NCBI GenBank assembly: GCA_020438445.1
Contig: JAGQUO010000005.1
Location: 1 to 50,881 of the forward strand
Source: Solirubrobacterales bacterium
GTDB lineage: Bacteria; Actinomycetota; Thermoleophilia; Solirubrobacterales; 70-9
DNA: 50,881 bases
Direction of reading: 5' to 3'
In this document: in pieces, positions 1-50,881 of the stretch
Layout: the number at the start of each line of letters is the position of its first letter
Numbering within the stretch: position 1 is the stretch's first letter
The notes under the pieces: model-generated
What the model was told of the DNA's origin: nothing
The model's input: the letters and a program-made list of their open reading frames with translations, nothing else
Databases searched by the model: none
Translations under genes and position numbers: made by a program

Positions 1-1
1 C

Positions 2-1003
2 GAGCGAGCGGACGAGCTGCGGCCTCTCGGCGCGGGCCTGTCGCTCTGGCCCAACGGCGTCGCCGCGCTCAGGTCGCTCGGTGCCGGCGAGGTGGCCGAC
101 TCGCCGCGGGTCCCGCGCAGCGACGGCGCCCTGCGCCGGGCCGACGGGGAGCCGCTCGCGGGCTTCGACCCCGCGGGCATCGAGCGCCGCTTCGGTGCTC
201 CGCTCGTCGGAGTCCATCGCGGCGACCTCCAGGATGCCCTGCTCGCGGCGGCGGGACCTCCGCCCCGCACCGGGGCCGAGGTCACCGAGGTCGGAGACGG
301 GCGGGTGCACCTGGCATCGGGCGAGGAGCTCGAGGGCGAGCTGATCGTCGGGGCCGACGGGCTCAACTCGACGGTCAGGTCGTGGACGATCGGCTCCGAC
401 GGACCGGTGGACTCCGGGATCGTCGCCTGGCGCGGTGTCGCTCCGGGCGAGGGCGACCTCCCCGCCGGCGAGTGGTGGGGGGCGGGCTGCGTCGCCGGGC
501 TGCTTCCGCTCGCGGGCGCGCGCACCTACTGGTACGTCGCCTATCGGGGCGAGGAGGGCGACGCCGCAGAGCTCGATCGGCGCGTCTCCGGGTTCGGGGA
601 GCCCGTGCGGCGGACGGTCGCCGGCACCGCCGAGGGCGACCGCCTCTGCCACCGGCTCTTCGACCGTCCGCCCGCCGATCGCTGGAGCCGCGGCAACGTC
701 ACCCTGCTGGGCGATGCCGCCCACCCGATGCTCCCGTTCCTCGGCCAGGGCGCGTGCTCGGCGCTGGAAGACGCCGTGGCGCTGGGTGACGCCCTGGGCG
801 ATGGATCCTCGGTCGAGGAGGGCCTCGCCTCCTACGAGGCCGCCCGCCGTCCCAGGACCGCGGCGCTCGTCAAGGGATCGCGACAGGCCGCCCGCGTCGC
901 CCTGCTCGAGCCGGCGGCACTCCGCGCGCTGCGCAACTTCGCGGTCGGCCACACTCCGGAGGCGCTGCGGATGCGACAGATCGAGAGAATCCTCGCGGCG
1001 TGA
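2..1003 (+). CDS. FAD-dependent aromatic-ring-type monooxygenase, 5' truncated by window edge
   Basis: Flavoprotein monooxygenase of the UbiH/PHBH-like FAD_binding_3 family, which typically hydroxylates or epoxidises aromatic or isoprenoid substrates with NAD(P)H and O2. The reading frame is open from the window edge; the first codons already read L-S-L-W-P-N-G-V, a conserved segment about 40 residues into this family, so the N-terminal GxGxxG is outside the window. Visible motifs are GADGLNSTVR (the DG motif contacting FAD and NADPH) and GDAAHPMLPFLGQGACSALEDA, here split as GDAAHPMLPF and GQGA, the second FAD-ribityl motif. The gene converges with pgi 28 bp away. Family call is firm; substrate unknown. 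Confidence 0.9.
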   Translation, partial: ERADELRPLGAGLSLWPNGVAALRSLGAGEVADSPRVPRSDGALRRADGEPLAGFDPAGIERRFGAPLVGVHRGDLQDALLAAAGPPPRTGAEVTEVGDGRVHLASGEELEGELIVGADGLNSTVRSWTIGSDGPVDSGIVAWRGVAPGEGDLPAGEWWGAGCVAGLLPLAGARTYWYVAYRGEEGDAAELDRRVSGFGEPVRRTVAGTAEGDRLCHRLFDRPPADRWSRGNVTLLGDAAHPMLPFLGQGACSALEDAVALGDALGDGSSVEEGLASYEAARRPRTAALVKGSRQAARVALLEPAALRALRNFAVGHTPEALRMRQIERILAA

Positions 1004-1023
1004 CGGCCCTCGACGGCCCGCCT

Positions 1024-1041
1024 TCGCGGCGTCAGCCGCGA
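1024..1041. terminator. Hairpin between convergent monooxygenase and pgi
   Basis: A perfect 7-bp stem TCGCGGC/GCCGCGA closes a four-base loop GTCA. The loop contains the complement of the pgi stop codon (1032-1034). It is placed to end transcription from both directions, but no clear U-tract follows, so its role is inferred. Confidence 0.45.
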
Positions 1042-2687
1042 TCGCGTCCGGCGCGGTAGGCCCTGATCAGCGCATTCGTCGAGCTGTCGTGTTCGAGCTC
1101 CGGCTCTTCCCGCGCCTGCAGCTCGGGAACGATCCGCTTCGCCAGGGTCTTGCCGAGCTCCACCCCCCACTGGTCGAAGGAGTCGATGCCCCAGATCGTG
1201 CCCTGCGTGAAGACGCTGTGCTCGTACAGGGCGACGAGCTTGCCGAGCGTCGCCGGATCGAGCCGCTCCGCCATCAGGACGTTCGTCGGGCGGTTGCCCT
1301 CGAAGGTCTTGTGCGGCACCAGGTGCTCCTCCACGCCCTCGGCCCGGACCTCGTCGGCGGTCTTGCCGAACGCGAGAGCCTCCGCCTGGGCGAAGACGTT
1401 TGCGACGAGCAGGTCGTGGTGATCGCCGAGCGGGTTCAGGCCGCGGGCGAAGAAGATCAGATCACACGGGATCAGGTGGGTCCCCTGGTGGATCAGCTGG
1501 TAGAAGGAGTGCTGGCCGTTGGTGCCGGGCTCGCCCCAGAAGATCGGCCCGGTCGCGTAATCGACTGCGGTTCCGTCGAGGCGGACGTGCTTGCCGTTCG
1601 ACTCCATCGTGAGCTGCTGCAGATAGGCCGGAAACCGCTCCAGGTACTGCTCGTAGGGCAGGACCGCGACCGTCTCGGCGCCGAAGAACTCCGCGTACCA
1701 GAGTGTCAGCAGGCCCATCAGCGCCGGCAGGTTCCGCTCGTAGGGAGCCGTCCGGAAATGCTCGTCGATCGCATGGAAGCCCGACAGCATCTCGGCGAAG
1801 CGCTCGGGGCCGATCGCGATCATCGTCGTCAGGCCGATCGCCGAGTCCATCGAGTACCGGCCGCCCACCCAGTCCCAGAAGCCGAACATGTTGTCGGTGT
1901 CGATCCCGAAGCCCGCCACCTCCTCGGCGTTGGTCGAGACCGCGACGAAGTGCTTGGCGACGGCGGCGTGATCGCCGAGGGCGGCCAGGGACCACTCGCG
2001 CGCCGATCTGGCGTTCGTCATCGTCTCGAGCGTCGTGAACGTCTTCGACGCGATCACGAACAGGGTCTCCTCGGGATCGAGGTCGTGCGTCTTCTCGACG
2101 AAGTCGGTCGCGTCGACGTTGGAGACGAACCGGACCGTCAGGTCCCGGTCCGAGTAGTGGCGGAGCGCCCGGTAGGCCATCACCGGGCCGAGATCGGAGC
2201 CGCCGATGCCGATGTTGATCACGTTGCGGATCGGTTTGCCGGTGTGGCCCTTCCAGTCACCGCTGCGGATCCGGTCGCTGAACGAGGCCATCCGGTCCAG
2301 CACCTCGTGGACGTCGGCGACGACGTCGTGCCCGGCGACCTCGATCACGGTCCCCCGGGGTGCCCGCAGGGCCGTGTGGAGCACCGCCCGGCCCTCGGTG
2401 ACGTTGATCCGCTCGCCGCTGAACATCGCCTCCGTCCGCTCTCGCAGCCCGGCGTCCTCGGCGAGCGCCACCAGCCGCGGCACGGTCTCGGAGTCGATGC
2501 GGTTCTTCGAATAGTCGAGGCGCAGGCCCTCGGCCTCGGCGACCATCTGCTCGCCGCGCCCGGGGTCGCCGGCGAAGAGCTCGCGCAGATGGCGCCCGGA
2601 GACGCCGGCGCGATTGTCGACGAGGTCCGGCCAGGAGGCGAGCGAGCGCATTCCCGACTCGCCGGCCGGGCCGACGGGTCCGTCCAT
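1032..2687 (-). CDS. pgi: Glucose-6-phosphate isomerase
   Basis: Cytosolic aldose-ketose isomerase interconverting glucose-6-phosphate and fructose-6-phosphate, 551 aa, normal for bacterial PGI. The SIS-domain phosphate-binding motif GIGGSDLGP (about residue 160), SKTFTT (about 216) and the PGI signature [15 protein letters not shown] (about 405) are all visible. The chosen ATG at 2687 overlaps the TGA of the transaldolase upstream as ATGA, indicating translational coupling; longer readings of the frame would run deep into tal. Last gene of the leftward gnd-zwf-tal-pgi run. Confidence 0.95.
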
Positions 2688-3775
2688 CAGCCCGCCGCCC
2701 CGACGGCGCTCTCCTTGCCGGAGATCACCTCGAGCAGGTCGTTCCAGGAGTCCTCGAACTTCTTGGCGCCCTCCGACTGCAGCCGGGACGCCAGCTCGTC
2801 GAGGTCGACGCCGGCATCCTCGAAGCGCCGCAGCAGCTCCTCGTTGTCGCCGCCGTCGGCCGGCAGCACTCCGCCGATGTCGTCCCCCTCGGCGAGGGCG
2901 AGCAGGGTCTCCTCGGGCATCGTGTCGACGGTGTCGGGCGCAGCCAGCTCGAGGACGTACTTGGTCTTCGGCAGGGCCGGATCCTTCGTCCCGGTCGAGG
3001 CGAACAAGAGCCGCTGCGGACGCGCGCCCTCGTTCTCGAGTCGCTGCCAGCGATCGGAGTCCAGCAGCCTCCGGTAGGCGACGTAGGCGCGGATCGCGGC
3101 CGCGGATCCGAGCCGGTCCTTGAGGTCGGCCGGAACCTCGTCGGCCACCGCCACGTCCCACCGGCTGACGAAGATCGACGCGACCGAGGCGACGCTCGGG
3201 TCCTCGCCCCGCTCGATCCGCCTTTCGATGCCCTTCAGGTAGGCATCGGCCTGCGCTTCGTACTGCGCGGCGTCGAAGAGGAGCGTGACGTTCACCGGGA
3301 TCCCGGCCGCGATCGACTCGGTGATCGCCGGAAGCCCCTCCGGAGTCCCGGGGATCTTGATGAACAGGTTCGGGCGGTCGGCCTGCCCGTGCAGCCGGCT
3401 CGCGGCCTCCGCGGTTCGCTCGCCGTCGTAGGCGAGCTCGGGCGAGACCTCGAGCGAGACGAATCCGTCGACGCCGTCGGTCCGGTCGTAGACGGGCCGG
3501 AAGAGATCCGCCGCTCCTCTCAGGTCGGTTATCGCCAGCTCGAAGAACAGCTCCTCGCCGCGCTTGCCTTCGCCGAGCAGCTCAGCGATCTGCCCGTCGT
3601 AGCTGTCCCCCGAGCCGAGTGCCTTGTCGAAGATCGTCGGGTTCGACGTCAGGCCGGTCAGCGAGAGCTCGTCGATGTAGCGCTGCAGCGTGCCGTCCTC
3701 GACGATGTCGCGGGTTATGTAGTCGAGCCAGATGCTCTGGCCGGCATCGTGCAGCTTCCTCGGTGCGGTGCCCAT
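2687..3775 (-). CDS. tal: Transaldolase
   Basis: Transfers a dihydroxyacetone unit between sugar phosphates in the non-oxidative pentose phosphate pathway. 362 aa, the length of the actinobacterial/cyanobacterial Tal type. SNPTIF (residues 44-49) and the Schiff-base lysine in [11 protein letters not shown] (Lys140) are present. The ATG at 3775 is preceded by AGGAG six bases upstream. It follows zwf by 15 bp and is stop-start coupled to pgi, so all four enzymes are probably made from one message. Confidence 0.95.
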
Positions 3776-3790
3776 TGCTCACTCCTTCTT

Positions 3791-5275
3791 TCAGCTGTCT
3801 CCATCGGTACTACCCGCTTCCGGCAGCCGCCAGCGGTAGGGCGAGACCAGGTCCTGCGCCGCCTGCGGTCCCCAGGACCCCTGCGGATAGGTGTGAATCG
3901 GCCCCGGGTGCCCGAGCACGTCGGCGCTGATCGCCCACAGCCGCTCGATGCCTTCGGCGCTGGTGAAGAGGGTCCCATCCCCGAGCATCGCATCGTGGAT
4001 CAGCCGCTCGTAGGCCTCGAGCTGACGATCGGTCTGAAACGACTGCTCGTAGCGGAAGACCATCCGCGCCGCGCCCAGCTCCATCGTCGGGCCCGGCACC
4101 TTCGCCTGGAAGTCGGCGGTGATCGACCCCGGCTCGGTCAGCTCGAAAACGAGCTGGTTGGCGCCCTGATGCTGGACCTCGTTCGGGAACATCCGCATCG
4201 GCGGCTCGTGGAAGTCGAGCACGACCATGTGGCGCGACTCGGCCATGCACTTGCCGGTCCGCAGGTAGAACGGCACCCCGGCCCACCGCCAGTTGTCGAT
4301 CTCGACCTCGACGGCGACGAAGGTCTCGGTCTGCGACTCGGGAGCGACTCCCGGCTCGTCGAGGTAGCCCTCGTACTGGCCGCGCACGACCCTCGCGGGA
4401 TCGATCGTCCGGAAGGCCTGCATCACCTTGTTCTTCTCCTCCCGCAGAGCCTTCGCCGACAGCGCCGCGGGCGGCTCCATCGCGATGTAGCTCAACAGCT
4501 GCAGGAGGTGCGTCACGACCATGTCGCGGTAGGCGCCCGTGCCCTCGTAGAACCCGGCGCGATGGCCGATCGAGAGCGTCTCGGGGACGTCGATCTGCAC
4601 GAACTCGATGTTGTGACGGTTCCAGAGCGGCTCGTAGAGGCCGTTGGCGAACCGCAGCGCGAGGATGTTCTGGACCGCCTCCTTGCCGAGGAAGTGATCG
4701 ATCCGGAAGATCTGCGAGTCGTCGAAGGCCCGATGCAGGGCCTCGTTGAGCTCGACTGCGGACTCGTAGTCGTGTCCGAACGGCTTCTCGAGGATCACCC
4801 GCGAGTCGGGGCCGTTCAAGCCGCCCTCCTCGACCGCGTCGATGATCGACTCGAACGCGGAGGGCGGAACGGCGAGGTAGTGGAGGAGGCGCGACTCGGC
4901 GCCGATGTCCTGGCGGGCGCGCGAAACGGCGTTCGCGAGCGCACCGGCCCCAGCGCTCTCCGGAACGTACGACAGCCGGGCCGCGAACCGCTCCCATGCC
5001 TCGTCGGTGACCTCGGTCCGGGCGAACTCGTCGAGCGCTTTGCGGGTGTGCTCGACGAAGCCGTCGTCGTCGATGTTGTCGATCGACGTGCCGACGATCC
5101 TGTAGGCCTCCGGAAGCAGCCCCGCTCCCTCGAGGTGAAAGAACCCGGGCAGGAGCTTGCGCGCAGCGAGGTCCCCGGTCGCGCCGAAGAGAACGATCAC
5201 GTGAGGGTCCGGGATCGCGGCGCCGCCGATCCCGCCCGGCACCGTCGGCAGCGTCGCGCTCGAGCTCGAGCTCAA
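3791..5275 (-). CDS. zwf: Glucose-6-phosphate 1-dehydrogenase
   Basis: First step of the oxidative pentose phosphate pathway, glucose-6-phosphate to 6-phosphogluconolactone with NAD(P)+. 494 aa. The nucleotide-binding motif GATGDLAARK (31-40), EKPFGHD (163-169) and the active-site signature RIDHFLGKE (191-199, containing the catalytic His) are intact. The start appears to be TTG at 5275, overlapping the gnd stop as TTGA with a G-rich ribosome site just upstream. No opcA-like activator gene is seen beside it, unlike many actinobacterial zwf loci. Confidence 0.95.
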   Translation of the reverse strand: MSSSSSATLPTVPGGIGGAAIPDPHVIVLFGATGDLAARKLLPGFFHLEGAGLLPEAYRIVGTSIDNIDDDGFVEHTRKALDEFARTEVTDEAWERFAARLSYVPESAGAGALANAVSRARQDIGAESRLLHYLAVPPSAFESIIDAVEEGGLNGPDSRVILEKPFGHDYESAVELNEALHRAFDDSQIFRIDHFLGKEAVQNILALRFANGLYEPLWNRHNIEFVQIDVPETLSIGHRAGFYEGTGAYRDMVVTHLLQLLSYIAMEPPAALSAKALREEKNKVMQAFRTIDPARVVRGQYEGYLDEPGVAPESQTETFVAVEVEIDNWRWAGVPFYLRTGKCMAESRHMVVLDFHEPPMRMFPNEVQHQGANQLVFELTEPGSITADFQAKVPGPTMELGAARMVFRYEQSFQTDRQLEAYERLIHDAMLGDGTLFTSAEGIERLWAISADVLGHPGPIHTYPQGSWGPQAAQDLVSPYRWRLPEAGSTDGDS

Positions 5276-6297
5276 GCCCCCTCCCCGGCCGGCTTCTCGT
5301 CGTGGCCGCCGAATTGCTTGCGCATGGCCGAGAGCAGCTTGTTTGCGAACTCGTCCTCGTTGCGGGACGCGAAGCGCTCGTAGAGGGCGGTGCTGAGGAC
5401 GGGCGCCGGGACGCCCTCGTCGATCGCCGCGTGGAGCGTCCAGCGCCCCTCGCCGGAATCCGACACGCGGCCGCCGAACCCCGCGAGCGTCGGCGAGTCG
5501 TGGAGCGCCGACGCGGTCAGGTCCAGCAGCCAGGAAGCGATGACCGAGCCGCGGCGCCAGACCTCGGCGACGTCGGCGACGTCGATGTCGTAGGGGTAGT
5601 ACTGCGGATCCCGCAGCGGCGCGGTCTCGGCGTCGATCTCGTGCTGTCGCTTGCCGATGTCGGCGTTGGCGATCACGTTCAGGCCCTCGGCATAGGCGGC
5701 CATGACCCCGTACTCGATGCCGTTGTGGACCATCTTCACGAAGTGCCCCGCGCCGGTCGGCCCGCAGTGCAGGTAGCCGTTCTCGGCCGGCGTCGCATCG
5801 CCGCCGCGTCCCGGCGTGCGCTCGGCGGCGTCGACGCCCGGTGCGATCGTCGCGAAGATCGGATCGAGCCGGCCGACCGCCCCGTCGGGGCCGCCGATCA
5901 TCAGGCAGAAGCCGCGCTCGAGCCCGAAGACGCCACCGCTGGTGCCGACGTCGAGGTAGTCGATCCCCCTCGGCTCCAGCGCCGCAGCCCTGTCGATGTC
6001 GTCGCGGTAGTAGCTGTTGCCGCCGTCGATGATCGCATCGCCCGAGTCCATCAGGCCCGCGAGCTCGTCCAGGGTCTCCTGGACGTAGCCGGCCGGGACC
6101 ATGATCCAGGCCGCCCTGGGCGGGTCCAGCTTCTCGACCAGCTCCGCCAGCGAGGAGGCCGGCACCGCGCCCTCGCCCGCGAGCTCCTCGATCGCGTCCG
6201 CGTTCACGTCATAGACGACGCACTCGTGGCCGTCCCTCATCAACCGGCGGACGAGGTTGGCGCCCATCCGGCCCAGTCCGATCATTCCGAGCTGCAA
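5272..6297 (-). CDS. gnd: 6-phosphogluconate dehydrogenase, short (GntZ-like) type
   Basis: Oxidative decarboxylation of 6-phosphogluconate to ribulose-5-phosphate. At 341 aa it is the short form, lacking part of the C-terminal domain of the ~470-aa enzyme; short forms are often NAD+-preferring (family knowledge). Rossmann motif GLGRMGANL (7-15), substrate motif DVGTSGG (about 116) and catalytic GHFVKMVHNGIEYG (about 184) are visible. The TTG at 6297 is chosen because a perfect AGGAGG lies six bases upstream; the ATG four codons later lacks this. Cotranscribed with zwf, tal and pgi. Confidence 0.93.
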   Translation of the reverse strand: MQLGMIGLGRMGANLVRRLMRDGHECVVYDVNADAIEELAGEGAVPASSLAELVEKLDPPRAAWIMVPAGYVQETLDELAGLMDSGDAIIDGGNSYYRDDIDRAAALEPRGIDYLDVGTSGGVFGLERGFCLMIGGPDGAVGRLDPIFATIAPGVDAAERTPGRGGDATPAENGYLHCGPTGAGHFVKMVHNGIEYGVMAAYAEGLNVIANADIGKRQHEIDAETAPLRDPQYYPYDIDVADVAEVWRRGSVIASWLLDLTASALHDSPTLAGFGGRVSDSGEGRWTLHAAIDEGVPAPVLSTALYERFASRNEDEFANKLLSAMRKQFGGHDEKPAGEGA

Positions 6298-6337
6298 CTC
6301 AGTCCTCCTCGCTGCGACGTTCTTCCTCCCCAGCCTC

Positions 6338-8503
6338 TCACAGCGAGGCGACGGGCCGGGGAGCGGCCTCGATCCGGACCGCGACCCCGTTCAGATGCGC
6401 CATGCCGGCGAGCCGCTCGAGGTCCTCCGGGCGCGACGACATCAGCAGGTTGACGTTCGCCCCTCCGGCCCGGTTGGCCGTCTCCCAGCCGCCGCGATGG
6501 CCCCAGCCGTGCGGAACCGCGATCGTTCCGGCGACGACCTCGTCGGTCAGCTTCGCCTCGGTCTCGATCTCGCCGTGGGCCGATTCGATCCGGATCCGGT
6601 CGCCGTCGGCGACCCCCGCCGCCTCGGCGTCCACGGGGTTGATCCGGGCGCGGTGAGCCCGGTCGCCGGCCATCAGCTTCCGCGAGTTGTGCATCCACGA
6701 GTTGTGCGACCGCAGCTCCCGGAGGCCGATCAGCCGCAGCGGATACCGGTCGTCGCCCGCATCCGCGCCCGCGATCCTGCCGATCTCGTCGGCGATCTCG
6801 GGCGGGCACAGCCGGACCCGCTTGTCGGTGTGCCTGATCTTCCCCATCAGGACCCCCTCCTCGAGGTGATCGGCGAGAACGATTCCATGCTCGGCATCGG
6901 CGAGCCTGCCGAGGTTGAGGCCGCCGCGGCGAAGGCCGAAGCGGTCGCCTTCCGGCCCGACGCGGAGGAGCAGGTCCATCAGCGTTCGCGGAGAGAGCTT
7001 GATCCCAGCCCGGCCGGCCCAGCGCGCGAGCTTCACGCTCTGCGGGACGATGCCGATGCGTTCCGAGACCGCTTCGATGATCTCCCACTCCTGGCGCGCC
7101 TCTCCCGCCGGGTCGACGACCGCCTCGGTCATGTTGATGAACGGCTTCGTGAACAGCGAGAGGAACGGCAGCGGCAGATCCTCGCGCTCGAGGAACGTCG
7201 TCGCGGGCAACACGAAGTCGGATTGGAGCGCGGTCTCGCTCATGTAGAGGTCGATCGAGACGCTGAGCTCCAGATTCCTCATCGCCGCGGCGAGCTCGTC
7301 CCCGTTCGGGACGCTGAGCACGGGATTGCCGGCCGAGACGAACAGCGCCCGCATCCGGCCCGCTCCGGGCGTGGTGATCTCCTTCGCCATCAACGACGCC
7401 GGCATCGCGCCGAGCACCTCCGGGAAGCCGCCGACCCGCGATCGCCGCCTGCCGTAGTCGCCGGCGCCGATCAGCTCCGCGATCCGCTCGAACGGGATCG
7501 CAGGGCGGCCGAACATCGACCCTCCCGCCCGGTCGAGGTTGCCCGTCGCGAGTGCGAGCGCGTCGAGCAGGAAGGAGACGACAGTCCCGTGCCGCCCGAG
7601 GCAGGAACCGGTCCGGCCGTAGATCGCCGCGCCGTCGGCGGCGGCGATGTCGCGGGCCAGAACGCGGACCGTGCCGGGGTCGGCGCCGGTGGCGGCGGCG
7701 GTCGCATCCGGTGTGAACGGCGCCACCAGCTCGCGGAGGTCGTCGGCCCCGTCGGCCGCGGCGAGAGCGTCGCCGTCCTCGAGCTCCTCGGCGAAGGTGA
7801 CCTGCAGGATCGACAGCAGCAGCTCGGCGTCGGAGTCGGGGCGGATCGGGAGGTGCTCGAACTCGCGCGCGGTCTCCGACCGCCTCGGGTCGACCACGAC
7901 GACCCGCCCGCCGCGCGCGGTTATCGCGTTGAGCTGGTCCTTGATCCGCGGGGCACTCATGACCGAGCCGTGGGAGACGAGCGGGTTGGCGCCGACGACG
8001 AGAAGGAGCTCGGTCCGCTCCAGGTCGGGGATCGGGAGCAGGAACGGCGAGCCGTAGAGCAGCGAGCTGGCGGCGAAGCGATTGGAGACGTCCTGTGATG
8101 AGGCCGTGTAGTAGTGCTGGGAGCCGAGGGCGTCGACGAAGCCCTTGACCCAGAGCGGATGCGAGTAGCTGAACGCGCCCGGGTTCCCCATGTACCAGCC
8201 GATCGACCCACCGCCGTGCTCGCGCCTGATCGCCCCGAGCCGCTCGCCGATCTCGTCGAGCGCGGCGTCCCAGCTCACCCGTTCGAAGCCGCCGTCGGGC
8301 CGGCGCCGCTGCGGGTGCAGGACGCGATCGGGGTCGTTCTGGACCTCGGTCATCGCGATGCCCTTCGGGCACGCGAAGCCGCGCGAGAGCGGATGGTCCT
8401 TGTCGGGCCGGAGCTTGGTGACGCGGCCGTCCTCGACCGTTGCGACCATCCCGCAGAGCGGCTCGCAGATCCGGCAGTAGGTGACGTGCTCGCTGGCGGT
8501 CAT
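6338..8503 (-). CDS. Molybdopterin-dependent oxidoreductase (formate dehydrogenase/nitrate reductase superfamily)
   Basis: 721-aa catalytic subunit of the DMSO reductase superfamily, binding bis-molybdopterin-guanine dinucleotide. Cys10, Cys13, Cys17 and Cys45 form the C-x2-C-x3-C-x27-C [4Fe-4S] site; the molybdopterin domain follows, and the C-terminal dinucleotide-binding domain contains HNSWMHNS and GWGHRGGWETANRAGGAN. No twin-arginine signal is seen, so it is probably cytoplasmic. No partner electron-transfer subunit is adjacent. It lies 40 bp upstream of gnd in the same direction and may share its transcript, and two molybdenum-supply loci lie within 9 kb. Substrate cannot be deduced. 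Confidence 0.88.
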   Translation of the reverse strand: MTASEHVTYCRICEPLCGMVATVEDGRVTKLRPDKDHPLSRGFACPKGIAMTEVQNDPDRVLHPQRRRPDGGFERVSWDAALDEIGERLGAIRREHGGGSIGWYMGNPGAFSYSHPLWVKGFVDALGSQHYYTASSQDVSNRFAASSLLYGSPFLLPIPDLERTELLLVVGANPLVSHGSVMSAPRIKDQLNAITARGGRVVVVDPRRSETAREFEHLPIRPDSDAELLLSILQVTFAEELEDGDALAAADGADDLRELVAPFTPDATAAATGADPGTVRVLARDIAAADGAAIYGRTGSCLGRHGTVVSFLLDALALATGNLDRAGGSMFGRPAIPFERIAELIGAGDYGRRRSRVGGFPEVLGAMPASLMAKEITTPGAGRMRALFVSAGNPVLSVPNGDELAAAMRNLELSVSIDLYMSETALQSDFVLPATTFLEREDLPLPFLSLFTKPFINMTEAVVDPAGEARQEWEIIEAVSERIGIVPQSVKLARWAGRAGIKLSPRTLMDLLLRVGPEGDRFGLRRGGLNLGRLADAEHGIVLADHLEEGVLMGKIRHTDKRVRLCPPEIADEIGRIAGADAGDDRYPLRLIGLRELRSHNSWMHNSRKLMAGDRAHRARINPVDAEAAGVADGDRIRIESAHGEIETEAKLTDEVVAGTIAVPHGWGHRGGWETANRAGGANVNLLMSSRPEDLERLAGMAHLNGVAVRIEAAPRPVASL

Positions 8504-8553
8504 CGACCCTGTCCACGCAGCCTACCCGGGTGGTGGACAATGGCGACCGCGAA

Positions 8554-9702
8554 ATGCGAGTCCTGTACGGAGTCAACGGAGAGGGGATGGGCCACGCGAC
8601 CCGGTCGCAGGTCGTCGTCGAGTCGCTGCTGGAGCGTCACGACGTCCGCGTCGTCGCCTCCGGCGCCGCCTACGGCTACCTGAGCGGGGTGCTTCCCGAC
8701 GTGCAGGAGATCATGGGGGCCAGGTTCGTCATGGAGGACGGAGAGATCCGGCGATGGGCGACGGTTCGGCAGAACCTCACCGACGCCGCCGGCGGCGCTC
8801 CCGACTCGGTGCGAAGCTGGATCGAGATGACCCGGGCCTGGCAGCCGGACGTCGTCGTCACCGACTTCGAGCCGCTGGCCGCCATCTACGCGCGCATCGC
8901 CCGGACGCCGCTGGTCGCGGTCGACAACATCAACATGCTCGATCGCTGCCGGCACGACGCCGAGATCCTGGCCGGATGCCGCGACGACTTCGCCATCGCC
9001 AGGGCCGTGACCAGGTCGATGGTCCCGAACGCCGTCCGCTACATCGTCACCACCTTCTTCCGTCCGCCCCTCGCCAAGAACCAGACGACGCTGATCCCGC
9101 CGATCCTCCGCGAGGCGATCGTCGCCGCCGAGCCCGAGGAGGGCGAGCATCTGATCGTCTACTCCAGTGGCGAGGAGGGCGCCCTCGCGGCGCTCCGGGC
9201 GAGCGGCGTGCCCTGCCGCGTGTACGGCATGCGCGGCGGCCCGGCCGAGGGGACGACCGACGGCAACCTCGAGTTCAAGCCGCGATCGAACGAAGGCTTC
9301 GTCGAGGACCTGCGAACCGCTCGCGGGGTCGTCGCCGGCGGCGGATTCTCGCTGATGAGCGAGGCGGTCTACCTCGGCAAGCCGATGCTGGCGATGCCGC
9401 TGGTGGGGCAGTTCGAGCAGACGATGAATTCCCGGTACCTGGAACGGGAGGGATTCGGCGTCGCCGCGGGCGAGCTGACCGCGGACGAGCTCGGGCGGTT
9501 CCTCGACGGCCTCGACCACTTCCGCGACCGGCTCGCCGGGTACGAGCAGGACGGCAACGAGGTGGCGCTGCGGACGATCGAGGAACGGGTCGAGGTTGCC
9601 GCGGGCAGCCGGCCCGCCGATCTGAGGAAGGCCCGGCGCCGGTCGCGCACGCCTCCGATCGGCAGTCAGAGAGAGAAGGCGAACGAAGAGGGAGCGAGCT
9701 GA
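8554..9702 (+). CDS. Glycosyltransferase, MJ1255/MurG-like GT-B fold
   Basis: 382-aa protein opening with VLYGVNGEGMGHATR, the glycine-rich N-terminal loop of GT28/MurG-like and MJ1255-type glycosyltransferases. A C-terminal nucleotide-sugar region reads VVAGGGFSLMSEAVYLGKPMLA with the conserved acidic residue and glycine loop, followed by PLVGQFEQ. ATG 8554 is chosen because it lies right before the conserved N-terminal strand; GTG 8530 would add eight unconserved residues. Its stop overlaps the start of the deacetylase as TGATG, so the two probably act together on a cell-surface glycan. Acceptor and donor are unknown. Confidence 0.75.
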   Translation: MRVLYGVNGEGMGHATRSQVVVESLLERHDVRVVASGAAYGYLSGVLPDVQEIMGARFVMEDGEIRRWATVRQNLTDAAGGAPDSVRSWIEMTRAWQPDVVVTDFEPLAAIYARIARTPLVAVDNINMLDRCRHDAEILAGCRDDFAIARAVTRSMVPNAVRYIVTTFFRPPLAKNQTTLIPPILREAIVAAEPEEGEHLIVYSSGEEGALAALRASGVPCRVYGMRGGPAEGTTDGNLEFKPRSNEGFVEDLRTARGVVAGGGFSLMSEAVYLGKPMLAMPLVGQFEQTMNSRYLEREGFGVAAGELTADELGRFLDGLDHFRDRLAGYEQDGNEVALRTIEERVEVAAGSRPADLRKARRRSRTPPIGSQREKANEEGAS

Positions 9703-10430
9703 TGAGGAAGAGGACGATCGGGGCGGCCGCGGGCATCGGGCTGGCCGGAGCGGCGGGCATCGCCTTCTACGGCGGCCAGGTGCCGACCGCGCAGATCTAC
9801 GGGCCGACGATCCACCGCAACCCGGGCGCGGGCAAGAAGATCGCGCTCACCTACGACGACGGGCCGAACCCGGTCCACACGCCTCAGCTCCTCTCCCTCC
9901 TCGATCGATTCGGGGCGCGGGCCACGTTCTTCTCGATCGGCATGTGGGCCGAGCGCGAGCCGGGCCTCCTGCGCGAGATGGAGGCCGCCGGACACGCGAT
10001 CGGAAACCACACGCACACCCACCCGACGATGCCGCTGCTGTCGTCGGCGGAGGTGAAGGACGAGCTCCGCCGGTGCCGAGCGGCGGTCGAGGCGTCCGGG
10101 ATCGAGTTCTCGCGGGCCAACGGCGGCATGCTGATGAGGCCGCCCTACGGCCGCCGCCGCCCCGGCACCCTGAGGGCGATGCGGGAGGAGGGCTACGAGC
10201 CGGTGACCTGGTCGGTCACCTGCTTCGACTGGCGGCGGACGGCGACGCGCCGCTCGATCGCTCGCCACGCCTCTCACGCGGGCCCCGGCGACATCATCCT
10301 CATGCACGACGGCAACAACCACGTGCCCGATGCCGACCGCTCCCGATCGGTCGGCGCCACCCAGGACACCCTCGAGCGTTACTCCGCCGAGGGCTACGAG
10401 TTCGTCACGGTCCCGGAGCTGATGGCCTAG
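9702..10430 (+). CDS. Polysaccharide deacetylase (NodB domain, CE4)
   Basis: 242 aa. A short N-terminal hydrophobic segment (about residues 6-25) anchors or exports it. The NodB domain follows: TYDDGPNP (catalytic base Asp and metal Asp), GNHTHTHPT (the metal-binding H-x3-H motif), RPPYGRR and a C-terminal ILMHDGN. CE4 enzymes remove N-acetyl groups from cell-wall or capsule sugars using a divalent metal. Start-stop coupled to the upstream glycosyltransferase. The family is certain; the polymer acted on is inferred to be extracellular glycan. Confidence 0.88.
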   Translation: MRKRTIGAAAGIGLAGAAGIAFYGGQVPTAQIYGPTIHRNPGAGKKIALTYDDGPNPVHTPQLLSLLDRFGARATFFSIGMWAEREPGLLREMEAAGHAIGNHTHTHPTMPLLSSAEVKDELRRCRAAVEASGIEFSRANGGMLMRPPYGRRRPGTLRAMREEGYEPVTWSVTCFDWRRTATRRSIARHASHAGPGDIILMHDGNNHVPDADRSRSVGATQDTLERYSAEGYEFVTVPELMA

Positions 10431-10481
10431 ACAAGTGCGCGCTCGCAGCCCTCTGAGCTGCTCGACTGCGCCGGCCCGGTG

Positions 10482-10643
10482 CTATCCGCCGCCCACGGTG
10501 CGACCGGCGTGAGCGCCCGCCAGGTCCAGGGCGACGGCGAGGATCAGCGTCCCGAGCCAGGCGTTGACGGGATCGGCGACCAGCGGCTCGCTGCCGCCGA
10601 CGTTGTTGCAGATGAACCAGACGATGAACCAGGCGATCGTCAC
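10482..10643 (-). CDS. Very small predicted membrane protein (53 aa)
   Basis: Short reading frame starting GTG at 10643 and ending TAG at 10482. It begins MTIAWFIVWFICNNVGG, then EPLVADPVNAWLGTLILAVALDLAGAH (here broken up as EPLVADPVNAW and LGTLILAVALDLA), giving two hydrophobic segments around a short polar loop. The in-frame stop at 10653-10655 limits the start to GTG 10643. It lies between the deacetylase (convergent) and the molybdenum gene cluster (same strand, 43 bp downstream of the DUF6457 gene). The amphipathic pattern and codon-position G/C bias look coding; no known function. Confidence 0.5.
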   Translation of the reverse strand: MTIAWFIVWFICNNVGGSEPLVADPVNAWLGTLILAVALDLAGAHAGRTVGGG

Positions 10644-10686
10644 CGGCCCAACCTACGACTCTGTGGCGAAACGTAAACCGTGGCGA

Positions 10687-10911
10687 CTACGCATCGCCGG
10701 CCAAGCTCTCAGCGATCTCGATCGCGCGCTCGGCCTCGATTCCGGCGGAGCCGGCGATCCAGCAGGCGATCGGGGCGGCGATCCGCTCCGACGAGTGCGC
10801 GGCGACACTCGCGAGCTTGAGCAGACGCGCGATCTGCTCCTCATCGGGCGCCTCCGCGTCGGCGGCCTCCGCAAAGGCCTCGATCCAGTCGATTCCGCTC
10901 GTTTCCGCCAT
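10687..10911 (-). CDS. DUF6457-like small protein
   Basis: 74 aa, acidic and helical, starting MAETSGIDWIEAFAEAA, with a hydrophobic C-terminal part reading RIAAPIACWIAGSAGI. It resembles the DUF6457 family of actinobacterial proteins often found beside molybdenum-cofactor or mod genes; the position 33 bp downstream of modC in the same direction supports this. Probably the distal gene of the mod operon. Function unknown. Confidence 0.6.
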   Translation of the reverse strand: MAETSGIDWIEAFAEAADAEAPDEEQIARLLKLASVAAHSSERIAAPIACWIAGSAGIEAERAIEIAESLAGDA

Positions 10912-10944
10912 CGCTCGGGCCTCCCGGGTTCGGTTCGGTCGAAC

Positions 10945-12009
10945 CTATCGTGGCGCCAGGCGGGTCGCGGTCGCCTTCCAGCTCGCGATCACCGGCGTCC
11001 CGGGCCCGAGGCCGAGTCGCTCGATCGAGGCTGCCGTGACCTCGGCCGCCAGCGGTTGCGGCACGGCGAGACCGATCCGGGCACGGTTGCCGAACTCGGT
11101 GACCCCGGTGACCTCGCCTGCGAGCCGGTTCAGCGCCGATCCGGCCGGCGCCGGAGCGCCGGCCGGATCGATCGCTATCTCCCACGGGAAGACGCCGGCG
11201 GAGACCGGCCCGCTCGCCTCCTCGGTGCTGTAGATCGTGCCCCCGCCCGTGAGCTCGACCCGGGTGAGCCCGCCCTCGCCGGGTGCGGCGACACCGTCGA
11301 GGACCGTCGCGCCCGCGAGATCGGCGACGAGCCCGCTCGCCGGCGCCGCCGCGAGCTCGGCGGGCGATCCGCGCTGGATGATCCGGCCGCGATCGAGCAC
11401 CGCGACCGAGTCGGCGAGCTGAGCCGCCTCGGCGAAGTCGTGGGTGACGACGATCGCCGGGACGGCGGCGGTGTCGAGCACCGAGGCCAGCTCGCGCGCT
11501 GCGGCCGCGCGCGTCCGCGCATCGAGCGCCGACAGGGGCTCGTCCAGCAGGAGCAGCCGAGGCTCCGCCGCGAGCGCCCGGGCCAGCGCAACCCGCTGGC
11601 GCTCGCCCCCGCTGAGATCGGCGGGGACGGCTTCGGAGCGATCGGCGAGGCCGAGCCGGCCGAGCCCGGCGACGGCCGCCGCCCGCCGCGAGCGCCGCCG
11701 CCCGGGAAGGCCGTAGGCGACGTTTCGCCATGCGGCCATGTGCGGGAACAGCGCGTAGTCCTGGAAGACGAACCCGATCCCGCGCCTCTCGGCGGGCACG
11801 TTCTTCCCGGCCCCGGAGTCGAACCACGGCTCGCCGCCGAGGGAGATCAACCCGGCGTCGGGATCGAGGAGCCCGGCGATCAACCGCAGCAGCGTGCTCT
11901 TCCCGGAGCCGGAGGGGCCGACGAGCGCGAGCCGTTCGCCGCGGCCGACCTCCAGACCAGCATCGAGGCGGAACGCGCCTCTCGCCTTGACGAGCTCAGC
12001 GGTCAGCAT
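10945..12009 (-). CDS. modC: Molybdate ABC transporter ATP-binding protein
   Basis: 354-aa ATPase that powers molybdate import. Walker A GPSGSGKST (31-39), Q-loop FVFQDYALF, signature LSGGERQRVALARAL, Walker B LLLLDEP and the switch His in VVTHDF are all intact. The C-terminal ~130 residues form a TOBE/Mop-like domain, which in ModC binds molybdate and regulates transport. ATG 12009 lies 13 bp inside the end of modB, a typical coupled overlap; a longer reading would include unconserved modB-derived sequence. Forms the complex with ModB and ModA encoded upstream. Confidence 0.92.
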   Translation of the reverse strand: MLTAELVKARGAFRLDAGLEVGRGERLALVGPSGSGKSTLLRLIAGLLDPDAGLISLGGEPWFDSGAGKNVPAERRGIGFVFQDYALFPHMAAWRNVAYGLPGRRRSRRAAAVAGLGRLGLADRSEAVPADLSGGERQRVALARALAAEPRLLLLDEPLSALDARTRAAAARELASVLDTAAVPAIVVTHDFAEAAQLADSVAVLDRGRIIQRGSPAELAAAPASGLVADLAGATVLDGVAAPGEGGLTRVELTGGGTIYSTEEASGPVSAGVFPWEIAIDPAGAPAPAGSALNRLAGEVTGVTEFGNRARIGLAVPQPLAAEVTAASIERLGLGPGTPVIASWKATATRLAPR

Positions 12010-12817
12010 CGACGACCTCCGGTCTTCCGCCGACGAGCTTGACCGCGAGCAGGATGAAGGCGGAGACGACGAGCAGCACGGCGGACAGAGCGAGGGCGGC
12101 ATCGAAGTCGCGGGCGAGGAACTCGAAGATCGCGAGCGGCGCCGTCTGGGTGCGGCCCTCGAGCGAGCCGGCGAACATCAGGGTCGCCCCGAACTCACCG
12201 AGTGCCCGGCCCCAGGCGAGCGCGGCACCCGACGCGAGCCCGGCACGGGCGCCGGGGATGCCGACCCGCAGGAACGTCCTCCCCTCCCCCGCCCCGAGCG
12301 TCCGCGAGGCGTCGAGCAGGTTGGCGTCGATCGCCTCGAACGCCGCGATCGCACCGCGCACGAAGAACGGGGCGGCGACGAACGTCAGCGCTACCACGAC
12401 GCCCGCCGTCTGCAGCACGAGCTCGATCCCGAGGCTCTCGATCGCGCCGCCGGCGATGCCGTTCGGCCCGAAGGCTGCCAGCAGCGCGATGCCGGCTGCC
12501 GCCGGCGGCAGGACGAGCGGAAGCTCGATCAGCGTCAGGACCAGCGCCCGGCCCCGGAAGTCGCGGCGAGCGACGAACCAGGCTGCGGGGGTGCCGACCG
12601 CGACGATCAGCAGCAGCGCGGCGAGCGACGTCCGGAGGCTGAGCCAGAGAGCTTCCGCGGCACCGCGCTCGCCGAGGCTGGAGACGAGCTCGCGCGGCCC
12701 GGTCTCCGCGAAGAGGGCGATCATCGGCACGACGAGGAAGCCGAGCAACAGCGCCAGCGCGCCCGCGGCGGCGATCCGGAAGCCGATCGAGCCGCCAGAA
12801 CGGCCCGACCGGCTCAT
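11996..12817 (-). CDS. modB: Molybdate ABC transporter permease
   Basis: 273-aa integral membrane permease with about six hydrophobic segments. The EAA loop that contacts the ATPase is visible as DASRTLGAGEGRTFLRVGIP and is followed by GRALGEFGATLMFAG, the conserved ModB/CysW-type signature. Its start overlaps the modA stop by four bases and its end overlaps modC by 14, so the transporter is translated as a unit. Confidence 0.92.
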   Translation of the reverse strand: MSRSGRSGGSIGFRIAAAGALALLLGFLVVPMIALFAETGPRELVSSLGERGAAEALWLSLRTSLAALLLIVAVGTPAAWFVARRDFRGRALVLTLIELPLVLPPAAAGIALLAAFGPNGIAGGAIESLGIELVLQTAGVVVALTFVAAPFFVRGAIAAFEAIDANLLDASRTLGAGEGRTFLRVGIPGARAGLASGAALAWGRALGEFGATLMFAGSLEGRTQTAPLAIFEFLARDFDAALALSAVLLVVSAFILLAVKLVGGRPEVVDADR

Positions 12818-13587
12818 TCCGGGGGGGGCCCGAAGCCGGAGTCGAGGAGGATGTCCTGGCCTTTGCCGTCGACCGCACCGTCGAGGAACCGACGAGCGAG
12901 CTCCGGTTGGGCCGCTTCAGTGGTAACGGCGATCCCGTAGGCGACATCCGGGCTCGCCTCCGGCGGGATCTCGACCTCTTCGATCCTGCCGGCGGCGGCA
13001 TCGACGTCGCTCCGATAGACGAACCCGGCATCGACGGCGCCCTGCGTCAGCTTGCCGACGATCCCCGCGACGTCGGGCTCGCTGCTGGCGACGTTGCCCA
13101 GGATCGCCTTCGAGGCGTCGGGCCCGAGCGCATCGAGTACCTCCCTCGTGTAGATCCCGATCGGCACGTCCTCGTCGCCGATCGCGATCGTCACGCCGGG
13201 CTCTTCGAGGTCGGCGACGTCGTCGATGCCGGAGCCGGCAGGAACTCCGACGACGAGCTTGTTGGTGACGAAGGTCGTCGGCTTCTCGACGAGGCCCTCC
13301 TCGTGAAGCTCATCCGGCAGCGAGGTGTTGGCCGCTGCGTAGACGTCGGGGGTCACGCCCTGCCGGATCTGCGCAGCCAGGTCGTCGGAGCCGGCAAACG
13401 AGAACTTCACGTCGGCGCCCTCGATCTCGTCGCCGTAGCGCTCGAATGCGGGGGCGAGCGATGCGGCACCGAAGACGACCAGCTCCGGCTCGGTCGAGGC
13501 GCTCGACGACGAGTCGTCACCGGAGCTGCCGCAGCCGGCAAGGACCGCGGCCAACAGCGCGAGCGGCAAACCCGCGAAGCGTCTCAA
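12814..13587 (-). CDS. modA: Molybdate-binding lipoprotein
   Basis: 257-aa substrate-binding protein. The signal peptide ends in lipobox LAGC with Cys18 as the lipidated residue, followed by a Ser/Asp-rich linker, so it is tethered to the outside of the membrane. The mature part has the ModA pattern: VVFGAASLAPAF, FSFAGSDDLAAQI and, near the C-terminus, AGFVYRSDVDAA. These include the Ser residues that hold oxyanions in the family. Overlaps both neighbours by four bases. Specificity for molybdate rather than tungstate is inferred from the operon. Confidence 0.9.
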   Translation of the reverse strand: MRRFAGLPLALLAAVLAGCGSSGDDSSSSASTEPELVVFGAASLAPAFERYGDEIEGADVKFSFAGSDDLAAQIRQGVTPDVYAAANTSLPDELHEEGLVEKPTTFVTNKLVVGVPAGSGIDDVADLEEPGVTIAIGDEDVPIGIYTREVLDALGPDASKAILGNVASSEPDVAGIVGKLTQGAVDAGFVYRSDVDAAAGRIEEVEIPPEASPDVAYGIAVTTEAAQPELARRFLDGAVDGKGQDILLDSGFGPPPE

Positions 13588-13991
13588 GCCTCTCCTCCGC
13601 GCTGGATCATCACCGACGTCGCCTTGACGAGCGCGGTCGCCTCGACTCCCTCGGCGAGGCCCAGCTCCTCGACGGAGTCGCGGGTGATCGCGGCGGTGAC
13701 GCGATGCGGGCCCGCCTCGATCTCGACCAGCGCCATGACGCCGTCGACCTCGACGGACACGACCCGCCCGGGGAACCGGTTGCGCGTCGAGAGCTCGTCA
13801 CCGGTCCGGTGGCGCTCGGGGGTCGTGCGCAGCCGCTCGACCTCGGCGACCGGCACCCGGCGGTTGCCGTTCGCGTCCCTTTCGGTCTGGAGCTTGCCGC
13901 CGCGGTCCCAGCGGCGGAGCGTGTCGACGCTGACGCCGAGCTGCTTGGCCGCTGCGCCGAGGCTGAGGTCCGCTCCCATCTGCCTAAGCAT
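13584..13991 (-). CDS. Molybdenum-responsive regulator, MerR-type HTH fused to TOBE domain
   Basis: Up to 135 aa. The N-terminal HTH reads SLGAAAKQLGVSVDTLRRWDRGGKL, quoted here as AAAKQLGVSVDTLRRW; residues ~70-130 form one TOBE/Mop domain, which binds molybdate or tungstate in ModE-type proteins. First gene of the modA-modB-modC operon and overlapping modA by four bases, so it is very likely the operon's Mo sensor. Two starts are possible: ATG 13991, inside a palindrome, or ATG 13979, which leaves the palindrome entirely upstream and begins MGADLSLG, closer to where relatives start. The second is favoured. Neither has a clear ribosome site. Confidence 0.8.
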   Translation of the reverse strand: MLRQMGADLSLGAAAKQLGVSVDTLRRWDRGGKLQTERDANGNRRVPVAEVERLRTTPERHRTGDELSTRNRFPGRVVSVEVDGVMALVEIEAGPHRVTAAITRDSVEELGLAEGVEATALVKATSVMIQRGGEA

Positions 13992-14001
13992 TGCATAGGC
14001 A
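13981..14001. promoter_or_regulatory. 21-bp palindrome, candidate operator of the mod operon
   Basis: TGCCTAAGCA-T-TGCATAGGCA: two 10-base half sites matching at 9 of 10 positions around a central T at 13991. It sits exactly at the 5' end of the regulator-modABC operon, overlapping ATG 13991 and lying one base upstream of ATG 13979. Position and symmetry fit autoregulation by a dimeric HTH-TOBE protein; binding itself is inferred. Confidence 0.6.
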
Positions 14002-14022
14002 GGTCGTCGAAGCTTCCCGGCC

Positions 14023-15480
14023 TCAGGGCGAGGAGATCAACTCGTAGTCGCCGGGGTCGAGGTGCTCGGTCCGGTCCGCGTACTCGCGCATGTACCCGGG
14101 CCAGTTGGCGACGATCCGGCCGCTCTCGTTCCGGTACCAGGAGTCGCACTCGAGCCAGGCGGTGCCCGCGAACCGGGCCTGCGTCTCGCGATCGCTCCGG
14201 GCTTCGACCTCCGGCCTCACCGCGATCGCGGCCGCGCCCGCGTCACGGACGCGCTGCAGCGCCTGGCGGATGTAGGCCGCCTGGGCCTCGAGGTAGAAGA
14301 CGATCGAGCCCCCGGAGGTGTTCGTGTTCGGCCCGTACATGAGAAACAGCGAGGGGAACCCGGGGACCGCGATCCCGAGATGGGCGTGGGCACCTCCCTC
14401 CCACTCCTCCCTGCGCCGGCGTCCGCCGGCGCCGGTGATCTCCATCGGGAACATGAAGTCGTTGGTCCGGAAGCCGGTGCCTCAGATGATGCCGTCGACC
14501 TCGCGCTCGCGGCCGTCGGGTGTCCTGATCCCGCGCGCGTTGACGGCGCCGATCGGATCGGTCACGAGCTCCACGTTCTCGCGCTGCAGTGTGGGCAGGA
14601 AGTACGAGCTGAAGAGGACCCGCTTGCACCCGAACGTGTAGTCGGGCCAAGCCTTGCGGCGGACCTCGGGGTCGCGGAGCTGCCAGCGCATGAACAGCGA
14701 CGAGCGCAGCCGTCCGAGGCGACCGAGCGTGCGCGGGTTGCGGATCATCGCCGTCAGCGACTCGCCGTAGTCGAAGACGAAGCGGCGCCTGAAGGCCTGC
14801 AGGCCGGGCACCCGGCTGATCGCCGCCGCGATCGGAGCGGGATAGGAGCGGTTGCGGCGTGGCATGAACCAGTTCCCGGTCCGCTGGAAGACGTAGAGCC
14901 GCTCCGTCTCGGCGGCGATCTCGGGGACGAACTGGACGGCCGAAGCGCCGGTTCCGACGACCGCCACCCGCTTGCCGCGTAGGTCGTAGTCGTGGTCCCA
15001 CCAGGCCGAGTGGAAGCTGTGCCCGCGGAAACCCTCGAGACCCTCGATCCGCGGGGTCGCTTCGCGGTGGAGCTGCCCCGTCGCGACGATCACCGCGTCG
15101 CTCTCCCACGTGCGCCCGTCGGCTGCGGTGGTCGTCCAGGCCCGGCGCTCGTCGTCCCAGCGACAGGCGGTCACCTCGACGCCGGTCTCGATCCGGCGAT
15201 CGACGCCGTGTTCGTGGGCGACCTCGCGCAGGTAGCGGAGGATCTCCTCCCTCGTCGAGCAGAGGCGGCGCCAGTCGCGGCGCTGAGCGAACGAGTACGA
15301 GTAGAGGTGGCTGGGGACGTCGCAGGCCGACCCGGGGTAGCCGTTGTAGAACCAGGTGCCGCCGAGCTCTGGAGCGCGATCGAGGATCGTGATGTCGTCG
15401 AAGCCGTGGGACTGGAGCTCGATGCAGGCGCCGATCCCGCCGAAGCCGGCGCCGACGATCAGGACCCGGGGGTTGCCCAT
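14023..15480 (-). pseudogene. Flavin-containing (Baeyer-Villiger-type) monooxygenase with one in-frame TGA
   Basis: The frame encodes about 485 residues but is broken by a single TGA at 14482-14484. Upstream of it are VLIVGAGFGGIG (FAD site), the Baeyer-Villiger fingerprint F-x-G-x3-H-x3-W seen as FRGHSFHSAWW, and the second Rossmann motif VAVVGTGASAV. The stop falls in D-G-I-I-stop-G-T-G-F, the conserved D-x-I-I-x-x-T-G-F segment, and the same frame then continues through family sequence (TNDFMFP, then FLMYGPNTNTSGGS) to 14023. Thus only one codon is wrong: a recent nonsense mutation, a sequencing error (TGG, TGC, CGA or GGA would restore it), or readthrough. Confidence 0.85.
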
Positions 15481-15498
15481 GGTCGGAATCTAACCTCG

Positions 15499-16014
15499 TC
15501 AGCCCAGCGTCGCGCCCTTCTCCCGGTTGCATCGGTCACACAGCAGTTGCAGGTTCGCGGCCGCGCTCGACCCGCCCATCGCGACCGGGATCACGTGGTC
15601 GAACTGCAGCAGCGCCCGCGAGCCGCACTCGACGCAGCGGCCGCCGTCGCGCTCGAACACCTCGAGCCGCACCTTGCGCGGGATCGCCGGCCTCGCCGGG
15701 CCCGCCGCCGAGCGACTCCTCGCGCGCTCGAGCTGCCGCCGCTTGCGGTCGAGCCGCTCGTCCGCCAGCGCCTCCACGTCCGCCGGCCCGAGATCCTCGC
15801 GCTCCCACCAGATCCTGTCCCGGTAGAGCCAATAGCGCCGCCCGGCGAGCTCGCCGACCGCGACGGCTATCGAGTCCTGCAGCTCGTCGACCCGGCGCCA
15901 GGCCCGGCGGCCGATCGCCGGGCCCGCGACCTCGCTGCCGACCACGAGGCGGTAATGGCGGCCGACCAGGGACCGTCCCTCCTCGAAGGCCGCGTTGTGC
16001 GCCTCGTTCAGCAT
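15499..16014 (-). CDS. HNH endonuclease domain protein
   Basis: 171 aa. An N-terminal ~100 residues of unknown, Arg-rich helical character precede a C-terminal HNH nuclease domain: two CxxC pairs (RCVECG and LCDRCN, zinc ligands) flank [20 protein letters not shown], with the catalytic His in DHVIP and an Asn in NLQ. Such small HNH proteins cut DNA in mobile, restriction or repair contexts. It stands alone, 18 bp from the broken monooxygenase on the same strand; no recognition partner is visible. Confidence 0.8.
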
Positions 16015-16069
16015 CGGCCCGCGAACCTAGGAGCCGAGGCGGCGGGTGCCCCGATCTGGGAGGGAAGTT

Positions 16070-16109
16070 GCAGGCCGGCCGCCCACTCCCGCCGGGTGGG
16101 CCGGCCTGC
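16070..16109 (-). terminator. Strong hairpin downstream of moaA
   Basis: GCAGGCCGGCC (16070-16080) pairs with GGCCGGCCTGC (16099-16109), an 11-bp perfect GC-rich stem extendable with CCAC/GTGG and a small bulge. It begins 8 bases past the moaA stop on the minus strand and is followed by a pyrimidine-rich stretch, fitting an intrinsic-type terminator. Confidence 0.6.
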
Positions 16110-16116
16110 GGCGTCG

Positions 16117-17118
16117 TCAGCCGCCGATCGCGCTCATCGACCGCGCCGGCGGGCGGAACCCGGGCTCGTTGACGCGGTGCTTGAGCTCCTTGCGCCAGAC
16201 GGCGTCGCGAACGATCTCCTCGAGCTCGGCATCGGAGGCGCCGGAGCGAAGGGGGTCGCGCAGGTCGGTCTCGTGGACCGAGAAGAGGCAGGTCCGGAGC
16301 TTCCCCTCCGCCGTCAGCCGCAGGCGATTGCAGTCACCGCAGAACGGCTCGCTGACCGGGTTGATGAAGCCGATCTCGCCGGCTCCGTCGGTGAAGCGGT
16401 AGACGCGCGCCGTGGCCGAGGGCTCACGCGGCAGCTCGGCCAGCTCGTGGGTGCGCTCGATCAGCGCCCTGATCTCGGCGCCGGTGAGCACTGATTCGGG
16501 CGTCCAGGCATGGTCGGCGTCGAGCGGCATGAACTCGATGAACCGCACCTGGTAATCACTGGTCCGGGCGAGCTCGACGAACGCGCCGACCTCGCGTTCG
16601 GTGAAATCGCGCATGGCGACTGCGTTCACCTTGATCGGCCGGATCCGCTCGTGGGCGGCGATCGCTTCCAGCCCGCGCATGACCTGCGGCAGCGCGTCGC
16701 GGCGGGTGATCTGGAAGAAGCGGTCGCGCGCCAGCGAGTCGATCGAGACGTTGACCCGGTCGACCCCGGCGGCGACGATCGCGCCGGCGTCGCGCTCCAG
16801 CAGGTAGCCGTTGGTCGTCAGCGACAGATCGCAGAGGCCGGGGATCGCCGAGAGCATCGAGACGAGGCGGGGGAAGTCGCGCCGGACGAGGGGCTCGCCT
16901 CCGGTCAGCCGCACGTCCTCGATCCCGAGGCCGACGAACAGCCCCACCAGACGCTCGATCTCCTCGAACGACAACACCTCCCCCCGCTCCAGCCACGGCA
17001 GCCCGTCCGCGGGCATGCAGTACTGGCAGCGGAAGTTGCAGCGGTCCGTGACCGAGACCCGCAGGTCCGATATCGACCTCCCGTGTGCGTCACGGAGCTC
17101 GTCCTTCTCGCTCTCCAT
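16117..17118 (-). CDS. moaA: GTP 3',8-cyclase (radical SAM), molybdenum cofactor synthesis
   Basis: 333 aa. Converts GTP to the first pterin intermediate of molybdopterin. The N-terminal radical-SAM cluster motif CNFRCQYC gives Cys27, Cys31 and Cys34; TGGEPLVR follows. The second [4Fe-4S] site is C-x2-C-x13-C as FCGDCNRLRL and LRTC. The protein ends in Gly-Gly, the conserved MoaA tail needed for activity in characterised members. ATG 17118 places the radical-SAM motif at the usual distance; ATG 17136 is an alternative. No other moa/moe gene is adjacent, but modABC and a Mo enzyme lie within 10 kb. Confidence 0.95.
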   Translation of the reverse strand: MESEKDELRDAHGRSISDLRVSVTDRCNFRCQYCMPADGLPWLERGEVLSFEEIERLVGLFVGLGIEDVRLTGGEPLVRRDFPRLVSMLSAIPGLCDLSLTTNGYLLERDAGAIVAAGVDRVNVSIDSLARDRFFQITRRDALPQVMRGLEAIAAHERIRPIKVNAVAMRDFTEREVGAFVELARTSDYQVRFIEFMPLDADHAWTPESVLTGAEIRALIERTHELAELPREPSATARVYRFTDGAGEIGFINPVSEPFCGDCNRLRLTAEGKLRTCLFSVHETDLRDPLRSGASDAELEEIVRDAVWRKELKHRVNEPGFRPPARSMSAIGG

Positions 17119-17188
17119 GCCCCGATGATCGCGCATCGGCCCGGTCGGGCTCGCCTCCGGCCGGGCTCGACGCGCGGCGGGCGGACGC

Positions 17189-19570
17189 TCAGCGGCAGTT
17201 GTCGCGGCGGGGGACCGGCGGAAACGGGAGGTCGGCCACCACTGCCGTCTCGAGATAGTCGTTCTCGCGGGCGTCGCCCGATCCCGGCGCCAGGGCAGCG
17301 CCGATCGCGCGCAGCTCGGAGCGGGGGCCGTCGGGGGCCGCCCAGGGAGCGAGCCCGAGGAACTCGCGCTTCGGGCCTGCGTAGACCTCGTAGGGAGCGG
17401 GGTCCTCGGGGAGGAAGCGGTCGTTGCCGACGTAGTTGCAGCTCGCCTTCGCGGGCTTGACGCCGCGCGGCCCCTTCAGCCCGCGCTGGGTTATCGCCGT
17501 CTGGCCGTCGAAGACGAGGTCCGCGAGGTTCCCGACCATGTGCGGGGTGACGTTGTAGTCGAACCTCACCGTCGGGTCGGCAACGGCCCTCCAGGTCGAC
17601 GACATCCACTCGAGCGGCTGCCACTCGCCCGGCGTGGCCCAGAGCCCGGGGTTGGCCTCGTCCTGCATCACGACGTTGGCACCGAGCGCGTCGAGGCAGT
17701 ACATGTAGTAGCTGGACGTGTCCGAGCAGGGATCGATGCCGGGTCCGGGAGCCTCGCCGAACGGGGTCACCGGGCCGCCGTCGTAGACGAACGCGGGCAG
17801 GCTCGTCGCGAACGACATCCGCGCCTGCGTGCCGGGGATGCGATAGGGCCGGACGTTCTCGATCGCGTCGGGGCCCGTGCTCGGCCCCGGGGTCAGGCTG
17901 ATCAGGTTCTCGATGTCCGTCAGCGGCACCTTCTTGTTGCTGGCGACGACGTTTCGGAGCGGTCGCGGCCCGTCCGGCGTCACGTTCTCCGGTCCCCACA
18001 TGAACGCCTCGTTGTAGACCTCCGGGCCGGTGGCGACGAAGGCGCTCTGCGGGTCCTTCACGTCCGGGTCGGCGAACTCGTCGATCTCCGCCGGATCGAC
18101 CGATTCGCGGAACTCGGCCTGGTTGTTCGAGCCGAGGATGTAGACGCCGTAGCGGCGCGCGAGATCGCTGAACGTCTGCATCCAGCCGCGCGCGAACGTG
18201 TCGGTGCCGGCCACGAACGCCTGCGAGAAGCCGGGGACCCCGTCGAAGCGGTCCGCATAGGCGGATTCCTGGGAGGCGTAGGCGGCATCGAGCGTGCCGA
18301 GCGCCACCGCTACGCCGCACGGCGACGGAATCCCCTCGCAGCCGGGGATGTTGCCCGGATCGGAGAAGATCTCGCGCGTCTCGGCCCCACGCGAGCCGGT
18401 CGCCAGCGTCATCAACCCGACGTCCTCGTTCAGCGCGACCACGTTCGGTCGCTTCCCGGCCAGGTGCGGCACGACGTAGTCGCGGATCATGCACTCGATC
18501 TTCCGGCGGAAGGACCGGTAGCTGACGACGTTCGTCAGGTCCTGCTTGTACTGCAGCGCGAAGACCCGCGGCGCCCCCTTGGCGGGGTGGAGGTTGACGA
18601 CGGGCCTGGCGAGGTTGTCGGCGCGCAGGCCGGCGCATGCGCGCTTCGACGGCGCCCGGGGGACCGGGGGCGGGTCCGGCTCGACCGCCTTCGCCGCGCG
18701 GCGCGCGACGGCCGGATCGTTGGCGATCAGCGCGTCGGCGCCCGAGCGCGTGGCCTTCCGGACCGGAGCGCGCTCGTCGAACGTGAACGGGACGACCTGG
18801 AGGCCCTTCGCGTGGGCTTCCGTGATCAGCTCGCGGCTGACCGGCCACTGCGGAGAGATGTAGTCGAACCCGCTCGCATCCGCGATCGCGGCCGCCACGC
18901 CGTTGGTGCTCTGGAAGCTGAGGTACGAGTATTCGACGGCATCGAAGTACGCGTCGGCCTGGAACGGCGTCAGGTTCCCGGGCAGGAAGCTCTGGAGGAT
19001 CAGATCGGAGGGTGGGAACCCGCTCTGCTCGATCTGCTGCGCCATCGCGGTCACGAAGCCGCTCGTCGGGTCGTAGTCGGGATCGGTCGGATAGTTGTTG
19101 ACCTCGAGGTTGACCCCGACTCCCTTGCGCTTCGCCAGCGCGAGCGCCTGGACCATCGTCGGCACCTTCGCTCGGCGATCATCACGCCGGCCGAGGTGCC
19201 GAGAGACCTCGTCGGTGCCGAGGATGTCGATCTCGCAGTCGCGGCGGATCTCGGCCAGCGTCCGGTCGGAGACGAGCCCCGTGCAGGTCGTCGTCCGCTT
19301 CAGGGAAGCATCGTGCATGATCACGGCGCGGCCGTCGGCCGTCATCCGCGTGTCCATCTCGAGGACGAAACCCTTCTTCGCCGCATGCCGGAAGGCCGGC
19401 AGCGAGTTCTCGGGGTAGGCCGGACGCAGCTCTCCACGGACGGTCTTGAGCGGCCCGCCGCGATGGGCGTGGACGTAGGGCGAAGCGAGCGCCGTGGAGG
19501 CGCAGGCCAGCGCCACGACGATGCCCGCGATCATTGCGCCCGCGGTCCGGGCGGCTCCGGCACTCCTCAT
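17189..19570 (-). CDS. Secreted glycerophosphodiester phosphodiesterase fused to a carbon-nitrogen-hydrolase-like domain
   Basis: 793 aa. ATG 19570 is chosen for its AGGAG five bases upstream. A signal peptide (1-30) precedes a GDPD domain: HAHRGG (His34/His36), PENSLPAF, LEMDTRMT and VIMHD, ending near residue 295 with GADALIANDP. GDPDs release glycerol-phosphate from deacylated phospholipids. After a Pro-rich linker, residues ~320-780 resemble a nitrilase-fold amidohydrolase: VVALNED (candidate Glu), NVVASNKK (candidate Lys) and DPCSDTSSYYMYC before LGANVV (candidate nucleophile Cys). The second assignment rests on the order and context of the triad, so is less certain. The architecture is unusual. 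Confidence 0.75.
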   Translation of the reverse strand: MRSAGAARTAGAMIAGIVVALACASTALASPYVHAHRGGPLKTVRGELRPAYPENSLPAFRHAAKKGFVLEMDTRMTADGRAVIMHDASLKRTTTCTGLVSDRTLAEIRRDCEIDILGTDEVSRHLGRRDDRRAKVPTMVQALALAKRKGVGVNLEVNNYPTDPDYDPTSGFVTAMAQQIEQSGFPPSDLILQSFLPGNLTPFQADAYFDAVEYSYLSFQSTNGVAAAIADASGFDYISPQWPVSRELITEAHAKGLQVVPFTFDERAPVRKATRSGADALIANDPAVARRAAKAVEPDPPPVPRAPSKRACAGLRADNLARPVVNLHPAKGAPRVFALQYKQDLTNVVSYRSFRRKIECMIRDYVVPHLAGKRPNVVALNEDVGLMTLATGSRGAETREIFSDPGNIPGCEGIPSPCGVAVALGTLDAAYASQESAYADRFDGVPGFSQAFVAGTDTFARGWMQTFSDLARRYGVYILGSNNQAEFRESVDPAEIDEFADPDVKDPQSAFVATGPEVYNEAFMWGPENVTPDGPRPLRNVVASNKKVPLTDIENLISLTPGPSTGPDAIENVRPYRIPGTQARMSFATSLPAFVYDGGPVTPFGEAPGPGIDPCSDTSSYYMYCLDALGANVVMQDEANPGLWATPGEWQPLEWMSSTWRAVADPTVRFDYNVTPHMVGNLADLVFDGQTAITQRGLKGPRGVKPAKASCNYVGNDRFLPEDPAPYEVYAGPKREFLGLAPWAAPDGPRSELRAIGAALAPGSGDARENDYLETAVVADLPFPPVPRRDNCR

Positions 19571-19666
19571 TCCGTCTCCTCTCCCCACGAAGTCGCTCGA
19601 GTCTAGTCGGGCCGGCGCGGATCGACGTCACTTGATCTCTCGCCGAGGGCGGCTAGCTTCGGCGTC

Positions 19667-20308
19667 GTGCCCTTCCTCCTCCCGGCCCTGGTCCTGCTCG
19701 CCGTGGCGGCCCTCGTCGCGGTCGTGATGCAGGCCGGGCTCCCCCGTCTCGCCGAACGGCGGATCGCGACTCGGCTGACCGAGTCGGGAGGGTCTGCGGA
19801 GGTCCGGGTCGACGCGATGCCGGCGCTGCGCCTCCTCCGCAACCGGGGTGACAGGCTGCTCGTCCGCGGCGGCGGACTGACGATCGGCCTGACCGGCGGA
19901 TCAGGGTCTGCGGGCCTCGGCGCCCTCGACGGCTTCGGCGAGGTCGACATCGAGCTCGTCGACCTCGCGGCGGGGCCTTTCGATGTGGCCGCCTTCGTCC
20001 TCGTCCGCCGCGCGGGCGGGCCCTACGCGATGGCCGCCGAGGGATCGGTCAGCGGCGCCGGGCTGGCCCGGATCGGCGAAGGGTGGTTCCGCGAGATGGT
20101 GCCCGGCGGTGCCCTGATCAGCTCCGTCGCCGGCACCGTCCCGATCGGCTCGCGACGCCTGCCGGTGGCGATCGAGGTCGAGCTCCACAGCGAGGCCGGA
20201 GGCCTCCGGGTCGGCTCCGGTGGCGGGCGGGTCGCAGGCTATCCGGCGGGCCCGATCGCGACCGCGATCGCCGCCGCGGTCGCGCGCCGGCTCGAGATCG
20301 CCGCGTAG
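19667..20308 (+). CDS. LmeA/DUF2993-like phospholipid-binding protein
   Basis: 213 aa from GTG 19667. One N-terminal hydrophobic segment (residues ~2-22) acts as anchor or signal. It is followed by a leaf-like beta-rich domain with AERRIATRL, the D-M-P-A-L-R-L motif and a C-terminal IPIGSRRLPVAIEVEL-like strand set. This order matches the DUF2993 (LmeA) family of mycobacterial envelope proteins that bind phosphatidylinositols. Divergent from the secreted GDPD fusion 96 bp away and just upstream of a lysozyme, so an envelope role is plausible. Confidence 0.55.
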   Translation: MPFLLPALVLLAVAALVAVVMQAGLPRLAERRIATRLTESGGSAEVRVDAMPALRLLRNRGDRLLVRGGGLTIGLTGGSGSAGLGALDGFGEVDIELVDLAAGPFDVAAFVLVRRAGGPYAMAAEGSVSGAGLARIGEGWFREMVPGGALISSVAGTVPIGSRRLPVAIEVELHSEAGGLRVGSGGGRVAGYPAGPIATAIAAAVARRLEIAA

Positions 20309-20363
20309 GAGGTCCGGCCGGCGTCGTGAAAACTATCCGCCCGGAGTCGTGTTGCAGCACTCG

Positions 20364-21116
20364 ATGAGACGAACCACCATCCTGGCGCTGGCGCTGACCA
20401 CGCTGCTCCTCGGCGCGGCGCATCCAGCCGCCGGCGCCGAGCGCAGGCCCGTCAAGGGCATCGACGTCTCCCGTTTCCAGGGCAGGATCGCCTGGAATCA
20501 GGTGGGCAAGTCGAAGATCCGCTTCGCCTACCTCGCCGCGAGCCGCGGCTACGGCCGCGACTGCACGGTGGTCCCCGAGGAATGCGGCCGCGACCCGTGG
20601 TTCGACCGCAACTACGGGAAGGCGAAGGACGCCGGGCTGCGGGTCGGGGCCTATCACCGCGCGTTCGCCGCCGGGCCCGGCCGCGAGAACGCGAAGCTCG
20701 ATGCCCGCCGCGAGGCCAACCGCTTCGTCAACGTCGTCGGAAAGGTGAGGCGCAACGACCTCCGCCCCGTTCTCGACGTCGAGCACCCGTTCCGGCGGCT
20801 CGACGAGGCGACGCTGCGGATCTGGATCCGGACCTGGATGAAGCGCGTGGAGAAGAAGTTGGGGGTGAAGCCGCTGATCTACACCAACGCCTCGAGCTGG
20901 GCCGCCACCGGCGACACCACCTGGTTCGCCGACAACGGGTATCCGCTCTGGGTCGCCAACTTCGACGTGCCGAGGCCGCTGGTGCCGGCGCAGAACTGGG
21001 CCGGGAAGGGATGGACCGTCTGGCAGTACACGAGCAGCGGCCGCGCCCGCGGCATCGATGGCCCGGTCGACCGCAATCGGCTCCGGAAGGGCTTCGGCAA
21101 GCTCGAGCCGCGCTGA
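20364..21116 (+). CDS. Secreted GH25-family lysozyme
   Basis: 250 aa with a signal peptide (residues 1-24, A-A-G-A cleavage region). The GH25 barrel begins KGIDVSRFQG (Asp34). The catalytic pair is in RPVLDVEH (Asp138, Glu140), and the C-terminal strand WTVWQYTSSG is diagnostic. GH25 enzymes cut the beta-1,4 link between MurNAc and GlcNAc in peptidoglycan. ATG 20364 gives a proper signal peptide; upstream in-frame starts would fuse unrelated residues. Lies 55 bp after the LmeA-like gene; probable role in wall remodelling. Confidence 0.9.
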   Translation: MRRTTILALALTTLLLGAAHPAAGAERRPVKGIDVSRFQGRIAWNQVGKSKIRFAYLAASRGYGRDCTVVPEECGRDPWFDRNYGKAKDAGLRVGAYHRAFAAGPGRENAKLDARREANRFVNVVGKVRRNDLRPVLDVEHPFRRLDEATLRIWIRTWMKRVEKKLGVKPLIYTNASSWAATGDTTWFADNGYPLWVANFDVPRPLVPAQNWAGKGWTVWQYTSSGRARGIDGPVDRNRLRKGFGKLEPR

Positions 21117-21151
21117 GGCGGCCAGGGGCGCCGATCTGCCAAGGTTGGCGC

Positions 21152-21637
21152 ATGAGCAGCGAAGAACAGGGGACCCAGGGTGAGTCGATCACTGCCGACG
21201 GCCTGCGGGAGCTGAGGGCCGAGGTCGAGCACCTCGAAGGCCCGGCCCGCAGGGAGATGGCCGAGCGGATCAAGGCGGCGCGCGAGCTCGGCGACCTCAA
21301 GGAGAACGCCGACTATCACATCGCCAAGGAGGATCAGGCGCACCTCGAGACCAAGATCAAGCGCCTGCGCGAGCGGCTCCGGGACGCGGTCGTCGTCGAG
21401 GTCGACGACGACTCCGACACGTTCGCGTTCGGGCGGACGGCCGAGATCCTCGACGACGCCGGCAAGACGCACACCTGGACGCTCGTCGGTCCGACCGAGG
21501 CCGACATGAGCGCCGGCAGGCTCTCGGCCGAGTCGCCGGTCGGGCAGGCTCTGCGCGACGGTCGCGTGGGCTCCGACATCGTCGTCGAGACGCCGCGCGG
21601 AAACCGGACCTTCACGATCAGCAAGCTGGTCGGCTGA
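21152..21637 (+). CDS. greA: GreA/GreB-type transcription elongation factor
   Basis: 161 aa. The N-terminal coiled coil carries ARELGDLKENADYHIAKE, whose acidic tip (Asp/Glu) enters the RNA polymerase secondary channel and stimulates cleavage of backtracked RNA. The C-terminal FKBP-like domain contains the conserved SPVGQALRDGRVGS segment and ends FTISKL. ATG 21152 sets a normal family length. The gene may be one of several greA paralogues in the genome, so the symbol is by family rather than orthology. Confidence 0.88.
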   Translation: MSSEEQGTQGESITADGLRELRAEVEHLEGPARREMAERIKAARELGDLKENADYHIAKEDQAHLETKIKRLRERLRDAVVVEVDDDSDTFAFGRTAEILDDAGKTHTWTLVGPTEADMSAGRLSAESPVGQALRDGRVGSDIVVETPRGNRTFTISKLVG

Positions 21638-21659
21638 CCGAGACGATCCCGGCGGCTCG

Positions 21660-22694
21660 ATGAGGATCCAGCTCGTCACCCAGATGTGGCCGAGCCCGGA
21701 GAACCCCGATCTCGGCAGCTTCCTCGTGCCGCTGGCCGGTGAGTTCGAGCGCCGCGGGCACGACGTCGAGGTGTCCGCGATCAGCCGCCGGGGCGGAGCG
21801 CCGACGAAGTACGCGCGACTTCTCGGCGCCGCCATCGCCGACGCGAGACGGATGCGGCCGGACGTCGTCTTCGCTCACTTCCTGTTCCCGGCCGGTGCCG
21901 CCGGGATCGCCGCCTCGGTCGCCGGCCGCTGCCCGCTGGTGGTGATGGCACACGGCACTGACGTAGCGAACCTGACCGAGATCCGCGGCGTCCGGGCGGC
22001 GACCGGGCCCGTGGTTCGCCGCGCATCCGCGGTGATCTCGAACTCACGATGGCTGGCCGAGCGGCTGGCCGCCTCGATTCCCGCGGCGGCGGCGAAGACC
22101 GAGATCGCCGACTGCGGCATCGACCTCGAGGCCTTCGCGCCCGGCGATGCCGGCGCCGCCCGCCGCGAGCTCGGCTGGGAGGGCGACGGGCCGGCATTCC
22201 TCTGCGTCGGCTCGCTGATCGAGCGTAAGAACGTGACCGCGCTCGCGGACGCGTTCTCGAAGCTCGGCCGCGGCCGCCTCGCCTTCGTCGGCGACGGCCC
22301 GCTGCGGTCCCGGCTGGAAGGGCTGCCCGGGGTCAGGGTCGTCGGCCGGATCCCCCAGAGCGAGGTCCCACGGTGGGTGGCGGCGTGCGACGTGCTCTGC
22401 CAGCCGTCACTGATCGAACCGTTCGGTCAGGCGACGCTGGAGGGCATGGCGATGGAGCGGTCGGTCGTCGCGACGGCGAACGGCGGGCCTCCGGAGTTCG
22501 TCCCGCCCGAGGCGGGCGTGCTCGTCGATCCCGGCGACCCGGGAGCACTGCTCGCGGCCCTCGAACGGGCCGCGGCGATGCCGTCACCGAATCCGGCGGC
22601 GCGCGAAGCCGCCCGCCGTCACGACGTCAAGGTCGAGGCGGCGAAGATGCTGGAAGTGCTCGAGCGCGCTGTCGCGCGCCGTTCGCCTCAGTAA
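21660..22694 (+). CDS. GT4-family glycosyltransferase
   Basis: 344-aa cytosolic GT-B enzyme. The N-terminal domain starts MRIQLVTQMWPSPENPDLGSF and includes VVMAHGTDV. The C-terminal domain carries FLCVGSLIERKN (donor-phosphate Arg/Lys) and the E-x7-E donor motif in EPFGQATLEGMAME. Family members retain anomeric configuration with nucleotide-sugar donors; the product is unknown. It starts 22 bp after greA; its end overlaps the convergent DUF6458 gene by seven bases. Confidence 0.85.
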   Translation: MRIQLVTQMWPSPENPDLGSFLVPLAGEFERRGHDVEVSAISRRGGAPTKYARLLGAAIADARRMRPDVVFAHFLFPAGAAGIAASVAGRCPLVVMAHGTDVANLTEIRGVRAATGPVVRRASAVISNSRWLAERLAASIPAAAAKTEIADCGIDLEAFAPGDAGAARRELGWEGDGPAFLCVGSLIERKNVTALADAFSKLGRGRLAFVGDGPLRSRLEGLPGVRVVGRIPQSEVPRWVAACDVLCQPSLIEPFGQATLEGMAMERSVVATANGGPPEFVPPEAGVLVDPGDPGALLAALERAAAMPSPNPAAREAARRHDVKVEAAKMLEVLERAVARRSPQ

Positions 22695-22906
22695 CGGTCC
22701 TGCGGATACCGCGGGTCGGGCGGGACCTCGTCGCGCCGCCGCGAGTAGCCGAAGGCGTAGATGGCGCCGACGACGAAGGCGACGACCCCCACGATCATCA
22801 GGATCAGCCCGACCACGGTGAGATCGACGGCGTCCCACTGATCCTTGACGGCGTAGCGGAGGATCGCGCCGACCGCAATCAGCAGCAACCCCATTCCCAT
22901 CGTCAT
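22688..22906 (-). CDS. DUF6458-like two-TM membrane protein
   Basis: 72 aa with two hydrophobic segments (about 4-17 and 28-49) separated by a short polar loop, and a charged C-terminal tail rich in Arg, Asp and Pro. The start MTMGMGLLLIAVGAILRYAV matches the DUF6458 pattern widespread in actinobacteria. Function unknown. Its stop overlaps the GT4 gene on the other strand. Confidence 0.7.
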   Translation of the reverse strand: MTMGMGLLLIAVGAILRYAVKDQWDAVDLTVVGLILMIVGVVAFVVGAIYAFGYSRRRDEVPPDPRYPQDRY

Positions 22907-22997
22907 TTCCCTCTACCTCCCGTCGCCGTGGTGCGGATGCAGGCCAAGGCTACCCGGGGGAAGCGACGCGAAACCGGTGCCCCCCGGCGGCGGCCGG

Positions 22998-23630
22998 TCA
23001 GGCTGCGGCGGCATGCGCCCCCGCTTCGAGCAGGGCGGCGACGAGGAGGTGTGCGCCGGAGCCGACCCCGAGGGTCCAGTAGCGGCGGAAGCTGCGGCGG
23101 GCCCGGAGGTCGGTGGTGGCGGTGCGCATCGTCCCCCGGAGCTGGCTGCGTCCGCCCGGAAGCGGGACCGCCGAGAGCGCGTAGACGGTCTTGGCCCACC
23201 CCGGCTCGGCGAAGCCGGCGAAGTCGCCGGGCGCCACGCGCCGGTACTCGATCACGGGCCGCCAGAACCGTCCCACGAGCCCGAGCGCGATCTCTCGCGG
23301 GCGCTCGCCGAGCAGCACCCAGTCGCCGTCGCCGGGCTCCGTCCCGCCCGCCATCGCTCGCAGGCTCAGCGTCTCGGGGCGCGGTGGCATGCCCCGACCG
23401 CGCGCCACCCGCGCGACCAGCTCCGGCGCAGCCCGGGCGGCGCCGAGGATGCCGACGAGCGGCCGGCTGCGCCCGAGCGCGATCAGGTCGACGTCGAGGA
23501 GCGCCTGCCAGGCCGCATCCGCTCCCGCATCGGACTCACGGGCGATGGTGTCGGAGACGTCGAAGCGTGGCAACAGGACCTGCTCCAGCGGAGCTGCCTC
23601 CACCTCGTCCGCCTCGATCTCCCCGGTCAT
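22998..23630 (-). CDS. Hypothetical protein, possibly SRPBCC-fold
   Basis: 210 aa from ATG 23630. It contains LLPRFDVSDTI near the start, then WVLLGERPREIALGLVGRFW, VIEYRRVAPGDF and WAKTVYALSAVPLPGGRSQL, a beta-strand arrangement like SRPBCC/START-type proteins, and ends in a hydrophobic C-terminal helix reading LGVGSGAHLLVAALLEAG. A longer start would run into the divergent CBS gene. Ligand and role are unknown; the C-terminal helix could tether it to the membrane. Confidence 0.6.
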   Translation of the reverse strand: MTGEIEADEVEAAPLEQVLLPRFDVSDTIARESDAGADAAWQALLDVDLIALGRSRPLVGILGAARAAPELVARVARGRGMPPRPETLSLRAMAGGTEPGDGDWVLLGERPREIALGLVGRFWRPVIEYRRVAPGDFAGFAEPGWAKTVYALSAVPLPGGRSQLRGTMRTATTDLRARRSFRRYWTLGVGSGAHLLVAALLEAGAHAAAA

Positions 23631-23739
23631 CCGGAGAGAGTCGCAATCCTCCGATTCGCCCTCATCAGTAGCCAGTACCGAGCGGATCGCGTCCTCAGTT
23701 CCGATGATGCCCCGGACCCCGGTTCCTAGGCTCGCCGGT

Positions 23740-24168
23740 ATGAGCACCGACATTGATCCCAGCGCCGAGCGCACGCTTCCCGAGTGGCTCTCCGGCCGCT
23801 ACGTCGACGACTTCGCCAACGTCGGAATCCTCAGCTGCCCCGCCGAGGCGCCGCTCGAGGAGGTCGCATGGCTGATGGCTGACAACCGGGTCCACGCCCT
23901 CGTCGTCGAGGGCGACGACCGGAACCCGCCCGTCATCTCCGACTCCGATCTGATCGCGGCCGTGGGCTCCGGGCACTTCGACGAGCTCAGCGCTCGCGAC
24001 GTCGCCGGCACCGAGGCCGTCAGCATCAGCCGGAGCGACACCCTCGAGCGTGCGACTCAACTGCTCACCGAGCACTCGGTCACCCACCTGGTCGTCCGCG
24101 ATGACCGCTGGCAGCCCGTGGGCATCCTCTCGACCCTCGACGTCGCGAAGGCGATCTCGGGACGCTGA
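23740..24168 (+). CDS. CBS-domain pair protein
   Basis: 142 aa comprising little more than two CBS motifs. The first runs from about residue 25 (NVGILSCPAEAPLEEVAWLM) and the second from about 90 (AVSISRSDTLERATQLLTEH), ending VGILSTLDVAKAI. CBS pairs bind adenosyl ligands such as AMP, ATP or SAM and act as energy or redox sensors; the stand-alone form suggests interaction with another protein. Divergent from the SRPBCC-like gene by 109 bp. Confidence 0.88.
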   Translation: MSTDIDPSAERTLPEWLSGRYVDDFANVGILSCPAEAPLEEVAWLMADNRVHALVVEGDDRNPPVISDSDLIAAVGSGHFDELSARDVAGTEAVSISRSDTLERATQLLTEHSVTHLVVRDDRWQPVGILSTLDVAKAISGR

Positions 24169-24190
24169 TCGGCCGTCGGGCTCAGCGTCC
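24160..24190. terminator. Bidirectional hairpin at convergent stops
   Basis: GGACGCTGA (24160-24168) and TCAGCGTCC (24182-24190) form a perfect 9-bp stem with a 13-base loop. The two stems are the last codons and TGA stops of the CBS gene and of the convergent GNAT fusion gene, so the hairpin serves both transcripts. Confidence 0.65.
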
Positions 24191-25462
24191 GAGGGTGCGC
24201 TGGAACTCGCGGGCCTTCGCCGCCAGCCCCGACAGGAGGCCGCGCACCTCGGCGATCCCCGCCCTGAGCTCGGGATCGCCGGCTTCGATCGGAAGCATCG
24301 AGTCCTGCAGCTCGGCGAGAATCAGGTCGGCCTCGCCGGCCGCCGCCACCGCCCGGTCGACGAAGGACTTGACCCCCTGGGAGGGCCGGCCGGCCTGCGG
24401 CTCCTCGGCGTCAGGAACCTCCACTCCGGTCCGGTCGGCGAACTGGGCCGCCGTCCGCTTGCACCTGCCGAAGGCCTTCTGCACCGGCGCAAACAGCTCG
24501 GCCTCGAGCCGGTCCGCGGGTGCGACCGTCAACAGCTCGTAGGCCTCCGTCAGACACGCTCTCGCCAAGGCGAGCTGCTCCCCGGCCGAGCCGAGCTCGG
24601 CGAGGATCCGCTCTCTCGACTCGCCGAGGGTGATCGCCATGGGCGGAAAGTGTTGGGAGCACGCGGGCGGCCGGGTCGGCACAGACGGACCGCCCGCATC
24701 CCCGGCGGGGAGCCGGATCATCTCCATCGACACCCAGACCGGGCGGAAGCCGAGTCTGCCGTAGAGCTCCTTCGGGCGGTCTTCGTCGTCGGCCCCGATC
24801 CAGAGATCGGTGACGGCCCCCGCCGCGCCGATCGCCACGTGGGTGATCGCCGTCCCGAGCCCCTGCCCGCGGTGGGCGGCATCGACGTAGACCTGCGTGA
24901 TCTCAGCCGATCCGCCGATCTGCTCGAGCTGGGCGAACCCGGCGAGCTCGCCGCCGCGGCGGACCGAGAACACGCGGGCGCCGTGCCGGCGCGCCACCTC
25001 GCGCGCCTGGGCTTGGTACCCGCTCGGTTCCTGACCGGGGAAGTCCTCCTCGTGCCATGCGCGCCGAAGCCGGTTGACCTCGTCGTAGGCGACCTCCACG
25101 ACCTCGAGCTCCGGCGCCGGCCCGGGGTCGACCCGATGCCGCATGTAGACGAGCCGGAACGTCCGCCATCCGAGAGCGGCGAACTCGGCGCGATGCGGCT
25201 CGGCGGCCTCGACGTCCTCGAAGTCGATCTTGCGATGCGCGGCATCGGCGAGCGCTGCATCGGCCGCCGCGACCAGATCGGCGGTCCCCATGCGCGGCTC
25301 TTCCTCGACCCGGAGGACGTTGTAGTCCCAGTAGTCGGGAAACCCGGTCGCGCGGAGGACGGTCCCGTGTGCCCAGGGCTCGGCGATGTCGCATACGGCC
25401 GCCTGGCGCTCGTGTGTCCAGGCGATCGCCCGCTCGCGCTCTTCGTCGCCTCGCATGGCCAT
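24182..25462 (-). CDS. GNAT acetyltransferase with extra C-terminal helical domain
   Basis: 426 aa from ATG 25462. Residues ~1-100 are a degenerate N-terminal GNAT-like half; ~130-265 hold the acetyl-CoA motif A, seen as TQVYVDAAHRGQGLGTAITH (R-G-Q-G-L-G binds pyrophosphate), followed by LYGRLGFRPVW. After a Pro-rich linker, residues ~275-426 are an alpha-helical region beginning MAITLGESRERILAELG that resembles an independent protein. There is no stop between the parts, and ATG 24640 at the junction lacks a ribosome site. It is read as one fused protein; two genes that lost a stop is the alternative. Substrate unknown. Confidence 0.72.
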   Translation of the reverse strand: MAMRGDEERERAIAWTHERQAAVCDIAEPWAHGTVLRATGFPDYWDYNVLRVEEEPRMGTADLVAAADAALADAAHRKIDFEDVEAAEPHRAEFAALGWRTFRLVYMRHRVDPGPAPELEVVEVAYDEVNRLRRAWHEEDFPGQEPSGYQAQAREVARRHGARVFSVRRGGELAGFAQLEQIGGSAEITQVYVDAAHRGQGLGTAITHVAIGAAGAVTDLWIGADDEDRPKELYGRLGFRPVWVSMEMIRLPAGDAGGPSVPTRPPACSQHFPPMAITLGESRERILAELGSAGEQLALARACLTEAYELLTVAPADRLEAELFAPVQKAFGRCKRTAAQFADRTGVEVPDAEEPQAGRPSQGVKSFVDRAVAAAGEADLILAELQDSMLPIEAGDPELRAGIAEVRGLLSGLAAKAREFQRTLGR

Positions 25463-25493
25463 GCCAGGCAGACTATGGCGCCACGCCCGGATC

Positions 25494-26195
25494 ATGAGCC
25501 CCCGCCGGAAACATGCGGAGACCCACCTCAGCTACCGCTCGGGCTGGCTCCGCGCGGCCATCCTCGGGGCCAACGACGGGATCGTCTCCACCGCCAGCCT
25601 CGTCCTCGGAGTCGCAGCGTCCGGTGCCGGCGGCGCCGCGATCGTCACCGCGGGAGTGGCGGGGCTGGCCGCAGGCGCGCTCTCGATGGCCGCCGGCGAG
25701 TACGTCTCGGTGAGCTCGCAGCGGGATTCCGAGCAGGCCGATCTGCGGCTCGAGCGCCGCGAGCTTCGCAGCGATCCGGAGGGCGAGTTGCTGGAGCTCG
25801 CGGGCATCTACGAGCGCCGTGGGCTGGCCCCGGAGCTGGCCGCGCAGGTCGCGGCCGCCCTGACCGAGCGCGATGCCCTGGAGGCCCACGCCCGCGAAGA
25901 GCTCGGGCTCAGCGAGGAGCGCCGAGCGCGCCCGTTTCAGGCCGCATGGGCCTCCGCCCTCTCCTTCTCCGCGGGCGCGATCCTGCCCGTGATCGCGGTC
26001 GCGGCGGCGCCGGCCGCGCTCAGGGCCGGCGTCTGCGTGACCGTGACGATCGTCGCGCTCGCGATCCTCGGCTGGACGGGCGCACGACTCGGGGGCGGCT
26101 CGAGGTTGAACGCGACGGCGCGCGTGGTCGCATGGGGAGCGGTCGCGATGGCAATCACCTCGGGAATCGGGGCGATCGTCGGCGCGGCGGTCTAG
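25494..26195 (+). CDS. VIT1/CCC1-family metal (Fe/Mn) transporter
   Basis: 233-aa integral membrane protein. The N-terminal SGWLRAAILGANDGIVSTASLVLGVAAS is the family hallmark (quoted cores: AILGANDGIVS and ASLVLG), followed by SMAAGEYVSVSSQRDSE, a cytoplasmic helix region rich in Glu (~80-150) that holds metal ligands in VIT1, and three C-terminal hydrophobic segments. Relatives move Fe2+ or Mn2+ out of the cytoplasm. It diverges from the GNAT gene by only 31 bp. Confidence 0.9.
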   Translation: MSPRRKHAETHLSYRSGWLRAAILGANDGIVSTASLVLGVAASGAGGAAIVTAGVAGLAAGALSMAAGEYVSVSSQRDSEQADLRLERRELRSDPEGELLELAGIYERRGLAPELAAQVAAALTERDALEAHAREELGLSEERRARPFQAAWASALSFSAGAILPVIAVAAAPAALRAGVCVTVTIVALAILGWTGARLGGGSRLNATARVVAWGAVAMAITSGIGAIVGAAV

Positions 26196-27604
26196 ACGAC
26201 CTCGATCCGGGCAACGGTCGTGATCGACTGGTAGTAGAGGTCGCGCCGGAATCCCGGAGCGGGAAAGAGGAAGCCCTGGGCGGCGGACGGAACCTGCACG
26301 CGCGCCTTCTCCTCCCCGCTGTCGAGATCGAGGACGACGAGGCTGTCGCGGCCAGACCGCAGCGAAGCCCGCCTCGCCGCCGCCCAGCGGGAGCCGACGC
26401 GGCCGAGCGCGGCGGTCAGCGGGCGCACCCCGGGGCGCCGGAGCAGCGGGCGGTCGGCCCAGTCCCCGGTGACGAGCTCGCGGGTGTCGCCGAAGACGAT
26501 CAGATGGCCGGCTTGCGCGTGCCCGTCGCGCCGCCACAACGCCTCCGGCCCGGACGATCCGAATCTCCACGCACGGATGACGGCGTTTCCGGAGTCGTAG
26601 GCGACCGCGATCCGCGACGCGGGCTCCCACGCCGGCGGATTCGAGACGGTCCCGTACGGCAGGCCGCTGATCTCGGACGAATCCGCTTCGCCGTCCTCGC
26701 CCGCCCACCAGAGCCGGACCGGGTCGGGGCACTCGCCGCTCCCGAGCATCGTCCTGTCGGTGTGGTTGCGCCCCTGGTCGATCCAGAGGACGAGTTCTCC
26801 GGTCATGACCGGGTCCCAGCCGTAGCTGCGCCCCGGGGCCGGGCCGTAGGAGGGGCGCCAAGCATCGTCGATCTCGAGCCGTCCCCGTGCCCGATCGAGC
26901 CGCAGCCGGAAGAGCCGCGTCGTGCCGACGGCGACCACGCTCTCACCGTCCGACGACAGGCGGGCGATCGACGGCTCCGGCAGCCGCAGCGGCTCGGCGA
27001 CGGGCATGAGGCTCTCCGGGTCGAGCGCCGAGACCGTCGAGGGAGCGCGTCCGCTCGGCGCGTCGCAGTCCTTGAGCACGAGCTCACCGCCGTCGAGGAC
27101 CACGAAGGAGTTGTAGGGACGGTCGACCGGCATCCGGTGCGAGGCCAGGACGTCGAGCCCGGGAGCGAGCCGGTGGGCCCAGCGGCCGAGGACGACGTGG
27201 AGATCGCCGCTCCGGTGGGCGGCGATCCCCCCGGGCCAGAACGGGCCGGCCGGCAGCCGCGGAGAGGACGCGAGAACCTCGAGCGAGACCGGGTCGAGTC
27301 GTTCCACCCACGCCTCGACCGGGGTCGTGTGCGGGTTTCGCACGGGAACGTCGTGACGGAGCGCATAGAGCTCCCCCGGCTCGCGGCGAACGAGCGCGCC
27401 GACGGCGAACTCGTCCCTCACGGCGGCGACCCGCAGGCTCTCGCCCGGACCGATTCCGAGGCCCGGGACACCCGCAGCGAGTCCCCAGCGGCGGGGGCCG
27501 CCGTCCTCGCAGGTCCACGGCTGCGGCCAGTAGCCGCCGGTCGTCGGCTCCGGGAAGCGCATCTCGCCGCCCAGTCTGCCGGGATCCTGCGCCCGCGGGG
27601 TCAA
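26192..27604 (-). CDS. Hypothetical protein, probable beta-propeller
   Basis: 470 aa without signal peptide or membrane segment. It has repeated strand-rich units: VERLDPVSLEVLASSPRL, DLHVVLGRWAHRL, STVSALDPESLMPV, RLSSDGESVVAVGTTRLFRL and DSLVVLDLDSGEEKARVQVP. These resemble quinoprotein or carotenoid-oxygenase-like seven-bladed propellers. Four scattered residues like carotenoid oxygenase His ligands cannot be confirmed by eye. Its TAG stop shares the palindrome CTAG with the stop of the convergent transporter. Confidence 0.6.
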   Translation of the reverse strand: MTPRAQDPGRLGGEMRFPEPTTGGYWPQPWTCEDGGPRRWGLAAGVPGLGIGPGESLRVAAVRDEFAVGALVRREPGELYALRHDVPVRNPHTTPVEAWVERLDPVSLEVLASSPRLPAGPFWPGGIAAHRSGDLHVVLGRWAHRLAPGLDVLASHRMPVDRPYNSFVVLDGGELVLKDCDAPSGRAPSTVSALDPESLMPVAEPLRLPEPSIARLSSDGESVVAVGTTRLFRLRLDRARGRLEIDDAWRPSYGPAPGRSYGWDPVMTGELVLWIDQGRNHTDRTMLGSGECPDPVRLWWAGEDGEADSSEISGLPYGTVSNPPAWEPASRIAVAYDSGNAVIRAWRFGSSGPEALWRRDGHAQAGHLIVFGDTRELVTGDWADRPLLRRPGVRPLTAALGRVGSRWAAARRASLRSGRDSLVVLDLDSGEEKARVQVPSAAQGFLFPAPGFRRDLYYQSITTVARIEVV

Positions 27605-27635
27605 GACCCCGCGCTCAGGTTCCGATAGGGGTTGG

Positions 27636-29375
27636 GTGGAAGCCTCGACGGGGGAAGATCACGCCGCTCAGGCGGCCCAGGTGGCCCATCCCGGCGGCAT
27701 CGTGCCGCCGCGAAGGCGGCTCGGCGACGTAGTCGTCGAGCTCGGGTTCGCCGAGCGCGGGGTCGTCGAGGCGACCGTCGCGCTCGCGCGCGAGGACGGG
27801 AGACCGATCGGGCAGGCGCTGGTCGAAGGCGGCGTCGTCGATTCCGGTCAGCTGGCGCGGGCGCTGGCCGAGCGCAACGGGCTCGAGTACGCGGACCTGA
27901 ACAACTTCCAGGTGGACCATGGCGCCGCGAACCTGATCAGCGCCGCCGAAGCGAGCCGCTACCGGGCGATCCCGATCGGATTCGCCGACGACGACACGCT
28001 GCTCGTCGCGACGGCCGACCCGGCGAACCTCGTCGGCCTCGACAACGTCGCCATGGCGACCGAGCGGCGGGTCCAGCCGGTCGTCACCTCGCCGGAGGAC
28101 CTCGAGGCTCTGATCAGCCAGCTCTCCCGCTTGATCGACTCGGTGCACGAGGTCGACCAGGAGGCCGAGGAGGAGGCCGAGGCGACGCCGGAGATCGAGC
28201 TCCGCGAGTCGGCCGACGAGGCCCCGGTCGTCAAGCTCGTCCACACGATCATCGCCGACGCGGTCCGGCGGGGCACCTCCGACATCCACCTCGACCCGGG
28301 TGACGGCGACCTTCGCGTCCGCTACCGGGTGGACGGAGTCGTCGTCGACTCCGCAACCGTGCCGAAGCGCCTCGCGACCGGCTTGATCTCGCGGATCAAG
28401 ATCATGGCCGAGCTGGACATCGCCGAGCGCCGGCGCCCTCAGGACGGCCGGATCGGGCTGACGGTCGACGGCCGGTTCATCGACATCCGCGTCGCGACCC
28501 TTCCGGTCATGCGAGGCGAGTCGGCCGTGCTCAGGGTCCTCGACAAGGGGCGGCTGGTGATGGAGCTCGACCGGCTCGGGATGCGGCCGGAGGATCGCGC
28601 GGTCCTCGAGCACGCGGTGACGCGGAGCCACGGGTCGGTGCTCGTCACCGGTCCGACCGGTTCGGGGAAGACGACCACGCTCTACGCGACGCTCGCCCGG
28701 ATCAACACCCCGGACAAGACCGTGATCGCGATCGAGGACCCGGTCGAGTACGAGCTCCCGGGAATCAAGCAGATCCAGGTCAACACGAAGGTGGGGCTCA
28801 CGTTCGCGGCGGGACTCAGGTCGATGATCCGCTCCGATCCCGACGTTCTCATGGTCGGGGAGATCCGTGACCGCGAGACTGCCCAGATCGCGACCGAGTC
28901 GGCGCTGACCGGTCACCTGGTGCTGTCCACCCTCCACACGGGTGATGCGCCGATGGCGGCTGCCCGCCTGACCGAGATGGGCATCGAGCCGTTCCTGGTC
29001 GCGTCGGCGCTCGAGTGCGTGGTCGCACAGCGGCTTGCGCGGCGACTCTGCGACGACTGCAAGCGACCGGTCCAGATCACCGCCGGTGAGCTCCACCGCA
29101 GCGGCTTCGAGATCCCGTGGGGCTGGATCGATGCCTTCGAGCCGGTGGGATGCGTTCGCTGCAAGGGCTCCGGCTTCCGCGGCCGGATCGGCGTCTACGA
29201 GGTGATGGCGGTGACCGACGCCCTGCGCCCGCTCATCCTCGAGCGCGCTTCGAGCATCGACATCGGTCAGGCCGCAGTGGCCGGCGGGATGAGGCGGATG
29301 CGCGACGACGGCCTCGAGAAGGTCCGCCAGGGCCTGACCTCCGTCGCGGAGGTCCTGCGGGTGCTCGGAACCTGA
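27636..29375 (+). CDS. pilB: Type IV pilus / type II secretion assembly ATPase
   Basis: 579 aa hexameric ATPase of the GspE/PilB family. An N-terminal MshEN-type domain (~28-150, LGDVVVELGFAERG) precedes the catalytic part: TSDIHLDP (Asp box), Walker A TGPTGSGKTT, IAIEDPVEYELPGIKQIQVN, Walker B LMVGEIRDRETA and the His box STLHTGDA. The four-Cys zinc motif CDDCK...CVRCKG is complete. GTG 27636 is preceded by AGGGGT. No pilC, pilin or secretin gene is adjacent, so its partners must lie elsewhere. The symbol is by family. Confidence 0.93.
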   Translation: MEASTGEDHAAQAAQVAHPGGIVPPRRRLGDVVVELGFAERGVVEATVALAREDGRPIGQALVEGGVVDSGQLARALAERNGLEYADLNNFQVDHGAANLISAAEASRYRAIPIGFADDDTLLVATADPANLVGLDNVAMATERRVQPVVTSPEDLEALISQLSRLIDSVHEVDQEAEEEAEATPEIELRESADEAPVVKLVHTIIADAVRRGTSDIHLDPGDGDLRVRYRVDGVVVDSATVPKRLATGLISRIKIMAELDIAERRRPQDGRIGLTVDGRFIDIRVATLPVMRGESAVLRVLDKGRLVMELDRLGMRPEDRAVLEHAVTRSHGSVLVTGPTGSGKTTTLYATLARINTPDKTVIAIEDPVEYELPGIKQIQVNTKVGLTFAAGLRSMIRSDPDVLMVGEIRDRETAQIATESALTGHLVLSTLHTGDAPMAAARLTEMGIEPFLVASALECVVAQRLARRLCDDCKRPVQITAGELHRSGFEIPWGWIDAFEPVGCVRCKGSGFRGRIGVYEVMAVTDALRPLILERASSIDIGQAAVAGGMRRMRDDGLEKVRQGLTSVAEVLRVLGT

Positions 29376-29399
29376 GGGGGCGCGGCGCGGCGCCTCAGG
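29371..29399. terminator. Bidirectional hairpin at convergent stops
   Basis: CCTGAGG (29371-29377) pairs with CCTCAGG (29393-29399) around a GC-rich loop. The left arm contains the pilB TGA and the right arm the complement of the stop of the reductase-like gene, so both messages would end in the same stem. Confidence 0.55.
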
Positions 29400-31083
29400 C
29401 GGTCTGCTCCGTCGCCTCCGCCGATTCGGTCGCGAGCAGGTCGTGGACGAGCCGGATCGCGATCGAGCCCTCGCCGACCGCCGACGCGACCCGGCTCATC
29501 GAGCCGTTCCGCACGTCCCCCGCGGCGAAGACACCGGGCATCGCGGTCTCGAGGGGCAGCGGCGGGCGCTCGAGCGGCCATGCTCCCTCGTCCTGGACGT
29601 CGGCGCCGGTGCGGATGTACCCGCCCTCGTCGCGGATGATCTCGTCCGGGAGCCAGTCGGTGTTCGGCTGGGCCCCGATCATCAGGAAGAGCGCATCCGC
29701 CGCTACCTCCTCCTCCGAGCCGTCGGCGCAGCTTCTGATCACGAGCGTCTCCAGCGTGCCCTGCCCGCCGCCGCCGACGACCTCGGCACCGAGGCGGACG
29801 TCGATGTTCGAAGCGCGCTCGACCTGGCTGATCAGATAGTGGGACATGCCCTTCTCGAGCGAGTCGGCACGGACGACGAGCGTCACCCGGCGGGCGTACT
29901 CGGCGAGGTGAAGGGCGGCCTGGCCGGCCGAGTTCGCGCCGCCGACGACGAACGCCTCGCCTCCCGCCACAGCCGGGGCCTCGACCGTGGGACCGCCGTA
30001 GAAGACCCCCGCTCCGGTCAGCTCCTCGAGCTCGGGGATGCCGAGGCGTCTGTACGTGGCGCCGCTCGCGACGACCACCGCGCGAGCCGTCATCTCGCTG
30101 CCGTCGGAGAGCGTGAGCAACAGGCTCTCCCGGTCGCGGCGGAGGGAGATCACGTCGAGCATGAACGCGAACTTGGCGCCGAAGATCCAGGCCTGCTCGT
30201 AGGCGCTCTCCGCGAGCCCGCGCCCGCTGACCCCTCGCGGGAAGCCCAGGTAGTTGCGGATCAGCGAGCTCGAGGTCGCCTGCCCGCCGATTCCGCCGTT
30301 GTCGACCACGAGGGTGTCCAGACCCTCTGATGCGCCGTACACGGCGGCGGAGAGCCCGGCCGGGCCGGCGCCGACGATCACGACGTCGAACTCGCCCCCG
30401 TCCGGCTCGATCGGGCCTCCGGTGGCCCGCGCCAGCTCGGCGTTGCTCGGGTCCTCGAGGACGGTGCCGTCGGGGAAGATGACGAGTGGCAGGCCCGAGC
30501 CGTCGCCGTGCTTCTCGATCCGCGCCTGCCCATCGGGTGAGTCGGCGAGCAGGAACGCGTGCGGGACGGCGCAGCGGCCGAGCACCTCCCGGAGCTCGTA
30601 GGCGCGGCCCGCCCAGGAGTCGCCGACGATGTGGACCGTCTTGGACGAGATCCGGAGCGAATGCGTCCACTCGAGCAGGAAGTTCGAGATCGACTGGTGG
30701 AAGACCTCGTCGGGCGAGCGCCGGGGACGGAACGCGTAATAGTCGATCTCCCGCCGCGCCATCGCGTTCAGGATCAGGCGGCCGGTCTCGACGTCGCCCC
30801 AGCCGCTGAGCTCGACGATCAGCCCGCGCTGCGCCCGCGGATGGAGCGCCCGCGCGCGCTGGAGGAGCTTCGACGCCCGGTCCGCACCGATCGAGAGACC
30901 GACCAGCACCAGCGCGACGGCCTCTCCCGACGATGCGAGGTCCACGAGCTTGGCGATGCCGTCACCCGAGGACGATGCGGTGACGACACGGTAGCTGCGG
31001 GAGTAGCGATCGACGAGCTCACGCTCGACGTCGGCGAGCGACTCCCCGTCCTCATCGACCGCCACGATGACCGGCATCGGCAT
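29395..31083 (-). CDS. Receiver-like domain fused to thioredoxin-reductase-like flavoprotein lacking CxxC
   Basis: 562 aa. Residues 1-125 resemble a response-regulator receiver (VIVAVDEDGESL, ALVLVGLSIG), 140-225 a thioredoxin/glutaredoxin-like fold (KTVHIVGDSWAGRAYELREVL), and 235-555 a thioredoxin reductase core: VVIVGAGPAGLSAAVYGA (FAD), AFVVGGANSAGQAALHLAE (NADPH) and GVFAAGDVRN (FAD C-terminal). Where the reductase has CATC the sequence reads FYGGPTVEAP, so the redox-active disulfide is missing and classical thioredoxin reduction is unlikely. FAD-dependent signalling or an alternative oxidoreductase is inferred. Divergent from the cyclase gene. Confidence 0.85.
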   Translation of the reverse strand: MPMPVIVAVDEDGESLADVERELVDRYSRSYRVVTASSSGDGIAKLVDLASSGEAVALVLVGLSIGADRASKLLQRARALHPRAQRGLIVELSGWGDVETGRLILNAMARREIDYYAFRPRRSPDEVFHQSISNFLLEWTHSLRISSKTVHIVGDSWAGRAYELREVLGRCAVPHAFLLADSPDGQARIEKHGDGSGLPLVIFPDGTVLEDPSNAELARATGGPIEPDGGEFDVVIVGAGPAGLSAAVYGASEGLDTLVVDNGGIGGQATSSSLIRNYLGFPRGVSGRGLAESAYEQAWIFGAKFAFMLDVISLRRDRESLLLTLSDGSEMTARAVVVASGATYRRLGIPELEELTGAGVFYGGPTVEAPAVAGGEAFVVGGANSAGQAALHLAEYARRVTLVVRADSLEKGMSHYLISQVERASNIDVRLGAEVVGGGGQGTLETLVIRSCADGSEEEVAADALFLMIGAQPNTDWLPDEIIRDEGGYIRTGADVQDEGAWPLERPPLPLETAMPGVFAAGDVRNGSMSRVASAVGEGSIAIRLVHDLLATESAEATEQTA

Positions 31084-31140
31084 TCGTCAACCGTACCGGT
31101 GGGAGGCTGCCCGGTCCAGCGGTGTCCCTCAGCAGTGCCC

Positions 31141-31152
31141 TGCGAAATCGCA
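31141..31152. promoter_or_regulatory. Short palindrome in divergent promoter region
   Basis: TGCGA-AA-TCGCA, a 5-2-5 inverted repeat in the 124-bp gap between the reductase-like gene and the cyclase gene. It could be a shared operator; length and single occurrence make this only a suggestion. Confidence 0.25.
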
Positions 31153-31207
31153 ATCCTCTGCGGGCATGCCACTTGACGCCGGCGGGATCTTTGGGCAGCT
31201 TGGGCGC

Positions 31208-32668
31208 GTGCAGATCCCGCCGCCGGTCCAGTTCGCCGAACGTGATGGCGGAAGCCTGGCCTTCCAGGTCCTAGGCGAGGGCGACCTCGACCTGGTGACG
31301 ATCTCGGATCCACCGACCCATCTGGACCTGCTCTGGACGGACTCCGGCTACGTGGACGTCCTGCTCCGCTTCGCCGAGGGCCGGCGCCTGATCGCCTACG
31401 ACCGCCGAGGGGTTGGCCTGTCCGACGGCTTCGACGCCGCTCCGACGCTGGAGGCGCAGGCTCTCGATCTCGAGGCCGTCCTCGACGCGGCCGGTTCCGA
31501 GCGCGCGGTGATCTTCGGCTACGGGGGCTCCGCCGCCATCGCGGCCTACTTCGCCGCGACCAGGCCCGAGCGGGTCGTTCGGCTGATCCTGCTGGCCCCA
31601 TGGGACCGCAACTGGTCCCGGGACGGGGGCGGATGGGAGGAGGCGGAGCGGGAGCAGGTGTCGGCGCGCCTCGACGAGGCCGTCGACCACTGGGGGCAGG
31701 GCCTCATGCTCACGTTCGTCACCCCGCGCCTCGACTCGCCGCGCAACCGACGGCTCTTCGCGATGCTCGAGCGCGCGTCCGTCAGCCGCGGGCTCGTGCG
31801 ATCCACGTTCGACTCGGCCATCGGGACCGACATCTCGGCCGTTCTGACCTCTGTCCGCGCGCCGGCGCTAGTCATCCGCCATCGCGACAACCCGATCCCG
31901 GCGGCGGTGGTCTCCAGGGTCGCCGAGCAGCTGCCTGAGTCGACGCTGGCCGAGGTCGACTACGACGGCGACCCACGGGCGATGGCTGACTTCTGGAACC
32001 CGGTGCTCGACGCGATCGACGATTGGCTGCCCGGAACCCGTTCACCCCGAGGCCACCACGCCACCTTCACCTCAGTCCTGTTCACGGACATCGTCGGCTC
32101 GACGACGCACGCCGCCCGGCTCGGTGACAAGGCCTGGCGAGAGCTTCTCGTACGCCACGAGAACCTGCTTCGAGAGCAGGTCGACCGGCATGGTGGCCGC
32201 CTCGTGAAGACGATCGGCGACGGCTCGCTGAGCAGTTTCGACGGTCCGGTGCAGGCCATCCGCTGCGCGCTCGGGATCGACCAGGCGATGGGGCGGCTCG
32301 GCCTTCGGGTCCGAGCAGGGGTCCACGCGGGCGAGTGCGAGCGGATCGGACTCGACCTTGCCGGCATGGCGGTCCACGTCGCCGCCCGGGTCGAGGCGCA
32401 GGCGAACGCGGGCGAGGTCCTGGTCACCCGGCCGTCGATGGATCTCTGCGCTGGATCGGGGCTCGAGTTCGATCCGCGGGGTCGCAGCAGCCTCGCGGGC
32501 GTCCCGGGCGAGTGGGAACTCTTCGCGGCTCACGACCCCCAAGGCGGACCGCCGGTCTCCGACGAGGGCCGGGCCCTTCGCAGGAGCGACCGCGCGGTTC
32601 TCGCCGCCGCGCGCCGCGCGCCGGGCATCCTCCGGGTCCTGAGCCGAATCGGGCAGCGGAGGCGCTGA
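31208..32668 (+). CDS. Alpha/beta-hydrolase-like domain fused to class III nucleotidyl cyclase
   Basis: 486 aa from GTG 31208, the usual family start (Q-I-P-P-P-V-Q-F before the first strand). Residues ~1-275 are an alpha/beta-hydrolase fold, but the nucleophile elbow reads FGYGGSAA where GxSxG is expected, so the Ser is absent. Residues ~290-440 are a class III cyclase: SVLFTDIVGST (metal Asp), RLVKTIGDG (Lys for adenine recognition, second metal Asp) and GMAVHVAARVEA (transition-state Arg). cAMP production is likely, with the dead hydrolase fold as a possible sensor. Start ATG 31166 is an alternative. Confidence 0.87.
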   Translation: MQIPPPVQFAERDGGSLAFQVLGEGDLDLVTISDPPTHLDLLWTDSGYVDVLLRFAEGRRLIAYDRRGVGLSDGFDAAPTLEAQALDLEAVLDAAGSERAVIFGYGGSAAIAAYFAATRPERVVRLILLAPWDRNWSRDGGGWEEAEREQVSARLDEAVDHWGQGLMLTFVTPRLDSPRNRRLFAMLERASVSRGLVRSTFDSAIGTDISAVLTSVRAPALVIRHRDNPIPAAVVSRVAEQLPESTLAEVDYDGDPRAMADFWNPVLDAIDDWLPGTRSPRGHHATFTSVLFTDIVGSTTHAARLGDKAWRELLVRHENLLREQVDRHGGRLVKTIGDGSLSSFDGPVQAIRCALGIDQAMGRLGLRVRAGVHAGECERIGLDLAGMAVHVAARVEAQANAGEVLVTRPSMDLCAGSGLEFDPRGRSSLAGVPGEWELFAAHDPQGGPPVSDEGRALRRSDRAVLAAARRAPGILRVLSRIGQRRR

Positions 32669-32906
32669 GCGTTCGCCTCCGACTCGGAGAGGGTGATGCG
32701 GACGCGGATCGTCGGCCCGCAGGCCCGGGGTGATCGTCCTATCCGCTTTGCGGCCGCACCACCGGACTCTCAGCTTCTCCGTCCTCTGGATCGCAACGGC
32801 ACGCTCGGGGGTGAAGATGCAGATGCCGGCCCTTCGATCGGCCGGGCGGCGGCTCGAGATTCTCTGCGCCGAGAGCCGACCGCACGTTGCGGCCGTCTAG
32901 GTCAGG

Positions 32907-33554
32907 ATGCGGCACCGGGAGATGTCCGGGCAAGCGACCGACAAACTCTGGGCGATCCAGAACCGGCATCCCGGCGACCGCGAGGGTCTGTTCGCGGCGA
33001 CTGCGGAGCTACTCGACGGAGATCGGGTGCTCTACCCTGGCTCCTACGTCGACGTTGCGGCGTCGTTCGTATTCCCCGACGTGACGTATGTGGACTCGGA
33101 CGCGCGGGCGAAGCGGTTCTTCGCCGACGGATCGGGGGTCGAGCGGATCGTGGCCGCGAACAAGCGATACGGCGGACCGAGCCGCTTCACCTTCATCCAC
33201 GCCGATTACGGATCCGATCTGGGATTCCCGGGAGAGGGCTTCGACCTGTTGGTGTCGCTCTATGCCGGCTTCGTCTCCCGCGCCTGCAAGCAGCACCTCA
33301 GAACGGGCGGCCTGCTGCTCGCCAACAACAGCCATGGCGATGCCGGCATGGCTTCGATCGATCCGGACTTCGAGCTCGCTGCAGTCGTTGAAAAGCGCGA
33401 TGGCGCCTATCGCCCCTCGACGCAATCGCTCGATCGCTACCTGATACCGAAGCGCAACGAGCGCGTGACCGCGGCGCTGCTCCAGCGGATGGGTCGCGGG
33501 GTCGCCTACACTCGATCGCCAGCCACATATGTCTTCCGAAAGGCTTCGGGCTGA
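32907..33554 (+). CDS. Hypothetical protein, methyltransferase-like fold
   Basis: 215 aa. Strand-helix order resembles a class I SAM-dependent methyltransferase: GSYVDVAASFVFPDVTYVDSD (motif I/II region, without a canonical GxGxG), FIHADYGSD, FDLLVSLYAGFVS (motif IV) and HLRTGGLLLANNS (motif V). SAM binding is therefore uncertain. ATG 32907 has AGG repeats upstream; ATG 32922 is possible. The preceding 238 bases (32669-32906) show no convincing gene. Codon use is slightly less GC-rich than neighbours, which fits an accessory region. Confidence 0.55.
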   Translation: MRHREMSGQATDKLWAIQNRHPGDREGLFAATAELLDGDRVLYPGSYVDVAASFVFPDVTYVDSDARAKRFFADGSGVERIVAANKRYGGPSRFTFIHADYGSDLGFPGEGFDLLVSLYAGFVSRACKQHLRTGGLLLANNSHGDAGMASIDPDFELAAVVEKRDGAYRPSTQSLDRYLIPKRNERVTAALLQRMGRGVAYTRSPATYVFRKASG

Positions 33555-33881
33555 ACGGTTCGTAATCGGGGCGACTGGATTTGAACCAGCGACCTTTCGA
33601 CCCCCAACCAGCGACCTTTCGACCCCCAGTCGACGCGGCAAACGTGTAGATGCGTCCGAACGTGTCCCCCGCGTCCGATGCGTCCCCGGCTGTGCACATT
33701 CTGGACGGACTGGATGTATCGGTCGGTACCAAAGCGGTGCCGCAAGAGTCCCAGGGTCGGAGCAGGGACCCGCTTCGGCCGAGGCCGCCGCAAGGCATCC
33801 GGCCCAGCATCCTCAGCCACCGTGGCCCGCTCAGTAGCGAACACCGATACCAGCGCGTCGAAGTCAGCGGACAATTGAGCA
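33555..33881. other. Non-coding gap holding a tRNA fragment
   Basis: 327 bases with no supported gene. Short frames here translate the tRNA remnant and are not real. Apart from the remnant at 33564-33633 and the likely promoter region of the TolB-like gene, nothing is recognised. Confidence 0.6.
33564..33633 (-). repeat. Truncated tRNA-Pro(GGG) copy with internal 22-bp tandem duplication
   Basis: Bases 33564-33606 are identical over 43 bp to 34819-34861, the 3' half (acceptor, T arm and most of the anticodon arm) of the intact tRNA-Pro(GGG). Within the remnant a 22-bp unit (33585-33606) is repeated exactly at 33607-33628, and homology then continues through GTCGA to 33633. The 5' half of the tRNA is missing. 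This is what an attachment-site scar left by tRNA-directed integration looks like; a local duplication is the alternative. Confidence 0.85.
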
Positions 33882-34772
33882 ATGAGAAAATGCCTTTCCA
33901 TCATCGTCGGAATGGCAGCCGTTGCAGCCGCCGGAGCCGCGCTGCTCAGCGACGCGCCGGATCGTGCCGGGGCATCGTTCCCCGGCGCCAACGGTCGAAT
34001 CGCCTATGTCGGAGAGAAGGGCATCTACGTCACCGGCTCGAAGGGGCATGGCCAAACCAGGCACTTGGCCGGGGAAAGGAGGACCGCTCCTGATTGGTCC
34101 CCGAGCGGACACCGGATCGCATACGAGCGGTACAGGGACGAAAACGCCGACATCTACAAGATGAAGGCGAACGGCAAGCACAAGGTGCTCTTGACGCACG
34201 GCAAAGCAGCCGCCTTCGATCCGTCCTGGTCGCCGAGCGGCAAGAAGATCGCCTTCATACGGGCCGCGGCGCCGGGGAACGCCATCTTCAAGATGCGCTC
34301 GAACGGTGCGAGGAAACGTCGCGTCACTCCTAAGGTCGGACCTTACGCCTACGCACCCGCTTGGTCGCCGGACGGCGACCGGATCGCCTACGTCTGCGAT
34401 TTCGTACACCGTGGCGCCCAGATCTGCACGATCCGCCCCGATGGGACGCACCGCCGGATCCTGACCGATACGGGGAAGTCAATGGGCGCCCCAGACTGGT
34501 CGCCGGACGGCAAGCGGATCGTCGTCTCCGCCGCCAAACGCCACCATGCGGAACGTCTGAACTTCCACATCTACGTGATGAACGCCGACGGGAGCAGGCT
34601 GCACCGGGTAACGGGGAAGCGTCATTTCGATCTGATGGCAGTCTGGTCGCCCGACGGCAGGAAGCTCGCGGTATTCCGGCTCGGGCGCGGCATCGTGAAG
34701 ATGAACGCCGACGGTGGCAACAAGCGCCTTGTCGTTGCCGGCGGCTCCTGGCCCGCTTGGCAGCCGAGGTAG
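33882..34772 (+). CDS. Secreted TolB-like (PD40) beta-propeller protein
   Basis: 296 aa. A signal peptide (1-31, hydrophobic IIVGMAAVAAAGAALL) is followed by about five PD40 repeats with the core W-S-P-(S/D)-G-x-x-I-A: DWSPSGHRIAYER, SWSPSGKKIAFIR, AWSPDGDRIAYVC, DWSPDGKRIVVSA and VWSPDGRKLAVFR. Such propellers bind proteins or glycans at the cell surface. Lys-rich and less GC-rich than the flanks. It is the only gene between the tRNA-Pro and its truncated copy, so may be cargo of an old integration. Confidence 0.85.
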   Translation: MRKCLSIIVGMAAVAAAGAALLSDAPDRAGASFPGANGRIAYVGEKGIYVTGSKGHGQTRHLAGERRTAPDWSPSGHRIAYERYRDENADIYKMKANGKHKVLLTHGKAAAFDPSWSPSGKKIAFIRAAAPGNAIFKMRSNGARKRRVTPKVGPYAYAPAWSPDGDRIAYVCDFVHRGAQICTIRPDGTHRRILTDTGKSMGAPDWSPDGKRIVVSAAKRHHAERLNFHIYVMNADGSRLHRVTGKRHFDLMAVWSPDGRKLAVFRLGRGIVKMNADGGNKRLVVAGGSWPAWQPR

Positions 34773-34820
34773 CGGTTCTCGTCCAACGCGCTGTACCCGC
34801 CCCAAAGGCTCCCGTCGAAA

Positions 34821-34894
34821 TCGGGGCGACTGGATTTGAACCAGCGACCTTTCGACCCCCAGTCGAATGCGCTACCAGGCTGCGCCACGCCCCG
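34821..34894 (-). tRNA. tRNA-Pro (GGG)
   Basis: 74 nt, 5' end at 34894. Acceptor CGGGGCG pairs with CGCCCCG, discriminator A; the T arm contains GGTTCAAATCC and the anticodon loop CTGGGGG-type sequence gives anticodon GGG. CCA is not encoded. A 43-bp copy of its 3' half lies 1.26 kb away. Confidence 0.95.
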
Positions 34895-34958
34895 TGACGG
34901 TCGCGGAGTCTAGATCAACCCGTTCCGCCATCAACTGATCGGCGGCGGCCGGGCCGTC

Positions 34959-35447
34959 TCAGTACTTGCACCGGGCCTCGCCGGCGACCGAAACCCAGTT
35001 CGGGTTGGGCCCATTGCCGTCGTAGGCGATCGGGAATCCCATCCTGAGGGCCTTGCGACCGTTCGGGAACTGGAAGGCTCCGCCGACGACCAGGCGCGGG
35101 ATGTCCGTCTTGGGCGCGAACTGATTGGTGAAGGATCGGCGCCCGTTGAAGACCGAGAAGTCGGCATCGCTGTCGTTGCCGTATTTCACCTTGTAGCGCT
35201 TGAAGCCGTCGAAGCTGTTGCGGTAGATCACCGCCCGGAACTTCCAGCCGTTGACGGCACCGTGATCGGCGTGAAAGCCGTGCCGCTTGCTGACGTCGCA
35301 GTCGAGCATCTTGTAACGGGCCAGAACCGCTCCATCCTCGGTGCGGACCTTGATCGCGCCGGCGGCATGTCCCGCGGGGAGGAAGAGCAGGACTGCGAAC
35401 GTGGCTACAACCGCGACGACGCTCTTGTTGACCCTGACAGAAGGCAA
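34959..35447 (-). CDS. Secreted protein of unknown function
   Basis: 162 aa with a clear signal peptide (SVVAVVATFAVLLFLPAGHAAGA). The mature part of ~130 residues is rich in aromatic residues, Asn, Gly and Lys, with a single Cys pair (CDV near residue 50 and C-K-Y at the C-terminus) that could form a disulfide joining the ends. The composition (NSFDGFKRYKVKYGNDSD, FNGRRSFTNQF) suggests a small beta-sandwich. No family is recognised. Neighbours are other secreted proteins. Confidence 0.6.
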   Translation of the reverse strand: MPSVRVNKSVVAVVATFAVLLFLPAGHAAGAIKVRTEDGAVLARYKMLDCDVSKRHGFHADHGAVNGWKFRAVIYRNSFDGFKRYKVKYGNDSDADFSVFNGRRSFTNQFAPKTDIPRLVVGGAFQFPNGRKALRMGFPIAYDGNGPNPNWVSVAGEARCKY

Positions 35448-35528
35448 TGCGGACTCTGAACTTCCGAAGCGGGGTGAGCCTACCCGGTCCCACGTGCACC
35501 GATCAATCGGCGGGCGCTGTGGGGCGGC

Positions 35529-36134
35529 TCAGCGCTTGTAACCGAAGTCCATCGTGTACGTGCCGGCCTTTGAATGGCGGCGGGAGGGTGACCCCCACTT
35601 GACGCCCACGCCGACGTGGTCGAATGAGCCGAGGATGTTGCGCCGATGCTCGGGGCTGTGCATCCATGCCTTGACGATCTGCCGCGGCGAACCCTTCCGT
35701 CCGGGCCCCCAGCCGATGTTTTCCCCGGCCCCCCAGCTGCAGCCGCATGGCAGGTACCTGGCCCGCTCATAGCGTCCGGAAAGGCTCCTCTCGCCGGGGC
35801 AGTTGTGGCTGAAGCAGTTGGTCTTCTGCATCTTCCGCGTATGGCCGCGGGCGGCATTCATGAGATCGCTGCTCTTCTTCAGCGGGCGCATCCCGTGGTG
35901 GCGCCGCTTCTTGTTGACCAGGCAGACGACGACCTTGGCAGCGGTCTTGCTGGAGATCTGTCGTGGGTGCTTGTCGCCACCTGAGCAGGAGGCGGCCTCG
36001 GCCCGCCCGGGGGCGAACGCGGTCAGCAACACAGCGGCCAAGGTTGCGATGACCGCAATGAGCAGGAGAGGCGCGTTCGCCGTGCCCTTGTGGAGCCCGG
36101 CCGGGTGGGGCCCTCCGCTATTCGAGTTAAACAT
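35529..36134 (-). CDS. Secreted CAP/SCP-domain protein, Cys-rich (paralogue 1)
   Basis: 201 aa. After an N-terminal tail, a hydrophobic signal/anchor (APLLLIAVIATLAAVLLTAF) leads to a CAP domain. CAP-site residues are seen in NCFSHNCPGE (His), GAGENIGW (Glu) and WMHSPEHRRNIL (His), and it ends DFGYKR. Extra Cys residues (SCSGGD, VVCLVN, CFSHNC, LPCGCSWG) suggest several disulfides. CAP proteins act extracellularly, often as lipid- or protein-binding or protease-like domains. The upstream region 36135-36180 is unusually AT-rich with repeated GTTAG/CTAAC words, probably its promoter. Paralogue of the protein at 37550-38101. Confidence 0.88.
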   Translation of the reverse strand: MFNSNSGGPHPAGLHKGTANAPLLLIAVIATLAAVLLTAFAPGRAEAASCSGGDKHPRQISSKTAAKVVVCLVNKKRRHHGMRPLKKSSDLMNAARGHTRKMQKTNCFSHNCPGERSLSGRYERARYLPCGCSWGAGENIGWGPGRKGSPRQIVKAWMHSPEHRRNILGSFDHVGVGVKWGSPSRRHSKAGTYTMDFGYKR

Positions 36135-36266
36135 GTGTTAGAGAATGGTTAGCGACGATTGCAGAATACTAACAACCAGACCGGCGGGCGTCGGGCCGGC
36201 AGTGCATCGCTATTCGACAGCCTCCGCCGGACACCTCTTTCGCTCGATCGGAATCGGCACGTCGAG

Positions 36267-36337
36267 AGCGGCGGACGGGAATCGAACCCGCGTCATCAGC
36301 TTGGAAGGCTGAGGCTCTACCGTTGAGCTACCGCCGC
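36267..36337 (-). tRNA. tRNA-Gly (UCC)
   Basis: 71 nt, 5' end at 36337. Acceptor GCGGCGG/CCGCCGC, T arm GGGTTCGATTCCC, anticodon stem CAGCC with loop CTTCCAA-type giving TCC. No encoded CCA. The last 21 bases of the MFS gene, including its stop, lie inside the tRNA 5' part. Confidence 0.95.
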
Positions 36338-37531
36338 GCGGTCCCCGGCTCGGCGCCGGGTACGGGAATAGTTTGCCGCAAGCGCCAGCGCGACCGCTGC
36401 CGCGGCGACGGCGATGAAAGCGTAGGCGGCGTCGGCGCTGAAGTTGCCGAGCAGCCAGCCGCCGAGCAGCGGGCCGATCGTATAGCCGAGCGCGTAGATC
36501 AGGTTGAGGCCGCCGTAGGCGAGCCCGCGGTTGAGCTCGCCGAAGGTCTCGTCGAGCCACGGGACCGAGGCCGCGAAGATCGTGCTCATGCCGACCGCGA
36601 AGACGCCGAGGGCGATCGTCGCGCCGGCGACGGTGCCGAGGGTGGCGAGCAGGACGCCCGAGGCGGTCATGACCAGCGTGCCGGCGAGCGCCACCGGCGG
36701 GCGGCCGAAGCGGTCGCCCGCCTTGCCGGCGGGCGGCGCCACGAGTGCATCGACAAGAGCGACCGCGCCGAAGATGATCCCGATCGCGGTCGCCGTCGTC
36801 CCGAGGCGGCGGTCGAGATCGAGGGGAACGACGAAATCGACGAGTCCCAGCAGCGCCGCTCCGAGGGCCGAGACGGCGGCCGGCAGGACGGCCGCCGGGC
36901 GCAGGAGCAGCCGGAGGGACGGTCGCTCTATGGGCACGCCGGGAGGAAGCGCCGCCGCGCGCGGAAGGATGAACCAGCCCGCGACGAAGATGCCGGCGGC
37001 GATGACGCTGACGAGGATGAAGGGCGCCTCGAAGGAGATCGTGCCGCCGACGATTCCGCCCAATGCGGGCCCCCCGATCGCACCGAGGCTGTTCGCCGCC
37101 AGCGCGAAGCCGATCGCCTCTCCCTTGCGCCCCGGCCGGGCAAGGTCGGAGACGAGCGCCAGTGCCGCGACCCAGGAGAGCGTCGAGCCGACGCCCTGGA
37201 TCGCCCGCCCGGCGAGCAGGGCCGGCAGTGCGCCCGAGGTCGCGATGACGATCGAGCCGACCCCGGTCAGGATCAGGCCGCCGAGCAGGAGCGGGCGGCG
37301 GCCGGCGCGGTCGGCGAGTCGGCCGACCGGCAGCGAGATCAGGAGGATCGGGATCGCGTAGGCGGCGAGGGCGAGCCCGAGGGCTTCGTCGCCGGCGTCG
37401 GTCCGCAGCTCGATCTCGGGCAGTAGCGGAGCGACCATGCCGAGCAGGGCGGTCTCGAGCGCGATCGCGGAGATCGCGATCGTGAGGATGGCGCGGCGGG
37501 CGCCGGGATTGTGCGCCTGGGTGCCGGGCAC
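36317..37531 (-). CDS. MFS-family transporter
   Basis: 404 aa with about 12 hydrophobic segments. The inter-helix-2/3 signature is visible as PVGRLADRAGRRPLLLGG and its second-half counterpart as PAGKAGDRFGRPPVALAG; GRAIQGVGSTLSWVAAL resembles motif C of drug:H+ antiporters. An efflux role is likely; substrate unknown. It begins with GTG 37531 and ends at a TAG formed within the tRNA-Gly gene, so the mature tRNA and the full mRNA cannot come from the same transcript. Confidence 0.88.
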   Translation of the reverse strand: MPGTQAHNPGARRAILTIAISAIALETALLGMVAPLLPEIELRTDAGDEALGLALAAYAIPILLISLPVGRLADRAGRRPLLLGGLILTGVGSIVIATSGALPALLAGRAIQGVGSTLSWVAALALVSDLARPGRKGEAIGFALAANSLGAIGGPALGGIVGGTISFEAPFILVSVIAAGIFVAGWFILPRAAALPPGVPIERPSLRLLLRPAAVLPAAVSALGAALLGLVDFVVPLDLDRRLGTTATAIGIIFGAVALVDALVAPPAGKAGDRFGRPPVALAGTLVMTASGVLLATLGTVAGATIALGVFAVGMSTIFAASVPWLDETFGELNRGLAYGGLNLIYALGYTIGPLLGGWLLGNFSADAAYAFIAVAAAAVALALAANYSRTRRRAGDRAAVAQR

Positions 37532-37549
37532 CCGGGCACCGTACGACAG

Positions 37550-38101
37550 CTAGCGCTTGTAACCGAAGTCAGCTGTGAACGTGGCCGTGTCGCGACCGCG
37601 CCCGGCGGCCGGCGTCCCCGACCCGACGCCCACACCGACGTGCTCGTAGGCGCCATTGAGGATGTTCGCGCGGTGACCGGGACTGCGCATCCAGGCGTCG
37701 ACGATCCGACGCGGCGTGCCTGAGCCGCCGCTTCCGTAGGCGATGTTCTCGGCGACGCCCCAGGAGCAGTTGCAGGGCAGGTAGCGAGTGGCGGTGAGGC
37801 GGCCGACGAGGTCCTTCTCCCCGGGGCACTGGTGCGAGAAGCAGCGGCTCCGGATCATTCTCCGGTTGTGCTTGCGAGCCGCCTTCGCCTGCGCCGACTG
37901 CTGACGCAGCGGCCGCAGGTGATGCTTCCGCCGCTCCTTGTTGAGCAGGCAGACGACGGCCTTCGCCGCCCGCTTGTCGCTCAGCTTCGCCGGGCCGGCG
38001 TCACCGCCTTTGCACTGGGCAGCACCGGCGTGGCTCGGAGCAAGAGCCAGCGCAGCGACGAGGAGAATTCCGAGGAACAGCGACTGAGCGGCGCGTGCCA
38101 T
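37550..38101 (-). CDS. Secreted CAP/SCP-domain protein, Cys-rich (paralogue 2)
   Basis: 183 aa with a standard signal peptide (LFLGILLVAALALAPSHAGA). Same layout as the protein at 35529-36134: QCKGGD, VVCLLNKERR, RCFSHQCPGE, YLPCNCSWG, VAENIAYG, WMRSPGHRANIL and terminal DFGYKR, so CAP-site His, Glu and His are kept and the Cys pattern is the same. The two genes flank the MFS gene and tRNA-Gly in the same orientation, suggesting duplication. Extracellular; target unknown. Confidence 0.9.
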   Translation of the reverse strand: MARAAQSLFLGILLVAALALAPSHAGAAQCKGGDAGPAKLSDKRAAKAVVCLLNKERRKHHLRPLRQQSAQAKAARKHNRRMIRSRCFSHQCPGEKDLVGRLTATRYLPCNCSWGVAENIAYGSGGSGTPRRIVDAWMRSPGHRANILNGAYEHVGVGVGSGTPAAGRGRDTATFTADFGYKR

Positions 38102-38172
38102 ACCCGACGCTTCGTCATGCTCGCCGCTTCGGTGAAATCAACCCCGCGTCGGTGGACCTTCGTCCGTTTCAG

Positions 38173-38246
38173 CGGGGCAGCCAGGACTCGAACCTGGAAT
38201 CGCCGGTTTTGGAGACCGGAGCCTTATCCAATTTGGCCACTGCCCC
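38173..38246 (-). tRNA. tRNA-Trp (CCA)
   Basis: 74 nt, 5' end at 38246. Acceptor GGGGCAG/CTGCCCC with discriminator G, anticodon stem CCGGT/ACCGG closing loop CTCCAAA, anticodon CCA; T arm GGTTCGAGTCC. CCA tail not encoded. Confidence 0.95.
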
Positions 38247-38460
38247 TCGGGGCCGGTGATCGTAGCGTGCGGATCCCCGAGCCCCGCGGCGAATTCGTCC
38301 GAGAAGGCCCGGCGACCTGTTGTGGGCGGCGGCAGGCCCGATCAGCCGGTCGATGGCAAGAACCGACGATCCAGTGGACGCTTCCTGCCATCCACCCGAT
38401 CTCGGGGTGCACCGGGCGGGCGTCGCGGCCCTCGACGGATTCGTCGGGGCGAAGCGGTGA

Positions 38461-38544
38461 TGCGGGCGGAGGGACTCGAACCCCCAAGCTCTCGCGAGCA
38501 CCGGCACCTAAAGCCGGCGTGTCTACCAATTTCACCACGCCCGC
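38461..38544 (-). tRNA. tRNA-Leu (UAG)
   Basis: 84 nt, 5' end at 38544. Acceptor GCGGGCG/CGCCCGC, anticodon loop CTTTAGG (TAG), and a long variable arm (GCTCGCGAGAGC) typical of class II tRNA-Leu. The 214 bases between it and tRNA-Trp show no gene. Confidence 0.95.
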
Positions 38545-38614
38545 TCGCCGGGCCAGTCTAGGCGCCGCCGGCGGATGCAGCGAGCGACCGCGGAAGCTCA
38601 TATGCTTGCCCTCG

Positions 38615-39256
38615 ATGCCAACGCCACACGGTTATCAGGCACGGGAGGGGTACGAGCTCTGGCACCCGAACCGGGAGAAGGCGGAGACGAAGACGACGAA
38701 ATCGATCGTCGCGTTCGTCCTCCTCATCTCGGCGGCGCTGCTCGTGATCATCACCCTCGGCGGCTGGGAGCGCCTGCAGAGCACCACGGTCGGCCTGATG
38801 ACCCTCGGCTGGGCGGCCCTCTACGTCCTCTTCGCCTTCCTCGTCATGCGCTGGAACCGCGGAGTCCTGCCGGTCGCCGCGGCGCTGGCGGTGCTGATGA
38901 TGATCTTCGCCGGCGTTGCCGCCGGCGGCTGGTTCGCCCGCGACAAGCCCGGCCTCGACTCGCCGGCGCTTCCCGAGGACCTGCTGGGCCTGCTGACGAT
39001 CATCGTCATCCCCGTCCAGCTCCTGCTCCTGATCGTCGCGATGGTCGGGTTCAACCAGGCCTGGAACGTCGAGGAGGAGCGGCCGATCGGCGATACCCCC
39101 TCCTCCCCGCCCTCCTCCGGCGGCGGTGAGACCCTGGCCCGCCCGCGGCCCGAGGAACCGGTCGCGGAGCCCCTCCCCGAGGAGCGCTCGAATCCGGCGC
39201 TGATCGAGGAGGACGGCGACGACTGGGACGGCGCGCGTCCGAGTCCCGCCGTCTGA
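38615..39256 (+). CDS. Hypothetical membrane protein with acidic tail
   Basis: 213 aa. Residues ~1-28 are polar (HGYQAREGYELWHPNREKAE); four hydrophobic segments follow (KSIVAFVLLISAALLVIITL, TVGLMTLGWAALYVLFAFLV, VLPVAAALAVLMMIFAGVAA and LLTIIVIPVQLLLLIVAMV). The last ~60 residues are a cytosolic-type Pro/Glu/Ser-rich disordered tail. No catalytic motif or recognised family. Stands alone between tRNA-Leu and the SRAP gene. Confidence 0.7.
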   Translation: MPTPHGYQAREGYELWHPNREKAETKTTKSIVAFVLLISAALLVIITLGGWERLQSTTVGLMTLGWAALYVLFAFLVMRWNRGVLPVAAALAVLMMIFAGVAAGGWFARDKPGLDSPALPEDLLGLLTIIVIPVQLLLLIVAMVGFNQAWNVEEERPIGDTPSSPPSSGGGETLARPRPEEPVAEPLPEERSNPALIEEDGDDWDGARPSPAV

Positions 39257-39266
39257 CGGGGAACGC

Positions 39267-39959
39267 TCAGAACAGCTTCATCGGCGGCTCGAGCAGCTCC
39301 GGCCCGTCCCTGCGCACGTCGTTGACGGCGTCCCCCACCTCACGCGGGACCAGCGCATCGTCCGGCGCCGGGCGAAGCAGCCCGAGCAGGTCGTCGGGCT
39401 TCGTGCCGGGATCGATCCAGGCGCTCTCCGCCCCCCGGTCCAGCACCACCGGCATCCGATCGTGAACGGGCCGCATCGTCCCGTTCGGCGGGCACGTGAT
39501 CAGCGCGCAGCTGAGAAGCGGCGGACGGCCGTTGCGCTCGAGGCGCGCCCAGACGCCGGCGAAAGCGAACAGCTCGCCGCCGGCCTCCCCCGACGGGCTG
39601 AACCAGATCGGCTGCTTTCCCTCCGGGTCCCGGCGCCATTCGTAGAAGCCGTCGGCGGGAATCAGACAGCGGCGCTCGGCGAAGGACTCGCGGAAGGCCG
39701 GCTGGGTCGCGACCGTCTCGGCTCGGGCATTGATCAGCGGCCGCTGTCCCTTCTTCTCCGCCCAGTGCCCCGGCACCAGCCCCCACCGCAGCACGCCCGC
39801 CTCGTTGCGCCCGGACTCGCCGTGGCGGATCGCGACGACCGGATCCGTCGGCGCGATGTTGAACCGCGGGCGATCATCGATCTCGAAGTCGGGATCGAGG
39901 TCGAAACGCGACGCCAGGCGCCGCGGGTTCGGGTTGGTGAGGGTGAAGCGCCCGCACAT
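39267..39959 (-). CDS. yedK: SRAP-domain protein (HMCES/YedK-like abasic-site shield)
   Basis: 230 aa. MCGRF at the start provides Cys2, which in the family forms a thiazolidine link to abasic sites in single-stranded DNA. NIAPTD, the WGLVPGHW segment, INARAETV, CLIPADGFYEW (catalytic Glu) and HDRMPVVL (catalytic His) are all present. It protects replication-associated abasic sites from cleavage. ATG 39959 is required because Cys must be residue 2 after Met removal; upstream in-frame codons translate the tRNA-Leu region. Confidence 0.95.
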   Translation of the reverse strand: MCGRFTLTNPNPRRLASRFDLDPDFEIDDRPRFNIAPTDPVVAIRHGESGRNEAGVLRWGLVPGHWAEKKGQRPLINARAETVATQPAFRESFAERRCLIPADGFYEWRRDPEGKQPIWFSPSGEAGGELFAFAGVWARLERNGRPPLLSCALITCPPNGTMRPVHDRMPVVLDRGAESAWIDPGTKPDDLLGLLRPAPDDALVPREVGDAVNDVRRDGPELLEPPMKLF

Positions 39960-40035
39960 GCCGAGGGACGGTAGCGAGCGCTTCGGCTCAGGCGGTGCCG
40001 ATGGCCGACGGCACGCAAGGGCCGGGACCGCCGGA

Positions 40036-40118
40036 TACCGGAGGTGGGACTCGAACCCACACGTCCTTTCGGACAATCGATTTTGAGTCGATCGCGTCTG
40101 CCATTCCGCCACTCCGGC
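40036..40118 (-). tRNA. tRNA-Leu (CAA)
   Basis: 83 nt, 5' end at 40118. Acceptor GCCGGAG pairs with CTCCGGT (one G-U), anticodon loop CTCAAAA gives CAA, variable arm GTCCGAAAGGAC, T arm GGGTTCGAGTCCC. No encoded CCA. Confidence 0.95.
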
Positions 40119-40131
40119 CGGTCGGTCAACA

Positions 40132-41196
40132 CTAGCCGCGGCGCCGGGAAGCCGGCTTCATCGCGCGGCTCGCGGCATTGAGGATCTCGGCCGCATCGCC
40201 GCCGGCACGATCGAGCTCCGCCACGCCGACGTGGAGCCGGACGGGGGTGCCGTCCGGGCGCCGGCAGGCGTCGGCGACGGCGGCGTCGAGCCGCTCCGCG
40301 AACGCCGCGGCGTCCTCGGCATCGACGTCGGCGATGATCACGAACTCGTCGCCGCCCCAGCGGAAGCAGGCGTCGGGTGCGCGGACCGAGCCGGCGATCG
40401 CATCGGCGACGTCGCGCAGGAGCCGGTCCCCGGCGATCAGGCCATGCCCGTCGTTGATCGATTTGAACCCCTCGACGTCGGCGACGATCACGCTCACCGC
40501 CCGGTCCGTACGGCCGGCCCGGCTGCCGGCGATCGCGAGCGCCTCGTCGAACGCGCGCCGGTTACCGAGACCGGTCAGCGGATCCGCACGAGCGAGCTGG
40601 AACTCCTCGTCTCCCCTCAGCTTCAGCTCCGCCTGCTCGAGGCGCTGCCGGGTGAGCAGGATCGCGACGCCGAGTCCCAGTCCCGTCCAGATCAGCAGCC
40701 TGGCGACCTGGTCGATGACCAGCACGTCCGCGCCCCAGGCGAGCGGGACGAGCAGAGCGACTCCGACCACGACCATGTACGCCGGCAGCACGCGCGGAGG
40801 AAAGGCGGACGCCACGAAGATCGCGCCGATCAGAAGCAGCCCCGAGTAGGGCGCGTCGGGGCCGGCGAGCCAGTTCAGGACCGTCGCCAGCGCGATGCCC
40901 AGGTAGCTCGCCGCGAGCATCGTCTGCCACCCCGACCGGACGATCGCCGAGCCCCTGAGCATGACCAGCCCCGCGACGCCGGAACCGGCGACGATCGCGC
41001 CCGCAAGGATCCAGCCCGCGTCGCCGGCCGAAGACTCGTCGGGAGGCGCGAACGGCAGGATCAGGGCGGCGATCAGCGCGCCGCAGACCCAGAAGATCCC
41101 TCCGGTCCGGCGCACCCGCTCGGCGTCCATGATCGAGTACAGCTCGGCGCTGCCGATCGAGAACAGGCGCCGCCACGTGAGATCTGACTCCCCCAT
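40132..41196 (-). CDS. Membrane diguanylate cyclase (GGDEF)
   Basis: 354 aa. About six hydrophobic segments (~32-180) form a membrane sensor module of unknown ligand, followed by a GGDEF domain: DPLTGLGNRRAFDE, IVADVEGFKSINDGHG (metal Asp) and RWGGDEFVI (active site). An intact inhibitory I-site R-x-x-D (RAPD) lies five residues before GGDEF, so product inhibition by cyclic-di-GMP is expected. No EAL domain. It starts with ATG 41196. Confidence 0.93.
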   Translation of the reverse strand: MGESDLTWRRLFSIGSAELYSIMDAERVRRTGGIFWVCGALIAALILPFAPPDESSAGDAGWILAGAIVAGSGVAGLVMLRGSAIVRSGWQTMLAASYLGIALATVLNWLAGPDAPYSGLLLIGAIFVASAFPPRVLPAYMVVVGVALLVPLAWGADVLVIDQVARLLIWTGLGLGVAILLTRQRLEQAELKLRGDEEFQLARADPLTGLGNRRAFDEALAIAGSRAGRTDRAVSVIVADVEGFKSINDGHGLIAGDRLLRDVADAIAGSVRAPDACFRWGGDEFVIIADVDAEDAAAFAERLDAAVADACRRPDGTPVRLHVGVAELDRAGGDAAEILNAASRAMKPASRRRG

Positions 41197-41235
41197 CCCC
41201 CCGGGGAGAATATCCCGCGCCGGCGGGTACCGGTC

Positions 41236-41487
41236 TCAGTCCGCCGTGTTGACGGCGACGACCGCACCGACCGCGGTCGCGCAGATCCCGCCGAAGACGA
41301 CCCACTCCGCCCAGCTGTCCAGGTCGGAGAGGGCGGCGTAGACGAGCATCGCCAGCACCAGCAGCATGACCCCGGTGAGGATCTGCAGGTGTCGCCGCTG
41401 CCGCTTGATCTTCTCCTCGTGCGGCAGCTCGCTCGTCGGCGTCCGCAGGTGATGCTCGTGGTGCTGGGAGGCCTGGGGATCGGTCAC
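41236..41487 (-). CDS. Small membrane protein (83 aa)
   Basis: Begins with GTG 41487 overlapping the upstream TGA (GTGA), so is coupled to the 2TM gene. The first ~35 residues are polar and His-rich (QHHEHHL), then two hydrophobic segments (ILTGVMLLVLAMLVYAAL and WVVFGGICATAVGAVVAV). No known family; likely partner of the upstream membrane protein. Confidence 0.65.
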   Translation of the reverse strand: MTDPQASQHHEHHLRTPTSELPHEEKIKRQRRHLQILTGVMLLVLAMLVYAALSDLDSWAEWVVFGGICATAVGAVVAVNTAD

Positions 41488-41756
41488 TTCTGCTTGTCCA
41501 TCTCGCGCTCGATCTCCGCTTCGGTGATCTCGCGCTCGCGCGGCCCGTACGCCTGCCAGGCGGTCGTGATCAGGGCGATCCCGAGGCCGAACACGACCCA
41601 GATCGGCCAGAAGTAGCCGCCGCCGCTGAGCGCCCAGATCGCGATCATCAGCGCGATCACCCCGATCGCGGTGACGAGCAGCCCCCGAAAGGCGCGCTGT
41701 GCCTTGAGCCGCCTCAGCGCCTGCTCGCGGGCCCCGTTCTCCTCCGGTTCCGCCAT
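41484..41756 (-). CDS. 2TM-domain membrane protein (90 aa)
   Basis: A polar Arg-rich N-terminus (REQALRRLKAQRAFRG) is followed by two hydrophobic segments (LLVTAIGVIALMIAIWAL and FWPIWVVFGLGIALITTAW) and a charged C-terminal helix. The R-x-F-x2-L-x5-V pattern with a Phe/Trp-Pro-Trp between segments matches the 2TM (pfam13239-like) domain often fused to histidine kinases; here it stands alone. Divergent from the GntR gene. Confidence 0.7.
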   Translation of the reverse strand: MAEPEENGAREQALRRLKAQRAFRGLLVTAIGVIALMIAIWALSGGGYFWPIWVVFGLGIALITTAWQAYGPREREITEAEIEREMDKQK

Positions 41757-41855
41757 CTCGCCGCAGTCTATCCCCGGTCCGGATGGAGCGGGACGCCGCC
41801 GTCGCGGCCCCGTGGCTGGCATGCTCAGCCCCGTGACGGCGAACCCGACCAGCCG

Positions 41856-42542
41856 ATGAGCCCGGCAACGGCAGCGAAGCTGGCGTCGGCCGAGGTCCAC
41901 GACCGGCTCCGCGCGCAGATCCTCGGCGGCGACCTCGCCCCGGGCGACCGCGTGCCTTCCGAGCGGGTGCTGTCCGGCGAGCTCGGCGTGAATCGCCACG
42001 CCATCCGCGAGGGACTGAAGCGCCTCCAGCAGGCGGGCCTCATCGAGATCAGCCAGGGCGGCGCCACCCGGGTCCTCGACTGGCGCCGGCACGCCGGCCT
42101 CGATCTGCTCCTCGACCTGATGGAGCACGGCAGGCCTCCTCCGGCGGCGCTCGTCCGCTCCGTGCTCGAGATGCGCGCCAGCATCGGCGTCGACGCGGTC
42201 CGCCGCTGCGTCGAGCGCGCCGGCGAGCGGCGGCGGAGCGAGATCGCGGCGGACGCCGCCGCGCTCGCCGACCTCGCCGGGACCGGGGACGATTCCCTGG
42301 TCGACGGCTACACCCGGCTCTGGGGCGAGATCGTCGACGGCTCCGAGAACCTCGCGTATCGCCTCGCACTGAACTCCCTGAGCGCGGCGCTCGACTCGCT
42401 TCCCGATCTCGCCGCCGAGCTCGCCCCCGGGGACCCGGCCGATCTCCGCCGGCTCGGTGCGGCGATCGGATCCGGCGACGACGAGGCCGCGGTCACCGTC
42501 GCCCGCGTCCTGCTCGAGGGCGACATCGCCGTCGCCCGCTGA
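41856..42542 (+). CDS. GntR/FadR-type transcriptional regulator
   Basis: 228 aa. Winged HTH at ~10-75: VHDRLRAQILGGDLAPGDRVPSE is quoted in part as ILGGDLAPGDRVPSE, then LGVNRHAIREGLKRLQQAGL. The C-terminal all-helical domain resembles FCD (FadR C-terminal) effector domains, though the metal-binding Asp/His set is not complete by eye. Such regulators sense small organic acids or acyl-CoA. Regulated target unknown; nearest divergent genes are the small membrane proteins. Confidence 0.85.
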   Translation: MSPATAAKLASAEVHDRLRAQILGGDLAPGDRVPSERVLSGELGVNRHAIREGLKRLQQAGLIEISQGGATRVLDWRRHAGLDLLLDLMEHGRPPPAALVRSVLEMRASIGVDAVRRCVERAGERRRSEIAADAAALADLAGTGDDSLVDGYTRLWGEIVDGSENLAYRLALNSLSAALDSLPDLAAELAPGDPADLRRLGAAIGSGDDEAAVTVARVLLEGDIAVAR

Positions 42543-42560
42543 GGGCCCCGGAACGGCGAC

Positions 42561-43961
42561 TCAGACGGTCTCGAGATCGACCCTGATCCGGCCCGCGTCG
42601 ACGGCTTCGCGCAGGCGGGCGAAATCACGCTCGTTCTGGTCCGCGTAGCGGGTCGCGAACTCGACCATCGCCCGGTCGAACTGCTCGCCGCCGCCGAGGT
42701 AGGCCGCGATGGCCACCCGGTCACCCGAGCGGGCGTGCGCGTTCGCGAGCACCCCGCCGCACAGCCGCGCGTAGATCGTCATCGCCCGCGGAGACATCTG
42801 ATCGATCTGGGCGGAGCCCTTGGCGTCCCAGAGCTGGCGCACGTAGAAGTCGCGGCGGACGCCGTCGAAGCCGGTGATCGACATCCAGCCGAGCAGCATG
42901 TCACCCGAGGCCTGCATCAGTCGCTGGCCCTCGACGACCCTGCGACCCTGGCGCGAATAGATGCTCTTGGCGGCGTACGGCTCGAGGACCGACCGTTGCG
43001 CCTCCTTGATCTGGAGGAACAGCGGGTCGCCGCGGTCGCGCCCGACGAGCAGGACGATCCATGCCCGTGTGCCGACGCTGCCGACGCCGACGACCTTGCG
43101 GGCGGCGTCGACGAAGCGGTAGCGGTCGAGCAGCTTGCGCAGCCCCTGCGGGAGCGTCGACCGGTACTCCGCGTACATCCGCCGGAGCTCGCCCTCCGCG
43201 GCCTCGAAGGCCTCGGCATCGAGCAGCTCGCGGAGCGGGGTGATCAGCGGTGGGTCGCTGACGATCCGGACCTCGCCGTCGACCTCGCGGGCGAGCTTCG
43301 AGAATGCCCGCACCGAGGTCTTCCGGCGGGCCTTGGCCACGTTCCGCTCGAACCTGGACGCCGTCTCCACATCGATCTCGGCGGCGAACTGGTCGCGGAT
43401 CAGGTCGAGGTCGACGCGCTCGTACCAGGCCTCGAGATTGCCCATCTTCGCCAGCCGCCGCATCTGCTCCCGATACTCGGTCGCGGCCGACTGCACGACG
43501 GTCATCCGCTGCTTGCGTCCGAACTCGCGATCGCGGCCGGCGATCTCGAGGCTCGCGACGAGCCTCTTCACGTCCCACTCCCAGGGCCCCGGGAGGGTCT
43601 CGTCGAAATCGTTGATGTCGAAGATCAGCCGCCTGTCGGGAGCTGCGAATCCGCCGAAGTTCGAGAGGTGAGCATCACCGCACGCCTGCACCGTGATCCC
43701 GCTCACCGGGGTGCCCGCGAGATCGGCGGCCATCACCGCGGCGGCTCCGCGGTAGAAGGTGAACGGGGAAACGAGCATCCGCCCGTAGCGGATCGGGACG
43801 AGCTCCTGGACCCGGTCGGCCGCCTGCTCCTCGAGGACGTCGACGGGATCGGGGCGCTCCGGGGCGGCCTGCCAGTCCCCGTGGCTCGAGCGCGACGCCA
43901 GCTCGCGCGCCCGCTTGCCGCGTTCCTTCGAGTCGATCCGGCCGTTGTCCGCGGGATCCAT
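42561..43961 (-). CDS. DUF2252 family protein
   Basis: 466 aa. Characteristic features: R-x-G-R-M-x3-P-F-x-F-Y-R-G (seen as RYGRMLVSPFTFYRG), CGDAHLSNFGGF, FDINDFDETLPGPWEWDVKRL and GVGSVGTRAWIVLL. The H-L-S-N-F-G and D-x-N-D-F-D pairs resemble the catalytic and metal loops of protein-kinase-like phosphotransferases, so kinase-like activity is suspected but not shown. Full family length. Divergent from the channel gene by 89 bp. Confidence 0.92.
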   Translation of the reverse strand: MDPADNGRIDSKERGKRARELASRSSHGDWQAAPERPDPVDVLEEQAADRVQELVPIRYGRMLVSPFTFYRGAAAVMAADLAGTPVSGITVQACGDAHLSNFGGFAAPDRRLIFDINDFDETLPGPWEWDVKRLVASLEIAGRDREFGRKQRMTVVQSAATEYREQMRRLAKMGNLEAWYERVDLDLIRDQFAAEIDVETASRFERNVAKARRKTSVRAFSKLAREVDGEVRIVSDPPLITPLRELLDAEAFEAAEGELRRMYAEYRSTLPQGLRKLLDRYRFVDAARKVVGVGSVGTRAWIVLLVGRDRGDPLFLQIKEAQRSVLEPYAAKSIYSRQGRRVVEGQRLMQASGDMLLGWMSITGFDGVRRDFYVRQLWDAKGSAQIDQMSPRAMTIYARLCGGVLANAHARSGDRVAIAAYLGGGEQFDRAMVEFATRYADQNERDFARLREAVDAGRIRVDLETV

Positions 43962-44050
43962 AGGCGACAGCCTACGCCCGACAACGACATCGGTCCATCA
44001 CCCCGACCGGGGTATCGGTGCGATCCGGCCGATCCGGTTCAATCGCGCCG

Positions 44051-44770
44051 ATGGAGCGAACGGGACAGCCGGCAACCGGGGCCCGGCCGGCGCGGCGGCT
44101 GCTCGACGCGTTCGTCGAGGTGGACGGCTACGGGCCCGTCCTGCTCTCGATCGTCCTCACCTACGCACTTGCGATCGTCCTGGCCGACGAGGACGCCGGC
44201 CAGGTCATCGTCCTCGCCCAGATCCTCAACGTCTGGCTGGTCTTCCGCGTCGCGCAGGCGCGCCCTTCGATCCGGCGCGCGACCAACTACCTGCTCGCGC
44301 TCTCGGCTGTGGCCGCTGCGGCGACCCTGTTCGGGCTCGGAGGCGGCGATGGGCCCGCCCTGTCGACCGCCAGCTGCCTGCTCTACTTCATCGCCCCCGC
44401 GGCCGTCGTCAGGCACCTCGTGTCGCGCCGCGTCATCGACGTCGAGACCATCCTCGGAGCGATCGCGGCCTATCTGCTGATCGGCATGTTCTTCGCTTTC
44501 GCCTACCAACTCGTCGCGAGCGTGCAGAGCACCCCCTTCTTCGGGGCGGACGGCGACGGGACGATCGACCAGAACCTGTTCTTCAGCTTCACGACGATGC
44601 TGACCATCGGCTTCGGCAACCTCGTCCCCGCGGGCAACCCGGGCCAGTCGATGGCCGTCGCCGAGGGCCTGACCGGCCAGCTCTTCCTCGTGGTCGCGGT
44701 CGCCAAGGCCGTGGCGTCCTGGCGCCCGGCGCCGAGAAGCGGCGAGAGCCCCGGGACGGAAGCCGGCTGA
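44051..44770 (+). CDS. Ion-channel domain membrane protein
   Basis: 239 aa with about six hydrophobic segments. The last two frame a pore loop, FSFTTMLTIGFGNLVPAG: compared with the potassium-channel filter TVGYGD, Ile, Phe and Asn replace Val, Tyr and Asp. TIGFGN-type filters occur in a bacterial K+-channel-like subgroup, so cation conduction is plausible. No RCK/TrkA regulatory domain follows. Start ATG 44051; an upstream ATG 44018 lacks support. It converges with the LuxR gene. Confidence 0.8.
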   Translation: MERTGQPATGARPARRLLDAFVEVDGYGPVLLSIVLTYALAIVLADEDAGQVIVLAQILNVWLVFRVAQARPSIRRATNYLLALSAVAAAATLFGLGGGDGPALSTASCLLYFIAPAAVVRHLVSRRVIDVETILGAIAAYLLIGMFFAFAYQLVASVQSTPFFGADGDGTIDQNLFFSFTTMLTIGFGNLVPAGNPGQSMAVAEGLTGQLFLVVAVAKAVASWRPAPRSGESPGTEAG

Positions 44771-44785
44771 GAGGAGCTCAGCCGG
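44763..44785. terminator. Bidirectional hairpin at convergent stops
   Basis: CCGGCTGAG (44763-44771) and CTCAGCCGG (44777-44785): perfect 9-bp stem, 5-base loop. The arms contain the TGA of the channel gene and the complement of the TGA of the LuxR gene. Confidence 0.7.
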
Positions 44786-46994
44786 GCCGGGACGGATCCC
44801 GCTCGCGATCGATCAGGCCTGCGGCCCGGGCGCGCTCGACCGCCTCCGACCGCGAAGCGACCCCGAGCTTCCGGTAGATGGAGCGTGCCTGGGTCTTCAC
44901 GGTGTTCGGCGAGACGATCAGCTGGGCCGCGATCTCGGGAAAGGACCGGTGGGTCGGCAGGAGCTGCAGGAGACGACGTTCGGCCGGGGTCAGCTGCCAG
45001 CGCTCGTCGCCGCCCTCGCCGGCATCGAGGCTCGCCCGAACGGAGCCGGACCACTCACCGAGGACCACGGCCTCCGGGACGCCGGCATTCAGATCCTTGA
45101 GCTCGGTGAGGACCTCACGGGCGCCCGCATTGTCGCCGAGCTCGATCATGGCCCTGGCGACGGTGCTCCGGATCAACGCCGCGAACCACGGGTTGAAGGC
45201 CAGGACCGGGTCGACGAGCGAGACCGCAGCATCGAGCAGCCGGCGCGCATCCGAGTCGCCGTGCCGGCCGCGAACGAGCGCTGCGGCCGCGAGCGGCAGC
45301 GCGGATCCGCGGTAGCCGTAGAGGCCGTAGAGCTCGATCCGGGCCAGTGCTTCCGTGACCGCCTGCTGGGCGTCGCCAGCCCGCTCCTCGTCGAGGGCGA
45401 TCAGCGCCAGGCCGGCCTGGCTGATCGCCTGCAGTGACGGAGCGGGGACCAGACCGCCTCGCGAAACCTCGGTCAGCGCGGGACGCGCCCGAGCCCGATC
45501 GCCCGCGAGGTAGACGGTGAGGCCCTCGATCATCCTGCAGTACGACGGCCAGATCGAGTGCACCGGCATGGCCGGAACCGAAGCGGCGGCGCCGTCGGCG
45601 ATTTCGGTCAGCTGCGCCGAGGGATCGGCGGTCAGGCGGAGGACCTCCGCCGCGGCACCGAGGGCGGGCTCGGCGCTCTCGCCGAGGAGGCGTCCGGCCG
45701 CCTCCGACCAGCGCAGGAGCCGTTCGCCGTCGCCCTCCGTCAGAGCAGCGACCGCCGCCGACAGCGCCAGCTTGGGCTCGGCTGCGATCTCGTCGTCGTC
45801 GAAGTGCTCGAGCCACGCGCGCAGCGTCGGCAGGCGGCCCTCGGTCGCGTAGAGAGCGGCGAGATCCCAGATCAGGTCCGCGGCGAGTGCCAGGTCACGC
45901 GATCCGATCGCCTGCTCCACCGCCCGGTCGGGCTCACCGTTCGCCCTCGACCAGAGCGCGGCACGGCGCAACAGCGCCCGCTCCTCACCCCGTCCGAGAC
46001 GGTGCAACTCGGACTTGAGCATCTCGCGCAGCAGCGAATGCATCCGGAACTCGATGTCCTTGCTGTCGACGGTCGAGATCAGCAGGTTCGACCGCGAGAG
46101 CTGCCGGAGCTTCGCCGCGGATCCCGTTGCGTCGAGGACCTCGTCGCAGATGCTGCCGTTGAGCTTGTCCAGCAGCGATGCCCGGACGAGGAAGTCCATG
46201 TCCTCCGCATCGAGCGTGGCGAGGAACTCGTCGCGGAGGTAGTCGGCGACCAGCCGCTCGTCGCCCGCGAACTCGGCGACGTAGGCGCCGGGCGCCGAGT
46301 CCCTCATCCCGAGCGCGGCGAGATACAGGGCCGCCGGCCAGCCCTCGGTGTGCTCGACGAGCCGGACGGTCTCGTCGAGCGAGGGCTCGACGTCGGCGGC
46401 GGCGAACAGCTCCATCGCCTCGGAACGGGTCATCGCCATCTCGGCGACGCGGATCTCGTCGATCCGGCCGTGCGCGCGCAGCCGGCCGATGCCGATGTCG
46501 GGCTCCGACCGGGACGCCATGACCAGCCGATTGGGGCCGGGAATCAGCTCCGCGAGCTTGGCGACGCAGTCCAGCGCCGGTCCCGGTGCGATCAGGTGGA
46601 GGTCGTCGAGCACGATCGCGACCGGATCCCGCCGCGACGCCATCATCGCGCAGAGGCGGGGGACCGTCACCCGGGCATGATCGGCCGACGGCGCACTGAG
46701 CGGCGCCAGCACCTCTTCCGGCAGCGGCCCCGAGCGCGCGAGCCCGGCCGCGACCGCCCCGAGCAGCAGTCCGGGGTCGCTGTAGGACTCATCGAGCGCC
46801 AGCCAGACCACGCCGGTCCCCGCCCGCTCCACCCACTGTGAGAGCAGCACGGTCTTGCCGTAGCCGGCCGGGGCGACGACGAGAACGCACGGCGCCCCGT
46901 CGGCCCGCAGCGCCCGCAGGAGCCGCGGCCGCTCGACCGACCGCCTGATCCGCGGAGGCGCAGCAGGCTCGATCGCCGTCGCTTCGCTGTTCAG
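44778..46994 (-). CDS. Large LuxR-family (MalT/LAL-type) transcriptional regulator, probable CTG start
   Basis: 738 aa. Walker A APAGYGKT (41-48) and VIVLDDLHL (Walker B) mark a STAND ATPase; helical repeats fill the middle; a C-terminal LuxR HTH reads LTPAERRLLQLLPTHRSF then SPNTVKTQARSIYRKLG. Family members (MalT, AcoK) oligomerise with ATP and an inducer. No ATG, GTG or TTG lies in frame between the tRNA-Pro gene and Walker A; the only candidate is CTG 46994, preceded by GGAG at five bases. A start at TTG 47102 would translate the whole tRNA and is rejected. Confidence 0.87.
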   Translation of the reverse strand: MNSEATAIEPAAPPRIRRSVERPRLLRALRADGAPCVLVVAPAGYGKTVLLSQWVERAGTGVVWLALDESYSDPGLLLGAVAAGLARSGPLPEEVLAPLSAPSADHARVTVPRLCAMMASRRDPVAIVLDDLHLIAPGPALDCVAKLAELIPGPNRLVMASRSEPDIGIGRLRAHGRIDEIRVAEMAMTRSEAMELFAAADVEPSLDETVRLVEHTEGWPAALYLAALGMRDSAPGAYVAEFAGDERLVADYLRDEFLATLDAEDMDFLVRASLLDKLNGSICDEVLDATGSAAKLRQLSRSNLLISTVDSKDIEFRMHSLLREMLKSELHRLGRGEERALLRRAALWSRANGEPDRAVEQAIGSRDLALAADLIWDLAALYATEGRLPTLRAWLEHFDDDEIAAEPKLALSAAVAALTEGDGERLLRWSEAAGRLLGESAEPALGAAAEVLRLTADPSAQLTEIADGAAASVPAMPVHSIWPSYCRMIEGLTVYLAGDRARARPALTEVSRGGLVPAPSLQAISQAGLALIALDEERAGDAQQAVTEALARIELYGLYGYRGSALPLAAAALVRGRHGDSDARRLLDAAVSLVDPVLAFNPWFAALIRSTVARAMIELGDNAGAREVLTELKDLNAGVPEAVVLGEWSGSVRASLDAGEGGDERWQLTPAERRLLQLLPTHRSFPEIAAQLIVSPNTVKTQARSIYRKLGVASRSEAVERARAAGLIDRERDPSRPG

Positions 46995-47025
46995 TTCATC
47001 TCCATGGCGGTCCGTTCGGTGAGAG

Positions 47026-47099
47026 TCGGGGCGCCCGGATTCGAACCGGGGATCTCCTGCCCCCAAAGCAGGCGCGGTACCAGGCTCCGCTACGCCCCG
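47026..47099 (-). tRNA. tRNA-Pro (UGG)
   Basis: 74 nt, 5' end at 47099. Acceptor CGGGGCG/CGCCCCG, discriminator A, anticodon loop CTTTGGG (TGG), T arm GGTTCGAATCC. No encoded CCA. It sits directly upstream of the LuxR regulator on the same strand, so they may share a primary transcript. Confidence 0.95.
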
Positions 47100-47202
47100 C
47101 AAGGCGTGCGGAGTCTAATCCCGTCGGCGGCCGCGGGGCACGGTTGCACGGCCGGCGATCCACCGAGCCGGCGGCAGAGCGCTCGCCCCCGGCCCCCGGC
47201 CC

Positions 47203-47706
47203 CTAGCCGGCGAGGTCGAAGAGCTCCTCCTGCGCGACCTCGGGGAAGCCCTCTTCGCGGATCCGCTGCATCCAGCCGTGCAGCCGGATCCGGAGGCTCG
47301 CGTTGTTGCTCCTGACGGTCATCACGCCGTGCTCGGCATCACGCACGGGAACCGGGACCGGGCGGCTGCGGAACCAGCGCTGCAGCCGGATCTTGTCGTG
47401 CCCGATCCCGAGCCTGGTCGTCCAGAACCTGATCATCTCGACGACGTCCTGGCCCTCGTCGAACTGGAGCCTGTAGTCGACCCGGCCGTTCGAGAGCCGG
47501 CGCAGCCAGTGGGCCGCGAGCGCGACCGTGTCGGGATCGGAGCTGCGGACCTCGATCGGCCCGACGTCGGATGCGGCGTTCTCCGCAATGCACAGGGCGA
47601 GGAAATGGCGGAACGTCGGGTCCCGCGAGAGGCGCTCGAACTCGGCCCGCTCGTTCGCGTGAGCGGCGCTTCTGAGCTTTCTGTACTCGGCTTGCATTCG
47701 TTTCAC
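47203..47706 (-). CDS. LAGLIDADG-like / WhiA-N-like hypothetical protein
   Basis: 167 aa from GTG 47706, preceded by GAGGTGG eight bases upstream. The layout LALCIAENAAS, IEVRSSDPDTVALAAHWLRRL, QDVVEMIRFWTTRLGI, then VMTVRSNNASLRIRLHGWMQRI corresponds to the strand-helix order of single-motif LAGLIDADG-fold proteins common in actinobacteria (usually IEFSNSDP, then YRRIEGW). The acidic catalytic residue in the first helix appears as Glu. Either a nuclease or a DNA-binding derivative. ATG 47697 is an alternative start. Confidence 0.6.
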   Translation of the reverse strand: MKRMQAEYRKLRSAAHANERAEFERLSRDPTFRHFLALCIAENAASDVGPIEVRSSDPDTVALAAHWLRRLSNGRVDYRLQFDEGQDVVEMIRFWTTRLGIGHDKIRLQRWFRSRPVPVPVRDAEHGVMTVRSNNASLRIRLHGWMQRIREEGFPEVAQEELFDLAG

Positions 47707-47818
47707 CGTTCCCACCTCAGCATTCTCACTGAATGGATCTCTTCGATTACGAACAGATGTTCCCCGATCGGTCGGACGGAACGAGCGGAGCGCCGCTGTC
47801 ACTAGTCTGCGAGGCCGC

Positions 47819-49087
47819 ATGGCAGAAGTCCGGCCGTTCAGAGCCCTTCACTACGACCCGGGCAGGGTCGGCATCGCCGACGTGACCGCCCCGCCCTACG
47901 ACGTCATCGACGCTGCCGGCCGCGCCGATCTCGTCGGCCGTTCGCCCTACAACGTCGTCGAGCTCGACCTTCCCGAGCCGGGCGACGGTGACCGTTACGA
48001 GCACGCCGCCGCGCTGCTCGCCGACTGGCGGAGCGCGGGCGTGCTCGTTCAGGACGACGAGCCGACCGTCTGGGCCTACGAGCAGGAATACGAGGCGCCG
48101 GACGGGGGCCGCCGGACGCGCCGCGGCATTCTCGCCCGCGTCGCGGTCACCGATTACGGCCCCGGCCTCGTCCGGCCGCACGAGCGCACCCAGCCCGGCC
48201 CGAAGGAGGACCGGCTCCGGCTGACCCGGGCGACGGGTCACAACATGTCGCCGATCTTCGTCCTCCACGCCGGCGACGCATGGAGCCTGCTCGAACCGGC
48301 GCTCGGCTCCGACCCGTTCTGCGAGGTCACCGATCCGGACGGCACGGTTCACCGGGCATGGCCGATCGCCGATCCGGCCGTGCACGAGGGTCTCGCCGAG
48401 GTCGTCTCCGGTTCGGAGCTGCTGATCGCCGACGGCCATCACCGCTACGAGACGGCCCGCACCTACGCCGACGAGACCGGTGCCGGACCGGGCGACGACG
48501 CCCGCTACACGCTCGCCTGTCTCGTCTCCCTGGAGGACCCCGGGCTCAGCGTCTTCGCCACCCACCGGCTGCTGCACGACCTCGACGAGAGCAGGCAGCA
48601 GGCGCTGCGCGACACCCTGATGAGCCTGTTCGAGCTCGAGCCGATCGACGATCCGTCGGATCTCGTCCCCGGCTCCGGCGACGGCACGATCGCCTTCGGC
48701 TACATGGACTCATTCCACCGCCGGCCGTACCGGCTGCGGCTGAAGGACGAGGCGGCCCTCGCCGAGGCGCTGCCGGGAACGTCGGAGGCGTACCGGACGC
48801 TGGACGCCGCCGCGCTCGAGGCCCTGGTCCTGAAGGGACCGCTCGCGATGAGCACCGACGACATCGCCGCCAAGCGCGGCCTCTCCTACTGCTCGGACTT
48901 CTCGGAGGCGGTCGCCCGCGTCGAGCGCGGCGAAGCCGATGCGGGCTTCTTCCTCCGCGCCACCCCGGTCCGGCAGGTCAGAGACGTCGCCGATGCGGGC
49001 GAGACGATGCCCCCGAAATCGACCTACTTCTTCCCGAAGCTGCTGACCGGGATCGTCTTCAATCCGCTGTCGGGGGAGCCCCGCTGA
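47819..49087 (+). CDS. DUF1015 family protein
   Basis: 422 aa. Diagnostic segments: RPFRALHYDP near the N-terminus, VTAPPYDVID, SPYNVVELDLP, GILARVAV, RPHERT-x7-DRL, LLIADGHHRYETA and KSTYFFPKLLTGIVFN at the end. The last contains the family's conserved S-T-Y-F-x-P-K. The family occurs broadly, sometimes with serine-metabolism genes; biochemical function is not established here. First gene of a four-gene coupled rightward operon. Confidence 0.92.
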   Translation: MAEVRPFRALHYDPGRVGIADVTAPPYDVIDAAGRADLVGRSPYNVVELDLPEPGDGDRYEHAAALLADWRSAGVLVQDDEPTVWAYEQEYEAPDGGRRTRRGILARVAVTDYGPGLVRPHERTQPGPKEDRLRLTRATGHNMSPIFVLHAGDAWSLLEPALGSDPFCEVTDPDGTVHRAWPIADPAVHEGLAEVVSGSELLIADGHHRYETARTYADETGAGPGDDARYTLACLVSLEDPGLSVFATHRLLHDLDESRQQALRDTLMSLFELEPIDDPSDLVPGSGDGTIAFGYMDSFHRRPYRLRLKDEAALAEALPGTSEAYRTLDAAALEALVLKGPLAMSTDDIAAKRGLSYCSDFSEAVARVERGEADAGFFLRATPVRQVRDVADAGETMPPKSTYFFPKLLTGIVFNPLSGEPR

Positions 49088-49665
49088 AGATCTACACGCG
49101 AAAGGGCGACGACGGCACGACCGGGCTCTGGTACGGCGGCCGGCGGCCGAAGTCGGACGCGCGGATCGAGGCGTACGGGACGATCGACGAGGCCGGATCC
49201 GCCCTCGGGGTCGCCCGGTCGCTCTGCCGCGCCGGCAAGGAGGAGGTCGAGCGCGACGTCCTGCACGTCCAGGGCGACCTGTTCGTCGCCGGGGCAGAGC
49301 TGGCCGCCGCCCCCGAGGCGGCCGACCGGCTGGAGGACGGGGTGAGCCGGGTGACCGGCGACATGGTCGCTGCGCTCGAGCCGCTGATCGACGGCTACAT
49401 GGAACGGGTCGAGCTGCCGCCGAAGTTCGTGGTCCCCGGCGGCACCGAGCTCTCGGCCGCCCTCGACCTCGCCCGCGCCATCCTCCGCCGCGCTGAGCGC
49501 CGGGTCGCGACGATGTTCGCCGCCGAGGAGCTCGATCCGACGCCGGCGGTCGCCTACCTCAACCGCGCGGCCGACCTCGTCTACGCGATGGCGCGCTACA
49601 CCGACGTCTCCGATCCGGCCCTGTTCGAGGGCCGGAGGGGCAGGGCAGATCAGGAGGGCCGCTGA
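49084..49665 (+). CDS. PduO-type cob(I)alamin adenosyltransferase, probable CTG start
   Basis: 193 aa. Transfers the adenosyl group of ATP to cob(I)alamin. N-terminal ATP loop KIYTRKGDDGTTGL (residues 2-15), AYGTIDEAGSALG, FVVPGGTELSAALDLAR, RRAERR and YLNRAADLVYAMAR all match PduO. The family starts within a few residues of KIYTRKGD, and the only available codon is CTG 49084, overlapping the DUF1015 stop as CTGA with GGGGGAG five bases upstream. No ATG, GTG or TTG exists nearby in frame. Confidence 0.9.
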   Translation: MKIYTRKGDDGTTGLWYGGRRPKSDARIEAYGTIDEAGSALGVARSLCRAGKEEVERDVLHVQGDLFVAGAELAAAPEAADRLEDGVSRVTGDMVAALEPLIDGYMERVELPPKFVVPGGTELSAALDLARAILRRAERRVATMFAAEELDPTPAVAYLNRAADLVYAMARYTDVSDPALFEGRRGRADQEGR

Positions 49666-50066
49666 TGCACGCCACCGCCACCCATCGCGAGGGAATGGTC
49701 CACGAGGTCGAGATCGACGGTCATCGGATCGTCCTCGACGAGCCCCTGGACCAGGGCGGCACCGACACCGCCCCCTCCCCCACCCGCCTCGTCACCGCGG
49801 CGCTCGCGGGCTGCACCGCGATGACGATCAGGCTCTACGCCGCGCGGAAGGAGTGGAGCGTCGACGGGCTCGTCGTCGACGTCGACTTCGGCGGCGCGCC
49901 CCGTGCCGGGGAATCCGCACGCTTCGACGTCGTCGTCACGCTGCCCGACGGGCTCGACGAGGCGCAGCGGGAGCGGATCATGGTGATCGCGGGGAAGTGC
50001 CCCGTCCACCGGATCCTCGCCGGCGGCGCCGACGTGGTCACGACGGAGCGAGGGCCCGGAGGCTGA
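49665..50066 (+). CDS. OsmC-family peroxiredoxin-like protein
   Basis: 133 aa. Two conserved cysteines, Cys50 in ALAGCTAMT and Cys112 in GKCPVHR, match the thiol pair of OsmC/Ohr proteins, which reduce organic hydroperoxides or persulfides. The Cys-Thr and Cys-Pro contexts are nearer OsmC/YhfA than Ohr. Start overlaps the previous stop as TGATG and its own stop overlaps the next start the same way. Confidence 0.9.
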   Translation: MHATATHREGMVHEVEIDGHRIVLDEPLDQGGTDTAPSPTRLVTAALAGCTAMTIRLYAARKEWSVDGLVVDVDFGGAPRAGESARFDVVVTLPDGLDEAQRERIMVIAGKCPVHRILAGGADVVTTERGPGG

Positions 50067-50878
50067 TGGACCTCGGCATCGCCGGCAGGTCATGCGTCGT
50101 GACCGGCGCCGGCCGGGGCATCGGCCGCGAGACGTCGCGGCTCCTCTGCGAGGCGGGCGCCCAGGTGCTCCTGGTCGCACGGACGGAGGACGAGCTCGCC
50201 GAAGCCGCAGCCGACTGCGGCCGCGCCGGGGCGGTCAGCAACGGCCGCGCCGCCCACCTCGCGCTCGACGTCGGGGCCGCGGATGCCGCCGAGCGCATCG
50301 TCGCCGAGGCCGAGGAGCGGTTCGGGTCGCTCGACGTCCTCGTCAACAACGCCGGGCAGTCGAAGTGGCGCGACCTCGACGACGTGCCCGACGAGGACTG
50401 GCAGGCGGCCTGGGACCTGAACGTCATGGCACCGATGCGGTTGATGAGGGCGGCGATACCGGCGATGGCCGAGCGCGGCTGGGGGCGGGTCGTGAACGTG
50501 TCCTCGACCGCGGGCAAGCGCCCGTCGGCGAAGATGGGCGAATACTCCGTCGCGAAGGCAGCCGAGCTCTCGCTCTCGCGGCTCTACGCTGACCGCTGGG
50601 CCGGCAGCGGCGTCCTCGTCAACGCGATCTGCCCGGGGCCGGTCAAGTCCGAGATGTGGATGGAGCCGGGAGGCCTGCTGGACCAGTCGGTCGAGCTCCA
50701 CGGCCACCCGGGGCGCGACGAGGGCCTCGAGGCGGCCGGCTCATCGCGACCGATCGGCCGCCTCGCCGAGGTCGGTGAGATCGCCTCGGTGATCACGTTC
50801 CTCTGCTCCGAGCGCGCATCGTTCGTGCTCGGAGCGGCGTGGAGCGTGGACGGCGGCACCGTGCAGGTGATCATCTGA
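50066..50878 (+). CDS. Short-chain dehydrogenase/reductase
   Basis: 270 aa, complete. Cofactor motif TGAGRGIG (13-20), NNAG, catalytic Ser in NVSSTAG and YSVAK (Tyr and Lys), then CPGPVKSEM and the C-terminal GAAWSVDGGT make a classical SDR. The residue after the second strand (A-R-T) leans to NADP(H). Coupled by TGATG to the OsmC gene and thus the fourth gene of the DUF1015 operon. Substrate unknown. Confidence 0.92.
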   Translation: MDLGIAGRSCVVTGAGRGIGRETSRLLCEAGAQVLLVARTEDELAEAAADCGRAGAVSNGRAAHLALDVGAADAAERIVAEAEERFGSLDVLVNNAGQSKWRDLDDVPDEDWQAAWDLNVMAPMRLMRAAIPAMAERGWGRVVNVSSTAGKRPSAKMGEYSVAKAAELSLSRLYADRWAGSGVLVNAICPGPVKSEMWMEPGGLLDQSVELHGHPGRDEGLEAAGSSRPIGRLAEVGEIASVITFLCSERASFVLGAAWSVDGGTVQVII

Positions 50879-50881
50879 GCG

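What the first reader, a model, noticed from the sequence alone, without database searches (positions are those of the whole stretch)
17189..19570. Secreted fusion of glycerophosphodiester phosphodiesterase with a nitrilase-like amidohydrolase domain
The N-terminal half has all GDPD motifs; the long C-terminal half shows Glu, Lys and Cys in the order and context of the CN-hydrolase triad (NED, SNKK, DPCSD before a GANVV strand). A secreted enzyme that could cut both a phosphodiester and an amide suggests a two-step attack on N-acyl phospholipids, lipoproteins or an amide-linked glycerophosphate polymer.
Basis: partly seen in the sequence, partly recalled or inferred. Interest (0 to 1): 0.62.

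Follow-up and report, generated by a model that had tools for sequence, protein, structure and literature searches.

The report
Secreted phosphodiesterase fused to serine nitrilase-fold domain
An actinobacterium secretes a phosphodiesterase joined to a domain with the nitrilase fold in which the catalytic cysteine is replaced, throughout a large and diverse family, by a serine; this suggests either an undescribed serine version of a classic cysteine enzyme or a conserved non-catalytic relative.

Summary
The gene lies on the MINUS strand (17189-19570, 793 aa). A signal peptide is followed by a GDPD domain (Pfam E=4e-29) and a C-terminal domain (aa 311-793) that no family library recognises. C615 (DPCSD) lies in an insertion that distant relatives lack; the nucleophile column holds Ser590 (FATS-LPAF). 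Glu, Lys, a fourth-position Glu (E554) and this Ser occur together in 41 of 43 sequences, with identity down to about 23%. One relative has Cys there; one lost Glu, Lys and Ser. The GDPD fusion arose once (support 97). In 7 of 20 genomes the gene adjoins a Tat-exported flavin amine oxidase. Best reading: an extracytoplasmic bifunctional hydrolase with a natural Ser nucleophile, perhaps degrading N-acyl or O-acyl glycerophosphodiesters. Activity and substrate are untested; a binding pseudoenzyme is the main rival.

The parts
17189..19570 (-). Complete gene, 793 aa (ATG start; in-frame GTG at 19588 possible)
   Evidence: ORF list and translation; orthologues of the same layout in L001, L002, L003, L004, L006, L009, L011, L012, L013, L040
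19484..19570 (-). N-terminal signal peptide, about aa 1-29 (ends ...STALA-SP)
   Evidence: read directly from the translation; orthologues start the same way; no signal-peptide predictor was run
18710..19420 (-). GDPD domain, aa 51-287
   Evidence: Pfam PF03009 E=4.2e-29, genome search gives the same span; HRG, E-N, LE-D, HD and the later Glu conserved, but Lys of E-I-K is Asn (aa 164) only in this protein
17192..18640 (-). C-terminal region aa 311-793, nitrilase-fold domain
   Evidence: AlphaFold2 model pLDDT 94.5, pTM 0.94; PDB fold search; profile comparison
18425..18427 (-). Glu382, catalytic-base column of CN hydrolases
   Evidence: conserved in 41 of 42 full-span homologues; aligns with the Glu of Cys nitrilases
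17930..17932 (-). Lys547, catalytic-lysine column
   Evidence: directly follows predicted strand 231-236 of the domain
17909..17911 (-). Glu554, position of the fourth catalytic Glu (seven residues after Lys)
   Evidence: conserved in all 42 full-span homologues; role of a fourth Glu in Lnt: PMC5500890
17801..17803 (-). Ser590 (codon AGC), nucleophile column, Cys in ordinary nitrilases
   Evidence: aligned with the catalytic Cys by profile comparison and multiple alignment; Ser in 41 of 43 homologues, Cys in L106, Gly in L054
17726..17728 (-).
   Evidence: inside an insertion absent from distant homologues; lower model confidence in the stretch between Ser590 and C615

Best explanation
A secreted, two-domain hydrolase. 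SHOWN by computation: (1) an N-terminal GDPD domain; (2) a C-terminal domain of the nitrilase fold that keeps the catalytic Glu, the Lys and a fourth-position Glu but has Ser at the nucleophile position; this Ser is a fixed feature of a large family rather than local decay. INFERRED: (3) the C-terminal domain is catalytically active, with Glu382 activating Ser590 to form an acyl-ester intermediate that is then hydrolysed or transferred; (4) the GDPD domain cleaves glycerophosphodiesters outside the cell, and the Ser domain removes an acyl group (amide or ester) from the same molecule or the released product; (5) the amine freed may be oxidised by the Tat-exported flavin amine oxidase encoded next door in several relatives. 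A candidate substrate is an N-acyl glycerophosphoethanolamine.
For: GDPD. Fold: model pLDDT 94.5 / pTM 0.94; all 50 listed PDB matches are nitrilase-superfamily proteins or an NAD synthetase that carries such a domain, best E=8e-9. Homology: profile comparison with nine Cys nitrilases 97%, E=9e-11, with Ser590 opposite the catalytic Cys; intermediate relative L021 above the Pfam CN_hydrolase cut-off (3.6e-6), L057 too; Cys-bearing relative L106 finds this protein at 2.7e-9 and ordinary nitrilases at 1e-8 to 1e-5. Conservation: Glu, Lys, Glu, Ser together in 41 of 43 sequences, identity to the query down to about 23%; the one row that lost Ser without having Cys also lost Glu and Lys (L054), as expected if they act together. 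Ser forms lie on one side of a branch against Cys nitrilases (SH-aLRT 91), GDPD fusion once (97). Purifying selection, dN/dS 0.20. Exported amine oxidase adjacent in 7 of 20 genomes, in both same-strand and divergent order.
Against: No activity data. Cys-to-Ser variants of nitrilases exist in the PDB as deliberate mutants for ligand-bound structures (4hgd yeast Nit2 C169S, 5nz5; listed), which suggests that Ser is usually a poor nucleophile in this fold. The amine oxidase is not next to the gene in the window's own genome, nor in most others. The window's GDPD has Asn instead of the Lys kept by its orthologues at aa 164.
Confidence: 0.5

Rival explanations
1. Conserved pseudoenzyme: the Cys-to-Ser change removed hydrolase activity and the pocket now binds a ligand (sensor, substrate-capture module for GDPD, or scaffold). 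Conservation reflects ligand binding.
For: Cys-to-Ser nitrilases are used in crystallography as mutants (entries 4hgd and 5nz5). Several relatives couple the domain to propeller-type repeats that may only bind. One relative (L054) has lost Glu, Lys and Ser and yet keeps the fold signature.
Against: Glu, Lys, the fourth Glu and Ser are kept together in 41 sequences over large divergence, including the general base, which a pure binder would not need. Ser, rather than Ala, Gly or Thr, is fixed.
Confidence: 0.33
2. Acyltransferase or esterase rather than amidase: the Ser domain transfers or hydrolyses O-acyl groups on glycerophospholipid-derived or envelope molecules, in the manner of Lnt, which takes an acyl chain from phospholipid. 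(A variant of the best explanation, not exclusive of it.)
For: A fourth Glu in the loop after Lys, seven residues on, as in Lnt where it is eight residues on and needed for the acyl-enzyme step (PMC5500890); extracytoplasmic location; fusion to a glycerophosphodiester enzyme.
Against: No membrane domain; the fold matches shown are soluble amidases and Nit2 proteins, not Lnt.
Confidence: 0.3
3. One reading: an intact cysteine amidohydrolase with the DPCSD Cys as nucleophile.
For: C615 is conserved in the near family (21 of 22 rows), and a narrow profile comparison weakly aligns it with the catalytic Cys (probability 0.4%).
Against: With the broad family the alignment moves to Ser590 at 97%; C615 lies in an insertion absent from 20 distant homologues; it does not follow the strand that carries the nucleophile elbow.
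Confidence: 0.03
4. The two domains are merely co-secreted with unrelated substrates (for example phosphate scavenging by GDPD and nitrogen scavenging by the other).
For: Standalone forms of the C-terminal domain without GDPD occur (L005, L016, L041, L051-L053, L091, L092, L094).
Against: The fusion has a single, retained origin over diverse genera.
Confidence: 0.3

Closest known systems
CN_hydrolase / nitrilase superfamily (PF00795), e.g. Nit2-like proteins and the Nesterenkonia and Pyrococcus amidases
   Same: Fold, order and context of Glu, Lys and nucleophile elbow, fourth Glu
   Different: Nucleophile Cys is Ser throughout the family; about 100 extra residues between Glu and Lys; Cys-containing insertion after the elbow; secreted and fused; no Pfam hit of its own
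GDPD family (PF03009), glycerophosphodiester phosphodiesterases
   Same: Domain match over 237 residues and active-site motifs
   Different: Fused to a nitrilase-fold domain; Lys 164 is Asn in this protein
Apolipoprotein N-acyltransferase Lnt
   Same: Extracytoplasmic nitrilase-fold domain with Glu, Lys and a nearby fourth Glu (PMC5500890)
   Different: No multi-pass membrane domain; Ser instead of the Lnt Cys387; GDPD fused
Cys-bearing nitrilases L125, L127, L133 and L106
   Same: L125 has the same long spacer between Glu and Lys, and L106 the same downstream block (NPMMVG...FEGQ)
   Different: They keep the catalytic Cys and no GDPD domain was found with them

Membership tests
GDPD (PF03009) | Profile match above curated cut-off | tested here: met
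   102.8 bits against 23.6
GDPD (PF03009) | Active-site motifs HRG, E-N, E-x-D, HD, later Glu | tested here: met
   present and aligned with 10 orthologues
GDPD (PF03009) | Lys in the E-I-K motif (not known to be strictly required) | tested here: not met
   Asn164 here, Lys in all 10 orthologues compared
GDPD (PF03009) | Hydrolysis of glycerophosphodiesters | not testable with these tools
   needs purified protein
Nitrilase superfamily (CN_hydrolase) | alpha-beta-beta-alpha fold | tested here: met
   confident model and PDB matches all of this fold; TM-scores normalised by target mostly 0.5-0.6
Nitrilase superfamily (CN_hydrolase) | Sequence homology | tested here: met
   through relatives: 97%, E=9e-11; L021 above Pfam cut-off; the window domain alone has no Pfam hit
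Nitrilase superfamily (CN_hydrolase) | Catalytic Glu | tested here: met
   E382
Nitrilase superfamily (CN_hydrolase) | Catalytic Lys | tested here: met
   K547
Nitrilase superfamily (CN_hydrolase) | Catalytic Cys | tested here: not met
   Ser590 in that column; Ser in 41 of 43 homologues
Nitrilase superfamily (CN_hydrolase) | Triad residues within contact distance | not testable with these tools
   model coordinates not given out; only strand positions seen
Nitrilase superfamily (CN_hydrolase) | Cleavage or transfer at a C-N bond through an acyl-enzyme | not testable with these tools
   needs an assay
Lnt | Multi-pass membrane domain | tested here: not met
   only one clear hydrophobic stretch, the signal peptide, in the translation

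The most novel reading that the evidence does not exclude
A natural serine-nucleophile branch of the nitrilase superfamily, in which Glu-Lys-Ser replaced Glu-Lys-Cys and diversified into GDPD-fused, standalone and propeller-fused enzymes, most of them extracytoplasmic, in several classes of one phylum.
Probability: 0.5. Interest if true: 0.75.

Novelty: new variant of a known kind. Interest (0 to 1): 0.6.

Why it matters
Nitrilase-superfamily chemistry is described as depending on a Cys nucleophile. A divergent family that fixed Ser there while keeping the other catalytic residues would be a natural experiment on nucleophile exchange, could open an amidase, esterase or acyltransferase class that current family models do not see, and gives a testable extracytoplasmic lipid-salvage pathway (phosphodiesterase, acyl hydrolase, amine oxidase) in little-studied actinobacteria. 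If inactive, it is a large conserved pseudoenzyme family, also undescribed as far as the held papers show.

Tried and rejected
Single-sequence AlphaFold model of the whole protein was useless (pLDDT 33) and was replaced by an alignment-based model of the C-terminal region. Narrow-family profile comparison with Cys nitrilases failed and put C615 near the Cys (probability 0.4%); the broad-family comparison was used instead. Direct Pfam, NCBIfam and PDB sequence searches of the C-terminal half gave nothing. Gene order around the window gene is not conserved in most relatives; neighbours in the window (moaA, HNH, GH25, GreA, glycosyltransferase) suggest no pathway. A lysyl-oxidase-like neighbour (L111) and the gene between amine oxidase and family gene in G405 were compared and are unrelated. 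Viral fold search gave one weak CN-hydrolase match only. Literature searches for natural Ser nitrilases, nitrilase pseudoenzymes or GDPD-nitrilase fusions found none; the library lacks most subscription papers, so absence is weak evidence.

Full report
What was checked. The interval 17189-19570 is fully open on the minus strand and encodes 793 aa. The plus strand carries a 688-aa open frame over the same DNA (17540-19606), and another minus-strand frame gives 647 aa; both look like shadow frames of GC-rich DNA. The translated minus-strand frame has Pfam support and orthologues, and dN/dS against the nearest one (L001) is 0.33 for GDPD and 0.20 for the C-terminal domain.

N-terminal half. A signal peptide (ending ...STALA-SP) precedes a GDPD domain, aa 51-287, E=4.2e-29. 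The HRG, E-N, LE-D, HD motifs and the later Glu are invariant among 11 fused proteins, but the Lys of the E-I-K motif is Asn164 in the window protein alone. Activity of this particular GDPD is therefore not certain.

C-terminal half. No family model and no solved sequence matches aa 311-793. Relatives were collected from public genomes: six named contigs, among them Solirubrobacterales and Paraconexibacter, then 15 of 101 relatives, 22 of 399 genomes of the class, 15 of 397 of the phylum, and searches in other classes and the order. They fall into GDPD-fused, standalone secreted, and propeller-fused types (Pfam); some propeller-fused ones appear to start without a signal peptide.

Fold. AlphaFold2 with the 43-row alignment A3 gave pLDDT 94.5 and pTM 0.94. 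All 50 PDB matches shown are nitrilase-superfamily chains or an NAD synthetase that contains such a domain, from E=8.3e-9. TM-scores normalised by target length are mostly 0.5-0.6; the protein is much longer than the targets because of insertions. Predicted strands end just before E72, K237 and S280 of the domain (full-length E382, K547, S590), the usual places of the catalytic residues. Distances could not be measured.

Which residue is the nucleophile. Profile comparison of the broad family with nine ordinary Cys nitrilases gives 97% and E=9e-11 and puts Ser590 opposite the Cys of ICYD. A joint alignment with Cys nitrilases L118, L121, L125, L127 and L133 agrees. L106, a Cys-bearing relative at a contig end, reads VSVAICYDAFF...SANPHEW...NPMMVGPLKEMVFEGQSSI against MSFATSLPAF...EANPGLW...TPHMVGNLADLVFDGQTAI in the window, and its fragment finds the window gene at 2.7e-9 as well as ordinary nitrilases. 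Codon 590 is AGC, one base from the Cys codon TGC.

Conservation. Glu, Lys, the fourth-position Glu and Ser are all present in 41 of 43 rows. L106 covers only the elbow region and has Cys. L054 has lost Glu (Ala), Lys (Arg) and Ser (Gly) but keeps the fourth-position Glu and much of the fold signature. The fourth Glu in Lnt is needed for acyl-enzyme formation (PMC5500890). In a tree rooted on Cys nitrilases the Ser forms group together (SH-aLRT 91, quick method, some long branches), and the GDPD fusion has one origin (97).

Context. The window's neighbours suggest no pathway. But in 7 of 20 genomes with a near-family gene (G005, G060, G379, G403, G802, G803, G817) the adjacent gene is a flavin amine oxidase (PF01593), with a twin-arginine type signal (TRRGLLGGAAAGAA and the like) wherever its N-terminus is covered. 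Most genomes hold one to seven matches to this oxidase, fragments included. Chance adjacency of 7 in 20 is about 1e-11 under a crude independence model. The genomes are related, so this overstates it, but gene order differs (upstream same strand, downstream same strand, divergent), which argues for a functional tie. In the window's genome the oxidase homologues lie on other contigs.

Interpretation. Shown by computation: GDPD domain, nitrilase fold, Glu-Lys-Glu-Ser arrangement, family-wide fixation of Ser. Inferred: catalysis by Ser590, extracytoplasmic acyl removal coupled to GDPD, and onward oxidation of the amine. The N-acyl glycerophosphoethanolamine idea fits all three partners but has no direct evidence. 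The strongest rival is a binding pseudoenzyme. By the strict membership test it should not be filed as a Glu-Lys-Cys nitrilase, since the Cys was tested and is absent; it is a nitrilase-fold homologue with a natural Ser.

Noticed in passing
L005:4382-5767, L109:3609-5123, L003:3414-5000 region, L140:5079-6689, L142:2688-4172, L141:1557-3278: Tat-signal flavin amine oxidase beside or near the family gene in several genera and in different orientations, suggesting a shared extracytoplasmic pathway.
   Followed up: partly
L017-L021, L049, L050, L056-L058, L067, L070-L076: Relatives with the same Ser nitrilase-fold domain followed by BNR/Asp-box-like propeller repeats instead of preceded by GDPD, found also in another class of the phylum and there probably without a signal peptide.
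   Followed up: partly
L054:1489-2907 (+): A relative that has lost Glu, Lys and Ser at the catalytic positions: a likely true pseudoenzyme inside the group.
   Followed up: no
window 19079-19081 (-), aa 164: Asn replaces the GDPD Lys that all ten compared orthologues keep (E-V-N against E-I-K).
   Followed up: no
L106:1-1400: Cys-bearing relative at a contig end, its reading frame broken in places near the contig start; followed by unrelated repeat-like domains.
   Followed up: partly
L125:1414-2436 (-): Cys nitrilase with the same long Glu-to-Lys spacer as the Ser family, a candidate for its closest Cys ancestor type.
   Followed up: partly
window:16117-17136 (-): moaA-like radical SAM gene (Mob_synth_C, E=4e-41) 52 bases downstream on the same strand; not linked to the family elsewhere.
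   Followed up: no
L111:7326-8873 (-): Lysyl-oxidase-domain protein overlapping the 5' end of a standalone family gene; another possible amine-oxidising neighbour.
   Followed up: no
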